NCBI GenBank assembly: GCA_938015595.1
Contig: CALLPI010000008.1
Coordinates: 124,001-188,000, forward strand
DNA length: 64,000 nucleotides
Reading direction: 5' to 3'
From: an uncultured Saprospiraceae bacterium
Lineage (GTDB): Bacteria; Bacteroidota; Bacteroidia; Chitinophagales; Saprospiraceae
Shown here: one piece after another, positions 1 through 64,000 of the stretch
How positions within the stretch are numbered: position 1 is the first letter of the stretch
Layout: every line of letters begins with the position of its first letter
The notes under the pieces: generated by a model
The model's database searches: none
What the model was told of the DNA's origin: nothing
Seen by the model: only the letters and a program-made list of their open reading frames with translations
Translations under genes and position numbers: made by a program

Positions 1-2
1 TC

Positions 3-98
3 AGTATCTCCGGCTCGCCTACGGCCATAGAAGTCGTTACGCAAGGCGACCAAGTATGGGGTATCCAGGCTAGCAAAGGAAAGATTACAATACTGTAA
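3..98 (+). CDS. C-terminal tail of a CDS cut by the window edge (SISGSPTAIEVVTQGDQVWGIQASKGKITIL*)
   Basis: Open third frame from the window edge to TAA at 96-98, protein-like composition. Confidence 0.35.
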   Translation, partial: SISGSPTAIEVVTQGDQVWGIQASKGKITIL

Positions 99-524
99 GC
101 AGGTACTTGGCTTGGATTTTGCTGGCATCAGCTTGATCTCTGAAGGGCGCGGCACAACCCTGCATAAAAGATACGTGCATGCTAGCGCATTCAGTTTTGG
201 CCTGTCTGGCAGACGGCATGCGCGTGGGGGAGTTTGCCGCAGCGTTTCTCCTGAATGGCCAGGTAGGGCGTACGAAAAAACCTCGGCTTTCGCCTCTACA
301 ATGCTCAGCGGAGGCTGGCCTCTCTCCGAAAAGTTCTCTCACTCAAAATGCTGCCATTTTCCGCTTGGAGGCTGGTTGTCAGGACAGAGACGCCCTGTTG
401 CTCCAAAATAATTTGCCCAACACATAGAAAAAGCCCTTGCTAAAGAGGGTGCCACTGCGTGTGAGGATGTGCCCCCATAGGTTGATGCCCCCCATTGAGG
501 TACTTTTGCTGATGCGTATCCATT

Positions 525-3500
525 TCACAAACCTGACGACGACGAAATAGCTACCTTCTCTACCGCGCTACCTTGCGCAGTATGTACGCGCAGATAGTAC
601 ACCCCGGCGGCAAGTTCTTGCAGTTGTAGCGGAAGGAGGTGTTCGCCGGCGCTTAGATTGGCAGTGTGTTGACGAAGCAAGCGTCCGTCGGTGCTCCAGA
701 GTTGGAGCAGAGCGGGGCTGCTTTCTGTCAGGCGCAGCGCTACGTGAGCTTGCCGTCGAGCTGGGTTGGGAAACACCTGTACAGATAGTGGTTTTGCTGC
801 TGCCTCTGGTAGGACGGTAGACAGACCAGGCTGTACAATAGCGCCGCGGGCGGGGGCTTTTGCGCAAGCCAGGTCACCTTGGGCAGAAGTAACGCAGGCT
901 TCGGTATTGTACAAAACCAGGTCTATGACCTCAAAGTTGTCTATGATCCAGGCCTGGCCTTGAGGTGCTGGAGTATTGGGCGGTTCTGCATCTGTGCCGA
1001 AGCGGAAGCGTATCAGAATTTGCTGACCCTGGTAGGGGCTGAGGTCGTACCATGTCTGTACAAATCCTCCGCTGTTGCCCCAAAACGCTTGGGTATTGGA
1101 AAGCCCAAAAGTGGCGGAGGCAATGCGACCGCGATAGCCGTTGCGAAATACTTCCGCTTCGGGTTGTTCCCAGGAGATACCGCCATCCCGCGAAAATTGC
1201 ACGATGCCGCCATCTATGCCAGATTCGGTATCGTAGCTATGGGTAAAGCGCAGTGCCATGTTGGGGCTAGTCACGTCAATAGGTTGGGTACGCGTCAGCA
1301 CCTGGTCATTTCGGGCGTTGGTAGCCGGCACGGCCCAGGCAAAGAGGCCGCTAGCAGCTTGTCCGCTGATGCGGGTCCAGGCGGCATTGCCAATAAGCGA
1401 TTGCGCTGCCCAGTCGTTGTTGGGTGTTTCCATATCATCGAAAATGCGGCGAACGGAGCGCACATTAGGTGGTGTAGTCATGCGGTAGCGTACGATGCGC
1501 TCCTGCCCGGCGGGAATTTCGCCCAACTGAAATACAAGCTGATCGCCGTTGAGGGCAAAGGAGGCAGCACCGGCCACGGAACCCGAAACCAAACTAGTGC
1601 CTGCCGGCAGAAAGTCGTTGATTGCTACGTTGGTCACATCTTCTGCTTTGTGGTTGACAACCCGGATGAACGCCTGTATTTCCTCCCCGGCTTCGATGAG
1701 CGGTGTGAGTGCTTTTTCGATTTTCAATTCTGCGATACACTCCGGCTTGGTGAGGAAGGACTGGCGCCCATCGTTGCGGCTGAAGTAGTCGCCCTGATCT
1801 GCCTCCCAGCCCAGCCCCCGCCGGGCAAATACCTCCCAGATGAGGCATTGGTGTGCACCGTTGTAGTTGATTTCGTCGGCAATGAGTATGCCGTTGCGGC
1901 CATCTATGAAGCCTGGTAAGCACTCCTGGAGCTTCATGCCGTCCATTACCAGTTGTATGGCTATGTTATTGCCTCCGTTGCCATAGGTAATGTCTTCATC
2001 CCAGCCATACACATCCACCAGGCGCCAGTACAAATCCCACAGTACGCTGGCCCACACCTCGCCCAGGGGGTGGGGCGCAGTAGTGCCAATAATGTCGTCA
2101 TATACTTGGGCATTCACGGCAGGGTTGGTGGAGTAGGGGCGTCGGCGAATACCCGGGCCGGTGGGCGTATTGCGGATAGCGTAATTGCCAATACCTCTGG
2201 CTATGGCGCCGTTATCACCAGGGCGGGCGGTGGTAATCAGGGTGAAGAAGTCGCTCCAGCCTTCGCCCATTTGCTCGTCATTAAACAGGCAGTCGGCTTG
2301 GCTGGGGCCACCGGTGAGGCGGTTGGAAATGCCGTGGCCATATTCGTGTGCAATGATGCCGTTGTCGAAACTGCTGTCCACGACGCTGTCGTCGAAGTTG
2401 GGCGGAAAGCGCAGGCTGCCTATAACCACTTCGCCTGTCTGTATCTGAATGCGCAGGCGCTGGCAGTCACTGTTTTTGAGCATGACAACGGGGATGGTAA
2501 TGCTATCCGTCACTTGGGGGGCATTGCCCATAAACTGGGTGGTTTCGGCCTGGTTGCAAATGATGACGGCAATAGCGCCGGCTTGTTGGGCGTTGAGGGC
2601 TTTGGCCTTGAAAGTACACTCGCCTCGGTTGATGAGCACAATTTTTCCGGTCACTTCGCTGGCATTAGCCACGGGGCTGCAAACCAGGAGCGGCTGGCTG
2701 GAGTCGTCCATGGCAATAGCCAGTTGGCCCACCAGGGGTGTTTGGCTGAGGCTAGGGCCAAATCCAGCTACGCTGGCGCTATATACCCCTGCCACTTGCT
2801 CTGGCGCCAGGGCTTCAAAAATCTCTCCCGTGACGCGGCGCCAAAGATACATCTGCATACGGGGTGCCTGACCGTCGGGCGGGGTGGCAAAGTTGGCGTT
2901 ATTGATGCCGCCACCATCACGAGCTTCAGCCCGTACACCATCGAGGTCAACACCGCCTCTGCCGTAGTTGTTCTGCTGAAAATTGCCTGCTTCTTCATCA
3001 AAACCATAGTGATAGAAGATGTCGTGCATCATGTTGTTGGCATAAAATAAATTTACTACCGCAGCATCGCGGCCTTCCTGCAGGTTGCCATCTTGCACGA
3101 AAGGAAAATCAAATATCAGGCTTGTCCCACCGTCGGGTTCGCCGCCGGCAGGGGTATTGGCGTTAGAGGGGTCAGGGTAGGCATGTACGTTGTTGCCTTT
3201 GGTGATGGTGAAGTCTGCCCCTGCTACGCCGGAGGTGTCGTGCCAGCCCCAAGGTGAGGCTGATGGGTCAGCAGGGTTTATTACCAGTTGCCGCGTGCCG
3301 TGCAGGGGGCTTTCCACCGGAAAGGGGAATATCCGGTACTGCGCATCGTCGGTCATGGGCAGGGCTACTGCAGGAGCCTGGAGGCAAGCTTGGATGTGAG
3401 CGTGTGGCGCGGCATCGGCAGTGCCGTCTTCTTGGTGAAAACTACAATAAAGCGTCCAGTTGTTTTTTTCCAGGATTTCGCCGGTGAGGGCATCTACGCG

Positions 3501-4076
3501 CACGCTCCACCAGTCGCTGCTGTGGGCAGGTGCCAAGGTGACGTGCCAGGCCAGGCGCACTTCGTCGCGGGTGCGGATTGGTTGCCACACCAACTGCGCA
3601 GTTACATCTGCTTGCACCGAGGCAGCACCGTCGTATATGTAGCGGTGCGCAGAAGGTCGAGCGGTGAGTTTCCAGCTCCAGGGTAGGGGTATCTGGGCAT
3701 CCTCGGCTACGCGCTCAATAGCTTGCAGAGGCGTTAGTATTGGCTGGGTAGTGTTTATCTTGCTGGCGAGGTTGGATACAAAGCGGTGGTTGGCATAGGC
3801 GATGCGTCCGTCGGGGCGCACATGTACGCCCATGATGCCAGTAAAGACGGGTATGCCGGCGTACTGCTGTGTAAAGTATAAGTGAGTCACGCCATTGTGT
3901 GCACTCTGGGAGCGATCGGTCAGCGTCATATCGCGTACGTCTTCCGGCAGTAGTTGCCAGGTTGCTATTTGCTTCTGTACGTAAGCCTTGGCCAAGTCCA
4001 GGGCGTCAGGAGCTTGGGTGTGCCCGCATAGCAGCGCTCCTGCAGTGATAGCAAAAGCCAGTAGCCAATGATTCAT
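525..4076 (-). CDS. Secreted M36 (fungalysin-like) metallopeptidase with PA domain and C-terminal T9SS type A sorting domain
   Basis: HEYGHGISNRLTGG zinc motif, FTP-like propeptide, PA insert, C-terminal PNPARRQAHVAL...GVYYLRV sorting domain, signal peptide. Confidence 0.93.
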   Translation of the reverse strand: MNHWLLAFAITAGALLCGHTQAPDALDLAKAYVQKQIATWQLLPEDVRDMTLTDRSQSAHNGVTHLYFTQQYAGIPVFTGIMGVHVRPDGRIAYANHRFVSNLASKINTTQPILTPLQAIERVAEDAQIPLPWSWKLTARPSAHRYIYDGAASVQADVTAQLVWQPIRTRDEVRLAWHVTLAPAHSSDWWSVRVDALTGEILEKNNWTLYCSFHQEDGTADAAPHAHIQACLQAPAVALPMTDDAQYRIFPFPVESPLHGTRQLVINPADPSASPWGWHDTSGVAGADFTITKGNNVHAYPDPSNANTPAGGEPDGGTSLIFDFPFVQDGNLQEGRDAAVVNLFYANNMMHDIFYHYGFDEEAGNFQQNNYGRGGVDLDGVRAEARDGGGINNANFATPPDGQAPRMQMYLWRRVTGEIFEALAPEQVAGVYSASVAGFGPSLSQTPLVGQLAIAMDDSSQPLLVCSPVANASEVTGKIVLINRGECTFKAKALNAQQAGAIAVIICNQAETTQFMGNAPQVTDSITIPVVMLKNSDCQRLRIQIQTGEVVIGSLRFPPNFDDSVVDSSFDNGIIAHEYGHGISNRLTGGPSQADCLFNDEQMGEGWSDFFTLITTARPGDNGAIARGIGNYAIRNTPTGPGIRRRPYSTNPAVNAQVYDDIIGTTAPHPLGEVWASVLWDLYWRLVDVYGWDEDITYGNGGNNIAIQLVMDGMKLQECLPGFIDGRNGILIADEINYNGAHQCLIWEVFARRGLGWEADQGDYFSRNDGRQSFLTKPECIAELKIEKALTPLIEAGEEIQAFIRVVNHKAEDVTNVAINDFLPAGTSLVSGSVAGAASFALNGDQLVFQLGEIPAGQERIVRYRMTTPPNVRSVRRIFDDMETPNNDWAAQSLIGNAAWTRISGQAASGLFAWAVPATNARNDQVLTRTQPIDVTSPNMALRFTHSYDTESGIDGGIVQFSRDGGISWEQPEAEVFRNGYRGRIASATFGLSNTQAFWGNSGGFVQTWYDLSPYQGQQILIRFRFGTDAEPPNTPAPQGQAWIIDNFEVIDLVLYNTEACVTSAQGDLACAKAPARGAIVQPGLSTVLPEAAAKPLSVQVFPNPARRQAHVALRLTESSPALLQLWSTDGRLLRQHTANLSAGEHLLPLQLQELAAGVYYLRVHTAQGSAVEKVAISSSSGL

Positions 4077-4174
4077 ATTTTTTGTAACTTTTAACGTTGT
4101 AAGTATGGAGCAGTGGGCTGTAACCCCTGTTCAGAAATGTCGTATTGGAAACGGATGCAACAAAAGTTTTTTCT

Positions 4175-4933
4175 TCACAGGCTGCCCTCCAGCCGGCGCT
4201 GTGCGTAACAAGCCGCTCCCACAATGCCGGCGTTGTTGAGCATTTGGGCGGGCACTATTGGCGCTTCTACTTCCAGGTATTGGCTGTATGCTTCGAAGTC
4301 CTTGCTGATGCCGCCACCGAGGATGTAGAGGTCGGGGGAGAGCAGGCGCTCTAGGTGCTGCAGGTATTCGTTGAAGCGCTTGCCCCATTTTTCCCAACTC
4401 AACTCCAGGCGCTTTCGTGCAGAGTTGGACACATAGCGTTCGGCAATGTCGCCGTGCAGGAGCAGGTGGCCAAATTCGGTATTGGGCACATCATGACCAT
4501 TGACAAACAGCGCTGTACCAATACCAGAGCCAATGGTGATGAGCAATACTGTGCCTCGCTGTCCTTTGCCAGCGCCGAAGGTCATTTCGGCATAGCCGGC
4601 GGCATCGGCATCGTTGAGGGCCATCACTGGCAAGCCAGTAGTTTCGCTAAACAGCGTTTCAATGTTTTGCCCTATCCAGCTTTTGTCAATATTGGAAGCT
4701 GACAACGCTACTCCATGCCGTACAATGGCCGGGAAGCCACAACCTATCGGACCTGACCAGTTCAGTTTTTTTGTCAACTCGTATAGTGCCTTGGCCATAT
4801 TGTCCGGTGTAGAAGGGCATGGCGTTTCTATGCGGATGCGCTCGCTGCGCAATGTGCCTTGGCTGACGTCCACCACGGCGCCTTTCATACCGCTGCCGCC
4901 TATGTCCACTCCCAGAAATTCCATACTGTGCAT
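4175..4933 (-). CDS. ROK-family sugar kinase, polyphosphate glucokinase-like
   Basis: FLGVDIGGSGMKGAVVD phosphate-binding motif, GSGIGTALFVNG, LNDADAAG. Confidence 0.85.
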   Translation of the reverse strand: MHSMEFLGVDIGGSGMKGAVVDVSQGTLRSERIRIETPCPSTPDNMAKALYELTKKLNWSGPIGCGFPAIVRHGVALSASNIDKSWIGQNIETLFSETTGLPVMALNDADAAGYAEMTFGAGKGQRGTVLLITIGSGIGTALFVNGHDVPNTEFGHLLLHGDIAERYVSNSARKRLELSWEKWGKRFNEYLQHLERLLSPDLYILGGGISKDFEAYSQYLEVEAPIVPAQMLNNAGIVGAACYAQRRLEGSL

Positions 4934-4954
4934 CTTTCCTACGCAAAGATAGGC

Positions 4955-7900
4955 TCAAATAGCTTCTGCCGGTTCTTCTTCTTCTTCCAAAATCACAAGT
5001 TTGTTAGGTTTTTCGCTCGACACATACGAGTAGATGACTGGAATGACAAACAAAGTGAGCAAGCTGGAAAACGCCATACCAGCCACCACTACAATGCCCA
5101 TAGAAACCCGGCTTTCAGAACCAGCACCTAGCGCCAGGGCGATAGGCAGTGTGCCTAATATGGTGGAGAGACTGGTCATAAGTATGGGGCGAAAGCGCGC
5201 TACTGCCGCATCTTTGATGGCTTCCAGGCGGCACCAGCCCTGCTCTTTGCGCTGGTTGGCAAACTCTACAATAAGGATGCCGTTTTTGGCCACCAGGCCC
5301 ACCAGCATGATGATGCCAATCTGACTGAAGATGTTGAGCGTAGCTTTGAACCACCATAGAGCAAATAGCGCTCCGGCCATGGCCAGCGGCACCGTGAATA
5401 GGATGATGAATGGATCGCGGAAACTCTCGAACTGTGCAGCCAACACCAGAAAGATGAGAATGAGCGCCAGGCCGAAGGCAAACAATAAGCTGGAGGAGCT
5501 TTCCTTAAAGTCCTTACTCTGGCCGGCCAGGGCGGTTATGCAAGTGTCGTCCAGTATGCGGTCGGCTATGGCCTGCATGGCGTTGATGCCTTCGCCCAGA
5601 GTTTTGCCAGGTGCCAAACCTGCCGATACGGTAGCTGAAATAAAGCGATTGTAGCGATACAGGGCTGGAGGCGCACTGCTCTCCTGGATAGTGATAAGGT
5701 TGTCGAGTTGGATCATCTGGCCGCGATTGTTGCGCACGTACAGTCGGCGCAAATCAGCAGGTTTGTTGCGGTCTTCGCGCTGCACCTGCCCTATGACCTG
5801 GTACTGCTTGCTGTTGAGGATAAAGTAGCCGAAGCGCGAGCCGCTGAAAGCCAGTTGTAGGGTTTGGGCTACGTCGAGCATGGACACGCCGAGGTCCTGG
5901 GCTTTTTGGCGGTCAATTTCGATGTTGATCTCCGGCTTGTTGAACTTCACATCCGAATCTACCACGGCGAAGGTGGGGTCTTGGCGGGCAGCAGCCAGGA
6001 AGTCGGGCAGTACAGACTTGAGCTTTTCGAAACTGGGTGCTTGAATGACGAACTGTACGGGCAGGCCACCTCGGCGATTGCCACCCACGCTAATGGTCGG
6101 CTCCTGTGTGATGAAGATGCGTGCGCGGCTCTCCTTGCTGAGCTTGGGCATCAACTCATTCATGATTTGCTGCTGGCTGCGCTGGCGCTGGCTAGCATCT
6201 TTGAGAATGAGGTTTACAAATCCGTTATTCGCCGCTGAAGTGGCGCCAAAGCCAGGTGACGTCACAGAGGTAATCCCCTCGCGTTCAGGTACTTCTCTAG
6301 ATATGAGGCGTACTACATCCATCACAATGGAATCAGTGAACTCAAACGTAGCCCCCTCCGGCGCAGAAATAATGGTGCGCAGACGGCTGCGGTCTTCAGT
6401 AGGTGCTAGTTCTGAGGGAATACGCTTGCCAAAGTACACAATCATCCAGCCTGCCAGGATCATAATGAGGAATGCCGCCCAGCGCACCCGGAAAAACCCA
6501 TTGAGCGCGCTGCGATATAACTGGTTGAGCCGCTCAAAAAATGGCTCCGTGATGCGGTAAAACCAAGGCTCCACAGATCGTTTTTTCAAAATACGCGACG
6601 AAAGCATGGCTGTGAGCGTGAGTGCCACAAAGGAAGAAATGACGACCGCCCCAGCAATGACGGCTCCAAACTCGCGGAATAACCGTCCTGTAAGCCCCTG
6701 CAAGAAGATGACTGGCAAAAAAACCGCCACCAGCGTAACCGTAGTGGAAATTACAGCAAAGAAAATCTCGCGCGAGCCGCTCAGCGCCGCCTGAAGTGGA
6801 GCCTTACCAGCTTCTATCTTGGCATAGATGTTTTCGAGTACTACAATGGCATCGTCCACTACCAGGCCAATGGCTAGTACTACACCCAGCAGCGTAAGCA
6901 CATTAATGGAAAAGCCCGCCACGTACATCACGAAAAACGCTCCGACCAGCGATATAGGAATGGCTACCACAGGAATGATTGTAGTGCGCCAATCGCGCAG
7001 AAACAGAAAAATGATGAGCACCACCAACCCGAAAGCCAGATAGATAGTTTGCTCTACCTCCTTGATGGAAGCGCGGATGTATTTGGTGGTGTCAAAGCCT
7101 ATAGAAACTTCCAGGTCTCTGGGTACATCTTTTTTGATTTGCTCCAGGCGGCGATACACCTCATCAGCAATTTCTATGTGGTTAGTGCCGGGCTGTGGCA
7201 GGATGGCGTTGCCTACCATGGGTTTGCCGTCGCGACGCAGGAGGGTCCGAAGATTTTCGGGGGCTAGTTCGGCGTAGCCAATATCCCGAAACCGAACCAA
7301 GCTGCCACCTTGCTCCTTAATAATGAGGCGATTGAACTCTTCCGGGGTGGTCAGGCGACCGCGTGCGCGCACAGTCAGTTCGGTATTGGCGCCTTCCACC
7401 AGGCCTGAGGGTAGCTCGATGTTTTCGCGCAGCAGAGCGTTGCGTACATCTAGGGGCGTAAGTTGATAGGCAGCCATGCGGTCAGGGTCCATCCACAAGC
7501 GCATGGCGTATTTTTTTTGCCCCCATATCTGGATGGAACTTACGCCCGGAATGGTCTGCAGGCGTTCCTTGAACACGTTTTCCGCAATTTCGCTCAACTC
7601 CAGCAGTGAGCGCTCCTTGCTAAAGATGGTGATGAACACGATGGGCGAGGCATCGGCATCGGCTTTAGACACCACCGGCGGGTCGGCGTCCACCGGCAGT
7701 AGGCGTACTACCTGCGACACCTTGTCGCGCACGTCATTGGCAGCGGATTCCAGGTCAGCACCAAGATTGAACTCAATAGTGATGTTGCTGCGCCCGTTGC
7801 TGCTCACCGAGGTGATACTGCGTATGCCGGCAATACCATTGACAGCTTCTTCTATTGGTTCGGTAATCTGCGATTCGATGATGTCGGCATTGGCGCCAGT

Positions 7901-8053
7901 GTAGCCTGCGCTCACCGTAATGATGGGCGGCTCTACGCTTGGATACTCGCGTATGCCCAAAAACTGCATACCAATGAGGCCAAACAACACGATGACCACC
8001 GACATAACAATGGACAACACCGGCCGCTGAATGCTAAGGGATGACAGGCTCAT
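4955..8053 (-). CDS. RND efflux transporter permease (AcrB/HAE1 family)
   Basis: 1032 aa, typical AcrB repeats and TM segments (LGVVLAIGLVVDDAIVVLENIY, GLVAKNGILIVEFAN). Confidence 0.96.
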   Translation of the reverse strand: MSLSSLSIQRPVLSIVMSVVIVLFGLIGMQFLGIREYPSVEPPIITVSAGYTGANADIIESQITEPIEEAVNGIAGIRSITSVSSNGRSNITIEFNLGADLESAANDVRDKVSQVVRLLPVDADPPVVSKADADASPIVFITIFSKERSLLELSEIAENVFKERLQTIPGVSSIQIWGQKKYAMRLWMDPDRMAAYQLTPLDVRNALLRENIELPSGLVEGANTELTVRARGRLTTPEEFNRLIIKEQGGSLVRFRDIGYAELAPENLRTLLRRDGKPMVGNAILPQPGTNHIEIADEVYRRLEQIKKDVPRDLEVSIGFDTTKYIRASIKEVEQTIYLAFGLVVLIIFLFLRDWRTTIIPVVAIPISLVGAFFVMYVAGFSINVLTLLGVVLAIGLVVDDAIVVLENIYAKIEAGKAPLQAALSGSREIFFAVISTTVTLVAVFLPVIFLQGLTGRLFREFGAVIAGAVVISSFVALTLTAMLSSRILKKRSVEPWFYRITEPFFERLNQLYRSALNGFFRVRWAAFLIMILAGWMIVYFGKRIPSELAPTEDRSRLRTIISAPEGATFEFTDSIVMDVVRLISREVPEREGITSVTSPGFGATSAANNGFVNLILKDASQRQRSQQQIMNELMPKLSKESRARIFITQEPTISVGGNRRGGLPVQFVIQAPSFEKLKSVLPDFLAAARQDPTFAVVDSDVKFNKPEINIEIDRQKAQDLGVSMLDVAQTLQLAFSGSRFGYFILNSKQYQVIGQVQREDRNKPADLRRLYVRNNRGQMIQLDNLITIQESSAPPALYRYNRFISATVSAGLAPGKTLGEGINAMQAIADRILDDTCITALAGQSKDFKESSSSLLFAFGLALILIFLVLAAQFESFRDPFIILFTVPLAMAGALFALWWFKATLNIFSQIGIIMLVGLVAKNGILIVEFANQRKEQGWCRLEAIKDAAVARFRPILMTSLSTILGTLPIALALGAGSESRVSMGIVVVAGMAFSSLLTLFVIPVIYSYVSSEKPNKLVILEEEEEPAEAI

Positions 8054-8128
8054 ATTGCGAATATTTTTGTTTGGACGAAGGGCACATGAAGGGCATGCCT
8101 TGTGTCTGCCCTAAGACCCTGTCGTGTC

Positions 8129-9250
8129 TTAACCTGAGATGCGCTCAATGAATACTGGTGCACCCTGCCGGATCAGCATCACGCCGGAGGTGATTACAGT
8201 ATCTCCTTCGGCCAGGCCACGCAAGACCTGGATGTTGGCATCTTTTCGGATGCCGGTTTCCACGGGAGTCATCTGAGCTGTGCCGTTGCGATACACGAAC
8301 ACCTTCTGAATGCCTTCCTCGGGTATGACGGCCTCGGTAGGTATCATGATGGTGCGGTCGTACTCCTTCAGTCCTACCAGTACTGCTGCAAAAGCCCCAG
8401 GCAGTATGCGGCCATCGTTGTTGGGGGTGGAGGCCTTTACCCTAAGGGTGCGTGTAGCAGGGTCTATCTGTGGGTCGCGGGCAATGACTGTAGCGTTGTA
8501 TAGGCGGTCGGAGCCGTCCATGCGAAAGCGCACTGTGGTACCTTTTTGCACTACGCTGCTGTAGCGCTCCGGCACAGAAAAGGAGATGTGAATAGGGTTG
8601 GCACTGACCAGGCGCACCACTGGGGCACCTGGCGAGAGGTATGCCCCTTCGCTGACCTGTCTTAGCCCCAGCACGCCATCAAACGGGGCGCGTACGCTGC
8701 GCTTGCTGATCTGCACTTCCAGCAGGGCTATTTCGGCCAGTACTTGGTCGGCTTCGGCGCGTGCTATTTCGTACTCCTGCAAACTGACCCCCTCGCGCTC
8801 GTAGAGATTTTTGAGGCGCTCGGCAATGCGCTGGGTTAGATCTTTGCGCACCAGCAGGCGTTTGTGCTGGGCCTGGAGTTCGTCGTCGTCCAGTTGTACC
8901 AACAGCGTGCCTTTTTTTACGAATGCACCTTCGGCAAACAAAATGCGTGTGATCTTGCCAGCCACCTCCGAGGAGATGATCACTTCTTCCGGGGCGGTGG
9001 TAGAGCCATTGACTGAGATTTCGTCCCGCAATATGCTGGACTGCACCCGCATAGCGCGCACTACCGTCGGGCTGCTGCCCATACCTCCTGGCCGGCTTGG
9101 CCCAGGAACTGCGGCAACTTGGGGCGGCTCGGCTGAGCGTTCTCCTCCAAAGAAACCAGCGCGATACAAAATGAGGGCACCTGCAAAAACCAGTATAGCC
9201 GCTGCAATGACGATGGAGCGAAACGTATGTTTTTTACGCATTTTGGACAA
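8129..9250 (-). CDS. RND efflux periplasmic adaptor (HlyD/AcrA family)
   Basis: Lipoyl/barrel-sandwich pattern (EVAGKITRILFAEGAFVKKGTLLVQLDDDEL), next to the RND permease. Confidence 0.93.
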   Translation of the reverse strand: MSKMRKKHTFRSIVIAAAILVFAGALILYRAGFFGGERSAEPPQVAAVPGPSRPGGMGSSPTVVRAMRVQSSILRDEISVNGSTTAPEEVIISSEVAGKITRILFAEGAFVKKGTLLVQLDDDELQAQHKRLLVRKDLTQRIAERLKNLYEREGVSLQEYEIARAEADQVLAEIALLEVQISKRSVRAPFDGVLGLRQVSEGAYLSPGAPVVRLVSANPIHISFSVPERYSSVVQKGTTVRFRMDGSDRLYNATVIARDPQIDPATRTLRVKASTPNNDGRILPGAFAAVLVGLKEYDRTIMIPTEAVIPEEGIQKVFVYRNGTAQMTPVETGIRKDANIQVLRGLAEGDTVITSGVMLIRQGAPVFIERISG

Positions 9251-9501
9251 CAGTGTGTGAATTGGCTATAAAAACGTGGCGAAAGTTATACAAAAGCACC
9301 ATGTGCACCCCGGGTGTTGGCGAAATTGCAACACTTTTTAACAGTCAAAGTAGGGGCGAGGTTGTCAGCAAGTGGCTCAGGAGTGGCCGCTCGGCTCATC
9401 TTATTCGGCAGGTGGTTTTGGCGGTACAATTCGCAGTAAGAGATTACCGCTGAATGGTGTCAAACCATTCTGAAAATGGCATATGCAAACAAGGACGTGA
9501 T

Positions 9502-9536
9502 AAAAAAAGCGGAGGCATCTTACAGATTGCCTCCGC
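9502..9536 (-). terminator. Intrinsic terminator on the minus strand
   Basis: 9-bp perfect stem GCGGAGGCA/TGCCTCCGC (9509-9517/9528-9536) followed on the minus strand by TTTTTTT. Confidence 0.8.
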
Positions 9537-9561
9537 ACAATATTCCTGTATGAGAAACCCT

Positions 9562-9813
9562 TTACAAAATAGAGCAGCGTCGTTGGAACGATGCCGAGGC
9601 GTAGAAAAATGGAGCCCCCGGATTGCTCTGGGCAGCACAAGGCATAGCCAAGGCTGCTTGGGCGCTACCGGCCCCTTCAACCGGCAGTCTATCGGGGGCC
9701 CCGGTGACATCTACCCCAACGTCGCCTTTTTGCCCAGTTTGCAGGCACAGGAGTGATTTGGACAAAGAGTGGGAATATTGGACATTCATGGCACACTTCA
9801 TTGAGTAGTACAT
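9562..9813 (-). CDS. Candidate orphan small protein (internal ATG at 9789 gives 75 aa: MNVQYSHSLSKSLLCLQTGQKGDVGVDVTGAPDRLPVEG...)
   Basis: ORF ends 26 nt before its own minus-strand terminator; TATTTTTG -7-like element about 40 nt upstream; no homology recognised. Confidence 0.4.
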   Translation of the reverse strand: MYYSMKCAMNVQYSHSLSKSLLCLQTGQKGDVGVDVTGAPDRLPVEGAGSAQAALAMPCAAQSNPGAPFFYASASFQRRCSIL

Positions 9814-9853
9814 TTCGCTTGCTTATGGCCAGGCAAGGGCTGTGTACAAGCAG

Positions 9854-9861
9854 CAAAAATA
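9854..9861 (-). promoter_or_regulatory. Candidate Bacteroidota -7 element TATTTTTG (TAnnTTTG)
   Basis: Exact TAnnTTTG match on the minus strand upstream of the small ORF; no good -33 TTTG. Confidence 0.4.
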
Positions 9862-10025
9862 TTAGCAGCTTTGCTTTATCGCAGGCGAGCTAGAACAAAT
9901 GATTGTGCATGACAGGGGAAAGACAGGGAGAATACAGCGCATTGTGGTGGCGCAAGCAAGTTGTTAGGCTGTTGCCTGTTCATGGGACACGTGTTTTTGG
10001 GACTAAAAAATCGGTTTCTACATCC

Positions 10026-10050
10026 GTATTTGAACTGTTAATTCAAATAC
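10026..10050. promoter_or_regulatory. Perfect inverted repeat GTATTTGAA-N7-TTCAAATAC, operator-like
   Basis: 9-bp perfect arms in the noncoding region upstream of the SRPBCC gene. Confidence 0.45.
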
Positions 10051-10084
10051 ATTTACAAAGATACAGGGGGATATGGCACAAGGG

Positions 10085-10108
10085 AATACCCTGATAAGGG
10101 TATTTTTT
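10085..10108 (+). terminator. Terminator-like hairpin in the leader of the SRPBCC gene
   Basis: AATACCCT GATA AGGGTATT (8-bp stem, 4-nt loop) running into TTTTTT. Confidence 0.6.
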
Positions 10109-10158
10109 AGATGAACCTTTGCAGCCTGCTTGTGTTGTACTGGCCAAAATACAGCTGT

Positions 10159-10617
10159 ATGAAGGTGAAAAAGAAAGTCTGGCAGCAATTTATACCCCGA
10201 CCTTTAGATGAAGTCTGGCACTTTTTTTCACGCCCCGAAAACCTCAACGATATCACGCCATCTGATATGTCGTTCCAGATTCTGTCTGACATACGCAACG
10301 TACCCATGTACGAGGGTATGATCATCTGTTACAAAGTAAGCCCTTTCGCTGGGGTACAAATGGACTGGGTCACCGAGATCACACACATTGCCGACCAACG
10401 CTTCTTTGTGGACGAGCAGCGCTTTGGTCCGTATGCTATGTGGCACCACGAACACCACTTCGAACAGCAAGACGGTGGCGTACTTATGACTGATATACTC
10501 CACTACAAAGTGCCCTACGGCATCATTGGAAGCCTGGCCGATGCGCTTTTTGTAGATGCCAAAGTAGAGCAAATTTTCCGCTACCGCCAGAAAGTTATTG
10601 CCGAGCGCTTTGGCTAA
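10159..10617 (+). CDS. SRPBCC family (START-like) protein
   Basis: Pattern ...FIPRPLDEVWHFFSRPENLNDITPSDMSF...; ATG at 10159 preferred over the upstream 10111 start. Confidence 0.8.
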   Translation: MKVKKKVWQQFIPRPLDEVWHFFSRPENLNDITPSDMSFQILSDIRNVPMYEGMIICYKVSPFAGVQMDWVTEITHIADQRFFVDEQRFGPYAMWHHEHHFEQQDGGVLMTDILHYKVPYGIIGSLADALFVDAKVEQIFRYRQKVIAERFG

Positions 10618-10639
10618 GGTATTACCTTTGTAGGGGTTT

Positions 10640-12145
10640 ATGTATGCTCAGGAACTCACCGAAATTGCCATACTCGGCTTAGACCGCCGAGCACTGCCGG
10701 CGCACTTCAAACCTTCGGATACGAGAAGCAACCTTCCTGAAGATGCCGCCCTATTGCTGCGTGCTCTGGCGCGCGCACATTACCAGCGCAAAGCCGCCGC
10801 ACCTCTCTTACAGATGACTCAACTACCGGCTGCGGCTTCTCCTGTTGCCACGACGCCAGCGTGCTGTGAACGCTCGGCCCAGCATCTGCACGAAATACTA
10901 TATGGCCCCTACCGGCCTATTTTACCTGAGTTTTTACAAGCGCTACAAGCTGCCAGGCGCTGTTTGCCCTATCGCCATCTGCCAGCTATGCTGGATTTAG
11001 CCTTGAAAAATACCGACCTAGCCGACATTATCCTGGCTTTGGCCGGCGACCGGAGCGCGTGGCTGGCGCAGCAGGTGGCCCGCTGGCAAGTGCTGTTTAT
11101 TGTACCTGACCCTGCTCGTTGGCCTCTGGCCGGCCTGGAAGAACGCGTGCACATACTCCGGCATGTGCGGCGGCAAAATCCAGCTCAAGGACTGGAGCTA
11201 TTACTTTCCGCTTGGGAGCAGGATGGTATCAGGGAGCGCAGCAGACTGTTGCCGGCCCTGGAAACGAGCCTGTCACCAGCAGACGAAGACTTCCTAGAAA
11301 GCTGCTTGCGTGAAAATCACAGAGAACTTCGCCAAACTGCGGCCAGGCTATTGAGCCTCCTGCCGGACTCGGCGCTGAACAAACGGCTTCAAGGATATGC
11401 AGCCAGTATATTTGCAAAAGGTGTGCGCGGCAACAGGTGGGAGATTCACGTACCAGACCAATTGCCTGGCACCTGGGAGCGCGACCTGGTGCTTCCGCCG
11501 GCTAATGCCCCGGGTGGCCCAAAGGCTGCCATTCTGCGCCGGGTAGTGGGCAGTATTCCCCCTGACTACTGGACGACGTTACTCGCTGCTCGCTGCGAGG
11601 AAATCCTGCACCAATGGTATCAGAGCCAGTGGTCAGTAGCGCTCTTGCAAGGTCTGGCCGCAGCCGTACAACGCCACCGAGCCTCGGCCTGGGCCGACGC
11701 CATAGCCATCTATGCCCAACAACACGACGCACCGCGCATATCCGGCCTGGATGAGGTGCTGGCCGAACGTATAACGCCCGCCGCCCTGATGGAAGCCATA
11801 CATCACTTGGCCCGCCATGGTGGCATTATACGTGACAGCAGCCTGAGCCTATACTTGTTGCAACATGGCAATGCACGCTGGCCTGACGAGGTGGCCCTTG
11901 CTCTGATAAAAGGCTTGCAGAACAAGATGATCCAGCATGGTAGGCATGCCTCAGGGATGTGGCACTACCGGGCGCTGCTGCGGCAGGCGGCAGCCTTTAA
12001 AATTAATCCACACCTTTGTACAGCAATAGAACAGGACTGGCATCCTGAAGCACTACTGTGGGCCGAAGAATGGGAAAAGGACATCCGATTCCTCATACAA
12101 ACATTGGCTTTTCGACGCGACATGCTGGCGGCCTTAGCCATATAG
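10640..12145 (+). CDS. DUF5691-like protein
   Basis: N-terminal TEIAILGLDRRALP...LLLRALARAHYQRKA pattern and HEAT-like alpha-helical body. Confidence 0.7.
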   Translation: MYAQELTEIAILGLDRRALPAHFKPSDTRSNLPEDAALLLRALARAHYQRKAAAPLLQMTQLPAAASPVATTPACCERSAQHLHEILYGPYRPILPEFLQALQAARRCLPYRHLPAMLDLALKNTDLADIILALAGDRSAWLAQQVARWQVLFIVPDPARWPLAGLEERVHILRHVRRQNPAQGLELLLSAWEQDGIRERSRLLPALETSLSPADEDFLESCLRENHRELRQTAARLLSLLPDSALNKRLQGYAASIFAKGVRGNRWEIHVPDQLPGTWERDLVLPPANAPGGPKAAILRRVVGSIPPDYWTTLLAARCEEILHQWYQSQWSVALLQGLAAAVQRHRASAWADAIAIYAQQHDAPRISGLDEVLAERITPAALMEAIHHLARHGGIIRDSSLSLYLLQHGNARWPDEVALALIKGLQNKMIQHGRHASGMWHYRALLRQAAAFKINPHLCTAIEQDWHPEALLWAEEWEKDIRFLIQTLAFRRDMLAALAI

Positions 12146-12907
12146 TTCATAGCGAATCTGCTGCTTGGAGTAGCCCAGCTTGACCAGCAGATTGGCCACA
12201 GCATCGTCAATCATATTGCTCCATCCGCACAGGTAGAAGTCGAGGTTGGGCTGTGGCGTCGGGTAAGCTTCCATGTATATTTGGTGTACGTACCCTTTGA
12301 CTACCGGAAAGCTGAACGCGCCAGCGTCTATGTGAGCTTCCCGCGAGAGTGCCACAGAATAGCGAAAATTGGGCATCTCCTGGTTTAGGCGCTCAAACTC
12401 ATCGCGGTAGAGTATGCCCTCTGTGTAGCGCGTACCATATATTAGGTGTAGGCTACCATAAGGTAGTTGGCGCTCGCGTATATCCTGGATCATACTGCGA
12501 AAGGGGGCTACTCCGGTGCCAGTACACACAAATACCAGATGGCGGCCTGTCAGGTCGTCGGGCAGCACAAAGTTGCCATCAGGGCCTTTAAAGCGAATGA
12601 CATCGCCCACTTGAGCTTGTTCAAAAAGATAGGCAGAGGCTGCGCCGCCTTCCAAGCGAACAATGACAAACTCCAGTACGTGTGTCTGAGAAGGCGCATT
12701 GGCAATGGAATAACTGCGCCAGCGCTTGAGGCGTTTTTCATGTATGGGTAAGTCCATAGTTACAAACTGCCCGGCTTTAAAGACCAGGGGTTCATCGCCT
12801 TGCACTTCCAGCCAAAAGCGGCGTACGCCCGGGGCGGCTTCTTCTATGCGACTGATGAGGCTGTCGTACCATTTCCAGGCCATGCCGATAGATGCTTTAT
12901 CTGTCAT
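12134..12907 (-). CDS. Ferredoxin-NADP reductase-like oxidoreductase
   Basis: RRWRSYSIANAPSQ (FAD), VCTGTGVAPFRSMIQD (NAD(P)), YLCGWSNMIDD; start MTDKAS at 12907. Confidence 0.88.
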   Translation of the reverse strand: MTDKASIGMAWKWYDSLISRIEEAAPGVRRFWLEVQGDEPLVFKAGQFVTMDLPIHEKRLKRWRSYSIANAPSQTHVLEFVIVRLEGGAASAYLFEQAQVGDVIRFKGPDGNFVLPDDLTGRHLVFVCTGTGVAPFRSMIQDIRERQLPYGSLHLIYGTRYTEGILYRDEFERLNQEMPNFRYSVALSREAHIDAGAFSFPVVKGYVHQIYMEAYPTPQPNLDFYLCGWSNMIDDAVANLLVKLGYSKQQIRYELYG

Positions 12908-13459
12908 ATAAAGCCCTCGAGCACGGGCTTTGTTCAATGTTTGCTGACAACTTGCCTCTGTTGTACACTTTTTTTGCAATGGGCAATTTTTTTTCAGTAG
13001 GGAACTTTTCTTTTTAGCTATAGGTTTTAGCCATGTATCAAGCAGATAAGCAATACGTTCAAACTTCGAGTCATGTTGTGTAACCTATTCACTCATCATT
13101 GTTGTTTTGCTAGCCCCAACGGGTGCGCGCAAATGAACGGAAAGCAGTTTCGCCAATGGCGGCACTGCACCTCGTTCGGCAGCAGCTCTGCCAGGACAAG
13201 CGGCTTGGGTGGGTTACGTAAAAAGTTACTTGATCCTCCTGTCTGCTAGCACATTGCTTTTCTATATATGGATTGACAAGGTGATAAAATCTTTCTCTAA
13301 CGTTAGGGTGATTGTACTTCGTCATTGGCAGTGTCTTGGGGCTAATGACCAGGATGCACCAAGTGCTGCACCTAGGGGACTGGACCCAACCGCCGAAGTG
13401 CGCCTGGCAATTTCTGTGCATTTCATCTAGTATTTTAACAAAAAAATCAGTCGTGTAGA

Positions 13460-13482
13460 AGTGCGCAAATACACTGCGCACT
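13460..13482. repeat. Intergenic hairpin AGTGCGCA-N7-TGCGCACT
   Basis: Perfect 8-bp inverted repeat in noncoding DNA before the tRNA-like array. Confidence 0.5.
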
Positions 13483-13604
13483 ATGGTGAGTATTTTTGTC
13501 TTGTCGAAAGCGACAGCCATACCTAAACCGGGTCAGGGTAGGCTAAAGGCCTCCCTCAATACCGCAGCGGCGCGGACACTTGAAACTCATACAAGGCAAC
13601 AGCA

Positions 13605-13624
13605 GTAGCGATCAGATGCGCTAC
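13605..13624. repeat. Hairpin GTAGCG-N8-CGCTAC upstream of the tRNA-like array
   Basis: Perfect 6-bp inverted repeat. Confidence 0.4.
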
Positions 13625-13709
13625 TTCGTCACTGGCTACAACCGAGTGGGGAAAATTATTAAATGCTATGAATTTTTCTTCTCTGTTGGTTTTTGATCAT
13701 TCTCAACCT

Positions 13710-13782
13710 GGTGGCATGGCGCAACAGTAGCGCACCCGATTGTCTATCGGGAGGTTGCGGGTTCAAGCCCCGTTGTCACCGC
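13710..13782 (+). tRNA. tRNA-Asp(GTC)-like with non-canonical 7-nt D-loop (AACAGTA)
   Basis: Acceptor GGTGGCA/TGTCACC, D stem GCGC/GCGC, anticodon arm CCCGA-TTGTCTA-TCGGG, T-arm GCGGG-TTCAAGC-CCCGT, discriminator G. Confidence 0.78.
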
Positions 13783-13789
13783 AGAATTT

Positions 13790-13864
13790 AGCCCGATCTT
13801 TCAATAGGAAGGGCAGAGGACTACGGACCCTCAAATTATTAAGGTTCAAATCCTTATCGGGCTG
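13790..13864 (+). ncRNA. Degenerate tRNA-Arg(ACG)-like unit
   Basis: Acceptor AGCCCGA/TCGGGCT (7 bp), T-arm TAAGG-TTCAAAT-CCTTA, anticodon loop CTACGGA (ACG); D stem weak (T.C, T.G, T.G, C-G), A.C mismatch closing the anticodon loop, 7-nt variable loop; followed by a T7 run. Confidence 0.6.
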
Positions 13865-13909
13865 CTCTTTTTTTCATGCCAATCTGGAAAGAAGCTAAAT
13901 CTCTATAGT

Positions 13910-13982
13910 ACAAAGGTAGCTCAGCAGGTAGAGCACCGGCCTTTTAAGCCGGGAGGTGTGGGTTCGATACCCACCCTTTGTA
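13910..13982 (+). tRNA. tRNA-Lys(TTT)
   Basis: Acceptor ACAAAGG/CCTTTGT, D arm GCTC-AGCAGGTA-GAGC, anticodon arm CCGGC-CTTTTAA-GCCGG, T-arm GTGGG-TTCGATA-CCCAC, discriminator A. Confidence 0.92.
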
Positions 13983-13999
13983 CAAAAATATGACAACAA

Positions 14000-14072
14000 A
14001 GTTCTGTGTCCGACTGGTCATGGAGCCGGTTTGCAAAACCGCGCTATGCGGGTTCGATTCCCGCCAGAACTT
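14000..14072 (+). tRNA. tRNA-Cys(GCA)
   Basis: Acceptor AGTTCTG/CAGAACT, D arm TCCG-ACTGGTCA-TGGA, anticodon loop TTGCAAA (one C.C mismatch at the stem base), T-arm GCGGG-TTCGATT-CCCGC, discriminator T. Confidence 0.86.
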
Positions 14073-14074
14073 CT

Positions 14075-14186
14075 ACAAGTGGCAGCGAGCTTTTGGGATA
14101 CTTCGGAAATAAGGTTCGACTCCTAATAGATCTATCATAACATAGGTTTATAAGCTCCCGGAGCAGTTTTCTCCACTTGTTTTTTT
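14075..14186 (+). ncRNA. Candidate bacterial Y RNA (Ro60-binding RNA): long terminal stem, internal T-arm-like hairpin, terminal U-run
   Basis: P1 ACAAGTGG(14075-14082)/CCACTTGT(14173-14180), P2 GAGCTT(14087-14092)/AAGCTC(14152-14157), T-arm-like TAAGG-TTCGACT-CCTAA (14110-14126), hairpin ATCTAT-CATAAC-ATAGGT (14130-14147), then TTTTTT; adjacent to a Ro60 gene. Confidence 0.4.
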
Positions 14187-14189
14187 CTA

Positions 14190-14263
14190 GGAAAGAGGCG
14201 CAGTCAGAAAAGTGCAAATGCTTTGAGAGTTCGAGGATGTGGATTCGAATCTCGCCTTTTCCG
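14190..14263 (+). ncRNA. Degenerate tRNA-like unit (anticodon uncertain: TTG/Gln-like or TGA/Ser-like)
   Basis: Acceptor-like GGAAAG/(C)TTTTCC, D-stem-like GCGC/GTGC, T-loop TTCGAAT with imperfect stem, discriminator G; anticodon stem essentially unpaired, position 8 is G. Confidence 0.42.
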
Positions 14264-14306
14264 TTAGAGAGTAATACCATTTGTTTACTTTTAAATCTTT
14301 TTGAAC

Positions 14307-15746
14307 ATGGCACGATTCAATCCTAAGAGCCCGAGCAAGTCTAAAACAGTAAACCTTGCTAATGGTAGGGCTTTTATGCAGTCTCCAAAGATGCAACTGG
14401 CATCGCTGTTGCTGACCTCTTTCGCGCAAGACCAGTTCTACCGCAACACCGACCAGACATTCAGCGAGTTGATTGGCTTGCTGCCTCGTGTGGACGCTGA
14501 ATTTGCGGCTAAGGCTGCTTTGTTTGCCCGCAATGAATTTGGCATGCGAAGCATTACTCATGTACTAGCTAAAGAACTGGCTATATATGCCTCTGGCAAG
14601 CCATGGGCAAAGACTTTCTATGAAAAGATCGTGCGCCGCCCCGACGACATGACAGAGATACTGGCCTTGCTGTTGGCTGAAAAGAGGGCTGCTATACCTA
14701 ACGCCGCGCGTAAGGGCTTTGCCAAAGCTTTCGATAAATTCGATGGCTACCAATTGGCCAAGTACCGCGGCGAAGATAAAAATGTAAAACTGGTGGACGT
14801 AGTGAACCTCGTGCACCCGAAGCCAACGGCACGCAATGCTGAGGCACTGCACCAGTTGGTAGAAGGCACATTGCGCAACACCAATACTTGGGAAGCCAAG
14901 CTTACCGAAGTCGGTCAAATTGCCGGAGATGAGGAATTGAAGACTGCAATGAAGGCCGAAGTCTGGGCTGAACTCGTCCAAACGCGCAAAATTGGCTACT
15001 TCGCTCTGCTGCGCAACTTACGCAACATTGCCGAACAAGCGCCGCACGTTGTGCCATATGCTTGCGCATTGCTGACTGACGAACGGCTCATCAAGCAGTC
15101 GCTGGTATTGCCCTTCCGCTTCACTACGGCTTTTGAAGCAGTAAAGGCGGCTAAGACCAGGGATAAGCCTATGATAATTAATGCACTGAACTACGCCTTG
15201 GATCTGGCGATGGCCAACGTGCCGAAACTGCCCGGTAAGACGCTGGTAGCGCTCGACGACTCCGGCTCTATGATGGGGCGCCCGATCCAGATTGGCGCAA
15301 TGTTTGCCGCTGTGCTATACTGCGCAAATGACGCCGACCTGATGTGCTTCTCTGACTCGGCGAAGTATGTGCATTATAACCGGAAAAGCCCAGTGATGGT
15401 CATTGCTAATGACTTGGTTCGAAACGCTCGTAGCGCTGGCACGAACTTCAATGCTATTTTTGAAAATGTCAAGAAGAAGTACGATCGCATCGTGATCCTG
15501 TCTGATATGCAAGGCTGGGTAGGCGGTGGGGCTCCCCAAAAGGCGTTTGCCGCTTACAAAAAGTACACCGGCGCAGATCCCTTCATTTACTCCTTCGATC
15601 TGCAGGGCTACGGCTCGCTGCAGTTCCCGGAAAATAAGGTATTTGCACTGGCCGGTTTCAGCGAAAAGGTTTTTGACCTGATGGGTGTGCTGGAAAAAGA
15701 TCCGATGATCTTGGTGCGCCAAATCGAAGCCGTAACGCTGATATGA
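14307..15746 (+). CDS. rsr: TROVE-domain protein, bacterial Ro60 orthologue (Rsr)
   Basis: TROVE HEAT-like body plus vWA-like C-terminus with MIDAS-type DDSGSMMG; ATG at 14307 preferred over TTG 14301. Confidence 0.93.
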   Translation: MARFNPKSPSKSKTVNLANGRAFMQSPKMQLASLLLTSFAQDQFYRNTDQTFSELIGLLPRVDAEFAAKAALFARNEFGMRSITHVLAKELAIYASGKPWAKTFYEKIVRRPDDMTEILALLLAEKRAAIPNAARKGFAKAFDKFDGYQLAKYRGEDKNVKLVDVVNLVHPKPTARNAEALHQLVEGTLRNTNTWEAKLTEVGQIAGDEELKTAMKAEVWAELVQTRKIGYFALLRNLRNIAEQAPHVVPYACALLTDERLIKQSLVLPFRFTTAFEAVKAAKTRDKPMIINALNYALDLAMANVPKLPGKTLVALDDSGSMMGRPIQIGAMFAAVLYCANDADLMCFSDSAKYVHYNRKSPVMVIANDLVRNARSAGTNFNAIFENVKKKYDRIVILSDMQGWVGGGAPQKAFAAYKKYTGADPFIYSFDLQGYGSLQFPENKVFALAGFSEKVFDLMGVLEKDPMILVRQIEAVTLI

Positions 15747-15783
15747 TGGATGCGCATTTGAAACAGCAAGTAGTATGTGCGGC

Positions 15784-15825
15784 AAGGCGACTCTCCCGCG
15801 TGCGAGAGGGTCGCCTTTGCTTTTT
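15784..15825 (+). terminator. Strong intrinsic terminator of the tRNA-like array/rsr unit
   Basis: 12-bp stem AAGGCGACTCTC/GAGAGGGTCGCCTT (one G.T) followed by TTGCTTTTTG. Confidence 0.82.
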
Positions 15826-15876
15826 GTGGGTGTAGTACTAGTCGGGTATTGCTATTTTTTACTTGCCAGGCAATGC

Positions 15877-17754
15877 TTATCCTTTTATCATCTCTACACT
15901 ACGCTTTACGAAAGTGGCCAGGTCTTCGCCGCGCAGCATGTGGTGCGACAGCAAAGCCAGTTGATACAGGTGGCGAGCTAAGTCCTGCTGGGTGTCTTCA
16001 TTGCTGATGGTCAGGAGCTTTTGCGTTACTACCGGGTGGTTGGTATTTACCACTACATCGTAGGTGTCAGGAAAGGCGTCTTGCAGGCCGTTGGTCATGC
16101 CCTGGAGCATCTGCATTTCCTTGAATCGGCGCATGAACTCCGGCTTTACAATGTGCACAGGTGCATCTTCAGGCGACATAGGCTCTAGCACCACCGAAAT
16201 GCCGGCACCTTGAGCTACCACTTCGAAAATGGCTTTGACTTTTTCTTGCTCCTTGTCGCTAAGCACTGATTCTTTGGTTTCGTCTTTCTGTACCAGTTTA
16301 TCAATGGTGGCAGAGTCAATGCGCACGAAGGTGACGTCGCCCAGCTTGGCTTCCAGGTGCTGCATGAAGTGGTTGTCTATGAAGTCGGGCATAACCAGCA
16401 CATCGTAGCCTCTGTCTTTGCAAGCCTGTAGCAAGGTGGTATGCTGATCTACGTGGTTGGTGTAGAGCAATACAGTTTTGTTGTACTTGTCGGTTTGCAG
16501 AGCTTTGACCTTGTCGCGGTATTCTTCGATGGTGAAGTATTCGTCGTTTGTATTTTTAAGCAGGACAAACTGCCGGCCGCGCTCCTCGAACTTGTCATCG
16601 GAGATGATGCCGTACTTGACGAAGATGCCCAGATCGTTCCACTTTTCTTCAAAGACCTTGCGATCTTTTTTAAAGAGGTCGTGGAGTTTGTCGGCTACCT
16701 TTTTGGTAATGTAGCCAGTGATTTTCTTGACGTTGCTGTCGGCTTGCAGGTAGCTTCGCGATACGTTGAGCGGAATGTCGGGTGAGTCAATGACGCCATG
16801 CAGCAGGGTGAGAAACTCCGGCACAATTTGTTTGACATCGTCAGTGACGAACACCTGGTTGGAGTAGAGCTGGATTTTATTTTTCTGTAGTTCAAAGTTA
16901 TTGCCCAACTTTGGGAAGTACAGCACGCCCGTGAGGTTAAAGGGGTAGTCAATATTGAGGTGAATCCAGAACATGGGCGCGGTGCTGAAGGGGTACAACT
17001 CTTCGTAAAACTTCTGGTAATCCTCATCGCTGAGTTCGGCGGGTTGTTTTTTCCAGAGGGGTTCGGGGTTGTTCACGATGTTGTCCACCTCGGTATGTAC
17101 GGGTTTTTCGTCATCGCCTTCGCCTTGCCAGGTGGTTTCGGTGCGCTTGCCAAAGCGAATAGGGATAGGCAGGAATCGGCAGTACTTTTTAAGCAACCCC
17201 TCGATGCGGTGCTGGTCGAGATATTCTTCGCTGTCTTCGGCTATATGGAGCACAATGTCAGTGCCGCGCTCTTGTTTGTCGTTAGGCGTAAGGGTATATT
17301 CGGGGTTGCCTTCGCAGGCCCAGGTCACGCCGGGTTCGTCGGGCAGGTAAGATTTGGTGATGGCTTCCACGCGCTTAGCAACCATGAAGGCGGAGTAAAA
17401 GCCCAAGCCGAATTGCCCGATGATGTTGTGATCGAGTTTGTACTTTTCAATGAAGTCATGTGCACTGGAGAAAGCTACCTGATTGAGGTATTTTTCTACC
17501 TCCTCGGCGGTCATGCCGATGCCGCGATCGCGGATGGTAAGGGTTTTGCTTTCCTTGTCCAGGATAATGTCAATGGTGGTATCGCCAATTTCGCCTTGCA
17601 ATGCACCCTTTGCAGCTAAGGCTTTGAGCTTGACGGTGGCATCCACAGCATTGGATACCAATTCGCGCAAGAAGATTTCTTGATCGGAATACAAGTACTT
17701 CTTAATGATGGGGAAGATGTTCTCGGTTTGAACAGAGATGCGACCGGTCTGCAT
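15877..17754 (-). CDS. htpG: Molecular chaperone HtpG (Hsp90)
   Basis: ELVSNAVDA, DRGIGMT, GQFGLGFYSAFMV, full length 625 aa. Confidence 0.98.
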   Translation of the reverse strand: MQTGRISVQTENIFPIIKKYLYSDQEIFLRELVSNAVDATVKLKALAAKGALQGEIGDTTIDIILDKESKTLTIRDRGIGMTAEEVEKYLNQVAFSSAHDFIEKYKLDHNIIGQFGLGFYSAFMVAKRVEAITKSYLPDEPGVTWACEGNPEYTLTPNDKQERGTDIVLHIAEDSEEYLDQHRIEGLLKKYCRFLPIPIRFGKRTETTWQGEGDDEKPVHTEVDNIVNNPEPLWKKQPAELSDEDYQKFYEELYPFSTAPMFWIHLNIDYPFNLTGVLYFPKLGNNFELQKNKIQLYSNQVFVTDDVKQIVPEFLTLLHGVIDSPDIPLNVSRSYLQADSNVKKITGYITKKVADKLHDLFKKDRKVFEEKWNDLGIFVKYGIISDDKFEERGRQFVLLKNTNDEYFTIEEYRDKVKALQTDKYNKTVLLYTNHVDQHTTLLQACKDRGYDVLVMPDFIDNHFMQHLEAKLGDVTFVRIDSATIDKLVQKDETKESVLSDKEQEKVKAIFEVVAQGAGISVVLEPMSPEDAPVHIVKPEFMRRFKEMQMLQGMTNGLQDAFPDTYDVVVNTNHPVVTQKLLTISNEDTQQDLARHLYQLALLSHHMLRGEDLATFVKRSVEMIKG

Positions 17755-17836
17755 AGCTACTAACTATTTTTTTGGCTACATTATGCGCAAAGCCTGTGCC
17801 ACTTCATCAAACCCGACAAAATGTCAGTAAAAAAAA

Positions 17837-17867
17837 TTTGCACAATTTTGCAAAGAGCGTATTTTTG
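17837..17867 (+). promoter_or_regulatory. Consensus Bacteroidota promoter TTTG-N19-TATTTTTG
   Basis: TTTG 17837-17840, 19-nt spacer, TAnnTTTG at 17860-17867, plus strand, pointing away from htpG. Confidence 0.65.
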
Positions 17868-18199
17868 CATCACTGATGGGATTGCCTCGCTCTTTAGCGC
17901 TGTAGCATATCCAGTTTTGAGAGCCTATCAGAGCTATCGCGATCAATGAAGTAGTTTGTTTCCTCCTCACTCTCCGCTGCTTCCGCTCACATACCAACTA
18001 GTCAGTAAACTTACTAATACTCTTGCCTGTATAAGGGCAGTGTACAGCTGTTATTTTACCTGTGAAGTAACCGGAAGAAAACTATGCTCGCATACAGTAA
18101 ATTTACACAAGGATAACCTAGTAATGCATTTTGCGTTTCTGGGAGAGTGAGAGGGGCCGGTTTATCGGGGGGTAAAACTGGTCTCCTGCTCACTTTTTT
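17868..18199 (+). ncRNA. Candidate structured noncoding RNA (possibly 6S-like), 5' end uncertain
   Basis: Orphan promoter-terminator unit without convincing ORF; long-range helix 17966-17975/18142-18151 (10 WC bp), inner helices 17980-17985/18072-18077 and 17987-17991/18061-18065. Confidence 0.5.
18147..18199 (+). terminator. Strong intrinsic terminator of the orphan plus-strand unit
   Basis: About 17-bp stem with two single-nt bulges (GTGAGAGGGGCCGGTTT/AAACTGGTCTCCTGCTCAC) followed by TTTTTT. Confidence 0.8.
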
Positions 18200-18277
18200 G
18201 TAAGGCACTAGAGAGGAATTATAGGATGTTGCTCGTTGCGTTGCGCCGAGGGGCGCAAATGCCGTAATGTCCGCTGT

Positions 18278-19861
18278 CTATTCCTTCACATCTACTTCTA
18301 TTCGTTTGTCGCGGTTGGTCAGTTCCCAGGCGGTGTGGAAGATCAAGCGGGCAATGAGCGCCATTTTCTGGTAGTTGATTTTATCGGCGGTGTCGGTAGT
18401 GCGATGGTAGTCTTCGTGGGTGCCGCTAAAGTAAAAAATGGCTGGGATGCCGCGCTCAGCAAAGTTATAGTGGTCGGAGCGGTAGTAGAAGCGATTGGGG
18501 TCGTTGTGGGCGTTGTAGGTATAGTCCAGTTCGAGTTGGGTGTAGATAGCATTAGCTGTTTCGTTGATTTGATGCAATTCTGTGCTGAGCCGATCAGCAC
18601 CAATGACATAAATGTAGTTAGGGTTTTGACTGTGCTTACTATCCACGCGGCCAACCATGTCTACATTGATGTTGGCGATAGTATGCTCTAGCGGAAAAAC
18701 CGGGAAGTTTACATAGTACTGGCTGCCCAGCAAGCCCTTTTCTTCCCCAGACACCAAGAGGAACAATACGCTACGGCGCGGGCCAGCACCAGTGCGCTTG
18801 GCCTCAGCAAAGGCCTGGGCTATTTCCAGCACGGTGCTGGTACCGGAGGCATTGTCGTCGGCACCATGATAAATGGCATCTCCTCGCCGGCCCAGGTGGT
18901 CAAAGTGAGCCGACACTACGAGCACTTCATCCTTGAGCGCGGGGTCTATACCTTCTACCAGGCCAAGTACGTTATGCCCACTAAGCGAGCGGCTGTCCTT
19001 GTGTAGTGTGAGTGCTAGCGAGACTGGGATGATGCTACCGGCTGGGCGACCGGTTTTGCGTATCTTATCGCGTTGTTTGATGACCTTGCCTAATTTTTTG
19101 TGCAGCAATGCTTTGGCTGTTTCCGAGGAGAGGAAAACAGCGGGGGCGTAGTTGGCGGTAATTGCCATTGCAGGCTTCAAGCGATTGCCGTTGAGGCTTC
19201 GGCGGGCTTCGGCCACATTCTCTTTAAAGCGGGAGTCAATGATCAGCACCAGTGCTACGCCTTTGGCTGCGGCCAGCGCCAGTTTGCGTTCTGTACTCCA
19301 AGACGCTGCAGTATGCTGCTCCAGATAGGAGTTGCCGGCTTCGTCTGTTGGTTCGCCGTCGTAGATAAGGATAGCTTTGCCGCGTACATCCGCGTTTTGG
19401 TAATCATTGTAGCCTTGCGTTTCAATTCCGTACCCCAAGAACAATACTTCATTGAACATCAATTCAATGCGTTCTTTCGATTGCAGTGCTGGCAGGGCGT
19501 AATAATCCCATAAGTGGCGGTACTTTTTATCGTGTATACTGAGTTCTGTCTTTTGCCAGCCTTCGCTTTTGAGCAGGATGCCTTGCAGATATGTACCGCT
19601 ATCGCCAACGGGTGTCAGCCCTATGTTGGCCATTACCTCGGCAAGGTAAGTCGCTGCCTTGCGCTGGCCTTCAGTACCGGTTTCGCGGCCTTCCATTTCT
19701 GGCGAGGCCAGCATATAAAGGTAGCGCTCCAGTTCAGCAGTGGTAATGGTAGCCGCCAGGTCGCTAGGCGTGGGCAGCAGTTCGCGCATTTGCGCGTGTG
19801 CTGCCAATCCTGCCAGCAGAAGCAAAGCAAACCCTACAAGGTGGGGAAACCGAGTGCGCAT
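18278..19861 (-). CDS. M28 family zinc aminopeptidase, PA-domain-containing, secreted
   Basis: VVSAHFDHLG, GADDNASGTSTVLEIA, SGEEKGLLGS; start chosen at the signal peptide MRTRFPHLVGFALLL. Confidence 0.93.
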   Translation of the reverse strand: MRTRFPHLVGFALLLLAGLAAHAQMRELLPTPSDLAATITTAELERYLYMLASPEMEGRETGTEGQRKAATYLAEVMANIGLTPVGDSGTYLQGILLKSEGWQKTELSIHDKKYRHLWDYYALPALQSKERIELMFNEVLFLGYGIETQGYNDYQNADVRGKAILIYDGEPTDEAGNSYLEQHTAASWSTERKLALAAAKGVALVLIIDSRFKENVAEARRSLNGNRLKPAMAITANYAPAVFLSSETAKALLHKKLGKVIKQRDKIRKTGRPAGSIIPVSLALTLHKDSRSLSGHNVLGLVEGIDPALKDEVLVVSAHFDHLGRRGDAIYHGADDNASGTSTVLEIAQAFAEAKRTGAGPRRSVLFLLVSGEEKGLLGSQYYVNFPVFPLEHTIANINVDMVGRVDSKHSQNPNYIYVIGADRLSTELHQINETANAIYTQLELDYTYNAHNDPNRFYYRSDHYNFAERGIPAIFYFSGTHEDYHRTTDTADKINYQKMALIARLIFHTAWELTNRDKRIEVDVKE

Positions 19862-20094
19862 CTTTAAGAAAAAAATTAAATGGTCAATTAATGTGGTCAA
19901 TTCATCTCACCTGTAAGGGTATATAACGCAGCACTGGCCAAGAAAGTTGGTGGGGGTAGGGCGTTTGTGAAGAAGTTAGTTGCAAAAAAAGCCGCAAATG
20001 CTGTACCGCCGCCAACCTGAGGCCAGTGCATACCCAGGTACGCTAAAGGACTACCCAGGCCGCCTCTACGAGAAAACAGGTGCAGATTTGCGCT

Positions 20095-20535
20095 TCAGTA
20101 AGCCGCTATCTTAGCCACCCTTCGGGCGTGCCTGCCACCCTCAAATTCTGCTGCCAAGAAAGCCTGCACAATGCGCAGCGCCAAGTCTTCTGGGATGAAG
20201 CGCACGGGCAAGGCCAATACGTTGGCATCGTTGTGTTGGCGAGCCAGGACAGCCAGTTCTTCCGTCCAGCAAAGTGCAGCGCGGATACCCTGGTGCTTGT
20301 TGGCTGTCATGGCTACACCGTTGCCGCTGCCGCACATCACAATACCCAACTGGGCATGGCCTGTTTCTACCGCATTGGCTACTGGGTGCACAAAGTCGGG
20401 GTAGTCGGCAGATTCTTCAGAATGTGTGCCGAAGTCCAGCACTTCGATACCCTGGCTTTGAAGCCATGCCACGATGGATTGCTTGTAGGGGAAGCCAGCG
20501 TGATCGCAGCCTATGGCTATGGTGGCGGCAGGCAT
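20095..20535 (-). CDS. rpiB: Ribose-5-phosphate isomerase B
   Basis: IAIGCDHAGFPYK, VMCGSGNGVAMTANKHQGIRAALC. Confidence 0.95.
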   Translation of the reverse strand: MPAATIAIGCDHAGFPYKQSIVAWLQSQGIEVLDFGTHSEESADYPDFVHPVANAVETGHAQLGIVMCGSGNGVAMTANKHQGIRAALCWTEELAVLARQHNDANVLALPVRFIPEDLALRIVQAFLAAEFEGGRHARRVAKIAAY

Positions 20536-20539
20536 GAGG

Positions 20540-23500
20540 CTATTGATTGATGTTTTCAGATGTCGGTACCATTTCTTCTTGGGGCCGTACAGGCTCTTGC
20601 GGCAGTTGTGGTTGTTGCTGCTCCTTGTCGGCGTTAAACGGCGCAAACATTTCTTCCAGTTGCTTGAGGAATTCTGTGTCGTTTTCCTTTTTGGCTGCAC
20701 CAATTAGATCATCTTTGGTACGATAGGCCAAGCTATAAATGTCCACATAGCTGCTTTCGAGTACTCTAGGTGGCAAAGCCTCGCAGAAAGCCAGGAGTTG
20801 TGCGGTCTCGCGAGCCAAGATTTCCATGTGGGGCTTGGCTTCATTGTATGCGCCAGCGGCCAATTGCACTGAGATCATGTACCAGGTGCGGTAGTCGTAT
20901 GGGAAGTTTTTGTGCGGAAACGCCTCGTAGTATTTATTCATCAGATCCAGCGCTTTTTGCTTTTCGCCCCGCTCCAGGAAGGCGATAGCCGCGCGGCGCA
21001 TGACCAGTTGAGTGGTTTGGATACTGGGCTGATAGCTCTGGCTGACGTAGGTTTCCATTTTATCAAAATTGCCCCACTTAAACTTGGTCATCACGTTTTC
21101 ATAGACCTTGTTGGGGTCTACGCGGCCGCTGCCCACTACGGAATAGCTGCGTTCGCTCTGGCTTTTCACAGGAATGATGCGCAGGGCCAGGCCTTCGAGT
21201 TGCATGTAGTCTTGCAAGCCCCAAAACTTGGAAGGCGCACAAGTGACGGCAAAGTAGATGGGCCGGTCATAGATATTGGACAAGATGAGATCCAGTATAG
21301 CCAGGTCATCCTTGGTAACGTAGTCTCCGGGCTCAGCCAAAGGTATAGTATCCACTGCATTGCCCATATCCTTGTCGGTGAGCATGCCCACCTTGCGGGC
21401 TTTTTCCAAGTCTATGGGAAAGAAGATTTTCTTGGAGGGATAGTAGGCGTCAAAGCCACGGCCAGAGGTAGTGGGCAAGGGGTTGTCCAAGGAGATAAAC
21501 TGCAGCCAATCCTGTGCGCTCATGGGCCTGTCCACCCGGCTGGGGTTGTAATAAGGTACCTGATTGCGCCGGCTGCCGCGCATTTTGTCGGCAGAGAGGG
21601 TGAATTTGAGCGGTTCGGAGTCATTTACTTTGCGTCGCAGCAAGTCAATATACCAATCCACGGCGATGAGACTGAGGTTGACCACGCGCACATCTCGCCG
21701 AATACCCTCCACCTCCTGAGCGTACCACAATGGGTAGGTGTCGTTGTCGCCAAAGGTAAAAATAACGGCGTTTTTGTCGCAGGAGTTGAGAAAGTTAGAG
21801 GCGTAGTCGCGGGCAGCGGTATGGCCTCTACGGGTGTGGTCGTCAAAGTTTTGAGTCCCCATGAGGTAAGGCGCGCTGAGCACAACTAGCCCTAGGGCGC
21901 CACTGAGGATGCCAGGCGCCTTGAGTTGCTTGCTGATCAGGTCGTAAATAGCCGCCGCCGCCATGCCAATCCAGATGCAGAAAGTAAAGAAAGAACCCAC
22001 CAGCACATAGTCGCGTTCGCGGGGTTCGTTTGGCGGCTGGTTGGAGTAGATGATGATGCCAATGCCTGTAATAACGAACATGGCTACCAAGGCCAGGCTT
22101 TCCTGGGGGCGCTTGAGCAAGTGATAGAACAAACCAATGAGGCCAAAAAGAAAGGGCAGCATGTAATAGACATTGCGCGACTTATCCTTTTTCATGGTCT
22201 CTGTCAGCAGGCTCTGGTCAAAGAGGCGATTATTGTCGAAAAACGCCAGGCCGGAAATCCAATTGCCATCGGCTTTGTTGCCGGGCGAGAAGCCCTGCTG
22301 GCCATTTTGGCGCCCTGCAAAATTCCACATAAAATAGCGCCAGTACATCCAACCCAGTTGATAGTTCCACATAAAACTAAGGTTGTCAGCCTGGTTGGGG
22401 CGCCCCACTGGCAGAGCCTGTCCTTCGGGTATGCCCATCCAGGCCATGTACAGTCGTTTGCGTTCGCTGCTCATGAAGTCGCCCATACGCGGGAAGAGCA
22501 TCTCATCAGATGGCTTAAAGCCATAAGTTATTTTTTCGTCAATGAGGGCATAGCGCTTGCCGTCAGGGCCGTAGCGAGGCTCGTACTTAGAGCGTGCGGG
22601 GTCAGGGCTGGCATTGAAGTGCGGCCCCTTGAGCAAGGGGCGTTCGCCGTATTGTTCGCGGTTCAGGTATGGAATAAGGCGCGTGGCATCGGTAGGGGCA
22701 TTCATGTTCACCGGCGGCTGGGTGTTGGCGCGAATGACTACCACACCAATGGTAGAAAATGCCGCAATGACCAACATGGCGCCCATGAGCACCATTTGCG
22801 TCACACCGCGATACTGCACCAGTTTTTGCTGCAATAAGGCTGTGAGTAAGGTCAGCAAAAAGCCCAGCCACAGAAAACGCACACCCTTATATTCGGGATA
22901 GCCTATGGTGCAAATCAAAGCAAACAAAAACATTGCCCCTGCAAACGTATACATCGGAATCGGCGAGGTCACTTTTTCCTGCAAGATCAATGTAAGCAGC
23001 ACAATATAACCGGCAATGACCAATACAGTAGGCAACAACCCGCTGTGAAAAGGCAGCCCCAAGCCATTGACCATCATAATGTCAAATGCGCCCCACAAAC
23101 TGGGCACGCCTACAATAATGAACGACTGTATGCCCACAATCAGCACCACGCCAATCAGCGCCGCTATTGCCATGCCTGCAAAATGGGGGCTCTTGAACTT
23201 TTTGAAATAGTATAGCATGGCTAAGGCCGGAAAGGTCAGCAAGCTGAGCAAGTGCACTCCCATAGACAACCCCGCTGAATATACCGCAAAAAGTATCCAG
23301 CGGTCGGCTAAGGGGGTGTCGGGCAGGTGGTACCACTTGACCATAGCCCACAGAGTGAGTGCGGTGAAGAATGTGGACATGGCATACACTTCGCCTTCCA
23401 CTGCTGAAAACCAGATGGAGGTAGCAAAAGCTGTACTCAGCCCCGCGCCCAGACCTGCTATGGCTAAAGCAATGAGTTGCCCAGGGTTGGGCTGTGCTTC

Positions 23501-23839
23501 GCGGCTGCCGGTGAGTGCCAGTTTGCTCAGTATGATGGTTGTCCAAGCAACTAACATGGCGGCCAGCGCGCTGCACAAAGCCGACAATAGGTTGACCGAT
23601 ACGGCAATGTCGGAAGGATTGTCAGACACTAAAGATGCTATCCATGTGAAGAGGCGTCCAATGAGCAGAAACACCGGTGCCCCGGGCGGGTGTACCACCT
23701 GAAGCTTGTACGCGCCGAGAATAAACTCCCCGCAGTCCCACAAACTGCCGGTAGATTCCACCGAATTGTAATACACTGTGCCTGCGATGGCAAATACTGC
23801 GAGGCCTGTGAGATTGGTTACGAGCTTGAAGGCATTCAT
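20540..23839 (-). CDS. DUF2723 membrane protein (glycosyltransferase-like)
   Basis: N-terminal TVYYNSVESTGSLWDCGEFILGAYKLQVVHPPGAPVFLLIGRLF. Confidence 0.92.
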   Translation of the reverse strand: MNAFKLVTNLTGLAVFAIAGTVYYNSVESTGSLWDCGEFILGAYKLQVVHPPGAPVFLLIGRLFTWIASLVSDNPSDIAVSVNLLSALCSALAAMLVAWTTIILSKLALTGSREAQPNPGQLIALAIAGLGAGLSTAFATSIWFSAVEGEVYAMSTFFTALTLWAMVKWYHLPDTPLADRWILFAVYSAGLSMGVHLLSLLTFPALAMLYYFKKFKSPHFAGMAIAALIGVVLIVGIQSFIIVGVPSLWGAFDIMMVNGLGLPFHSGLLPTVLVIAGYIVLLTLILQEKVTSPIPMYTFAGAMFLFALICTIGYPEYKGVRFLWLGFLLTLLTALLQQKLVQYRGVTQMVLMGAMLVIAAFSTIGVVVIRANTQPPVNMNAPTDATRLIPYLNREQYGERPLLKGPHFNASPDPARSKYEPRYGPDGKRYALIDEKITYGFKPSDEMLFPRMGDFMSSERKRLYMAWMGIPEGQALPVGRPNQADNLSFMWNYQLGWMYWRYFMWNFAGRQNGQQGFSPGNKADGNWISGLAFFDNNRLFDQSLLTETMKKDKSRNVYYMLPFLFGLIGLFYHLLKRPQESLALVAMFVITGIGIIIYSNQPPNEPRERDYVLVGSFFTFCIWIGMAAAAIYDLISKQLKAPGILSGALGLVVLSAPYLMGTQNFDDHTRRGHTAARDYASNFLNSCDKNAVIFTFGDNDTYPLWYAQEVEGIRRDVRVVNLSLIAVDWYIDLLRRKVNDSEPLKFTLSADKMRGSRRNQVPYYNPSRVDRPMSAQDWLQFISLDNPLPTTSGRGFDAYYPSKKIFFPIDLEKARKVGMLTDKDMGNAVDTIPLAEPGDYVTKDDLAILDLILSNIYDRPIYFAVTCAPSKFWGLQDYMQLEGLALRIIPVKSQSERSYSVVGSGRVDPNKVYENVMTKFKWGNFDKMETYVSQSYQPSIQTTQLVMRRAAIAFLERGEKQKALDLMNKYYEAFPHKNFPYDYRTWYMISVQLAAGAYNEAKPHMEILARETAQLLAFCEALPPRVLESSYVDIYSLAYRTKDDLIGAAKKENDTEFLKQLEEMFAPFNADKEQQQPQLPQEPVRPQEEMVPTSENINQ

Positions 23840-23913
23840 GAAGTAGCCGAGTTTGGTACGCTGCTGATGTCAACAGCGCGCAAAGGTAACAAAATCCTGC
23901 TGTGTACCAAACC

Positions 23914-25845
23914 TCACTGCGCAGGATTGGCGGATTCGTTCACATCGCCCGACTTGACGCCGATGACCTGCAGCGTGATATGCTGACTTACATTGGGCAC
24001 AACGATCTGGTTGGGCGTCAGTTCTGATAGTGGATTAGCTGGGTTGGTAAAAGGATAGTTGGCCGGCAAAAACTGCCAAGAGGGTACATCGGGAAACCGA
24101 TCAGTAATGCTGAGAATGAGCCGCCGAATGAGCACTAGGTCCAGGGTAGATACGCTCTTGGAGCCATTGACATCTGCGGCAAACTGTTTGTAGGGGCTGT
24201 TGAGTGACTCAATACTCAGGATCTGGCGCTGAATGCGAATGACATCCTGCGTGGATACGCCGTTGGCGTGGTTATTGTCCTTGAGGAAGTGCAACTCATA
24301 TGTGCCGCCAGCCAGCAGGTCAGTGAATACAAACTCGCCCGAAGCGTCGGATACCAGCGTATCACCGGCATTGCCGGTTATCCATACTTTCACGCCTGGA
24401 ATGGGCGCGCCCCCCTCAGTACGAATACTGCCAGCAATGGCTACCAGTGCATTGGTGGGGTTTTCCATGCCGCTGAGGGTTATGGAGTCCTTGTTGGCGG
24501 GGTCTAGCCAGTCGCGCAGGCGGTTGGTTTGTGCACCTCCGCCATTCCAGGCCAGGGCTAGGCGAGCAAAGTAAGCAATGGAGGTGTCGCAGTGTAGGAG
24601 GCCACCGTGCAGATTGCCCACCACGAGTTTGTGCTGGTTGAACAAAGCTGCACCTGAGGACCCCTCCTGGAAAGCGCCGATTTTAGGCCTTACACGAAAG
24701 TGGTGCTGTGTGGGCGTCACTAGGTTTTGCTGTGGCCAATTGATGGGAGTGTTCTGGATGACCGCCGGGAGTGTATCCACGCTGATTTTCTTGATATCGC
24801 CCCGAGGATGATGAATAAAGGTAGAACGGGCGGGTATGCTGGTGCTGCGGTCCCATCCAGCAAAGTAGGCCTGAAAGTTGCCAGGTACTTGCTGGAAAAG
24901 TTCCACTAGTAAGAAGTCGTTTTCGCGGCGGCCAGCTTTGAGGTCGCAGCCTAGCAAGGAAAAGTAGGGCGGTTCTGCAGCCGGGTTGGTACAAGTAGAG
25001 CTTTGGTACAGAAAGTCAAAGCGCCATAAGTCCCACAGTGGAGTATAGCCATCAATAGCGTGATAGGCCGTGAGCACGTAGGGCGTGGCGTTTTTGTTGG
25101 TGTTATTGAGCAGCGTACCGGTAAAGTCGCCAATACCCTGCTGCACCACCACACGAATGTGACACACACTGCGCTTTTGAGGTTCTAAGGTGTCACCAGG
25201 TGGACAAGCGGCATTGACGTGGCAAGGCCAGGAGGCTCCAAAGCCCCAGTTTTGCGTGGATTGGGCTGATTTTTCTGCTAGAGGCTTGTAGGCATAATCT
25301 ACCCGGAAGATGCGAAAGGTGCCCTGGCTGCGCTGCGAGGCTGGCTCAAAGTATTCGATGAGTGCAGTGTGGCCGTGCACAAATCCTGTGAGGAAGCGGT
25401 TGGTACGGCTGTTGTGCTTGTGGGTATAAGCGCCCAGTACTTGCTGCCCGTCGGGAGAGTACATAAACAAGCGCGCCCCTGGTGGCAGGTAGAAGTCTTC
25501 GTATAATACAGCCAGCCCCTGGGCGTCGGAGGCATGCAGTTTCAGTGTCCAGAAGCGGTCGCCGTTAGGTAGCTCTGTCCACTGGCCGGCACTTTGGAAG
25601 TCGAGATTTGTCGGGATGGGTACAGAAATTCGGTAAAAGTCCGGGCGTTGAGCGTCTTCTTCCAAGGCGGTTTTCAGATCAGGCACTGGCAACGAGACAG
25701 TCTCTATTGCTTGATTTTGAGCCAGATAATAGGGGGTGAGCCCCCAGGGGTGCCCTCCCGAACCCTGCTGCCCCCAGGCAGAAAGACCCGCAAGCACCCC
25801 GGCCATGAGTAGGCCAACATATACAACCCTCATAGCATTATGCAA
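23914..25845 (-). CDS. Secreted trypsin-like serine protease (lysyl endopeptidase-like) with carboxypeptidase-regulatory-like and dockerin-like C-terminal modules
   Basis: YVLTAYHAID (His), EGSSGAALFNQ (Ser), GSIRTEGGAPIPGVKVWITG, DVNGSKSVSTLDLVLIRRLIL. Confidence 0.85.
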   Translation of the reverse strand: MHNAMRVVYVGLLMAGVLAGLSAWGQQGSGGHPWGLTPYYLAQNQAIETVSLPVPDLKTALEEDAQRPDFYRISVPIPTNLDFQSAGQWTELPNGDRFWTLKLHASDAQGLAVLYEDFYLPPGARLFMYSPDGQQVLGAYTHKHNSRTNRFLTGFVHGHTALIEYFEPASQRSQGTFRIFRVDYAYKPLAEKSAQSTQNWGFGASWPCHVNAACPPGDTLEPQKRSVCHIRVVVQQGIGDFTGTLLNNTNKNATPYVLTAYHAIDGYTPLWDLWRFDFLYQSSTCTNPAAEPPYFSLLGCDLKAGRRENDFLLVELFQQVPGNFQAYFAGWDRSTSIPARSTFIHHPRGDIKKISVDTLPAVIQNTPINWPQQNLVTPTQHHFRVRPKIGAFQEGSSGAALFNQHKLVVGNLHGGLLHCDTSIAYFARLALAWNGGGAQTNRLRDWLDPANKDSITLSGMENPTNALVAIAGSIRTEGGAPIPGVKVWITGNAGDTLVSDASGEFVFTDLLAGGTYELHFLKDNNHANGVSTQDVIRIQRQILSIESLNSPYKQFAADVNGSKSVSTLDLVLIRRLILSITDRFPDVPSWQFLPANYPFTNPANPLSELTPNQIVVPNVSQHITLQVIGVKSGDVNESANPAQ

Positions 25846-25956
25846 TTAATACATGGCAAATGTCTTGTACAAAGATACAAGTTTTGTGCGGTTTAGTTGC
25901 TCTCTTATACCTGTAGGATGCGGTGCTGCGGGGCACGTTGGCTTCCTGAGGTGAGA

Positions 25957-26028
25957 TATACTTGGGCTCGCCAGTTTCTGTGTATAAATATCTGTAAATC
26001 ATACACAAAACTTGGCGTTGCTCAGTGT
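25957..26028. repeat. Dispersed palindromic repeat family PR1, copy C (diverged)
   Basis: TATACTTGGGCTCGCCAGTTTCTGTGTAT...ATACACAAAACTTGGCGTTGCTCAGTGTA; same flanks and arms as the copies at 41.4 and 43.0 kb. Confidence 0.75.
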
Positions 26029-26117
26029 AGCCGCCTGACGGGGTTTATTAGCTGGGTATTGGTTAAGGTGATGTGTGTGGGGCGAAAAAAGGTAGGCTGT
26101 ACGAAAGCAGCGTTTGG

Positions 26118-26636
26118 CTACACCTTCTCCATCATCTGGCCACAGTGCTTGCAGGTGCGGTGGTCTTCCGACGCCATGAACTCTTGGATGGCAGCTTTGA
26201 TCTGCGTACCAATGTCTTGCAAGGCAAAACTGGCCTCGTAGAGTTTTTGGTGGCAGTTCTCACAAAACCACATCAGTTTGTCCATCTCGCCGGGCTTGCG
26301 GTAGCGCTCAATCACTAGGCCAACCGTGTCGGCAGGGCGCTGAGGCGAGTGCGGCACGCGGGGCGGTAGCAGGAACATCTCGCCCTCGCGGATGTGGATG
26401 GTTTCAGGTGTGCCATCGTCGTGGATAATCTTGACGCTGATGTCGCCTTTAAGCTGATAAAACAACTCTTCACCGTCTTCGTAGTGATAGTCCTTACGAC
26501 CGTTTGGCCCACCTACTACCATGATGATATAGTCATCATTGCCTTTGTATATCTGGTGGTTGCCAACAGGAGGCTGCAGCAGGTGTCGGTTGTCAGTGAT
26601 CCATTGGTGCAGGTTGAATGGTCGGGCTATGGCCAT
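26118..26636 (-). CDS. 3-hydroxyanthranilate 3,4-dioxygenase
   Basis: GPNGRKDYHYEDGEELFYQLKG cupin motif and C-terminal CxxC...CxxC rubredoxin-like motif. Confidence 0.95.
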   Translation of the reverse strand: MAIARPFNLHQWITDNRHLLQPPVGNHQIYKGNDDYIIMVVGGPNGRKDYHYEDGEELFYQLKGDISVKIIHDDGTPETIHIREGEMFLLPPRVPHSPQRPADTVGLVIERYRKPGEMDKLMWFCENCHQKLYEASFALQDIGTQIKAAIQEFMASEDHRTCKHCGQMMEKV

Positions 26637-26702
26637 AGTACAAAGTTTTTTTATGTGGTAAATTTACGCTAAAATTGCCCAACGTAAAAGTCGTTTTGCA
26701 TT

Positions 26703-27488
26703 ATGAATTTGAATTTGCATGGCAAAAACGCCCTGGTGGGCGGCAGCAGCAAAGGCATAGGCAAGGCCATTGCTGCAGAACTGGCGCTCCTGGGCGCCAA
26801 CGTGACCTTGGTAGCCCGCTCGGCAGAGGTGATGGCTGAACTTAGCCGGCAATTGCATCGCGGCCCTGGGCAAGCCCACGACTTTCTGGTCATAGACTAT
26901 GCCAATCTTGCCGATGTGCACAGCAAGGTATCGGCATTGGCTTCTGAAAAAACCATTCATATCCTGGTGAACAATACCGGCGGCCCAGCTAGCGGTCCTC
27001 TGCTAGCAGCCGATGTAGCCGCCTTGGAAGCTGCCTTTCAACAACACGTGCTGGTCAATCAAATGATGGCACAACTGCTTGTGCCTGGCATGATCCGCGC
27101 CGGCTATGGCCGCATCATCAATGTCATTTCCACCTCGGTGAAAGCCCCCCTGGACGATCTTGGCGTATCCAATACTATCCGCGCCGCCGTGGCCAACTGG
27201 GCTAAAACCTTGGCTAATGAACTGGGCAGGCACGGTATCACTATAAATAACGTGCTGCCTGGCCTGACCAATACCGACCGCCTGCACGAACTCATAGAGA
27301 AAAAAGCCGCCGACACAAACGCTTCTTTCGAGGCTGTAGCCGCCGCTATGCGTACCAGCGTGCCAGCTCAGCGTTTTGGAGAGCCGGAGGAAATTGCCGC
27401 CGCCGCAGCATTCCTGGCTACGCCTGCCGCTGCTTACATCAATGGAACCAATATTACAGTGGACGGCGGGCGCACGCGCAGCCTTTGA
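26703..27488 (+). CDS. SDR family oxidoreductase
   Basis: GGSSKGIGKAIA, NNTGGP, INGTNITVDGG. Confidence 0.93.
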   Translation: MNLNLHGKNALVGGSSKGIGKAIAAELALLGANVTLVARSAEVMAELSRQLHRGPGQAHDFLVIDYANLADVHSKVSALASEKTIHILVNNTGGPASGPLLAADVAALEAAFQQHVLVNQMMAQLLVPGMIRAGYGRIINVISTSVKAPLDDLGVSNTIRAAVANWAKTLANELGRHGITINNVLPGLTNTDRLHELIEKKAADTNASFEAVAAAMRTSVPAQRFGEPEEIAAAAAFLATPAAAYINGTNITVDGGRTRSL

Positions 27489-27516
27489 GTGCGTCTTTTG
27501 ACCAATATTGACCAAT

Positions 27517-28323
27517 ATGCACCCCCGCCGCTTATTTACCGACCAGATGGGGCGTGTGGTAGCCGTGCACTTCCCGCCCCAGCGCATCGTATCTCTAGTG
27601 CCTTCCCAGACGGAGTTGCTGTACGACTTGGGGCTGGACGATCGTGTGGTAGGCATTACCAAATATTGCGTGCATCCGCCAGAGTGGTTTCGTACTAAAA
27701 CCCGCGTTGGTGGCACCAAGCAGATCCACCTGGATCGTGTAGCCGCCCTGCAACCAGACCTCCTCATTGGCAACAAGGAGGAGAATACCCAGGAACAGGT
27801 ATTGGCGCTGGCTGAGCGCTTTCCTGTGTGGCTGAGCGATGTACAAACCTTGCCCGACGCCTTGGCCATGATACAGGCCGTTGGCCAGATCACCAATACA
27901 GAACCGCAGGCTTTCGAGTGGGCGGCGCGTATTGAACGCGCCTTTGGCCAATTGGCCGCACAGATGGCCTCCCAGCCCAAGCGCCGCGCCGCCTACCTCA
28001 TCTGGCGCAAGCCTTGGATGGTGGCAGCCTCCAGCACGTTCATTCACGAGATGATGACCCTGGGCGGCTGGGAAAATGTGTTTGCCAGTCTGAAGCGATA
28101 CCCTGAAGTCAGCGAAGTGCAATTGGCGCAAGCCCAACCTGATTACGTACTGTTGTCGTCGGAGCCGTATCCCTTTGCTGAAAAGCATGTAGTAGAGATA
28201 CAGGCGCTGTGCCCGCAGGCTAGGGTGTTGCTGGTCAATGGCGAGATGTTTTCCTGGTATGGCAGCCGGCTGCTACGGGCGGCAGAGTATTTGGGGATGC
28301 TGCTGCAAGAGGCAGTCAGATAA
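27517..28323 (+). CDS. Helical-backbone metal-receptor / cobalamin-type ABC substrate-binding protein
   Basis: RIVSLVPSQTELLYDLGLDDRVVGITKYCVHP; ATG at 27517 preferred to TTG 27508. Confidence 0.88.
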   Translation: MHPRRLFTDQMGRVVAVHFPPQRIVSLVPSQTELLYDLGLDDRVVGITKYCVHPPEWFRTKTRVGGTKQIHLDRVAALQPDLLIGNKEENTQEQVLALAERFPVWLSDVQTLPDALAMIQAVGQITNTEPQAFEWAARIERAFGQLAAQMASQPKRRAAYLIWRKPWMVAASSTFIHEMMTLGGWENVFASLKRYPEVSEVQLAQAQPDYVLLSSEPYPFAEKHVVEIQALCPQARVLLVNGEMFSWYGSRLLRAAEYLGMLLQEAVR

Positions 28324-28534
28324 CTTCTTGATAACAAAACGGTCTGATTTCAGCCCCAAGCACTTCTTTGAGCCGAGCCATCTTAGGGCGAGATGTTAAA
28401 GTATCTACATAAACTTTTATGAGCTAGATAAAATAGACGCAGTCTATGATAGAATAGGGATTTTCAGTTTGCTGCCGCGCAGGATAAGCGTACTTTTGAA
28501 GTGCTGAATGCTTCTCCGCGCCGCATAGCGGTAA

Positions 28535-30811
<2,277 letters not shown>

Positions 30812-30970
30812 TTTTATTGTGCGGGGAGGCGCTGAGACACAACGTATCTCGGGGCAAAAGCTCATTGAGCGCTGTGTGCCAGCGCCCTTCCTCATCTGCT
30901 ATTCATCAGTGTTCTTACATCCTGCTCCAGTAGGTAGAGGGCGGATGGAGGGCCTGTTTATACACTGGGC

Positions 30971-30994
30971 TCGCGCAAAGGCAGCAAAGGGCAT
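30971..30994. repeat. GCAAAGG-type intergenic repeat, copy 1
   Basis: TCGCGCAAAGGCAGCAAAGGGC between convergent katG and WG-repeat gene ends. Confidence 0.5.
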
Positions 30995-31029
30995 AAAATG
31001 GGCTATTTCCATCCCGGCACTGCCACTAC

Positions 31030-32232
31030 TTAGAACCTCCTCACTTGCACTGGTGCCAGTCCATTGCAGAAATCCCGCGCATCTGTAAATTTTGGGGCAA
31101 TAACCTCTTGACCATTCGCACTGATGAAGACTATTTTTTGCTGAATGAGTGCCCGAGCCAAGCCTTCTTTGAATGGCCAGGCCAAGTTGTAGCAAGGTTT
31201 AATGGCGACATAGCCATCTTTATGAAAGTATCCCCATAAGCCATTTTGCATGAATGGCGCCAATTGTTCTTCAAAATTATACAATTGCTCAAACTGTGGC
31301 GCCAGTACTTCATGGCCTTTACGGTCAATTAATCCATAGAGGTTGTCTTGCTCTACACCCCAGCGCTTCTCTCCTGCATACCACATATAAGAATAGCGCG
31401 GCATCACAGCCCATTCGCCTTTCATGTCAATTAATCCGTACAATCCTGCAGACTGCGCCACAGCTAGCCCTTCCGAGAAATCGCCGGCACTCTCGAATCT
31501 GGGCGAGATAACTACTGTGCCTGACTTGCCACAATAGCCATATAGTCCATCTTGTTTTATTCTGGCCATGCCTTGCGAGAAGGGAAAAACCTGCTCAAAC
31601 AGCAAGGGCAGTACAATATTTCCGGTAGTATCTATAAGGCCATACAAATCATTAGAACCAACAACGGCATAGCCGCGCTGAAAAACAGGGGAGGCATCGT
31701 CATACACAGGCTCTATGACCAACTCGCCCTGGCGGCTGATGTAGCCGAATTGCTGCCTTATGCGCACTCTGGCCCGGCCAAAGTGAAAATCATCGGCTTC
31801 TTCGTACACTGGAGGGATACCCCATTGGCCTGTAGTATCTATAAAGCCGTAGGTGCCTTCCGCTGACATGACCCTGCCCAAGCCTTCTGAAAATGGCCAT
31901 GCGGCGCGGTACTGCAAGGGAATGACCTCTTTGCCCTGTGCGTTAATGTATCCCCAGCGGCCTTTTCGGCGTACAACAGCAAAGCCTTCTGAAAATGAAG
32001 ACACCTCGTCATATCGGGTTTTAATTACCAGTTGCCCCTGTGTATCTATGAAACCCCACTTGAAGCGAGTGCTTTCATAGTCTGATTCAAAGCTGTCTTT
32101 TGTTGCAGAAGAAAGCAAGAGTGACCCTTTGTTGTCTTGTTGGCATGAGGCCAAGAGCAGCAACAAACAGCTGACGCAGGTAAAAGCCGACGCAAGGTAG
32201 GTTAATCTTACACTTTGGTTCGCAAGGGGCAT
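31030..32232 (-). CDS. WG-repeat lipoprotein/secreted protein
   Basis: Multiple WG(Y/F)I(N/D)..G.....Y repeats, lipobox-like LLASC. Confidence 0.9.
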   Translation of the reverse strand: MPLANQSVRLTYLASAFTCVSCLLLLLASCQQDNKGSLLLSSATKDSFESDYESTRFKWGFIDTQGQLVIKTRYDEVSSFSEGFAVVRRKGRWGYINAQGKEVIPLQYRAAWPFSEGLGRVMSAEGTYGFIDTTGQWGIPPVYEEADDFHFGRARVRIRQQFGYISRQGELVIEPVYDDASPVFQRGYAVVGSNDLYGLIDTTGNIVLPLLFEQVFPFSQGMARIKQDGLYGYCGKSGTVVISPRFESAGDFSEGLAVAQSAGLYGLIDMKGEWAVMPRYSYMWYAGEKRWGVEQDNLYGLIDRKGHEVLAPQFEQLYNFEEQLAPFMQNGLWGYFHKDGYVAIKPCYNLAWPFKEGLARALIQQKIVFISANGQEVIAPKFTDARDFCNGLAPVQVRRF

Positions 32233-32373
32233 ATTGTAGTATTTTTGTTTTACTCACAATATGACGGAGCAATTATAGGAAAGTAGCGGCACTCCCTCTC
32301 AAAAAAATTAGAGATACGCGCTCCTTGGGGCAGTCAAGGGGTTATTTTCAGGGCCAGGGGACGCCCTGCTTCG

Positions 32374-32808
32374 TCAGGCACGTGCTGCTTTTCGACTTAA
32401 CACTACCGAGCCGGGTATGCAGGGATTACCTTGCGTATGCCCCATCCATGAGCCGGAGAGCGTAGGGGTTTGGTTGGGTGTGCCGTAGGTTAGCTTATAT
32501 GCCTTAATACACCACTCTAAGCCGGGGATTTTCCTGGAGTCCACAATGCGCGTTTCCTGAAGTATCACTTCGTTGCCCTGTATTTCTCCCTGGAGTTCTA
32601 CGATGGCGTAGATGTTGTCCACATACACGTAGGAGCGGCCATAGAGTTTGTTGCCCTTCTGGTGCAAGAATATTTCGAACTCGTATTTGGGTTTGTATCC
32701 GCCTTCTTTTTGAGTAATGATGCCTTTCCACAGGCCAGAGAGGTTGAGTTTTTGAGCTGACAGCCCTGTGCACCACAAGCCAAAAATCAGCAAGAACAAA
32801 ATACGCAT
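32374..32808 (-). CDS. Hypothetical secreted protein
   Basis: Signal peptide and compact beta-rich sequence directly downstream of rsmD. Confidence 0.65.
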   Translation of the reverse strand: MRILFLLIFGLWCTGLSAQKLNLSGLWKGIITQKEGGYKPKYEFEIFLHQKGNKLYGRSYVYVDNIYAIVELQGEIQGNEVILQETRIVDSRKIPGLEWCIKAYKLTYGTPNQTPTLSGSWMGHTQGNPCIPGSVVLSRKAARA

Positions 32809-32814
32809 GCGTTT

Positions 32815-33378
32815 TCAGATCGTTTCCGCAGGCCCTGCGGAGGGATGAAAAATACTGAAAATGGTCTTTCCATAGTGCCGCTCCTCTTTGTAGTGAGGGT
32901 GGAGGCGAAACTCGTGCTGCGGGCTATGCTCCAGTACAAACCAGCCTCCCGGCTTCAGCAGATGTAACGAAAAAATCAGATCTGGTATTTCAGGAATGTT
33001 GGGCAAAGGATAAGGCGGGCCGGCAAAAATATAGTCGTATTGCTCCTGGCAAGTACGCAAAAACCGAAATACATCGCCTTTGACGATACGCAGGCAGTCC
33101 TCCACGGCCAGGGCGGCGGCTGTTTTCCTCACAAAGTCTACGCAACCTGAAAATTTATCCACATAAGTGACATCCCGGCAGCCTCTGGAAATAAACTCGT
33201 AGCTATGGCTACCCGTACCTCCAAAGAGGTCAAGTACTTTGATGGTCTCAAAGTCAAAGTAGTTGTTCAGGATATTGAAAAGTCCTTCCCTGGCGTAGTC
33301 TGTAGTGGGGCGGGTAGGCCAGTTATCGGCAGGAGGATGAAAGCGCCTGCCCTTGAATTTACCGGAAATGATGCGCAT
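32815..33378 (-). CDS. rsmD: 16S rRNA (guanine966-N2)-methyltransferase RsmD
   Basis: MRIISGKFKGRRF, VLDLFGGTGSHSYE, FAGPPYPLP. Confidence 0.92.
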   Translation of the reverse strand: MRIISGKFKGRRFHPPADNWPTRPTTDYAREGLFNILNNYFDFETIKVLDLFGGTGSHSYEFISRGCRDVTYVDKFSGCVDFVRKTAAALAVEDCLRIVKGDVFRFLRTCQEQYDYIFAGPPYPLPNIPEIPDLIFSLHLLKPGGWFVLEHSPQHEFRLHPHYKEERHYGKTIFSIFHPSAGPAETI

Positions 33379-33402
33379 GGCCGAAGTAATATTAGAAGAG
33401 CG

Positions 33403-34263
33403 TCAGGGGCGTCGCAGGCTGATCAAATTTGCATACCAGTGACAGCGGTCTTCGGAGATGCCGGGCAGTGCTTGTATTCTTTGCTGCTGGGTAGTCCAAG
33501 GATGAATGATCTCGAAATAGCGTTGAAGCAACTTGAATACCTCGGAGTCAAGAGTAAGTCTGCCGGAGAGGTATAGTGGCGCCCCCTCATTGCTCAGTTG
33601 CGCGGTATGGCATCCAAGCAGGGTAAAATAGAGGAAGTCGCGGGCGCTATACCAGTCAAAAGTATTGAAAAACCGAAGCGCAGCGCCATCCATAACCGCT
33701 ACCATGAGATGACGGCCAAAGCAATGTGCAAATACGGCTCTGTCGGTAGAGTGCTCTATCCTTGCCTGGCGATGTATTGCCTCCAGCCAAGTGGTAGCGC
33801 CGTGCCGCAGTTGCGCCAGGGGCTGAATGTCGGACAACAGGGAGGTCAGCGAAGTCGGAAACGGCCATACCAAATATGTCTGCAGGGCAGGCAAGGCGTC
33901 GTACAATATGGTATGATTAGCCGGCATTTTGCTTTGCGTCAGCCAGTATTCCTGTGCGCGGGTAGGATCAAAAAAACGAGCTGGTGCCAACATACATTCT
34001 TGCTGCAGAAATGCCCAGGTAGTGGCGCTGTACCCGGGCTGAGCGAGTGCTGGCTCTACCTCCAGTACTTGCTTTACTGCTGTATGTAGGGTGGCACCTT
34101 CCGGTAGGGCATAGTCTTTCCACAGCAACGAGCCTGCTGTAGGATGGTACACCTCAAAACACACACTGTCCGTCCCGACTAGGACGGACAGTGTACTTTC
34201 GGGCGTCACGGCGTCGGGCAGATACTGCGGATGCTGAAACGATGCACTTACCTGGATTCCCAA
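33403..34263 (-). CDS. DUF3822-like protein
   Basis: Actin-fold-like sequence adjacent to rsmD, typical Bacteroidota neighbourhood. Confidence 0.65.
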   Translation of the reverse strand: MGIQVSASFQHPQYLPDAVTPESTLSVLVGTDSVCFEVYHPTAGSLLWKDYALPEGATLHTAVKQVLEVEPALAQPGYSATTWAFLQQECMLAPARFFDPTRAQEYWLTQSKMPANHTILYDALPALQTYLVWPFPTSLTSLLSDIQPLAQLRHGATTWLEAIHRQARIEHSTDRAVFAHCFGRHLMVAVMDGAALRFFNTFDWYSARDFLYFTLLGCHTAQLSNEGAPLYLSGRLTLDSEVFKLLQRYFEIIHPWTTQQQRIQALPGISEDRCHWYANLISLRRP

Positions 34264-34838
34264 TTGCCGGATAGGTTAGGTTGAGTCATATTTCCGAACT
34301 TGAGGTAAGACTCTGGGTCGTATGCCTTGTCGTATTTGGCAAAGGATGGGCTGGCAAATTTGCCCATGAAGTGCTTGCGCTGCACCTTACATTCCACTAC
34401 GGGCACCAAAGTACCCTGGTAGGTGAGGGTATCAGCGGTCATTTCAAACTTTTGTTTGCCATCCGTAAAAGGCACAAAGGGTAGGGTAGCGAGGTCAATC
34501 CCCAAAGATTTTATAGAGTCAATAGCTGGCTGATAGAATGTATCATACTTGACCACACCTTTGAAATTGGGGTCGTCGAGGTCACCAATGACGCTGATAA
34601 TCTTGAATTTGCCGGTAGTAAGGACCTTCTCAAGTGTATCGAAGTTGGGTGCAAACACTCCGGTAATGTCGCGGAAGCGCTCTTGTGCTGTTCTGATTTT
34701 TATTAGTTGGGCAATGACGGCTTCTTCGCGGCGGGTACGCTCTTTCTTGAATTCGATAGGCTCTCGGATGCTGCTGTAGAGTAAATAGGCCAGGCCAATG
34801 GTGACTAGAAGTAAGATAATGTTGATGACGATTCTCAT
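34248..34838 (-). CDS. Conserved hypothetical protein with N-terminal TM
   Basis: MRIVINIILLLVTIGLAYLLYSSI, overlaps the next gene in the same orientation. Confidence 0.7.
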   Translation of the reverse strand: MRIVINIILLLVTIGLAYLLYSSIREPIEFKKERTRREEAVIAQLIKIRTAQERFRDITGVFAPNFDTLEKVLTTGKFKIISVIGDLDDPNFKGVVKYDTFYQPAIDSIKSLGIDLATLPFVPFTDGKQKFEMTADTLTYQGTLVPVVECKVQRKHFMGKFASPSFAKYDKAYDPESYLKFGNMTQPNLSGNWESR

Positions 34839-34939
34839 TTTCGGTTTGTTTTGATGCAGGTATGGAACAATTCAAGCAAATATGCTGCAATGATAGCAAG
34901 AAAACCACTATTCAAAAACAACCCTGTTTAAAAAGAGCG

Positions 34940-35317
34940 TCAGTTGGCAATTTTGAACTCTCCGTTGAGTTGGGCGCCTTCTTCTACGCTAAGGGTTTTG
35001 GCGCTAAGCGTACCGGTCAGGTTGGCGGTAGCAGCAAGTTGTACAGCGCCACTGACCACTACATCGCCGCTAATTTTGCCCATGAAAACAGCCTCTGCTG
35101 CCCAGATTTTACCTTCCAGCACGCTATCTTCGCCCGTGACGAGCTTCTTCTCACACTTGATTTCGCCCTTTACTTCGCCATCAATGCGAGTGTTATCGGT
35201 GGAGTTGAATTGCCCTTCAATACGGGTGCCTTTGGCCACCAGGCAGTTCTGCCCAACTTGTGGGGCTGCACCTTTGATACCAATATCGGGAACGGATTTG
35301 CCTTGAGCGTCTGCCAT
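34940..35317 (-). CDS. Bactofilin (polymer-forming cytoskeletal protein)
   Basis: LVAKGTRIEGQFNSTDNTRIDGEVKGEIKCEKKLVTGEDSVLEGKIWA. Confidence 0.9.
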   Translation of the reverse strand: MADAQGKSVPDIGIKGAAPQVGQNCLVAKGTRIEGQFNSTDNTRIDGEVKGEIKCEKKLVTGEDSVLEGKIWAAEAVFMGKISGDVVVSGAVQLAATANLTGTLSAKTLSVEEGAQLNGEFKIAN

Positions 35318-35428
35318 TGGTTTATCAATTGTTTGCCTGAAAAAAATGCGTATTTCCCGTTTAGACGGCGAAAATTATTAAACTTTGTGGGAAAAAATGG
35401 ATTTTTTACAAAATTTCATGTACAAGTA

Positions 35429-36433
35429 ATGTCTGTCATTATATTGGGCATCGAATCTTCTTGCGATGACACGGCTGCTGCCATAGTGCAAGACGGCAAG
35501 GTGCGCAGCAATTGTATAGCCGGCCAGGAAGTGCACCGGCTGTACGGCGGCGTAGTGCCAGAGGCTGCATCACGTGCGCATTTGAGCCATATTGTACCAG
35601 TGGTGCAGCAGGCCATGGAGCAGGCAGGAGTGGCGCTTCACCAAGTTGATGCTATAGCCTTTACCCGAGGCCCAGGGCTAATGGGCTCCCTGTTGGTGGG
35701 GGTATCTTTTGCCAAAAGCTTGGCACTGAGCCTGCAGCGCCCGCTCATTGAGGTGAATCACCTACTGGCGCACGTGGCGTCCAATTTTGCCGACCCTCCC
35801 ATGCCCAACTTTCCTATGCTTTGCCTCACCGTGAGTGGCGGGCACACCCAGATTGTTCAAGTAGACGACTACCTGGACATGCGGCCCCTGGGGCAAACCC
35901 TTGACGACGCCGCCGGCGAAGCCTTTGATAAAACTGGCAAGTTGCTGGGGATTGAATACCCCTCTGGCCCGCTTATAGATCGCTTGGCACAGCAGGGGCA
36001 GGCACGGTTTGCTTTTCCAGAGCCACAAGTGCCTGGGTTAGACTTTAGCTTTTCCGGCCTGAAGACTTCCATCCTGCATTTTTTGCAAAAACACACTGCC
36101 GCCAACCCTGACTTTGTGAAGCAAAACCTGCCCGACATCTGCGCCTCTGTGCAGCATCGCATTGTAACTATCCTGATGCGCAAGCTGGAAATGGCTGCCG
36201 CGCAAACCGGTATCCGAGAAGTAGCCATAGCTGGCGGTGTATCGGCCAATAGCGAACTGCGCCGCCAGTTTCAGCAAGCCGGCCAACGCTTGGGCTGGAA
36301 AGTGTACATACCCCGCCTGGAATACTGCACCGACAACGCCGCTATGATCGCTCTAGCTGGATACTTTAAATACCTGCGCGGCGATTTTGTCGCCCATGAT
36401 GTAACCCCGATGGCCAGATGGAGCATGGTCTAA
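35429..36433 (+). CDS. tsaD: tRNA N6-adenosine threonylcarbamoyltransferase TsaD
   Basis: MSVIILGIESSCDDTAAAI, VNHLLAHVAS, AIAGGVSANSELR; start refined from the longer ORF. Confidence 0.97.
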   Translation: MSVIILGIESSCDDTAAAIVQDGKVRSNCIAGQEVHRLYGGVVPEAASRAHLSHIVPVVQQAMEQAGVALHQVDAIAFTRGPGLMGSLLVGVSFAKSLALSLQRPLIEVNHLLAHVASNFADPPMPNFPMLCLTVSGGHTQIVQVDDYLDMRPLGQTLDDAAGEAFDKTGKLLGIEYPSGPLIDRLAQQGQARFAFPEPQVPGLDFSFSGLKTSILHFLQKHTAANPDFVKQNLPDICASVQHRIVTILMRKLEMAAAQTGIREVAIAGGVSANSELRRQFQQAGQRLGWKVYIPRLEYCTDNAAMIALAGYFKYLRGDFVAHDVTPMARWSMV

Positions 36434-36487
36434 ACTTTTTGCCTGCACCGTTGTGTTTTAGAAAAAAAGACAGCAGCTTCTCCATTC

Positions 36488-37918
36488 ATGAAAAAACAAC
36501 TGTTTCTAGCCGCTACTTATGCTCTCAGCGCTATAGGCGGCGCGCTGATATTTAGTTGGGTGCACAAGCCCCGCGAAGTGATGATCCGCGAGATGTCCAC
36601 CCTTCGCTATGCCGCCGCTGGCGAAGACCCACTCTCCGATGTGCGCTCCCGGGTGTTTCTCTCTGCCGCGCCTACCGATTTTACCGCTGCTGCCGAAGCT
36701 GCTACCCCTGCGGTAGTCAATATCCGCACCGTACAGCGCGGGCGAGGTTTTCACTTCTGGAGCGAGGGGGGCGGTGCCAGCGCCACAGGCTCCGGCGTGA
36801 TCGTCAGCGAAAATGGCTACATCGTGACTAACCACCACGTCATTGAAGGCGCCGAGCGCATTGAAGTCACTTTGAATGATAAACGCGAGTTCACTGCCCA
36901 AATCATTGGTATAGACCCCTCTACCGATCTGGCCTTGCTACGCATAGACGCCTCCGGCTTGCCCTGGCTGCCCTTTGGCGATTCCGACTCGCTGCGGATA
37001 GGCGAGTGGGTCTTGGCCGTAGGCAATCCTTTCAATCTTGAGTCTACTGTAACGGCAGGTATTGTCAGTGCCAAAGGCCGCAGTATTGACATCCTGGAAT
37101 CGCAAGACCGCATTGAGTCCTTTATCCAGACCGACGCAGCTGTGAACCCCGGCAACAGTGGTGGCGCGCTTGTCAACTCCAATGGCGAGCTAGTAGGTAT
37201 TAATACCGCTATTGTGACCCGCTCTGGCCGCTATGAGGGCTACTCCTTTGCTGTACCGGCCAACCTGGCGCGCAAGGTCATACGTGACCTGCGCGACTAC
37301 GGTACGGTGCAGCGCGGCCTGCTGGGGGTGTTCATCGAAAACCTGAGCAGCCGCCAGGCTGAAGCCCTGGGCCTTAGCTCTGTGGAGGGGGTGTTCATCA
37401 CTAAAGTATCTCCTGGTAGTGGGGCATATGAAGCCGGCTTGCGCAAAGGTGATGTGATCATACGTATCAATGGCGTAAAAACCCGCACCATGTCAGAAAT
37501 GCAGGAACAAGTAGGGCGCTTTCGTCCCGGAAATCGCATCAACGTAGAATACGTGCGCAACGGCCAACGCTACGAAGCCGCCGTGATGCTTAAAAGCAAG
37601 TCTAATGATACCACCTTGGTCACTGCCCGCCAGGAAGCGCTCCTGCGAGATTACGGCATGGAAGTGCGCAGCCTTACACGGGAGGAGCGCAAGCGCTTGG
37701 ACGTCAACGGGCTGAAGGTCATCAGTATTTATAAGGGCTCCAAAGTTGAGGCAACTAATATGGAGCCGGGCTTCGTCATAACCAAACTGAACGGAAAACC
37801 CGTAAGTAGTACCGACGAGTTGGCCTCTGGCATTGCTACTGCTCGCGGTAAGGTGATGCTGGAAGGGGTATATGAACAATTTTCCGAAACGTACTACTAT
37901 TCTTTTGAGCCAGAGTAG
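36488..37918 (+). CDS. Do/HtrA-like serine protease with PDZ domains
   Basis: TNHHVIEGA, DLALLRID, NPGNSGGALVN catalytic triad motifs. Confidence 0.95.
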   Translation: MKKQLFLAATYALSAIGGALIFSWVHKPREVMIREMSTLRYAAAGEDPLSDVRSRVFLSAAPTDFTAAAEAATPAVVNIRTVQRGRGFHFWSEGGGASATGSGVIVSENGYIVTNHHVIEGAERIEVTLNDKREFTAQIIGIDPSTDLALLRIDASGLPWLPFGDSDSLRIGEWVLAVGNPFNLESTVTAGIVSAKGRSIDILESQDRIESFIQTDAAVNPGNSGGALVNSNGELVGINTAIVTRSGRYEGYSFAVPANLARKVIRDLRDYGTVQRGLLGVFIENLSSRQAEALGLSSVEGVFITKVSPGSGAYEAGLRKGDVIIRINGVKTRTMSEMQEQVGRFRPGNRINVEYVRNGQRYEAAVMLKSKSNDTTLVTARQEALLRDYGMEVRSLTREERKRLDVNGLKVISIYKGSKVEATNMEPGFVITKLNGKPVSSTDELASGIATARGKVMLEGVYEQFSETYYYSFEPE

Positions 37919-38424
37919 GAGGTGGGGTGCAAAAGGAGGGGGGGGCAGTCGTGTAGTGTCGGCACTCTAAAGGTTGCAAAGATTCTATTTTCACGCTGGT
38001 TCTTGCCAATGAAGCAAAGGGTTCCGGGTGCTGCGCTTGCACGAGGTTGTGCGCTAACCTTTTTTGGGGTAGCGGCAGTTTTGTAGAATCCCGCTCCTGA
38101 TTTGGGCTTTTGGGAGCACCACATCCATGTAGCTTTTCGCTCTTGAAGTTTGTCAAGGTTACATTTTAGCGTCTTCGCGTCAGTTTCGGATGCTGGCTGG
38201 TGCTACGTCCTTCCACATGCCAAAACTAGCAATAATCCATGTATTTCAAGCCAGGCTTTGGTGATGAGATAAAAGGACTACTCAGCCATGCTGAAATAAC
38301 AGCTCGAAGGGGGGGTATTTTCGAGCCGCCATCTGCTGGCAGGTTTTTAGCACCTCAGAGACTGTGCTTACAACGGCTAATTGCTTGCTACCTACTGCTG
38401 GCTGCAGACAACGCCACTAATTCT

Positions 38425-38432
38425 TATCTTTG
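38425..38432 (+). promoter_or_regulatory. Candidate -7 element TATCTTTG 6 nt before the PNP ATG (possible leaderless start)
   Basis: Exact TAnnTTTG match. Confidence 0.35.
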
Positions 38433-38437
38433 CTTCC

Positions 38438-39280
38438 ATGAATACTTTGTACGAACAGATACAGCAAGCCGTCGCCTACATCCGAACCCGCACGAGTCTG
38501 CAGCCGCGCTTTGGGCTGATACTGGGTACTGGACTGGGCGATTTGGCAGATGAAATAGTGCCTGATCAGGTCATTCCCTATGCCGATATTCCGCATTTTG
38601 CAGTTTCTACGGTGGCGAGCCATGCCGGCAAGTTAATATTGGGGCACCTGGCCGGTATGCCGGTAGTGTGTATGGCTGGCCGTTTTCACTATTACGAAGG
38701 ATACTCCATGCAGCAGATTACCTTTCCGGTGCGGGTGATGAAGTTTCTGGGTGTGGAGCGGTTGATGATTTCCAATGCGTCAGGCGGGCTGAATCCCGAG
38801 TACCAGGCTGGGGATCTCGTATTTGTAAAAGACCACATCAACTGGCAGCCCGATAACCCTCTACGTGGTATGAATGACGAACGCCTGGGGCCTCGTTTCC
38901 CCGATATGCTGCACGTATATGACCGCAGGCTCAATGCACGCGCCTTGGCACTGGCTGCGCAGTGGGGTATCCGCGCACACGAGGGCGTGTACCTTGCGCT
39001 GTCTGGCCCCAACCTGGAAACGCCTGCAGAGTGCCACTTTATGCAGCTTATTGGTGCTGACGTAGTAGGCATGTCCACTGTACCGGAAGTCATTGTGGCC
39101 AAGCACAGCAGCCTGCCCGTGTGGGTAGTATCAGTAGTGGCCAACCAGGGGCACACTCCCCTCTCCACCCAGGAAACCTCCTTAGAAGATGTGGTAGCAG
39201 CTGTATGCGAAGCAGCGCCTCGGTTGCGGCGCATTGTGACACAGGTGCTCTCGGAATGCGCCGCCGTAGCGCTGGGCTGA
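38438..39280 (+). CDS. Purine-nucleoside phosphorylase
   Basis: GLILGTGLG, MAGRFHYYEGY, ISNASGGLNP. Confidence 0.95.
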   Translation: MNTLYEQIQQAVAYIRTRTSLQPRFGLILGTGLGDLADEIVPDQVIPYADIPHFAVSTVASHAGKLILGHLAGMPVVCMAGRFHYYEGYSMQQITFPVRVMKFLGVERLMISNASGGLNPEYQAGDLVFVKDHINWQPDNPLRGMNDERLGPRFPDMLHVYDRRLNARALALAAQWGIRAHEGVYLALSGPNLETPAECHFMQLIGADVVGMSTVPEVIVAKHSSLPVWVVSVVANQGHTPLSTQETSLEDVVAAVCEAAPRLRRIVTQVLSECAAVALG

Positions 39281-39430
39281 GGGTTTTTCTTGAAAATATG
39301 GTTGGTCATTCATATGGTGAGCCACAGGAAACCCGCAATTGCGCTGCCTTGGAATTACAAACTGACGGGAAAAATTGCCGTTTTGCTACGGACTGACTTT
39401 TTGCCACTAGGTGTTTGAGTGCGAGGGTGG

Positions 39431-40573
39431 TCAGCGGCGCAGGGCAATACCTTGGCGAGCGGCCCACTCGGCAATGTCTTCGCGGCGTAGAGCGGCGCCC
39501 ATGAGGTCGGGAAACTGACTGGGCGTGCAGGCAAAGGCGGGGATGCCCAAGTCTGCTATTTTTGCAGTGAGTTGGCGGTCGTAGGCTGGGGCGCCTTGGT
39601 CATTGAGTGCCAGCAAGATGATGAATTGTACGCCAGAGGCCTTTACGGCAGCACAGCGCTTGAGCAGTTCCTGAGCATTGCCGCCCTCGAACATGTCAGT
39701 GATGAGGATAAGGATGGTTTCGGCGGGCTGGGAGATGAGGGTTTGGCCGTAGGCCAGCGCCTTGTTGATGTCAGTACCGCCGCCTAGTTGAGTAGCAAAG
39801 AGCAGTTCTACGGGGTCGTGCAGGTGCTCGCTGAGGTCGGCTACGGCGGTATCAAATACTGCTATTCTGGTTTTTACGCTAGGCAGGGAGGCCAATGTGC
39901 AACCCAGTATGCCTGCATACACTACGGAGGCGCTCATAGAGCCGCTTTGGTCTATGAGCAGGACGAGGTGGCGTATTTGGCGGCATTTACGGCCATGGCC
40001 GAGAAACTGGCGCGGAATGATAGTGTGCTGTTCGGGCTGATAATGTTGTAGATTGGCGCGGATGGTGCGATGCCAGTCAATTTCGCGAGGCTTAGGCCGG
40101 CGGCGGATAGTACTGCAGTGAATGTTGCCTTCTACGGCTTGGCGTAAGGGTGGGTCAAGGCGTTTTTGCAGTTGTTCTACGATGCGCTGCACCACCTGCC
40201 TGGCGGTATGGTGGGTGGAGGCTGGCAGGGCTTTTTTCAGTGAGAGGATGGTGGCGGCCAGGTGTATGTCAGGTTCGAGGCTTTCGAGTAGTTCAGGCTG
40301 GAGGAGCATCTGGCGCAAGCCGAGCCGCTCCAGCGCGTCGCGCTGCATGACCTGTACTACCGGGGCAGGGAAATAGCGGCGTATGTCGCCCAGCCAGCGG
40401 TTGATTTTCGGGGATGAACTGCCCAGGCCGCCCTGGCGGTCGCTATCGTACAGGGCTTCTAGTACGTCATCCACGGCTCGGGCTTCTGTATCAGAGGGGG
40501 TGAATTGCCCTTCGGGGTCAGCCTGCCTACCTAAGATGAGCCGCCATTTTTGGAGCCGTGCTTCTGAGGACAT
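39431..40573 (-). CDS. VWA-domain (CoxE-like) protein
   Basis: LVLLIDQSGSMSASVVYAGI MIDAS motif, GGGTDINKAL. Confidence 0.88.
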   Translation of the reverse strand: MSSEARLQKWRLILGRQADPEGQFTPSDTEARAVDDVLEALYDSDRQGGLGSSSPKINRWLGDIRRYFPAPVVQVMQRDALERLGLRQMLLQPELLESLEPDIHLAATILSLKKALPASTHHTARQVVQRIVEQLQKRLDPPLRQAVEGNIHCSTIRRRPKPREIDWHRTIRANLQHYQPEQHTIIPRQFLGHGRKCRQIRHLVLLIDQSGSMSASVVYAGILGCTLASLPSVKTRIAVFDTAVADLSEHLHDPVELLFATQLGGGTDINKALAYGQTLISQPAETILILITDMFEGGNAQELLKRCAAVKASGVQFIILLALNDQGAPAYDRQLTAKIADLGIPAFACTPSQFPDLMGAALRREDIAEWAARQGIALRR

Positions 40574-40842
40574 CACACCTTAGTTTTTTGAACATGTACC
40601 CCGCCCAGAGCAACTCCAGCACGCCAACCCTGCGGTGAACAAAGCAATAAACAGCCCCTGGGTGTGCATACGCTCAGCAAGCCCAACAGCCAGCCGATGA
40701 AGGCGCCCTTCGCCCCAATGAGCATATGGCCCAAGAGGCCAAAAAGCCCACCCTCTATCGAGTGATCCGCGATACAGCCAGTAGCTTCGCCAATAAGCAG
40801 AAACCAGCGTAACTCTATGTGGGGGCATTGTGGCGGGTTCAT
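40573..40842 (-). CDS. Small hydrophobic protein of unknown function, translationally coupled on both sides
   Basis: ATGA overlap with cyclase stop and TGATG overlap with the VWA start; hydrophobic GLFGLLGHMLIGAKGAFIGWLLGLL. Confidence 0.55.
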   Translation of the reverse strand: MNPPQCPHIELRWFLLIGEATGCIADHSIEGGLFGLLGHMLIGAKGAFIGWLLGLLSVCTPRGCLLLCSPQGWRAGVALGGVHVQKTKV

Positions 40843-41354
40843 TGGATGATCATATCGCTGTACGATACCTCAATCAGGTCTTGAGTTTCTATGCCCAACA
40901 GCTCCATATACAGGCGGCACTGCTCGTAGAGTTCTTGCTCGCCAAGTAGCCCTTGCTGGTCTTGGGCTTCGATTTCGACAAAGGTGCCAAGGTTCTCCAC
41001 GGTGTCCAGGTGGAATTTGACATTGTGTAGAAAGTATATCTCGCGTTGTTTTTTGACCTGGGCCAGCACGCCCAGTGCGGCTTCGAGTAGTGGTCTGAGT
41101 GCTGCGCCTGATGCGTTAGTATCGTACAGCCACACGTCAGACTTGCCAGGGCCGGCTTCATTGGGGCGTTGATAGTAGATGAGGGCATTTTCCATAGTGC
41201 CTTCCCTGAGCTTGAGCCGTCCTTGTGGTACGCGAAAATAGGTATCGGTCTGAAAATCTGTGCCAGCAAACTGTGCGCCGCGTCCTTGCAGGAAAGTTCT
41301 TATTTCGTCGTGCTGCCGGCAGCGGGCTTTAATTTCAACATTGAGATGCAGCAT
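40839..41354 (-). CDS. CYTH-domain protein, class IV adenylate cyclase-like
   Basis: NVEIKARC, TYFRVPQGRLKLREG, FVEIEAQD. Confidence 0.88.
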   Translation of the reverse strand: MLHLNVEIKARCRQHDEIRTFLQGRGAQFAGTDFQTDTYFRVPQGRLKLREGTMENALIYYQRPNEAGPGKSDVWLYDTNASGAALRPLLEAALGVLAQVKKQREIYFLHNVKFHLDTVENLGTFVEIEAQDQQGLLGEQELYEQCRLYMELLGIETQDLIEVSYSDMIIQ

Positions 41355-41421
41355 GATAGTTATGGTTTTGATGCCGCGCCAACCCTCCAGCGCTGGCTAT
41401 GTGCAGTGCAAATATGCGCTA

Positions 41422-41486
41422 TTTATACTTCGACTCGTCAAGTTTTGTGCATGATTTATAGATATTATGCACAAAACTTGGCGAGT
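41422..41486. repeat. Dispersed palindromic repeat family PR1, copy A
   Basis: ACTCGTCAAGTTTTGTGCAT-N14-ATGCACAAAACTTGGCGAGT: 19/20 complementary arms. Confidence 0.88.
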
Positions 41487-41814
41487 TAAAGCATACATCA
41501 CACCGTCTTCGTTGGAAATGGCCATCGTGAAGCGCGAGGGCGTGTCCACGCGAATATTTTGCTTGCTGAGCGCGCGGCGCAGGTCCACGTCAATAGAAAT
41601 GGGCGAGAGGTCGAGGTACTCATAGTCCTGGATCACCGGCCAGACGAAAGCAGTGCTGTCAGCCAGGCATTTGGCTGAGCCAGCACTGGTGCGCCCGCAA
41701 ATGACCAGTATTTTGTCGGAAGGGCAGCGCTTTGTAACGCGATACCCAAAAGACGCTCGTCATAAAGAGCAAGAGTATCAAGTCAGCAATAAGCAGAACT
41801 AACGATGGTAGCAT
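41487..41814 (-). pseudogene. Truncated, frameshifted flotillin/SPFH N-terminus
   Basis: MLPSLVLLIADLILLLFMTSVFWVSRYKALP / (frameshift) SDKILVICGRTSAGSAKCLADSTAFVWPVIQDYEYLDLSPISIDVDLRRALSKQNIRVDTPSRFTMAISNEDGVMYA, then palindromic repeat. Confidence 0.8.
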
Positions 41815-42005
41815 GAGGGAGTTGTTGCGGATCCTACAACAGATTTAATGAACACGCTGACCGCCTCAGTCCTCGAGCGTTGGGCTGAACAGACGCGCGT
41901 TCGCTGTCTTTGCTCGGTCGGCGGTTAAGTCGGTTGCAGGCTTGTAAAGCTACGACAAAATTGTTCCTGCAAAACTTCTCTGGGCTTTAATTTTCAGGCA
42001 TAGTG

Positions 42006-42890
42006 CTATTGGGAGCAGCGTTCGCGCACCATTTGCTGAAAATTTTCTTGTTGTAGCAGGCGCGAGAATGTTTCTCTATTGTGCAGAGGATTCTCCTGCG
42101 GAGTTTTATCTTGCCAATATATATCGGCATAGGCATTAAGGCCGTACCGTTCATAGGCGATATCCAGCAGGCAATTGGCTGCCGACTCAGACTGCTTCGG
42201 ATGAGCGCGCAACCAGGCGGCAAGAGCCATGGCTCGGTAGCGCGCCAGCACTGACGGAGAGGGCTGCTCGAAGTCCATGACTGCCAGCTCTGGCTTGGTA
42301 GGGTGGTAGTGCACAGCAAACTCATCGCCGGGTTCGAGTAGCATGCCATTGGGCAGATAGTTTGATTCCGGCAAGGGCTGCCTACCTCGGCGTATTTGCC
42401 CTCCTGCCACGTACTCGAATGCCACCCACTCTGCCCCTTGTCGGTCTTTCTCTTCAAAGGCTTTGGCTATGGTGGTTTTGCTGTACTGCATCGACAGTTC
42501 CTGCCTAGCTTGCCAATTGGCTCTGCGCTGTGAATGCCATACCAGTGCGCTCATCGTCAGTACAATGAAGCCGAATATAGCCAGTACCCTCCAAAGGAAG
42601 TGCTGCTGCCGGCGCTCCAACTGCCAGCGCTTGCGATTGAAAGGCGTATCCACTTTTTGATTGCTGCGCAAGGCGTAGCGAAATTCCTGGCCTTTGCGCT
42701 CAATGTGCACTTCGCAGAGGTCTTCTTCTATAAAAAAGGTATAACGAGCCGACTGCCGGACGTTGAAATCAATGGCTACCACTTCCTGGTTACAATATAC
42801 CACCACATGGCCACTTTCAGGGCCATGGTACAGCCCTACGATGTATTCCTGTCCGGCGGGGCTGCGATAAGACCAAGCGTACTGCGACAC
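42006..42890 (-). CDS. Hypothetical membrane protein with one central TM
   Basis: Long ORF, TM FLWRVLAIFGFIVLTMSALVW. Confidence 0.7.
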   Translation of the reverse strand: MSQYAWSYRSPAGQEYIVGLYHGPESGHVVVYCNQEVVAIDFNVRQSARYTFFIEEDLCEVHIERKGQEFRYALRSNQKVDTPFNRKRWQLERRQQHFLWRVLAIFGFIVLTMSALVWHSQRRANWQARQELSMQYSKTTIAKAFEEKDRQGAEWVAFEYVAGGQIRRGRQPLPESNYLPNGMLLEPGDEFAVHYHPTKPELAVMDFEQPSPSVLARYRAMALAAWLRAHPKQSESAANCLLDIAYERYGLNAYADIYWQDKTPQENPLHNRETFSRLLQQENFQQMVRERCSQ

Positions 42891-43009
42891 GAAGCTATTC
42901 GTTGTGATTTTGCTTGCGAATGTACGGATTTTCCACCATGTAACTGTTCTTTGCGCGAACGTCTCCAGATAGTGGTGATACTAGCTCGCACTTCGGTACC
43001 CCAGCCTTA

Positions 43010-43090
43010 TTTATACTTCGACTCGCCAAGTTTTTTTGTGCACAACATCCGCAAGTCATGCACAAAACTTGTGCGTTGCTCAGTATATAC
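43010..43090. repeat. Dispersed palindromic repeat family PR1, copy B
   Basis: TTTATACTTCGACTCGCCAAGTTTTTTTGTGCA...TGCACAAAACTTGTGCGTTGCTCAGTATATA. Confidence 0.8.
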
Positions 43091-43145
43091 GGAAGATTTT
43101 TTTCGAATAGCTGGCGCACAAAGGGCTGTTTTTGTGCTGGTTCAT

Positions 43146-43177
43146 GTGCAAAGAAGGCGAAGGGTGCAAAGGCTGCA
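43146..43177. repeat. GCAAAGG-type intergenic repeat, copy 2
   Basis: GTGCAAAGAAGGCGAAGGGTGCAAAGGCTGCA preceded by GTGCTGGTTC, as in copy 4. Confidence 0.5.
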
Positions 43178-43200
43178 CTATCATTCACTGCCGAGACTAC

Positions 43201-43503
43201 TCACACCACTTCCAGCAACGTTCTGAAGGCCACGTACTTGTCGCGATAGCGAGCGGCATGCTTTGCTTGTAAGCGTGCAGCGTGTTGCTGCTGGTACAGT
43301 AAGAAGGTTTCGAGGTCGGGGCAGGCATATTGAATGGCGTAGGTGATGCCCTGCGCATCTTCGTCGCCGAGCACCTTGCACAGGCGATGGCTTTCAAAAA
43401 GACCAGTAGCCATCACATCTGGTATGTGTACCTCCCGCATCCAGCGCAGCCAATCTTCGTGCAAATCGTGGTCAATCTTGATGGTAACGTTGTATATAAG
43501 CAT
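43201..43503 (-). CDS. DUF4286 family protein
   Basis: MLIYNVTIKIDHDLHEDWLRWMREVHIPDVMATGLFESHRLCKVL; start refined. Confidence 0.85.
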   Translation of the reverse strand: MLIYNVTIKIDHDLHEDWLRWMREVHIPDVMATGLFESHRLCKVLGDEDAQGITYAIQYACPDLETFLLYQQQHAARLQAKHAARYRDKYVAFRTLLEVV

Positions 43504-43528
43504 GGTACAACCAGGCGCAACTGCCCGT

Positions 43529-44839
43529 TTAGATTCTTTGAATTTGGGCGCCAATAGCGCGCAAGCGTTCGTCAATGTGCTGGTAGCCTCGGTCTATTTG
43601 GTGGATGTTGGAGATGACGCTCCTGCCTTTTGCCGAGAGGGCTGCGATGAGCAGCGCTACGCCAGCGCGGATGTCGGGCGAAGTCATTTCAATACCCCGC
43701 AGCGGGAAGCGCCGGTCCAGGCCGATAACTGTAGCACGGTGGGGGTCGCAAAGGATGATCTGGGCACCCATGTCAATGAGTTTATCCACAAAAAACAGAC
43801 GGCTTTCAAACATCTTTTGATGAATGAGCACGCTGCCTTTGGCTTGGATGGCCGTGACCAATACAATACTCATGAGGTCAGGGGTAAAGCCTGGCCAGGG
43901 CGCATCGTAAATGGTGAGGATGGAGCCGTCAATGAAGGATTGTATCTCGTAGTGCTCGTGCGGAGCAATGTGGATATCGTCGCCTTGTATGTCCAGGCTA
44001 ATGCCCAGGCGTTCAAACACACGAGGAATAATACCCAACTCAGAGATGCCGGCATTGCGTATGGTAATGTTGGATTGAGTCATGGCGGCCAGGCCAATGA
44101 AGCTACCCACCTCAATCATGTCAGGTAGCAGGCGGTGCTCAGCGCCATGCAGGCTGGCCACACCTCTAATGCGCAAAAGGTTTGAGCCGAGACCTTCAAT
44201 ATGGGCACCCATGCGCTGGAGCAGGCGGCAGAGTTGTTGTACGTAGGGCTCGCAGGCGGCATTGTAGATAGTGGTGATACCCTGCCCTAGGGCTGCTGCC
44301 ATGACGACATTGGCTGTACCAGTGACGGAGATTTCGTCCATCAATAGATATTGGCCCTGGATAGTGGATGCTGAAATGCGGTAGAGATTGCGGTCGGGGT
44401 CAAAGTCGAACTGCGCGCCCAGTGCTTCCAACCCCAGTAAGTGCGTGTCCAAGCGGCGACGACCTATTTTGTCTCCGCCCGGCTTGGGCAATAACGCCTG
44501 GCCAAATCGGGCCAAAAGCGGGCCTAACAACATGACTGAGCCGCGAATACGCCCAGCGGCTTTGTAGTAGTCTTCGGTGTAGATGTAGTCCAGCTGCACC
44601 TCATCAGCTTGGAAAACATAGGTATCGGCTGCTGTTTGAGCAATTTTTACCCCCATACCACGCAGTAGGTCTATAAGTTGGAGTACATCCCGGATGGCAG
44701 GCACATTGGAGATAGTCACCGGCTCAGGCGTGAGCAACACGGCGCACAGCACTTGCAGTGCTTCATTTTTAGCACCTTGGGGGTGTAGCTCGCCTTGCAA
44801 AGGAGAGCCGCCAATGACTTCAAAGGCATCGAGGTGCAT
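43529..44839 (-). CDS. murA: UDP-N-acetylglucosamine 1-carboxyvinyltransferase
   Basis: GGSPLQGELHPQGAKNEALQVLCAVLLT, LLGPLLARFG, KPGGDKIGRR. Confidence 0.96.
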   Translation of the reverse strand: MHLDAFEVIGGSPLQGELHPQGAKNEALQVLCAVLLTPEPVTISNVPAIRDVLQLIDLLRGMGVKIAQTAADTYVFQADEVQLDYIYTEDYYKAAGRIRGSVMLLGPLLARFGQALLPKPGGDKIGRRRLDTHLLGLEALGAQFDFDPDRNLYRISASTIQGQYLLMDEISVTGTANVVMAAALGQGITTIYNAACEPYVQQLCRLLQRMGAHIEGLGSNLLRIRGVASLHGAEHRLLPDMIEVGSFIGLAAMTQSNITIRNAGISELGIIPRVFERLGISLDIQGDDIHIAPHEHYEIQSFIDGSILTIYDAPWPGFTPDLMSIVLVTAIQAKGSVLIHQKMFESRLFFVDKLIDMGAQIILCDPHRATVIGLDRRFPLRGIEMTSPDIRAGVALLIAALSAKGRSVISNIHQIDRGYQHIDERLRAIGAQIQRI

Positions 44840-44845
44840 GAGGCG

Positions 44846-45511
44846 TTACTTGCGTTTCCAGGTTTTCTTTTTCTTTTTGCTGCTTTGTTTGCTGCTTTGC
44901 TGCTGGGTTGGCTGACCGTTGCGCTTGCCCTGTGCAGTGCCTGCAGGGTCGAGGTTTTCAATGGGTTGGTCGCTAGGCATGGAGAGTTTGCCATCAGAGA
45001 GGGCTACTAGGTCGGCCTTGATAACTTCGTCGCTTACGTAGTGGTCGCGGTTCCAGGTTCTGTAGGCCAGCTTCATGTAGGAGCTAATGGAGGCCACCAG
45101 CCCTTGCTTGATGGGGCCGTCTTCCATATCCTTGGCCTTTTTGATGAGCAATTGCACATAGTGCCCGTAGTGGCGGAAGCGGGCTTCAGATTCGGGATAT
45201 TCTATTTTTTCTGGTTTTTTGGTCTTATCTTCGGGCGTAGGAATGACGCCGGAGGGCGGTACTACGCCGTTGAGGTCGTATCCGGCTATTTGAAAAGCAT
45301 GTTTCCAGAGGCGCTCGCGGTAGTCTTCCACGTTTTTGCCCTGCGGGTTCATGATGTACATGAGATCTACGATTTTCTCCACGTAGGCCTGCCGCATTTT
45401 CAGGTCGGGTATGGATTTGGCATATTGGATCATCTCTTGCACGTGGCGGCCGTATTCGGGCATGATGAGTTCGTCGCGGGAGGTATTGTATTCGATTTCT
45501 ATTTTGCGCAT
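44846..45511 (-). CDS. DUF4290 protein with Lys/Gln-rich tail
   Basis: YNTSRDELIMPEYGRHVQEMIQYAKSI; C-terminus QQQSSKQSSKKKKKTWKRK. Confidence 0.88.
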   Translation of the reverse strand: MRKIEIEYNTSRDELIMPEYGRHVQEMIQYAKSIPDLKMRQAYVEKIVDLMYIMNPQGKNVEDYRERLWKHAFQIAGYDLNGVVPPSGVIPTPEDKTKKPEKIEYPESEARFRHYGHYVQLLIKKAKDMEDGPIKQGLVASISSYMKLAYRTWNRDHYVSDEVIKADLVALSDGKLSMPSDQPIENLDPAGTAQGKRNGQPTQQQSSKQSSKKKKKTWKRK

Positions 45512-45567
45512 GATGAACGCGAAGTTAATTGATATTAAAACAATGATGAACAGAGCGTTTTGCAGTC

Positions 45568-47409
45568 TTATTCAACAGTGACAGACTTGGCAAGGTTGCG
45601 TGGCTGGTCCACGTTGCAGTCGCGCATTACAGCAATATGGTAGGAGAGCAATTGCAGTGGGATAACCGATAGCAGCGGGGTGAACGGCTCCTCGGTGGGC
45701 GGTATCTCAATGGTGTAGTCGGCCAGTTGGCTAATTACTTCATCGCCTTGTTCTACTACGGCAATGACCATACCCTTGCGGGCTTTGACCTCCTGTATGT
45801 TGCTCACGATCTTGTCGTAGGCGCTTTTGTTGGTAGCAATGACAATGACGGGCATGTTTTCGTCAATGAGGGCAATGGGGCCGTGCTTCATTTCGGCAGC
45901 CGGATAGCCCTCGGCGTGGATGTAGGAAATTTCCTTAAGCTTGAGCGCGCCTTCCAGCGCTACGGGAAAGTTGTAGCCCCTGCCTAAGTAAATGGCGTTG
46001 GTGCGGTCTTTGATTTCGCCGGCAATGTAGGCAATCTGGGCATTGGCTTCCAGCACCTGGGCTATTTTGCCAGGTATTTCGGAGAGCTCGAGCAGCAGCC
46101 GCCGGAAGTCAGACTCTGCCAGCACCCCCCGCCTGTGCGCCAGCACCAGCGCCATAAGCGAGAGCAGGGTTACCTGTCCTGTAAAGGCCTTAGTAGAGGC
46201 CACGCCGATTTCGGGGCCGCAGTGAATGTACGAGCCGCAGTGGGTGAGCCGGGCAATGGAAGAGCCTACTACATTGACGATGCCATAGACCAAGGAGCCT
46301 CTTTCCCTGGCTAGTTCTACGGCGGCCAGGGTGTCAGCGGTTTCGCCCGACTGGGAAATGGCGATGACTACATCCTCCTCGTTGAGGATGGGGTTGCGAT
46401 AGCGCAACTCGGAGGCATACTCTACTTCCACCGGAATGCGGGCGAGGTCTTCGATGAGGTATTCGCCGATGAGGCCAGCGTGCCAGGAAGTGCCGCAGGC
46501 TGCAATGATGATGCGCCGAGCCTGGGCTACGCGAGCCAAGTGGTCGTCGAGGCCACCCAGGCGCACCCAGCCTTGCTCCACGTTGAGCCGGCCACGCATG
46601 CAGTCGGCCACGGTAGTGGGCTGCTCGTAGATTTCCTTGAGCATGAAGTGCTCGTAGCCGCCTTTTTCCAACTGTTCGATTTCCATATCCAGTTCATGAA
46701 TATAAGGCGTTTGCACTTCGTTGTTCATGGTGCGTATTTGGAGGTTGTCGCGCAGGCTCACGGTGGCAATTTCGCCGTCGTTGAGGTAGATGACGCGCTT
46801 GGTATGCTCCACGATGGGCGTTGCATCTGAAGCGATGAAGTACTCGCCGTTGCCGACACCGATGACCAGAGGGCTGGCTTTTCGGGCGGCTACGAGCTTG
46901 CCGGGATCGTCGCGGTCCATTACCACAATAGCATAAGCCCCGGTGATGCGTGTGAGTGCTACGCGCACGGCTTCCTCCAGGGGCCATTGCTCGCGGTGCT
47001 GCAGTTCTTCAATGAAGTGTACCAGTACCTCAGTGTCAGTTTGCCCCTGGAACACGTGGCCTTCTTTTTCCAGGGCTTTTTTGAGGAGAGCATAGTTTTC
47101 GATGATGCCATTGTGCACCAATGCCAGGCGTTGGTTGCCAGAAGTGTGCGGGTGGGCATTGATGTCGTCAGGGGGGCCGTGCGTAGCCCAGCGGGTATGG
47201 CCTATGCCCTGGCTGCCGTCCGTAGGATAATTTTGGGCGGCTCGCGCCAGGTCGTCCACTTTGCCCTTTTTTTTGAGCACTTGGAGGCGGTTTTGGTGCA
47301 TCAGAGCGATGCCGGCGCTATCATAGCCACGGTACTCGAGGCGTTGCAATCCTTTGATGAGTATTGGCCAGGCAGGTTTATGCCCCAGGTAAGCAACGAT
47401 TCCACACAT
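45568..47409 (-). CDS. glmS: Glutamine-fructose-6-phosphate aminotransferase
   Basis: CGIVAYLGHK N-terminal Cys amidotransferase and two SIS domains, C-terminal LAKSVTVE. Confidence 0.98.
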   Translation of the reverse strand: MCGIVAYLGHKPAWPILIKGLQRLEYRGYDSAGIALMHQNRLQVLKKKGKVDDLARAAQNYPTDGSQGIGHTRWATHGPPDDINAHPHTSGNQRLALVHNGIIENYALLKKALEKEGHVFQGQTDTEVLVHFIEELQHREQWPLEEAVRVALTRITGAYAIVVMDRDDPGKLVAARKASPLVIGVGNGEYFIASDATPIVEHTKRVIYLNDGEIATVSLRDNLQIRTMNNEVQTPYIHELDMEIEQLEKGGYEHFMLKEIYEQPTTVADCMRGRLNVEQGWVRLGGLDDHLARVAQARRIIIAACGTSWHAGLIGEYLIEDLARIPVEVEYASELRYRNPILNEEDVVIAISQSGETADTLAAVELARERGSLVYGIVNVVGSSIARLTHCGSYIHCGPEIGVASTKAFTGQVTLLSLMALVLAHRRGVLAESDFRRLLLELSEIPGKIAQVLEANAQIAYIAGEIKDRTNAIYLGRGYNFPVALEGALKLKEISYIHAEGYPAAEMKHGPIALIDENMPVIVIATNKSAYDKIVSNIQEVKARKGMVIAVVEQGDEVISQLADYTIEIPPTEEPFTPLLSVIPLQLLSYHIAVMRDCNVDQPRNLAKSVTVE

Positions 47410-47441
47410 GGTTTGTCAGAGCGTTTTTGCGTTGTTTGAAT

Positions 47442-48827
47442 TCAGGACTTGGTGAAGGCTACTTTGAGCCGCATTTTTTGAGTTGGATGGTTAGGGCCAT
47501 TAAGTACTACCCTGCTACTGCGCTGGCCTTTTTGGTAGAGTTGTAGGTAGAGTACATTGGGCGCCCTGCCGGAGATTATGTCGGCCAAATGAGCCGATAC
47601 GTTCATCCTGTAGGTATCAGGACGGGCGCCGCCGCCCCGGATGAGCACCCCGCCAAAGATACGAGTACGCTGGGCACCGGCAAATTGCACATCGGCAATG
47701 GGGTCGAGGTTGCCGTTGAAGTCGGCTGTGCGTAAGGTCAGATCTGCACTGGGGCGATACTTGAGGGTATCGTCGTCGGGGAAGAACCCCAGAGGGACCT
47801 CCAGCTCAGCATAATTGACAATGGCCCCTCGCAAGTGCTGAATGTGAGGCAACTCAAGGCGGATGTGTGGCCCGGCCATGCCCTGTGACAAGAGTACGCC
47901 TCCGGGGGGCGTCGTATTGCCTAGTAAGGTTTCTACGGGGAAGCCGGCGGTTTCGTGGCGGAAGGAAGATACCCGTGCCCCCAGCTCGTTGATATCAAAC
48001 TGGTATTGACGTGGTCTGCCCTGGTCGTTGGTGTAGTACAGGTACATACCTGCGCGCAGTGTGGAGAAGTTGAAACTGAAAGCTACCAGGCCGTCGGTGG
48101 TGTTTGTAGGCTTGAGATATAGCCCTCGAAATACGCGGATGAAGGTAGTGTCGTGATCATAGACTGTGGTATCGAGGCTGATGAGTTCTTGCCCGATGGC
48201 AGGGTCAAGGGGGATGCGCAGGTGGGGGAAAGAAAGACGCACAGTGTCTATTCCACTGTAGTCTAGTACGCTCAGGCTATCCAGCCTGGGCGGAAACTGG
48301 ATGCTGCCAATGGGTACGGGCTGGGTGGCAAAGGTGGCATCGGAGTAGTACTTGCCGGCCACGGCGTCAATCTCCTGGATGACTCGGTACACCTCCAGCC
48401 CGAAGGTTTGGGTAGGCCGGCCAAAGAAGTTGGTAGAGTCGAGTGTAAGCACCAGTACTATGGAGTCCAGGGTGACGTCCTTGAAGTTGGGTTTGGTCAG
48501 GAATCCGGCAGTACCAGCACGGGTCAGGTGTAGGGTGGGCTGCACGTAGAGGGAGGCTTCCACCTTGCCAAAGACGGGGTCGTTATAAGTACCGAAGGGA
48601 TGGCTGAGCAGTTGGTTGGCAAAGTTGGCGCCGTCGTACACCAGCACTGGGCTGTTGGGCTGCACCGAAGCTTGGATGGTGATAGTATCTACAAAGTCGA
48701 GGCCGAGGCGGTCTTCCTCTAGCAGGTCGGCGCCAAGAGTAGTAGGGTCAGTGCAGGCGCTTTGCATGGCTGTTAGGACCAGGGCAAGTACGAAGGAGCA
48801 GCAGAGAAAGAGGATGGAAGGTTTCAT
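47442..48827 (-). CDS. DUF4270 lipoprotein
   Basis: Lipobox-like QSAC, TDPTTLGADLLEEDRLGLDFVDTITI. Confidence 0.85.
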   Translation of the reverse strand: MKPSILFLCCSFVLALVLTAMQSACTDPTTLGADLLEEDRLGLDFVDTITIQASVQPNSPVLVYDGANFANQLLSHPFGTYNDPVFGKVEASLYVQPTLHLTRAGTAGFLTKPNFKDVTLDSIVLVLTLDSTNFFGRPTQTFGLEVYRVIQEIDAVAGKYYSDATFATQPVPIGSIQFPPRLDSLSVLDYSGIDTVRLSFPHLRIPLDPAIGQELISLDTTVYDHDTTFIRVFRGLYLKPTNTTDGLVAFSFNFSTLRAGMYLYYTNDQGRPRQYQFDINELGARVSSFRHETAGFPVETLLGNTTPPGGVLLSQGMAGPHIRLELPHIQHLRGAIVNYAELEVPLGFFPDDDTLKYRPSADLTLRTADFNGNLDPIADVQFAGAQRTRIFGGVLIRGGGARPDTYRMNVSAHLADIISGRAPNVLYLQLYQKGQRSSRVVLNGPNHPTQKMRLKVAFTKS

Positions 48828-49008
48828 GCAGATGATTCAAAGTTACAAGGCACACGCACAATGCGCACGCTATGGGTCAAGACAACAGCGACAGGCCAAC
48901 GCGTTGGCCATTCATAAACGCATATAACCGGAAGATATTACAACCTCGGCGGGCGCACAAGCTCGGCTCGGCGCCGGCCGGCGGCAGGAGTACGCCCGGC
49001 AGAGTACC

Positions 49009-49824
49009 TCAAGAGACATGCTCTACCATAAGTGAGTGATAAAAATCCAGCACGGCGGGCATTGGGTCTTCGCCTTGGTATTCGAGCACTGGTTTGTCCA
49101 GTCCTTTCAGGGCGTGTTGTGCAGAGGCACTGAGCACTTCGCTGGCCACTATGATACCGTCGGCAAAGGTGGTAGCGCCTTTGTGCAGGGTGATGCCCAC
49201 GCCGTTCTGGTAGGCGATCAGGTCTTTGGCCGCCAGATTGTTGATGGCAGCTTTGGTAAAGAAACTGTCAGTCATGCGCTCTTCCATTGCGTCGTTGTAG
49301 AGCGAGTAGATGACCTTGGCGTGCTGAAACAGCGGATCGGTTTTGTAGGCTGTTTTCAGATAAGCCGGGATGAGGCTGGTCATCCAGCCATGGCAGTGCA
49401 CAATATCGGGCGCCCAGCCAAATTTGCGCACTGTTTCTAGCACGCCTTTGCAGAAGAACACCATGCGGTCTGCATTGTCGTCGTAGGCTTGGCCATTTTC
49501 GTCTTCAAACACATAGCGGCGGCGGAAGAAGTCGTCGTTGTCGAGGAAGTACACCTGGATGCGCACATCGGGCATGGAAGCCACCTTGATGATGAGCGGG
49601 TAGTCGTCGTCGTCCACGATGATGTTCATGCCAGAGAGGCGAACCACCTCGTGCAGGCGATGGCGGCGCTCGTTGATGGTACCAAACTTAGGCATCAGCA
49701 CCCTTAGCTCCATACCTTTTTCATGCAGGTATTGCGGCAGCTTTCTGGCCAGCTCGGCAACTTCGGAAGGTTCGGTAAAGGGAGACATCTCCTGTGTCAC
49801 GACCAGTACTTTCTTTTTGCTCAT
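49009..49824 (-). CDS. Short glycogen/starch synthase (GT5 N-terminal type)
   Basis: VLVVTQEMSPFTEPSEVAELARKLPQYL, DIVHCHGWMTSLIP. Confidence 0.88.
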   Translation of the reverse strand: MSKKKVLVVTQEMSPFTEPSEVAELARKLPQYLHEKGMELRVLMPKFGTINERRHRLHEVVRLSGMNIIVDDDDYPLIIKVASMPDVRIQVYFLDNDDFFRRRYVFEDENGQAYDDNADRMVFFCKGVLETVRKFGWAPDIVHCHGWMTSLIPAYLKTAYKTDPLFQHAKVIYSLYNDAMEERMTDSFFTKAAINNLAAKDLIAYQNGVGITLHKGATTFADGIIVASEVLSASAQHALKGLDKPVLEYQGEDPMPAVLDFYHSLMVEHVS

Positions 49825-50012
49825 AACAGCCTGTAAGATTTTCAGATACGCCTCCCTTCACTGTAGAGGGAGCGGTTTGGATAAAATCGCGCAAATGTAG
49901 CAATAATTAGTGAGTTTTTGTCAATGTTAAAGGCACTTATTCCTACCTTGACAAAATCGCCTATATTTGAGCGCGATTGCAGCTACGTTTATTGACTTCT
50001 ACACCCATCACC

Positions 50013-50852
50013 ATGTACGTGTTTCATCGGGCCGATGCTATGCGCCGCTACCTTGCTGCTTGCCGTTCCAGCCTGGGTTTTGTGCCTACCATGGGGGCCT
50101 TGCACGAAGGACATTTGCAATTGGTACGCCATGCCTTGCGGGAATGTGAGTTGGTAGTATGCAGCATTTTTGTAAACCCTACGCAATTCAACGACCCTGA
50201 CGATTTGTGCAAGTACCCACGCACTCCTGACCAGGACATTGCCATGTTGGCCAAAACAGGCTGCCACTTGGCATTCATGCCTGCAGTAGAGGAGGTGTAT
50301 CCGCCAGGGTGGCAAATGCCCGTCGCGCTGCAACTCAGCCCGCTGGACCAGGTGATGGAGGGCAAATTTCGCCCCGGGCACTTCAAGGGCGTGGCAGAGG
50401 TGGTGTATCGTCTGCTGGAATTGGTGGAGCCACAGCGCCTCTACATGGGGCAGAAGGATTTTCAGCAAACGGTCATCGTACAGGCCATGCTGCAGCAAAC
50501 TAACCTGCCCGTAGCGCTGCGTGTGGCCGACACCGTGCGCGAAGACGACGGCCTGGCGATGAGTTCGCGCAACCGCCGACTCAGCCCGGAGCAACGCCAA
50601 GTGGCACCTTACCTCTACAGAGCCTTGCTGGAGGCGCGCCGGCTGTACCCTGAGTTGGCCGTTGACGAAATCCAGGCCAGAGCCATGGCCTTGATGCAGA
50701 GCGCCGGGTTGCGCCCAGAGTATTTCGACATCGTGGATGGGCATACCCTGCAACCAGTGGCTAATGGAGCCAAGTACGACTACGTTGTGGCCTGCGCAGC
50801 TGCTTGGGCTGGCGAGGTGCGCCTCATCGACAATGTGACGTTGCGCTGCTGA
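50013..50852 (+). CDS. panC: Pantothenate synthetase
   Basis: GFVPTMGALHEGHLQL, FVNPTQFNDPDD, MSSRNRRLSPEQR; start refined. Confidence 0.97.
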   Translation: MYVFHRADAMRRYLAACRSSLGFVPTMGALHEGHLQLVRHALRECELVVCSIFVNPTQFNDPDDLCKYPRTPDQDIAMLAKTGCHLAFMPAVEEVYPPGWQMPVALQLSPLDQVMEGKFRPGHFKGVAEVVYRLLELVEPQRLYMGQKDFQQTVIVQAMLQQTNLPVALRVADTVREDDGLAMSSRNRRLSPEQRQVAPYLYRALLEARRLYPELAVDEIQARAMALMQSAGLRPEYFDIVDGHTLQPVANGAKYDYVVACAAAWAGEVRLIDNVTLRC

Positions 50853-50902
50853 GCCACAATTACTTGCTCTCTTTTAGCGTTTTCAGCACCTGAATAGTAA
50901 TC

Positions 50903-51385
50903 ATGCCTATGTCTAAATGCCTCCTTGCCTGCGCGTGCCTGGCCCTCATGTTCAGTACCTCTGCCTGTGGCCCTCGGTACATATATGACAAAACCCACGA
51001 AATACCTGGCGGACAATGGGCTTACGCTGATTCGCTGTGCTACAATGTGGACATTGCCGACACCAGTCGCATCTACAGCCTGTGGCTAATACTGGAGCAC
51101 AGCCCAGACTTTGCCTGGCAAAACCTCTACGTGCGCATCCATACCATTTTTCCTGATGGTCGGCGGCTCAGCGCTCCGTTATCTCTAGAGCTGGCCAACC
51201 AAGGTGGCGTATGGCAGGGCGAGTGCAGCCGTAAGCGATGTCGCTTCAGGGTGCCAATCCAGGAACGAGCCTTCTTCCAAATACCCGGCCAATACACATT
51301 CACCATAGAGCAATACATGCGACAAAGCCCCGTGCCCGGCGTGGAGCGCATATGTTTCCAAGTAGAAGATACTGGAGCGAGGTGA
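50903..51385 (+). CDS. gldH: Gliding motility lipoprotein GldH
   Basis: Lipobox STSACG, IPGGQWAYADSLCYNVDIADTSRIYSLWLILEHS. Confidence 0.85.
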   Translation: MPMSKCLLACACLALMFSTSACGPRYIYDKTHEIPGGQWAYADSLCYNVDIADTSRIYSLWLILEHSPDFAWQNLYVRIHTIFPDGRRLSAPLSLELANQGGVWQGECSRKRCRFRVPIQERAFFQIPGQYTFTIEQYMRQSPVPGVERICFQVEDTGAR

Positions 51386-51419
51386 AAGCTGTCAACTGCC
51401 TAAGCACCGGCTCTTGAAA

Positions 51420-51441
51420 GGCAGCAAAGAGTGCAAAGCCC
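51420..51441. repeat. GCAAAGG-type intergenic repeat, copy 3
   Basis: GGCAGCAAAGAGTGCAAAGCCC between convergent gldH and sulfurtransferase gene ends. Confidence 0.5.
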
Positions 51442-51447
51442 TTTCCG

Positions 51448-52323
51448 CTAACTGTTGCCATCTTGTAACTCTGCAGGACGGCCTACCACCCGCCTCCCAT
51501 CCGCAATCCATTCGCTCCAGGATCCTGCGTACAGTGTAGCGTTACCCAAGCCGGCGTGCGCCATGGCCAGGATGTTGTGGCAGGCCGACACACCTGAGCC
51601 GCAGTAAAATACTACCCGTTCGGCTGGGCGTTTGTGGCCAGATATCTGCTCAAACCGCGCCCGCAGTTGTTCTGTCGGCAAGAAGCGTCCGTTTTCATCC
51701 ATATTGTCCATGAAGAAGGCGTTGATAGCCCCGGGAATGTGCCCCGCCACGGGGTCTATTGGCTCAGCCTCTGCGCGGTAGCGAAAAGGCTCCCTGGAAT
51801 CCACTAGTACATAGTGGCTGTTGTGGAGAATTTGCTCCACCTCGTCAGCATCTATAACTGCCCCTATGCCTGGGCCAATGCGAAAAATGCGCGGTATCGG
51901 CGTTGGTACTTCAACGCTGACGGGCGCATCAGGCAGCGCCAACCAGGCTGCATAGCCACCGTCCAGTACTGCCACCTGCTCGTGCCCCAGGTGCCGCAGC
52001 AACCACCACAGGCGCGATGCTACCATGCCGGTTTTGTCGTCGTAAGCTATCACCTGCACGCGGTCGTCAATACCCCAGCGCCCCAACTTTTCGGCCAGCA
52101 GTTCAGACGCAGGCAGTGGATGCCGGCCAGTTTGGCCAGGAATGACGGGGCCGCTGAGGTCTTCGTCCAGGTGGGCATATACTGCTCCAGGAATATGCCC
52201 ATGCCCGTAGGCCTTGCGTCCTGCCTCCGTGTCGGCCAGGGAAAAGCGGCAGTCCACTATCCGCCAGTTGGGGTCGTATATGTGCGGCAGTAGTTCATCG
52301 GCAGAGATAAGGGTACGATACAT
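51448..52323 (-). CDS. Two-domain rhodanese sulfurtransferase
   Basis: IVDCRFSLADTEAGRKAYGHGHIPGAVYAHLDEDLS, active-site CGSGVSAC. Confidence 0.94.
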   Translation of the reverse strand: MYRTLISADELLPHIYDPNWRIVDCRFSLADTEAGRKAYGHGHIPGAVYAHLDEDLSGPVIPGQTGRHPLPASELLAEKLGRWGIDDRVQVIAYDDKTGMVASRLWWLLRHLGHEQVAVLDGGYAAWLALPDAPVSVEVPTPIPRIFRIGPGIGAVIDADEVEQILHNSHYVLVDSREPFRYRAEAEPIDPVAGHIPGAINAFFMDNMDENGRFLPTEQLRARFEQISGHKRPAERVVFYCGSGVSACHNILAMAHAGLGNATLYAGSWSEWIADGRRVVGRPAELQDGNS

Positions 52324-52352
52324 GTCGAAAATTTACAGCAGGCTATGCCCGG

Positions 52353-52955
52353 GTGAAAAATTATTGCAAATTTGCGCATATTTTCTCGAAAAACGTGACG
52401 CAAGACCAACTCATACAAGGCCTCTCCAATGGAGACAATAAAACCATTGCTTGGCTATACGACCACTATGGCGCGGCACTCTTCGGTATCATCTTGCGTA
52501 TTGTCAAAGACCAAGAACTAGCAGAGAACCTCTTGCAGGATACCTTCGTGAAAATATGGAAAGCCGGTAGTACCTTCGACGGCCAGAAGGCTAGCCTCTT
52601 TGCCTGGATGCAGCGCATAGCCCGCAACACAGCCATAGACGCCACCCGAAGTGCTATTTTCAAGCAACGCGCCGAAACCGACCAATCCGATGTCCTCGTA
52701 TATAAGCCAGAAGAAGCTGCTTTCAATCCCGACCACATCGGCGTTCGGGATGTGCTTGGCCAATTGGACGACAAATACCGCATCCTGATTGAGAAAGCCT
52801 ACTTTGAGGGCTATACGCAGCAAGAACTCGAACAGGAGCTTGGCATCCCTTTGGGTACGGTAAAAACGCGTATGCGGCAAGCCATGCAAATACTGCGCCA
52901 ACTCCTGAGCGAAACGGCGGTGTTGGGATGGTGGATACTTTTCACATATTTGTGA
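52353..52955 (+). CDS. ECF RNA polymerase sigma factor (possible GTG start at 52395)
   Basis: Region 2 LFGIILRIVKDQELAENLLQDTFVKIWK, region 4 GYTQQELEQELGIPLGTVKTRMRQAM. Confidence 0.92.
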   Translation: MKNYCKFAHIFSKNVTQDQLIQGLSNGDNKTIAWLYDHYGAALFGIILRIVKDQELAENLLQDTFVKIWKAGSTFDGQKASLFAWMQRIARNTAIDATRSAIFKQRAETDQSDVLVYKPEEAAFNPDHIGVRDVLGQLDDKYRILIEKAYFEGYTQQELEQELGIPLGTVKTRMRQAMQILRQLLSETAVLGWWILFTYL

Positions 52956-52981
52956 GTTATAAGCTACACTGCGCCTGAGCA

Positions 52982-53767
52982 ATGAACGTTGAACAATACA
53001 TACAATCCGGGATACTCGAAGCCTATGCACTAGGCGCGTGCAATACCGCCGAGCAAGCAGAGGTAGAACGCATGGCCGCAGCATACCCAGAGGTGAAAAC
53101 TGCGCTCGATGCTATTTTTGCCGACCTGGAAAAAATGGCCTTCGCTGGCGCTGTGCCTCCTCCCCCTGCCCTCAAAGATCGCATTATGGAGGCTATAGCT
53201 CAGGCACAAACAGTCGGGCAGGAGCAGCCTGCCCCATCTACAGCAAGTAAGGGCAGCCCTCTTTGGTTGTGGCTTATGGCACTCTTTATCCTGGCGCAGG
53301 GTGTTTTGGTTATCTATCTCAGCACTCAGCTTTTCAAGGCCAAACGCCAAATGACCGAAACCGAGCAACGCATGGCCGATTGCGAATCCAGGCAGCAACA
53401 ACAACTCCAGGCCGCCCAAAGCCAATTAGCTTTATTGGCTGACCCCGCCACTCGCCTGGTGCGCATCAGCCCCTTGTCCGGCCGCAGCGAAACCTGGCAA
53501 TTGGCCCTGTACCACAATCCGACCAACGCTAAAACCTTGCTTCACTTAGCCACCCTGCCCCCTGCCCCCGCTGGCAAAGACTGGCAACTCTGGGCTATTG
53601 TCAATGGCGTACCCCAAAGCATGGGCGTCATTGCGCTGCAAAATCAGGCACAACCTCTACTCAATGTACCTTTTGTAGCACAGGCTGAAGCTTTTGCCAT
53701 CTCATTGGAGCCTGCGGGTGGTAGCACCTTGCCTACGGAAGTAGTGGCGCTTGGCAAGGCAGGGTAG
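52982..53767 (+). CDS. Anti-sigma factor (RskA-like, single TM)
   Basis: IQSGILEAYALGACNTAEQAEVERMAAAYPEV, TM, C-terminal anti-sigma K domain; directly downstream of ECF sigma. Confidence 0.9.
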   Translation: MNVEQYIQSGILEAYALGACNTAEQAEVERMAAAYPEVKTALDAIFADLEKMAFAGAVPPPPALKDRIMEAIAQAQTVGQEQPAPSTASKGSPLWLWLMALFILAQGVLVIYLSTQLFKAKRQMTETEQRMADCESRQQQQLQAAQSQLALLADPATRLVRISPLSGRSETWQLALYHNPTNAKTLLHLATLPPAPAGKDWQLWAIVNGVPQSMGVIALQNQAQPLLNVPFVAQAEAFAISLEPAGGSTLPTEVVALGKAG

Positions 53768-54042
53768 CCCACTATTAGTAAGTACTACATGCCCGAAGGC
53801 GCTTATGTCTTGCTATATTTGTCCGAAATCCCGGATGAGTGCATCATACAGTTTCAGTTGGGTTTTCTGAATTATTGCCAACTTATGCTCCAGGCCGGCA
53901 CAACTGGTAGCTCGAGTGCGCCGGGTAATGTAGGCATACAGGTGCTGATTCTGCCTGACAAAAATCATACAGCTTCATTTACAGCATGTATCTTTGCATG
54001 CCTATTCAAGCAGGCATTACTCTTGTACTTTGATTCCAAGTC

Positions 54043-56208
54043 ATGTCGTCAACAACCAAACGCTACCTGATTACCTCCGCTTTGCCCTACGCCAACGGCG
54101 CCTTGCACCTGGGGCACCTGGCCGGTGCTTACCTGCCCGCCGATATCTACGTGCGCTATCTCCGCCTCATGGGGCGAGATGTTGTGTGGGTATGTGGCAG
54201 CGATGAACACGGTGCTGCCATTACCATTCGCGCCAAGAAAGAAGGCATTAGCCCTCAAGAAATTATTGACAAATACCATGCCCTCAATAAAGATACCTTT
54301 GCGCGCCTGGGCATCTCCTTTGACTACTACCACCGCACCAGCGCCCCGCTGCACCACGAAACTGCACAGGCCTTCTTTTTGCGTTTGCACGAAAAAGGCG
54401 ACGAGTTTGAAGTGCGCAGCTCCGAGCAATACTATGACGAAACCTTTGGCCAGTTTTTGGCCGATCGCTATATCAAGGGAACTTGCCCCAGGTGCGGCCA
54501 TACCGAAGCCTATGGCGACCAATGCGAAAAATGCGGCTCCGACCTCTCACCTGCTGACCTCATTAACCCTGTATCCACCCTTAGCCAACAGCCGCCAGTA
54601 CTCAGGCAAACCCAGCACTGGTATTTTCGCTTGGATAAGCACGGGGCGTGGCTGCGCCAATGGATTGAAACGGGCATGCTGGACGGCCAACTCCATCATG
54701 ACCCTGCGGCTTGGCGCAAACCTGTCATCGGCCAATGCTTGAGTTGGCTCAACGAGGGGCTGCAACCTCGCGCCATCACTCGCGACCTAGACTGGGGTAT
54801 TCCCGTGCCGCTACCTGAGGCTGCCGGCAAAGTGCTCTACGTGTGGTTTGACGCGCCCATCGGCTACATCTCCAGTACCAAGCAGTGGGCGCTCGAGAAC
54901 GGGCGCCGTTGGCAAGACTACTGGTGCGACCCCAACACGCAGCTCATTCACTTTATTGGCAAGGACAACATCGTTTTCCACTGTATCATCTTCCCGGCTA
55001 TGCTGTACGCGCATGGTAGTTTCAACTTGCCGGTGAACGTGCCCGCCAATCAGTTTCTCAACTTTGAAGGCGAAAAATTCAGCAAGAGCAGGGGGTGGGG
55101 TATTGAGCAGCATGAATACCTGGAGGAGTTCAGGGACTTTCCCAATGCTGAAGACGCCTTGCGCTGGGCGCTGATCCGCAACATGCCCGAAAACAGCGAC
55201 AGCGACTTTAAATGGGACTTGTATGTGGATTTCCACGACAAAGAACTAGCTGACAATATCGGCAACTTTGTCAACCGCGTGGTGGTGCTCTCACACAAAT
55301 ACTTCAGCGGTGCAACGCCCCAGACCACTGCCGTCGGCCACGCCACGCTCCAGCGCGCGTTGGAGTTGGCCCAATTGCTAACGACTGAACTGGAGCGATT
55401 CAACTTCAAAAATGCTGCCCAGCTACTCATGGAGCTATCTTCCCTGGGCAATACTTACTTGCAAGACACCTCGCCCTGGGCCCTGTACAAAGCCGACCCG
55501 CAGCACCCTCTCATCGCAGAGTGCATGCATGTATGTCTGCAAATTGTGCATCTGCTGGCGCTGTTATGCGAGCCTTTCTTGCCGTTTACTTCGCCGCGTA
55601 TCCGCAAACTACTGGCTTTGCCAGCGGTAGAACCAGGCGAATTGGCCGCCGCCTTGCAAACTCTGGAACAAGGGCAACCCTTGATTATGCCTGGCCACAT
55701 GCTGGGGCAGCCCGAAGTGCTTTTCCCCAAAATCATGGATCGCAACGACAAAAGCCGGCTGGCCATCATCGAGCGGCAAAAGCAAAAACTGGTTCAAATA
55801 ATGGCCAATACAACTGCTGCTACTCCAATGGCGGGCGTGCAGTTGGCTGCCGAAACAGCTGCGCCACTCGAAGCTCCCAAACCCGACATCGCCTATGAAG
55901 ACTTTGCCAAACTCGACCTGCGCACAGCTACCATTTTAGCAGCTGAGCCCATACCTGGTAGCGATAAACTGCTTAAACTCACAGTGGACCTGGGCTACGA
56001 ACAACGCACCGTAGTAAGCGGCATTGCCCAGCATTTCCAGCCTGAGGAGGTAGTGGGCAAGCAGGTGACGCTGGTAGCTAATCTGGCGCCCCGAAAGCTA
56101 CGCGGCGTACTTAGCCAGGGTATGGTGCTCATGGCAGAAGACGCCGCTGGTAAGCTCTACTTTGTCAGTCCGCCGAACGCCGCCGGCAATGGTCTGATAG
56201 TAAAATAA
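54043..56208 (+). CDS. metG: Methionyl-tRNA synthetase
   Basis: ALPYANGALHLGHL (HIGH), KFSKSRGW (KMSKS), C-terminal tRNA-binding domain. Confidence 0.98.
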   Translation: MSSTTKRYLITSALPYANGALHLGHLAGAYLPADIYVRYLRLMGRDVVWVCGSDEHGAAITIRAKKEGISPQEIIDKYHALNKDTFARLGISFDYYHRTSAPLHHETAQAFFLRLHEKGDEFEVRSSEQYYDETFGQFLADRYIKGTCPRCGHTEAYGDQCEKCGSDLSPADLINPVSTLSQQPPVLRQTQHWYFRLDKHGAWLRQWIETGMLDGQLHHDPAAWRKPVIGQCLSWLNEGLQPRAITRDLDWGIPVPLPEAAGKVLYVWFDAPIGYISSTKQWALENGRRWQDYWCDPNTQLIHFIGKDNIVFHCIIFPAMLYAHGSFNLPVNVPANQFLNFEGEKFSKSRGWGIEQHEYLEEFRDFPNAEDALRWALIRNMPENSDSDFKWDLYVDFHDKELADNIGNFVNRVVVLSHKYFSGATPQTTAVGHATLQRALELAQLLTTELERFNFKNAAQLLMELSSLGNTYLQDTSPWALYKADPQHPLIAECMHVCLQIVHLLALLCEPFLPFTSPRIRKLLALPAVEPGELAAALQTLEQGQPLIMPGHMLGQPEVLFPKIMDRNDKSRLAIIERQKQKLVQIMANTTAATPMAGVQLAAETAAPLEAPKPDIAYEDFAKLDLRTATILAAEPIPGSDKLLKLTVDLGYEQRTVVSGIAQHFQPEEVVGKQVTLVANLAPRKLRGVLSQGMVLMAEDAAGKLYFVSPPNAAGNGLIVK

Positions 56209-56216
56209 CCTAGCAC

Positions 56217-58796
56217 TCATCGTCCTATCAAAAACAGAGCATTGCAAAATAAATGCTTGCCCTGATACCAAAACCCGCGAAACAGCGGGTTGTCCACCAT
56301 ATATATTATTGCGCCGCGTCCTTTTTCTTCCACGGCAAATACCATAGTGTTTTTCATGGACGATTTGGCTTGCTCGCCGACAAAGCCATAGTACGTGAGT
56401 GAGTCTTTGAGCGTGCCCACATTCCAGGCGTTTTTGAGCCAAGGGTAGGCTTGTGTGCTGGTTTTGAGAGAGAAATAGACATTATCGTTGGACAGACCGA
56501 AGGCCAACGGATGTGAGGCGTCTATGGCTACTTTAAAAATAGCACCCGGAATGTCATTGCTGGCCGCCTGGCGGTCTTGTTCGGCGTAGGGTTGCAAACG
56601 GTTTTCCAGCAGGGCAGCCTCCTGTGCTTTTTCAGCTTTACTTTTGGCATCGGCACTTTCGTAGCGCGCCAGAGCAAAGTTGCTGCGGTCTTGAAAGGCG
56701 TACAAGGCACTACCCAGGGCAATGATGCGCCCGCCCCGGTTGGCCCACTGGCTGAGCTTGCTAGCAGTGGCGTCGTCGAGGGAGTAGTTGCCTTCCGGAA
56801 AGATGAGTGTATTGTAGTCCGAAAGGTCGAAGCTGGAGAGTTGGCTGGCGGGTAGAGCCATGAAGGGCAAGTTTAGCTCCTGCTCCAGGAAGTGCCACAC
56901 CTGACCGAAGGAATTGTTGTATGTGCCTTCGCCAGACAACACGGCAATGCGAGGCTGAGCTACCATGGGAAAATTAGGTGAGCCAAAATCTGCACCTTTC
57001 TCGGCCATACCGGTTTTTACTGGGTAGATGCGAATGTGATATTGGCCAACAGTTTGGGCTATCAGAGCATCCAGTGCTTCAATCAGGTGGCGATTATCGG
57101 CTCGGGTAATGACGATGGCTCCCGCTGGATAATCGCGCCCTTCTGTGCGAAAAGCTTGGTTGGCAAAGCGCGCCTTGACACCCTGGCGCAGGAGGTCGGC
57201 TAAGAAGCGGGCGTCTTCCAGCGATTCCCTGAGCACCACGTAGGCATAGGGCTTGTCTTGGCCAGATAGCAGCTGGGACGCCGGCATTTCAAAAGAGAAC
57301 TTGGGATCCATGCGCTGGCGCACGGCACAAGCCTCCAGCCCGTAGGCGTAGGGTAGCGCCCAGGCGGTGATGTCGTAGGTCAGCGAGTCAGCCAACTGGG
57401 TTTGGGGTTCCAGTAAGATTTGCGCTAGCATGCCCGCTGGCTGATAGGCGCTCACAAGCAGGTCATTTTCCTCCACAGTAAATTCGGTTTCTACCCCCTT
57501 TCGATAGTCGAAACCCTTGACAGTGAGTTTCTTGCCAACTTTGCCGTATTGGATGCCATTGCGCTCTATCAACTCTATGAAAGCCCTGAGCCGCCCTGGT
57601 GGATTGGCTGCTCTGACGATGAAAGCTTTGTATGGGCCAGGCGGATTCTGACGGTTGCGCTCGAAGAATACCTGGAAGTTTTTGATCAGGTCGTCGGCGT
57701 GCCTAGAAGCGACCTCCACGGTAGAAAGCGCCGTAGTTTGGTGGTGGGTCACGCGGTCAAACAGGGTGAGCGTATCGCCATTTTCGATGAGGAGCGCACG
57801 ACCAGCGCCAATGCCGCCCTGCTCGTAGGTCATGCCAATGCTGCCCATGTAGGTAGGGTAAGTATCGCCGTAGCTGGGGTAGAGCAAGTCGAAGCGCTCT
57901 TTGGTAAAGTAAAGCCAGCCCTCGCGGTCGAAGTAGCGGGCGTGGTTTTGGCCAATAGTGACCTGGAAGCGCCGCTGCCAGTCAGTGATGTAGGTATGAT
58001 AAGGCTCGGCGGCTGGCGCAAAGTAGTATGGCTCGTTGGGGCCTTGCTCGTGTATGTCGGCAAATACGTGCGGCAACCACTGGTGGTAAAACCTGACGCG
58101 CTGACGGGATTCGGGCTGGGTTTGCCAGACCCAGTCGCGGTTGAGGTCAAACAGATAGTGATTGACCCTGCCGCCAGGCCAAGGCTCGCGGTGCTCACGG
58201 GCGCTAGGGCGCGGGTCGGGTATGCGGGGCGATACATCGCGGTACCAGTGCGTGTAGCGCGAGTAGCCGTCAGGATTGAGTGAGGGGTCTAATAAAACAA
58301 TGGTGTTGCGGAGCCACTGCTGGGTACGGGTATTGGCGGGGTTAGCTAGTTCATAAATGACGCCCATAGAACTTTCGGAGCCAGCAGCCTCGTTGCCATG
58401 CACACTAAAGCCCAGCCCTACAATAACGCGATCGAGGCTGGGATCGGGACGGCCTTCAGCCATGCCTGCGCGGCGCAGGTGGTTGAGTCGGATGTCTTCC
58501 AACTGTGTCAGGTTTTCTGGCGCAGACACTGCGGCCACTATTAATGGCCTGCCTTGGGCAGTAGTACCGTAAGGTATCAGTTTTACGTTAGGGCTGTTAG
58601 CTGCTATGTGCTCAAAGTAGCTTACCAGTACGTGGTGAGGGGTAAACTGCTCGCCCAGGCGATGAGGCAGAAAGGCATCGGGACTTTTCAGTTGGCCAAG
58701 AGCCAGTGAGGGCAGCAGCCAACCCAAGGCCAGGAGGAAGCGTTGCATCATAAAAAGCAGCATTTTGCAGCAAAGATAGAAAATGCCCGTTGCCAC
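56217..58796 (-). CDS. M14 family zinc carboxypeptidase
   Basis: VIVGLGFSVHGNEAAGSE, LDPSLNPDGYSRYTHW. Confidence 0.92.
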   Translation of the reverse strand: MATGIFYLCCKMLLFMMQRFLLALGWLLPSLALGQLKSPDAFLPHRLGEQFTPHHVLVSYFEHIAANSPNVKLIPYGTTAQGRPLIVAAVSAPENLTQLEDIRLNHLRRAGMAEGRPDPSLDRVIVGLGFSVHGNEAAGSESSMGVIYELANPANTRTQQWLRNTIVLLDPSLNPDGYSRYTHWYRDVSPRIPDPRPSAREHREPWPGGRVNHYLFDLNRDWVWQTQPESRQRVRFYHQWLPHVFADIHEQGPNEPYYFAPAAEPYHTYITDWQRRFQVTIGQNHARYFDREGWLYFTKERFDLLYPSYGDTYPTYMGSIGMTYEQGGIGAGRALLIENGDTLTLFDRVTHHQTTALSTVEVASRHADDLIKNFQVFFERNRQNPPGPYKAFIVRAANPPGRLRAFIELIERNGIQYGKVGKKLTVKGFDYRKGVETEFTVEENDLLVSAYQPAGMLAQILLEPQTQLADSLTYDITAWALPYAYGLEACAVRQRMDPKFSFEMPASQLLSGQDKPYAYVVLRESLEDARFLADLLRQGVKARFANQAFRTEGRDYPAGAIVITRADNRHLIEALDALIAQTVGQYHIRIYPVKTGMAEKGADFGSPNFPMVAQPRIAVLSGEGTYNNSFGQVWHFLEQELNLPFMALPASQLSSFDLSDYNTLIFPEGNYSLDDATASKLSQWANRGGRIIALGSALYAFQDRSNFALARYESADAKSKAEKAQEAALLENRLQPYAEQDRQAASNDIPGAIFKVAIDASHPLAFGLSNDNVYFSLKTSTQAYPWLKNAWNVGTLKDSLTYYGFVGEQAKSSMKNTMVFAVEEKGRGAIIYMVDNPLFRGFWYQGKHLFCNALFLIGR

Positions 58797-59198
58797 CGCT
58801 CAAAAATGAAAGAAGAACAGGGCTGCTACATAGATGGTGTTGAGGAGGCAAGTCAAGACTTTGAGCAGGGCTACAAGCACCAACAATACGATAAAACAAA
58901 GCATTACATTCCTTCGTAATCCAAAGCTTTTTATAGAAAACCAGAGGCGATATACGCAACTTTTTTGCAGAAAAAACTTGAAAAAAGAGAGCCTTAGAAG
59001 TACGTCGCCAAAAGTCTATGCTTCGTTTAACGCCGCGTAATCCAGCTATCTTTGTTTGGCCAATGGGGGGGCTTAGCCTTGACGCGGCTACAAAAACCCT
59101 CTTCACTAAGCATAAGAAGTTTTTTGCATGCTAGGTTTTCCGACAGCTCTCGGCAGCATAAATTGAGAATGCCATTTTTCAGATTCTTCTGTAACCTT

Positions 59199-59206
59199 TA
59201 CCTTTG
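59199..59206 (+). promoter_or_regulatory. Candidate -7 element TACCTTTG upstream of uvrA
   Basis: Exact TAnnTTTG, 32 nt before the uvrA ATG. Confidence 0.35.
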
Positions 59207-59238
59207 TTTGCTTGTTATACCCCCCTTACTCGACTGCC

Positions 59239-62100
59239 ATGGCCAAGAAGAAAATTGTTGCAGCCCCCGTGCCCGAAATACTAGATAAGAGCGCGTTCAA
59301 AAGCAAGATATTCATCAAAGGCGCGCGCGCCAACAATCTCAAAAATATTGACCTGGAAATTCCCAAAAACCAGTTGGTGGTAGTCACTGGCGTATCTGGC
59401 TCGGGCAAGTCGTCTATTACCATGGACACCCTCTATGCCGAAGGCCAGCGCCGCTATGTGGAGAGTTTGTCGGCGTACGCCCGGCAGTTTCTCATGCGCA
59501 TGAAGAAACCCGAGGTGGACTACATCAAGGGCATCTGTCCGGCCATTGCCATAGAGCAGCGCGTGAGCACGGCCAATGCCCGCTCTACGGTGGGGACGCT
59601 TACCGAAATCTACGATTACCTGCGGCTACTGTACGCTCGTATTGGAAAAACCTACTCGCCCATATCAGGGCAAGTAGTAAAAAAACACGAAGTGAGCGAT
59701 GTGACAGATTTCATACAGTCCTTTCCTGAGAGCACTCGTGTACAACTTTTCATTCCTCTACCTTATAAGTATGGTGATCGCTTGCTGCGCGCCGAACTTG
59801 AACTGCTCCTCCAAAAAGGCTATACCCGCCTTTGGAAAGCCAACGAGCTGCTCTACATCCAGGATGTACTGGATAGCAATGAATCTTGGCTACAACACAA
59901 ACTGAAGGACATTGAGGATAAAGCCGGCTTCCGCATTCTGGTGGACCGATTCGTCGTAAGCCATGACAACCCCGAAAACCTCCAACGCATAGCCGACTCA
60001 GTGCAGACTGCCTTCTATGAAAGCGAGGGCGAGTGCATGGTAGCGCCAGAGGGTGTACCACCGCGGGAGTTCAATAACAGGTTTGAACTGGACGGCATGA
60101 CCTTCCCAGAGCCTACGCCCCAACTTTTCAACTTCAACAACCCTTTTGGCGCATGTCCATTATGTGAGGGCTTCAGCCTCGTTATGGGCATTGACGAAGA
60201 CAAGGTCATCCCCGACAAAACCCTCTCCGTATATCAGGGTGCCATTGCCTGTTGGAGAGGCGAAAAACACGGCCAATGGCTGGAGCATTTTCTTTCGGTA
60301 GCGCATCACTTTGACTTTCCGGTGCACCGGCCCTATCAAGAGCTCAGCAAGGAGCAAAAAAAACTCCTTTGGGAGGGGAATGCCCACTTCGACGGCATCT
60401 ATGCTTTTTTTGACGACTTGGAGCGCAACGCCTACAAAATCCAGAACCGCGTAATGCTGGCGCGCTACCGGGGCCGCACCCAATGTCGTGCTTGCGACGG
60501 TGGGCGCTTGCGCAAGGAGGCTACTTATGTAAAAATCGGGGGCAAAGCCATCACCGAACTCACCGTGATGCCCATTAGCGAACTACCGGAGTTTTTCGCC
60601 AATCTCTCGCTTAGTGATTTTGACCAACAGGTAGGCAAGCGCCTGCTGCTGGAAATCAACAAGCGCCTGCGCTTCATGAATGAGTTGGGGCTCGGCTACC
60701 TCACCCTCAACCGGCTTTCGTCCACCCTCAGCGGTGGCGAAATCCAGCGCATACACCTCACGCGCACTCTAGGCAGCAACCTCACCAGCTCCATGTATCT
60801 ACTGGACGAACCCAGCGTAGGCCTCCACCCCCGCGACACTGGCCGCCTCATCAAGGTGCTGCAATCTCTGCGCGACTTGGGCAATACCGTGGTGGTGGTT
60901 GAGCACGAGGAGGACGTTATTCGCCAAAGTGACTATCTAGTGGACATCGGGCCGTACGCCGGCATACATGGTGGCCAGGTGGTATTTGCCGGGCCTTTTG
61001 CCCGTATTTACGAGCAAGCGCACGATAGCCTTACCACACAGTACATGAGTGGTCGTATGCGCATCGAAGTACCTGCAGTACGCCGCAAACCCACCGACTT
61101 CATCATCATCAGAGGCGCACGGCAGCACAACCTCAAAAACATAGACGTGCGCATACCCGTGCATGCCCTCACGGTGGTGTCGGGGGTGTCGGGGTCGGGC
61201 AAAACCACTCTGGTACGCGACGTCTTCTACCCTGCCCTTTTGCGCCAAATGGGCCACACCCCCAAAAAAACGCCTGGCTTATACACTGCGCTGGAAGGTG
61301 CCTGGAAAAAACTCACCCATGTAGAAATGGTAAACCAAAGCCCCATCGGCAAGTCTTCGCGCTCCAACCCAGTCACCTACGTCAAGGCCTACGATGCTAT
61401 CCGCGATCTCATGGCTGCGCAGCAACTGTCCAAGATCCGGGGCTACAAGCCCAAGCACTTCTCTTTTAACGTAGAGGGCGGGCGCTGTGAAACCTGCAAA
61501 GGCGAGGGCGAAATCACTGTAGAAATGCAGTTTCTTGCCGACGTACATCTGGAGTGCGAGGAGTGCCGAGGCCGCCGCTTCAAGGATGAAGTGCTTGAGG
61601 TGCAATACCAAGGCAAAAACATATACGAAATACTAGATCTGACGGTAGAAGAGGCGCTGGAGTTCTTTAGGCATGCCAAAGAAATAGCACCTAAACTCAA
61701 GCCGCTGGCCGATGTAGGGCTGGGATATGTAAAACTTGGCCAATCGTCGAGCACCCTGTCTGGAGGCGAGGCGCAGCGCGTCAAGCTGGCTTCCTTTCTG
61801 GGTAAAGAGCGTAGTGACGAACGCATCCTGTTCATCTTTGACGAACCCACTACTGGCCTGCACTTTCACGATATTCGCAAATTGCTCGATGCGCTCAATG
61901 CCCTTGTGGAACGCGGCCACACGGTACTGGTGGTGGAGCACAACCTGGAGGTGATCAAATGTGCCGACTGGGTAATTGACCTCGGCCCGGAAGGAGGTGG
62001 TGCTGGCGGCTATCTCCTATTTGAAGGCCAACCAGAAGACCTTGCACAAGTAGAGGGGTCTTACACGGGGCGGTATTTGAGGGAGAAGCTGGGGGTATAG
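59239..62100 (+). CDS. uvrA: Excinuclease ABC subunit A
   Basis: Two ABC ATPase modules, GVSGSGKSS, CETCKGEGEI zinc finger; start refined to ATG 59239. Confidence 0.98.
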   Translation: MAKKKIVAAPVPEILDKSAFKSKIFIKGARANNLKNIDLEIPKNQLVVVTGVSGSGKSSITMDTLYAEGQRRYVESLSAYARQFLMRMKKPEVDYIKGICPAIAIEQRVSTANARSTVGTLTEIYDYLRLLYARIGKTYSPISGQVVKKHEVSDVTDFIQSFPESTRVQLFIPLPYKYGDRLLRAELELLLQKGYTRLWKANELLYIQDVLDSNESWLQHKLKDIEDKAGFRILVDRFVVSHDNPENLQRIADSVQTAFYESEGECMVAPEGVPPREFNNRFELDGMTFPEPTPQLFNFNNPFGACPLCEGFSLVMGIDEDKVIPDKTLSVYQGAIACWRGEKHGQWLEHFLSVAHHFDFPVHRPYQELSKEQKKLLWEGNAHFDGIYAFFDDLERNAYKIQNRVMLARYRGRTQCRACDGGRLRKEATYVKIGGKAITELTVMPISELPEFFANLSLSDFDQQVGKRLLLEINKRLRFMNELGLGYLTLNRLSSTLSGGEIQRIHLTRTLGSNLTSSMYLLDEPSVGLHPRDTGRLIKVLQSLRDLGNTVVVVEHEEDVIRQSDYLVDIGPYAGIHGGQVVFAGPFARIYEQAHDSLTTQYMSGRMRIEVPAVRRKPTDFIIIRGARQHNLKNIDVRIPVHALTVVSGVSGSGKTTLVRDVFYPALLRQMGHTPKKTPGLYTALEGAWKKLTHVEMVNQSPIGKSSRSNPVTYVKAYDAIRDLMAAQQLSKIRGYKPKHFSFNVEGGRCETCKGEGEITVEMQFLADVHLECEECRGRRFKDEVLEVQYQGKNIYEILDLTVEEALEFFRHAKEIAPKLKPLADVGLGYVKLGQSSSTLSGGEAQRVKLASFLGKERSDERILFIFDEPTTGLHFHDIRKLLDALNALVERGHTVLVVEHNLEVIKCADWVIDLGPEGGGAGGYLLFEGQPEDLAQVEGSYTGRYLREKLGV

Positions 62101-62179
62101 GGTAGGGGGCTTTATACCATTGCTGGCAAGGCAGTTTTCATGCCAACTTCATGCGGGGGTAGTGCAAGGCTGTGCTGGT

Positions 62180-62215
62180 GCTGGTTCGCACGGAGGAGGC
62201 AAAAGCTGCAAAGGC
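62180..62215. repeat. GCAAAGG-type intergenic repeat, copy 4
   Basis: GGTGCTGGTTCGCACGGAGGAGGCAAAAGCTGCAAAGGCTGC between convergent uvrA and response-regulator gene ends. Confidence 0.5.
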
Positions 62216-62233
62216 TGCCCGTTAGTACTACAT

Positions 62234-62920
62234 CTACTCTCCGACAAACTTATATCCCACCCCGCGAACCGAGAGAAAAAACTGCGGATTGGCCGGATCT
62301 TCCTCAAAGTATTTGCGAAAAGCAAGGATGAAATTGTCAATGGTGCGCGTGGACGGGAACACGTCATATCCCCATACGGTAGAGAGGATGTACTGGCGCG
62401 ATACTACCTCATTTTTGCGGTCTATGAGCAGCTTGAGTAGCATGGCCTCTTTTTTGGTGAGGGTGAAGTGCCCCTTTCGTCCCCAGGCTTCAAAAGTGGC
62501 AAAATTGACCCGATTATTGCCAAATGTCACTATTTCTGCAGCGAGCTCTGTGCTTTTGTGGGCGCGGCGCACCAGGTTGTGCACCCGCAGTAGCAGCTCC
62601 TCCAGGACAAAAGGCTTGGTGAGGTAGTCATCGGCGCCGAGTTTGAGGCCGGTCACACGGTCCATGGCGCTGTCTTTGGCTGTGAGGAAGAGGATGGGCA
62701 CTTCGCGGTCGGCGAGGCGTACTTGTTCACAAATTTCAAAGCCGCTGATTTCGGGCAGCATTACGTCGAGCAGGAGGAGGTCAAAGCGCTGCTCTTGTAC
62801 CAGTTGCATGGCCTCGCGCCCGCTGCTGGTGGCCACTACCTCGTAGTGTTCGAGTTCCAGGTTCAGTTTTACTGCCTCCCGGATGCTTTCTTCGTCTTCT
62901 ACCAGTAAGATTCGGTGCAT
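62234..62920 (-). CDS. OmpR-family response regulator
   Basis: ILLVEDEESIREAVK, LLLLDVMLPEISG, winged-helix C-terminus. Confidence 0.95.
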   Translation of the reverse strand: MHRILLVEDEESIREAVKLNLELEHYEVVATSSGREAMQLVQEQRFDLLLLDVMLPEISGFEICEQVRLADREVPILFLTAKDSAMDRVTGLKLGADDYLTKPFVLEELLLRVHNLVRRAHKSTELAAEIVTFGNNRVNFATFEAWGRKGHFTLTKKEAMLLKLLIDRKNEVVSRQYILSTVWGYDVFPSTRTIDNFILAFRKYFEEDPANPQFFLSVRGVGYKFVGE

Positions 62921-62926
62921 ATGGAT

Positions 62927-63928
62927 TCAAGATTTTGGCCAAGGCAAATCTATGCGAAAAATCGTTCCTGCCGGCTGGTTGTCCATTATGACGATGTGGC
63001 CTCCGTGCGCTTTTACCATCTGATACACGATGTACAAACCCAGGCCGGTACCTTTGGTTCGGCGGGTTTCTTCATTGCCAATGCGATAAAAACGGGCAAA
63101 TACTTTAGCGCGCTCGCGCTCTGGTATGCCGATGCCCTGGTCGGCTACCTCCAGGCGCAGGCCGATTTCGGTGCGGGTCATGCGCACCTGGATGCGGGCT
63201 GGTTCTGGAGAGTATTTCACGGCGTTTTCCAGAAGGTTGAGTACTACCGAAGTCATACCGGAGCGGTCGCCGGAGTAAGTTGGTAACTCGTTGGCTACCT
63301 CAAGGGCGAGTTGCGCCTGCGGGTATTTGCTCTGAAACTGCGTGGTGATTTCTTCCAGGAAGGTTTGCCATTGTATTGGTTCGAGATGCAGTTGATAGGC
63401 GGTGTCCAACTTAGCCGAGAGTAGCAGGTCGTTCACTAGGTTTTTGAGCCGCTGGGTTTCGCGCAGGGCATTGTTGAGTAGGCTGATACTTTGCTCGCGC
63501 GTAAGTTCTCGCTTTAGTTGGGTTTCCAGTGCTAGTTGTATGCCTGACAGGGGCGATTTCAATTCGTGCGTGATGGAGAGCAAGAAGTTGCGCCGCTGCC
63601 GCGAGGCATTTACCTCATTCCAGTACCCTCGATTGATGAACCAGATACCCAAAAGCAAGCTGAGAAAAAAGAAAATGCTCTCGCCCACGATCATGGTATT
63701 TTGCCGGATGTAGCGCTGGCGAAGCTCGGCATAAAAATCAGATTGGAAAAACGCTTCCTTGGAGCTCACCAGTTTTTGGGCCAACGCATTCTGGTAGTGC
63801 CACTCCAACCGGCTGTGGAAGGCATCCTGGTTTTTGCGATATAACAGCACCGACCACCATAGTACTGCCGCCATGATGTAGATGATAACCCCCAGAGATA
63901 ATGCTCGCAGCCGGATGTCCTGTTTCAT
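62927..63928 (-). CDS. Sensor histidine kinase
   Basis: ITHELKSPLSGIQ H-box, VLNLLENAVKYS, GTGLGLYIV. Confidence 0.95.
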   Translation of the reverse strand: MKQDIRLRALSLGVIIYIMAAVLWWSVLLYRKNQDAFHSRLEWHYQNALAQKLVSSKEAFFQSDFYAELRQRYIRQNTMIVGESIFFFLSLLLGIWFINRGYWNEVNASRQRRNFLLSITHELKSPLSGIQLALETQLKRELTREQSISLLNNALRETQRLKNLVNDLLLSAKLDTAYQLHLEPIQWQTFLEEITTQFQSKYPQAQLALEVANELPTYSGDRSGMTSVVLNLLENAVKYSPEPARIQVRMTRTEIGLRLEVADQGIGIPERERAKVFARFYRIGNEETRRTKGTGLGLYIVYQMVKAHGGHIVIMDNQPAGTIFRIDLPWPKS

Positions 63929-64000
63929 TCTGCAGTAGATTTGGCGCGTTTGTTTGTGCCGGAGCGCTGTTTTTTCTGTGGCGGTTTTGGTGCGGTGGTG
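63925..64000 (-). CDS. C-terminal tail of a gene upstream of the kinase (window edge)
   Basis: TTAPKPPQKKQRSGTNKRAKSTAE* with TGA overlapping the kinase ATG (ATGA). Confidence 0.45.
   Translation of the reverse strand, partial: TTAPKPPQKKQRSGTNKRAKSTAE

What the first reader, a model, noticed from the sequence alone, without database searches (positions are those of the whole stretch)
14075..14186. Candidate Y RNA inside the array: nested stems enclosing a T-arm, ending in a U-run
This unit does not fold as a tRNA. Its ends pair perfectly over 8 bp (ACAAGTGG/CCACTTGT). A second helix (GAGCTT/AAGCTC) lies inside with asymmetric internal loops, and the core contains a T-arm-like hairpin (TAAGG-TTCGACT-CCTAA, one mismatch) plus hairpin ATCTAT-CATAAC-ATAGGT. 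A run of T residues follows. Long terminal helix, internal loop and tRNA-like T-arm is the layout of YrlA-class bacterial Y RNAs, and a Ro60 gene is about 120 nt downstream.
Basis: partly seen in the sequence, partly recalled or inferred. Interest (0 to 1): 0.82.

Follow-up and report, generated by a model that had tools for sequence, protein, structure and literature searches.

The report
Y RNA gene beside Ro60
The stretch encodes a small structured RNA of the kind that binds the RNA-quality-control protein Ro60, in a stripped-down form that keeps only part of the usual tRNA look-alike domain and sits inside a row of spare tRNA genes just upstream of the Ro60 gene.

Summary
Window 14075-14180 (+) encodes a bacterial Y RNA, 126 bp upstream of a Ro60/TROVE gene. 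A covariance model trained on 38 RNAs next to other TROVE genes, without the window or its genus mate, finds it at 46.4 bits, E=1.5e-9. The genus-mate copy changes 7 of 8 terminal pairs on both sides. Across 25 relatives, 18 of 19 P1/P2/T-arm pairs show two-sided changes. The real P2 is GCUUUUGGG/CCCGGAGC, next to an invariant UACUUC motif. A second: the U-run is not conserved in the genus mate. Full-length relatives carry a circularly permuted tRNA-like domain (T-arm, closed acceptor-like hairpin, D-arm) and give sub-threshold hits to Rfam YrlA (31-46 bits). The window copy keeps the T-arm and hairpin but has no D-arm or anticodon-like arm, and Rfam misses it. So it is a YrlA-related Y RNA with a reduced tRNA-mimic domain. 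The neighbouring tRNA array duplicates genomic tRNAs with much diverged sequences. Similar TROVE, Y RNA and often tRNA-array loci occur in Saprospiraceae, Clostridia and large phages. Expression and binding are untested.

The parts
14075..14180 (+). Y RNA gene, 106 nt, reduced tRNA-like domain
   Evidence: Hold-out covariance model 46.4 bits, E=1.5e-9; ortholog in genus mate L079 9564-9673, 54.7 bits; pair counts
14075..14082 (+). P1 5' strand ACAAGTGG
   Evidence: Perfect 8 bp with 14173-14180; 7 of 8 pairs changed on both sides in L032/L079; all 8 columns covary
14173..14180 (+). P1 3' strand CCACTTGT
   Evidence: Pairs with 14075-14082
14083..14088 (+). 5' side of the conserved internal loop (CAGCGA; family consensus GCAGUGA overlapping the end of P1)
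   Evidence: Consensus of A2/A3
14165..14172 (+). 3' side of the internal loop (AGTTTTCT; family consensus UUUUCUC running into P1')
   Evidence: Consensus of A2/A3
14089..14097 (+). P2 5' strand GCTTTTGGG (one bulged U)
   Evidence: Pairs with CCCGGAGC; inner pairs 0.63-0.76 in the ensemble, outer two 0.04; 6 of 6 tested columns covary
14157..14164 (+). P2 3' strand CCCGGAGC
14098..14106 (+). ATACTTCGG motif at the inner end of P2; TACTTC is invariant in the 38-sequence alignment
14110..14126 (+). T-arm-like hairpin TAAGG-TTCGACT-CCTAA
   Evidence: GTTCGA(C/A/G)TCC conserved in nearly all relatives; helix 3, 96.7% of cells paired
14128..14149 (+). Closed hairpin at the position of the acceptor-like stem of the full-length relatives (8 bp, 6-nt loop)
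   Evidence: Ensemble probability 0.87-1.0; 3 of 8 pairs changed on both sides against L079 (sequences, counted by hand)
14180..14186 (+). T run after the RNA, possible intrinsic terminator; absent in L079
13710..14073 (+). tRNA array Asp(GTC), Arg(ACG, degenerate), Lys(TTT), Cys(GCA); the Cys gene ends 1 nt before the Y RNA
   Evidence: ARAGORN, Rfam tRNA 31-73 bits, distances
14189..14263 (+). Degenerate tRNA-like unit between Y RNA and TROVE; the genus mate has an intact-looking tRNA-Pro here
   Evidence: RF00005 16 bits; alignment
14307..15746 (+). Ro60/TROVE protein gene (479-480 aa) with vWA MIDAS-like DDSGS
   Evidence: PF05731 E=5e-20; PDB matches 9l5y, 1yvp, 2nvo

Best explanation
The stretch is the gene of a 106-nt bacterial Y RNA related to YrlA. 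Its two ends form P1, an asymmetric internal loop with conserved GCAGUGA/UUUUCUC sequences and then P2, capped by an invariant UACUUC motif. This part is shared by the TROVE-linked relatives and is inferred to be the handle that the neighbouring Ro60 protein binds. The distal end carries a T-arm-like hairpin and a closed acceptor-like hairpin. It is inferred to be the effector end that docks a partner (PNPase in known Ro60 machines) or covers the Ro60 ring, in a reduced form without the D-arm. The RNA is probably made as part of a tRNA-array transcript, because its 5' end lies 0-1 nt after tRNA-Cys in both genus members; tRNA 3' processing would then release it. Shown here: the gene, its structure and covariation, and its linkage to TROVE. 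Inferred: transcription, Ro60 binding, effector docking.
For: Hold-out model: window 46.4 bits, E=1.5e-9 and genus mate 54.7 bits. On 73.8 kb of tRNA loci from the same genome the best score is 33.9 bits, over the tRNA-like positions 51-108 only. Covariation: 28 of 30 pairs with two-sided changes over 38 relatives; 18 of 19 in an alignment that includes the window, covariation score 0.706 against 0.223 shuffled and at most 0.235 slid. TROVE gene 126 nt downstream. Full-length relatives match Rfam YrlA at 31-46 bits. The genome encodes PNPase. Published architecture and function of YrlA: basal stem binds Rsr, tRNA-like domain binds PNPase (PMC8394870).
Against: Rfam YrlA does not match the window RNA itself even at E=10. 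The D-arm, part of the published YrlA tRNA-like domain, is absent. No expression or binding data exist here. The link to known YrlA passes through the full-length relatives, whose YrlA scores are all below the gathering threshold of 69.
Confidence: 0.88

Rival explanations
1. It is a decayed tRNA of the array, like its neighbours, that happens to fold with a long stem and has no Ro60-related role.
For: It lies in an array that contains degenerate tRNAs (31.2 and 16 bits) and has a T-arm-like hairpin.
Against: P1 and P2 are kept by compensatory change in the genus mate and in relatives from other phyla and phages; conserved non-tRNA motifs (UACUUC, GCAGUGA, UUUUCUC) are present; the T-arm precedes the acceptor-like hairpin, a permuted order not expected of a decayed tRNA.
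Confidence: 0.04
2. It is a cis-acting leader or terminator of the TROVE mRNA (for example an autoregulatory Ro60-binding element) and not a free RNA.
For: It lies in the TROVE 5' region with a U-run after the stem; such RNAs lie upstream of TROVE on the same strand in many loci.
Against: Some loci carry several copies, some more than 1 kb upstream or downstream of TROVE (L123, L192, L167, L184); the U-run is not conserved; full-length relatives resemble YrlA, known as a free RNA.
Confidence: 0.06
3. It is a Y RNA, but the reduced distal domain no longer works as a tether; the RNA is only a lid that blocks the Ro60 ring and stabilises the protein. (This is a variant of the best explanation, not exclusive of the Y RNA identity.)
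For: The D-arm is missing, so the T-loop/D-loop tRNA elbow cannot form; many relatives of 68-80 nt have no tRNA-like part at all.
Against: The T-arm-like and acceptor-like hairpins are retained in both genus members with compensatory change in the hairpin, which suggests selection on the distal part.
Confidence: 0.3

Closest known systems
YrlA (Rfam RF02553), bacterial Y RNA of Salmonella and others
   Same: Next to a Ro60 gene; long terminal stem; T-arm followed by a closed acceptor-like hairpin (permuted tRNA order); length within 90-150 nt (PMC8394870). Full-length relatives of the window RNA hit the Rfam model at 31-46 bits.
   Different: No D-arm and no anticodon-like arm; not detected by the Rfam model; embedded in a tRNA array; no rtcBA beside it (an RtcB gene exists elsewhere in the genome).
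Short TROVE-linked Y RNAs of about 68-80 nt (found here in phages and Saprospiraceae)
   Same: Same P1, internal loop, P2 and UACUUC motif.
   Different: These have no T-arm or acceptor-like hairpin; the window RNA is intermediate between them and the full-length form.
Deinococcus radiodurans and animal Y RNAs
   Same: Small RNA paired at its ends, partner of Ro60 (published).
   Different: No direct sequence comparison was made here; the relation is by analogy and by the protein family only.

Membership tests
Bacterial Y RNA, YrlA-related (broad sense) | Ro60 (TROVE) gene in the neighbourhood | tested here: met
   PF05731 E=5e-20, start 126 nt downstream; solved Ro60/Rsr relatives
Bacterial Y RNA, YrlA-related (broad sense) | Long stem made by the 5' and 3' ends, kept by compensatory change | tested here: met
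Bacterial Y RNA, YrlA-related (broad sense) | Sequence and structure shared with other TROVE-linked RNAs | tested here: met
   Hold-out model E=1.5e-9; descriptor control
Bacterial Y RNA, YrlA-related (broad sense) | Bound by Ro60/Rsr in the cell | not testable with these tools
   Needs binding assay or pull-down
YrlA in the strict sense (RF02553) | Match to the Rfam covariance model | tested here: not met
   No hit at E up to 10; relatives 31-46 bits, below gathering 69
YrlA in the strict sense (RF02553) | tRNA-like domain with T-arm, acceptor-like and D-arm | tested here: not met
   T-arm and hairpin present, D-arm absent in the window and in L079; present in most relatives
YrlA in the strict sense (RF02553) | Length 90-150 nt | tested here: met
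   106 nt; range from PMC8394870
YrlA in the strict sense (RF02553) | Distal domain binds PNPase | not testable with these tools
   PNPase gene exists in the genome
tRNA | Cloverleaf fold with tRNA arm order | tested here: not met
   No RF00005 hit and no ARAGORN call over 14075-14180

The most novel reading that the evidence does not exclude
TROVE, Y RNA and an array of spare, sequence-diverged tRNAs form one transferable cassette shared by Saprospiraceae and large phages. In it the Y RNA is processed from the tRNA transcript, and Ro60 with its Y RNA looks after, repairs or clears the cassette's tRNAs, for instance when anticodon nucleases cut tRNAs during phage conflict. The tRNA-mimic part of the Y RNA erodes stepwise from full YrlA, to T-arm plus hairpin, to none.
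Probability: 0.25. Interest if true: 0.7.

Novelty: new variant of a known kind. Interest (0 to 1): 0.5.

Why it matters
It extends experimentally recognised bacterial Y RNAs to a group that the public Rfam model misses, and gives a covariance model and a clear consensus (GCAGUGA, GUUACUUC, UUUUCUC) with which to find them. The natural series of full, reduced and absent tRNA-like domains around one protein family makes it possible to test which part of a Y RNA tethers Ro60 to its partners. The recurrent placing of Ro60 and Y RNA beside spare tRNA arrays, in bacteria and phages alike, points to a role in tRNA handling that can be tested directly.

Tried and rejected
A shrunken D-arm in the window (GCUC-CCG-GAGC, 14154-14164): it uses the bases of P2 and is not kept in L079, so rejected. 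U-run as a family feature: absent in L079. Rfam search for YrlA or eukaryotic Y RNA in the window: nothing. Second Y RNA in the window: only partial tRNA matches of 14.5-16.6 bits. Synteny argument with the genus mate: of seven window genes tested only TROVE is present within 10 kb of L079's TROVE. The primary Y RNA papers (Chen 2014, Sim 2018, Sim 2020, Burroughs 2016) are not held, so whether a D-arm-less YrlA has been described could not be checked.

Full report
WHAT IS THERE. The window lies in a Saprospiraceae genome (nearest relative of its TROVE protein is Saprospiraceae UBA2329, 72% identity). Between tRNA-Cys (ends 14073) and a TROVE gene (start 14307) lies a 106-nt unit whose ends pair over 8 bp (14075-14082 with 14173-14180), followed by a T run. 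It folds better than shuffled sequence (z -2.54). ARAGORN and Rfam see tRNAs on its 5' side but nothing on the unit itself. The downstream gene is Ro60/TROVE: PF05731 E=5e-20, and the family profile matches solved TROVE, vertebrate Ro60 and D. radiodurans Rsr structures.

RELATIVES. TROVE relatives were collected from 398 genomes of the family (60 with a match), from one genome per GTDB species (55 loci) and from viral contigs (71 loci, many on contigs of 100-476 kb). The genus mate (L032/L079) has the same RNA in the same place, 0 nt after tRNA-Cys. Seven of its eight P1 pairs differ from the window on both sides (ACAAGTGG/CCACTTGT against TTTGAGTG/CACTCAAA), while the interior sequence is conserved.

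A FAMILY OF RNAs. Scanning the other loci turned up the same architecture again and again near TROVE: P1, GCAGUGA, P2, G(U/A)UACUUC, an optional anticodon-like arm, T-arm GGUUCGAAUCC, a closed acceptor-like hairpin, a D-arm UAGCUCAGUGGUAGAGC, P2', UUUUCUC, P1'. An alignment of 38 of them (window and genus mate left out) gives an RNAalifold structure in which 28 of 30 pairs have two-sided changes. The order T-arm, acceptor, D-arm is that of a circularly permuted tRNA and is the order of Rfam YrlA. Those tested hit that model at 31-46 bits, below its gathering score of 69.

HOLD-OUT TEST. The covariance model R1 from those 38 sequences finds the window RNA at 14074-14181 with 46.4 bits, E=1.5e-9 in 64 kb and the genus-mate RNA with 54.7 bits. 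Over tRNA loci of the same genome the best score is 33.9 bits, covering only the T-arm and D-arm region, where the window RNA has no D-arm to score with. A separate structural descriptor finds 80 such RNAs in 280 kb upstream of TROVE on its strand, none on the other strand, none in shuffled sequence and 4 in about 1.5 Mb of downstream sequence counted over both strands; the descriptor was written after seeing these sequences, so it measures specificity, not discovery. In an alignment that includes the window, 18 of 19 tested pairs show two-sided changes and the covariation score is 0.706 against 0.223 shuffled and at most 0.235 slid.

The conserved P2 is GCUUUUGGG/CCCGGAGC. The T-arm is real by homology, though weak on its own. 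The U-run is not conserved.

REDUCED FORM. Window and genus mate lack the anticodon-like arm and the D-arm. Two phage types are built alike: L170 9421-9522 and L159 9293-9405. Others keep no tRNA-like part (68-80 nt). Because YrlA is described with D-, T- and acceptor-like arms and as a substrate of DusA and TruB (PMC8394870), the reduced form should lose the DusA site and the elbow contact but could keep the TruB site; this is inference.

CONTEXT. The array holds Asp, Arg, Lys and Cys tRNA genes, each of which also exists elsewhere in the genome; the array copies are only about 60-65% identical to those and resemble the genus mate's array more. In the genus mate the cassette is elsewhere: htpG, next to TROVE in the window, is on another contig, and the second genus mate has no TROVE match. 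Three or more tRNAs lie within 5 kb of TROVE in 31 of 126 loci (counted), with up to 36 in one Saprospiraceae contig. TROVE genes accompany 20 of 29 archaeal tRNA clusters (PMC6333295), and a small subset of jumbo phages carry TROVE (PMC7824862). So the association of TROVE with tRNA clusters is known; the Y RNA inside these arrays was not found described in the papers that could be read.

MECHANISM. Established for relatives: the basal stem of YrlA binds the Ro60 ortholog Rsr, and the tRNA-like domain binds PNPase to form an RNA-degrading machine (PMC8394870, citing Chen 2013). By homology the window RNA's P1-loop-P2 is the Ro60 handle; PNPase is encoded in the genome. What the reduced distal end does is open: a weaker tether, a lid, or a holder for tRNA enzymes.

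LIMITS. No expression or binding data. E-values of R1 are rough by construction. Many loci are contig fragments, so absence of a Y RNA or tRNA in them means little. The primary Y RNA papers could not be read here.

Noticed in passing
window 13710-14263; L079 8900-9930; L047 6244-10957; L051; viral L151, L172: TROVE genes often lie beside tRNA arrays (31 of 126 loci with 3 or more tRNAs within 5 kb; 36 tRNAs in L047). The window's array tRNAs duplicate genomic isoacceptors but are only about 60-65% identical to them.
   Followed up: partly
L148 9797-9943, L151 9754-9893, L134 9602-9681, L158, L104 9562-9716, L080 9906-9981: Short Y RNAs of 68-85 nt without any tRNA-like part, sometimes in tandem, next to TROVE in phages and Saprospiraceae; most were not tested against Rfam.
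   Followed up: partly
L119, L120, L123-L130 (Clostridia and Ruminococcus TROVE loci): Up to four or five tandem full-length YrlA-like RNAs upstream of TROVE, with diverse anticodon-like arms; those scanned with Rfam are below the gathering score.
   Followed up: partly
window 14189-14263 and 13790-13865: Two degenerate tRNA-like units (16 and 31 bits) that are better-formed tRNAs in the genus mate: the window's array appears to be decaying.
   Followed up: partly
window 12137-17754 against G001/G002: The TROVE-Y RNA-tRNA cassette is not syntenic in the genus: htpG is on another contig in G001, and G002 has htpG but no TROVE match, which suggests a mobile or relocating cassette.
   Followed up: partly
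L032 1180-1247 (L079 about 9675-9745): Two hairpins with GUAGAAC-type loops between the Y RNA and tRNA-Pro in the genus mate; possibly a small repeat element.
   Followed up: no
G000:C4:101140-102216: RtcB RNA ligase gene elsewhere in the genome, not beside the Ro60 gene.
   Followed up: no
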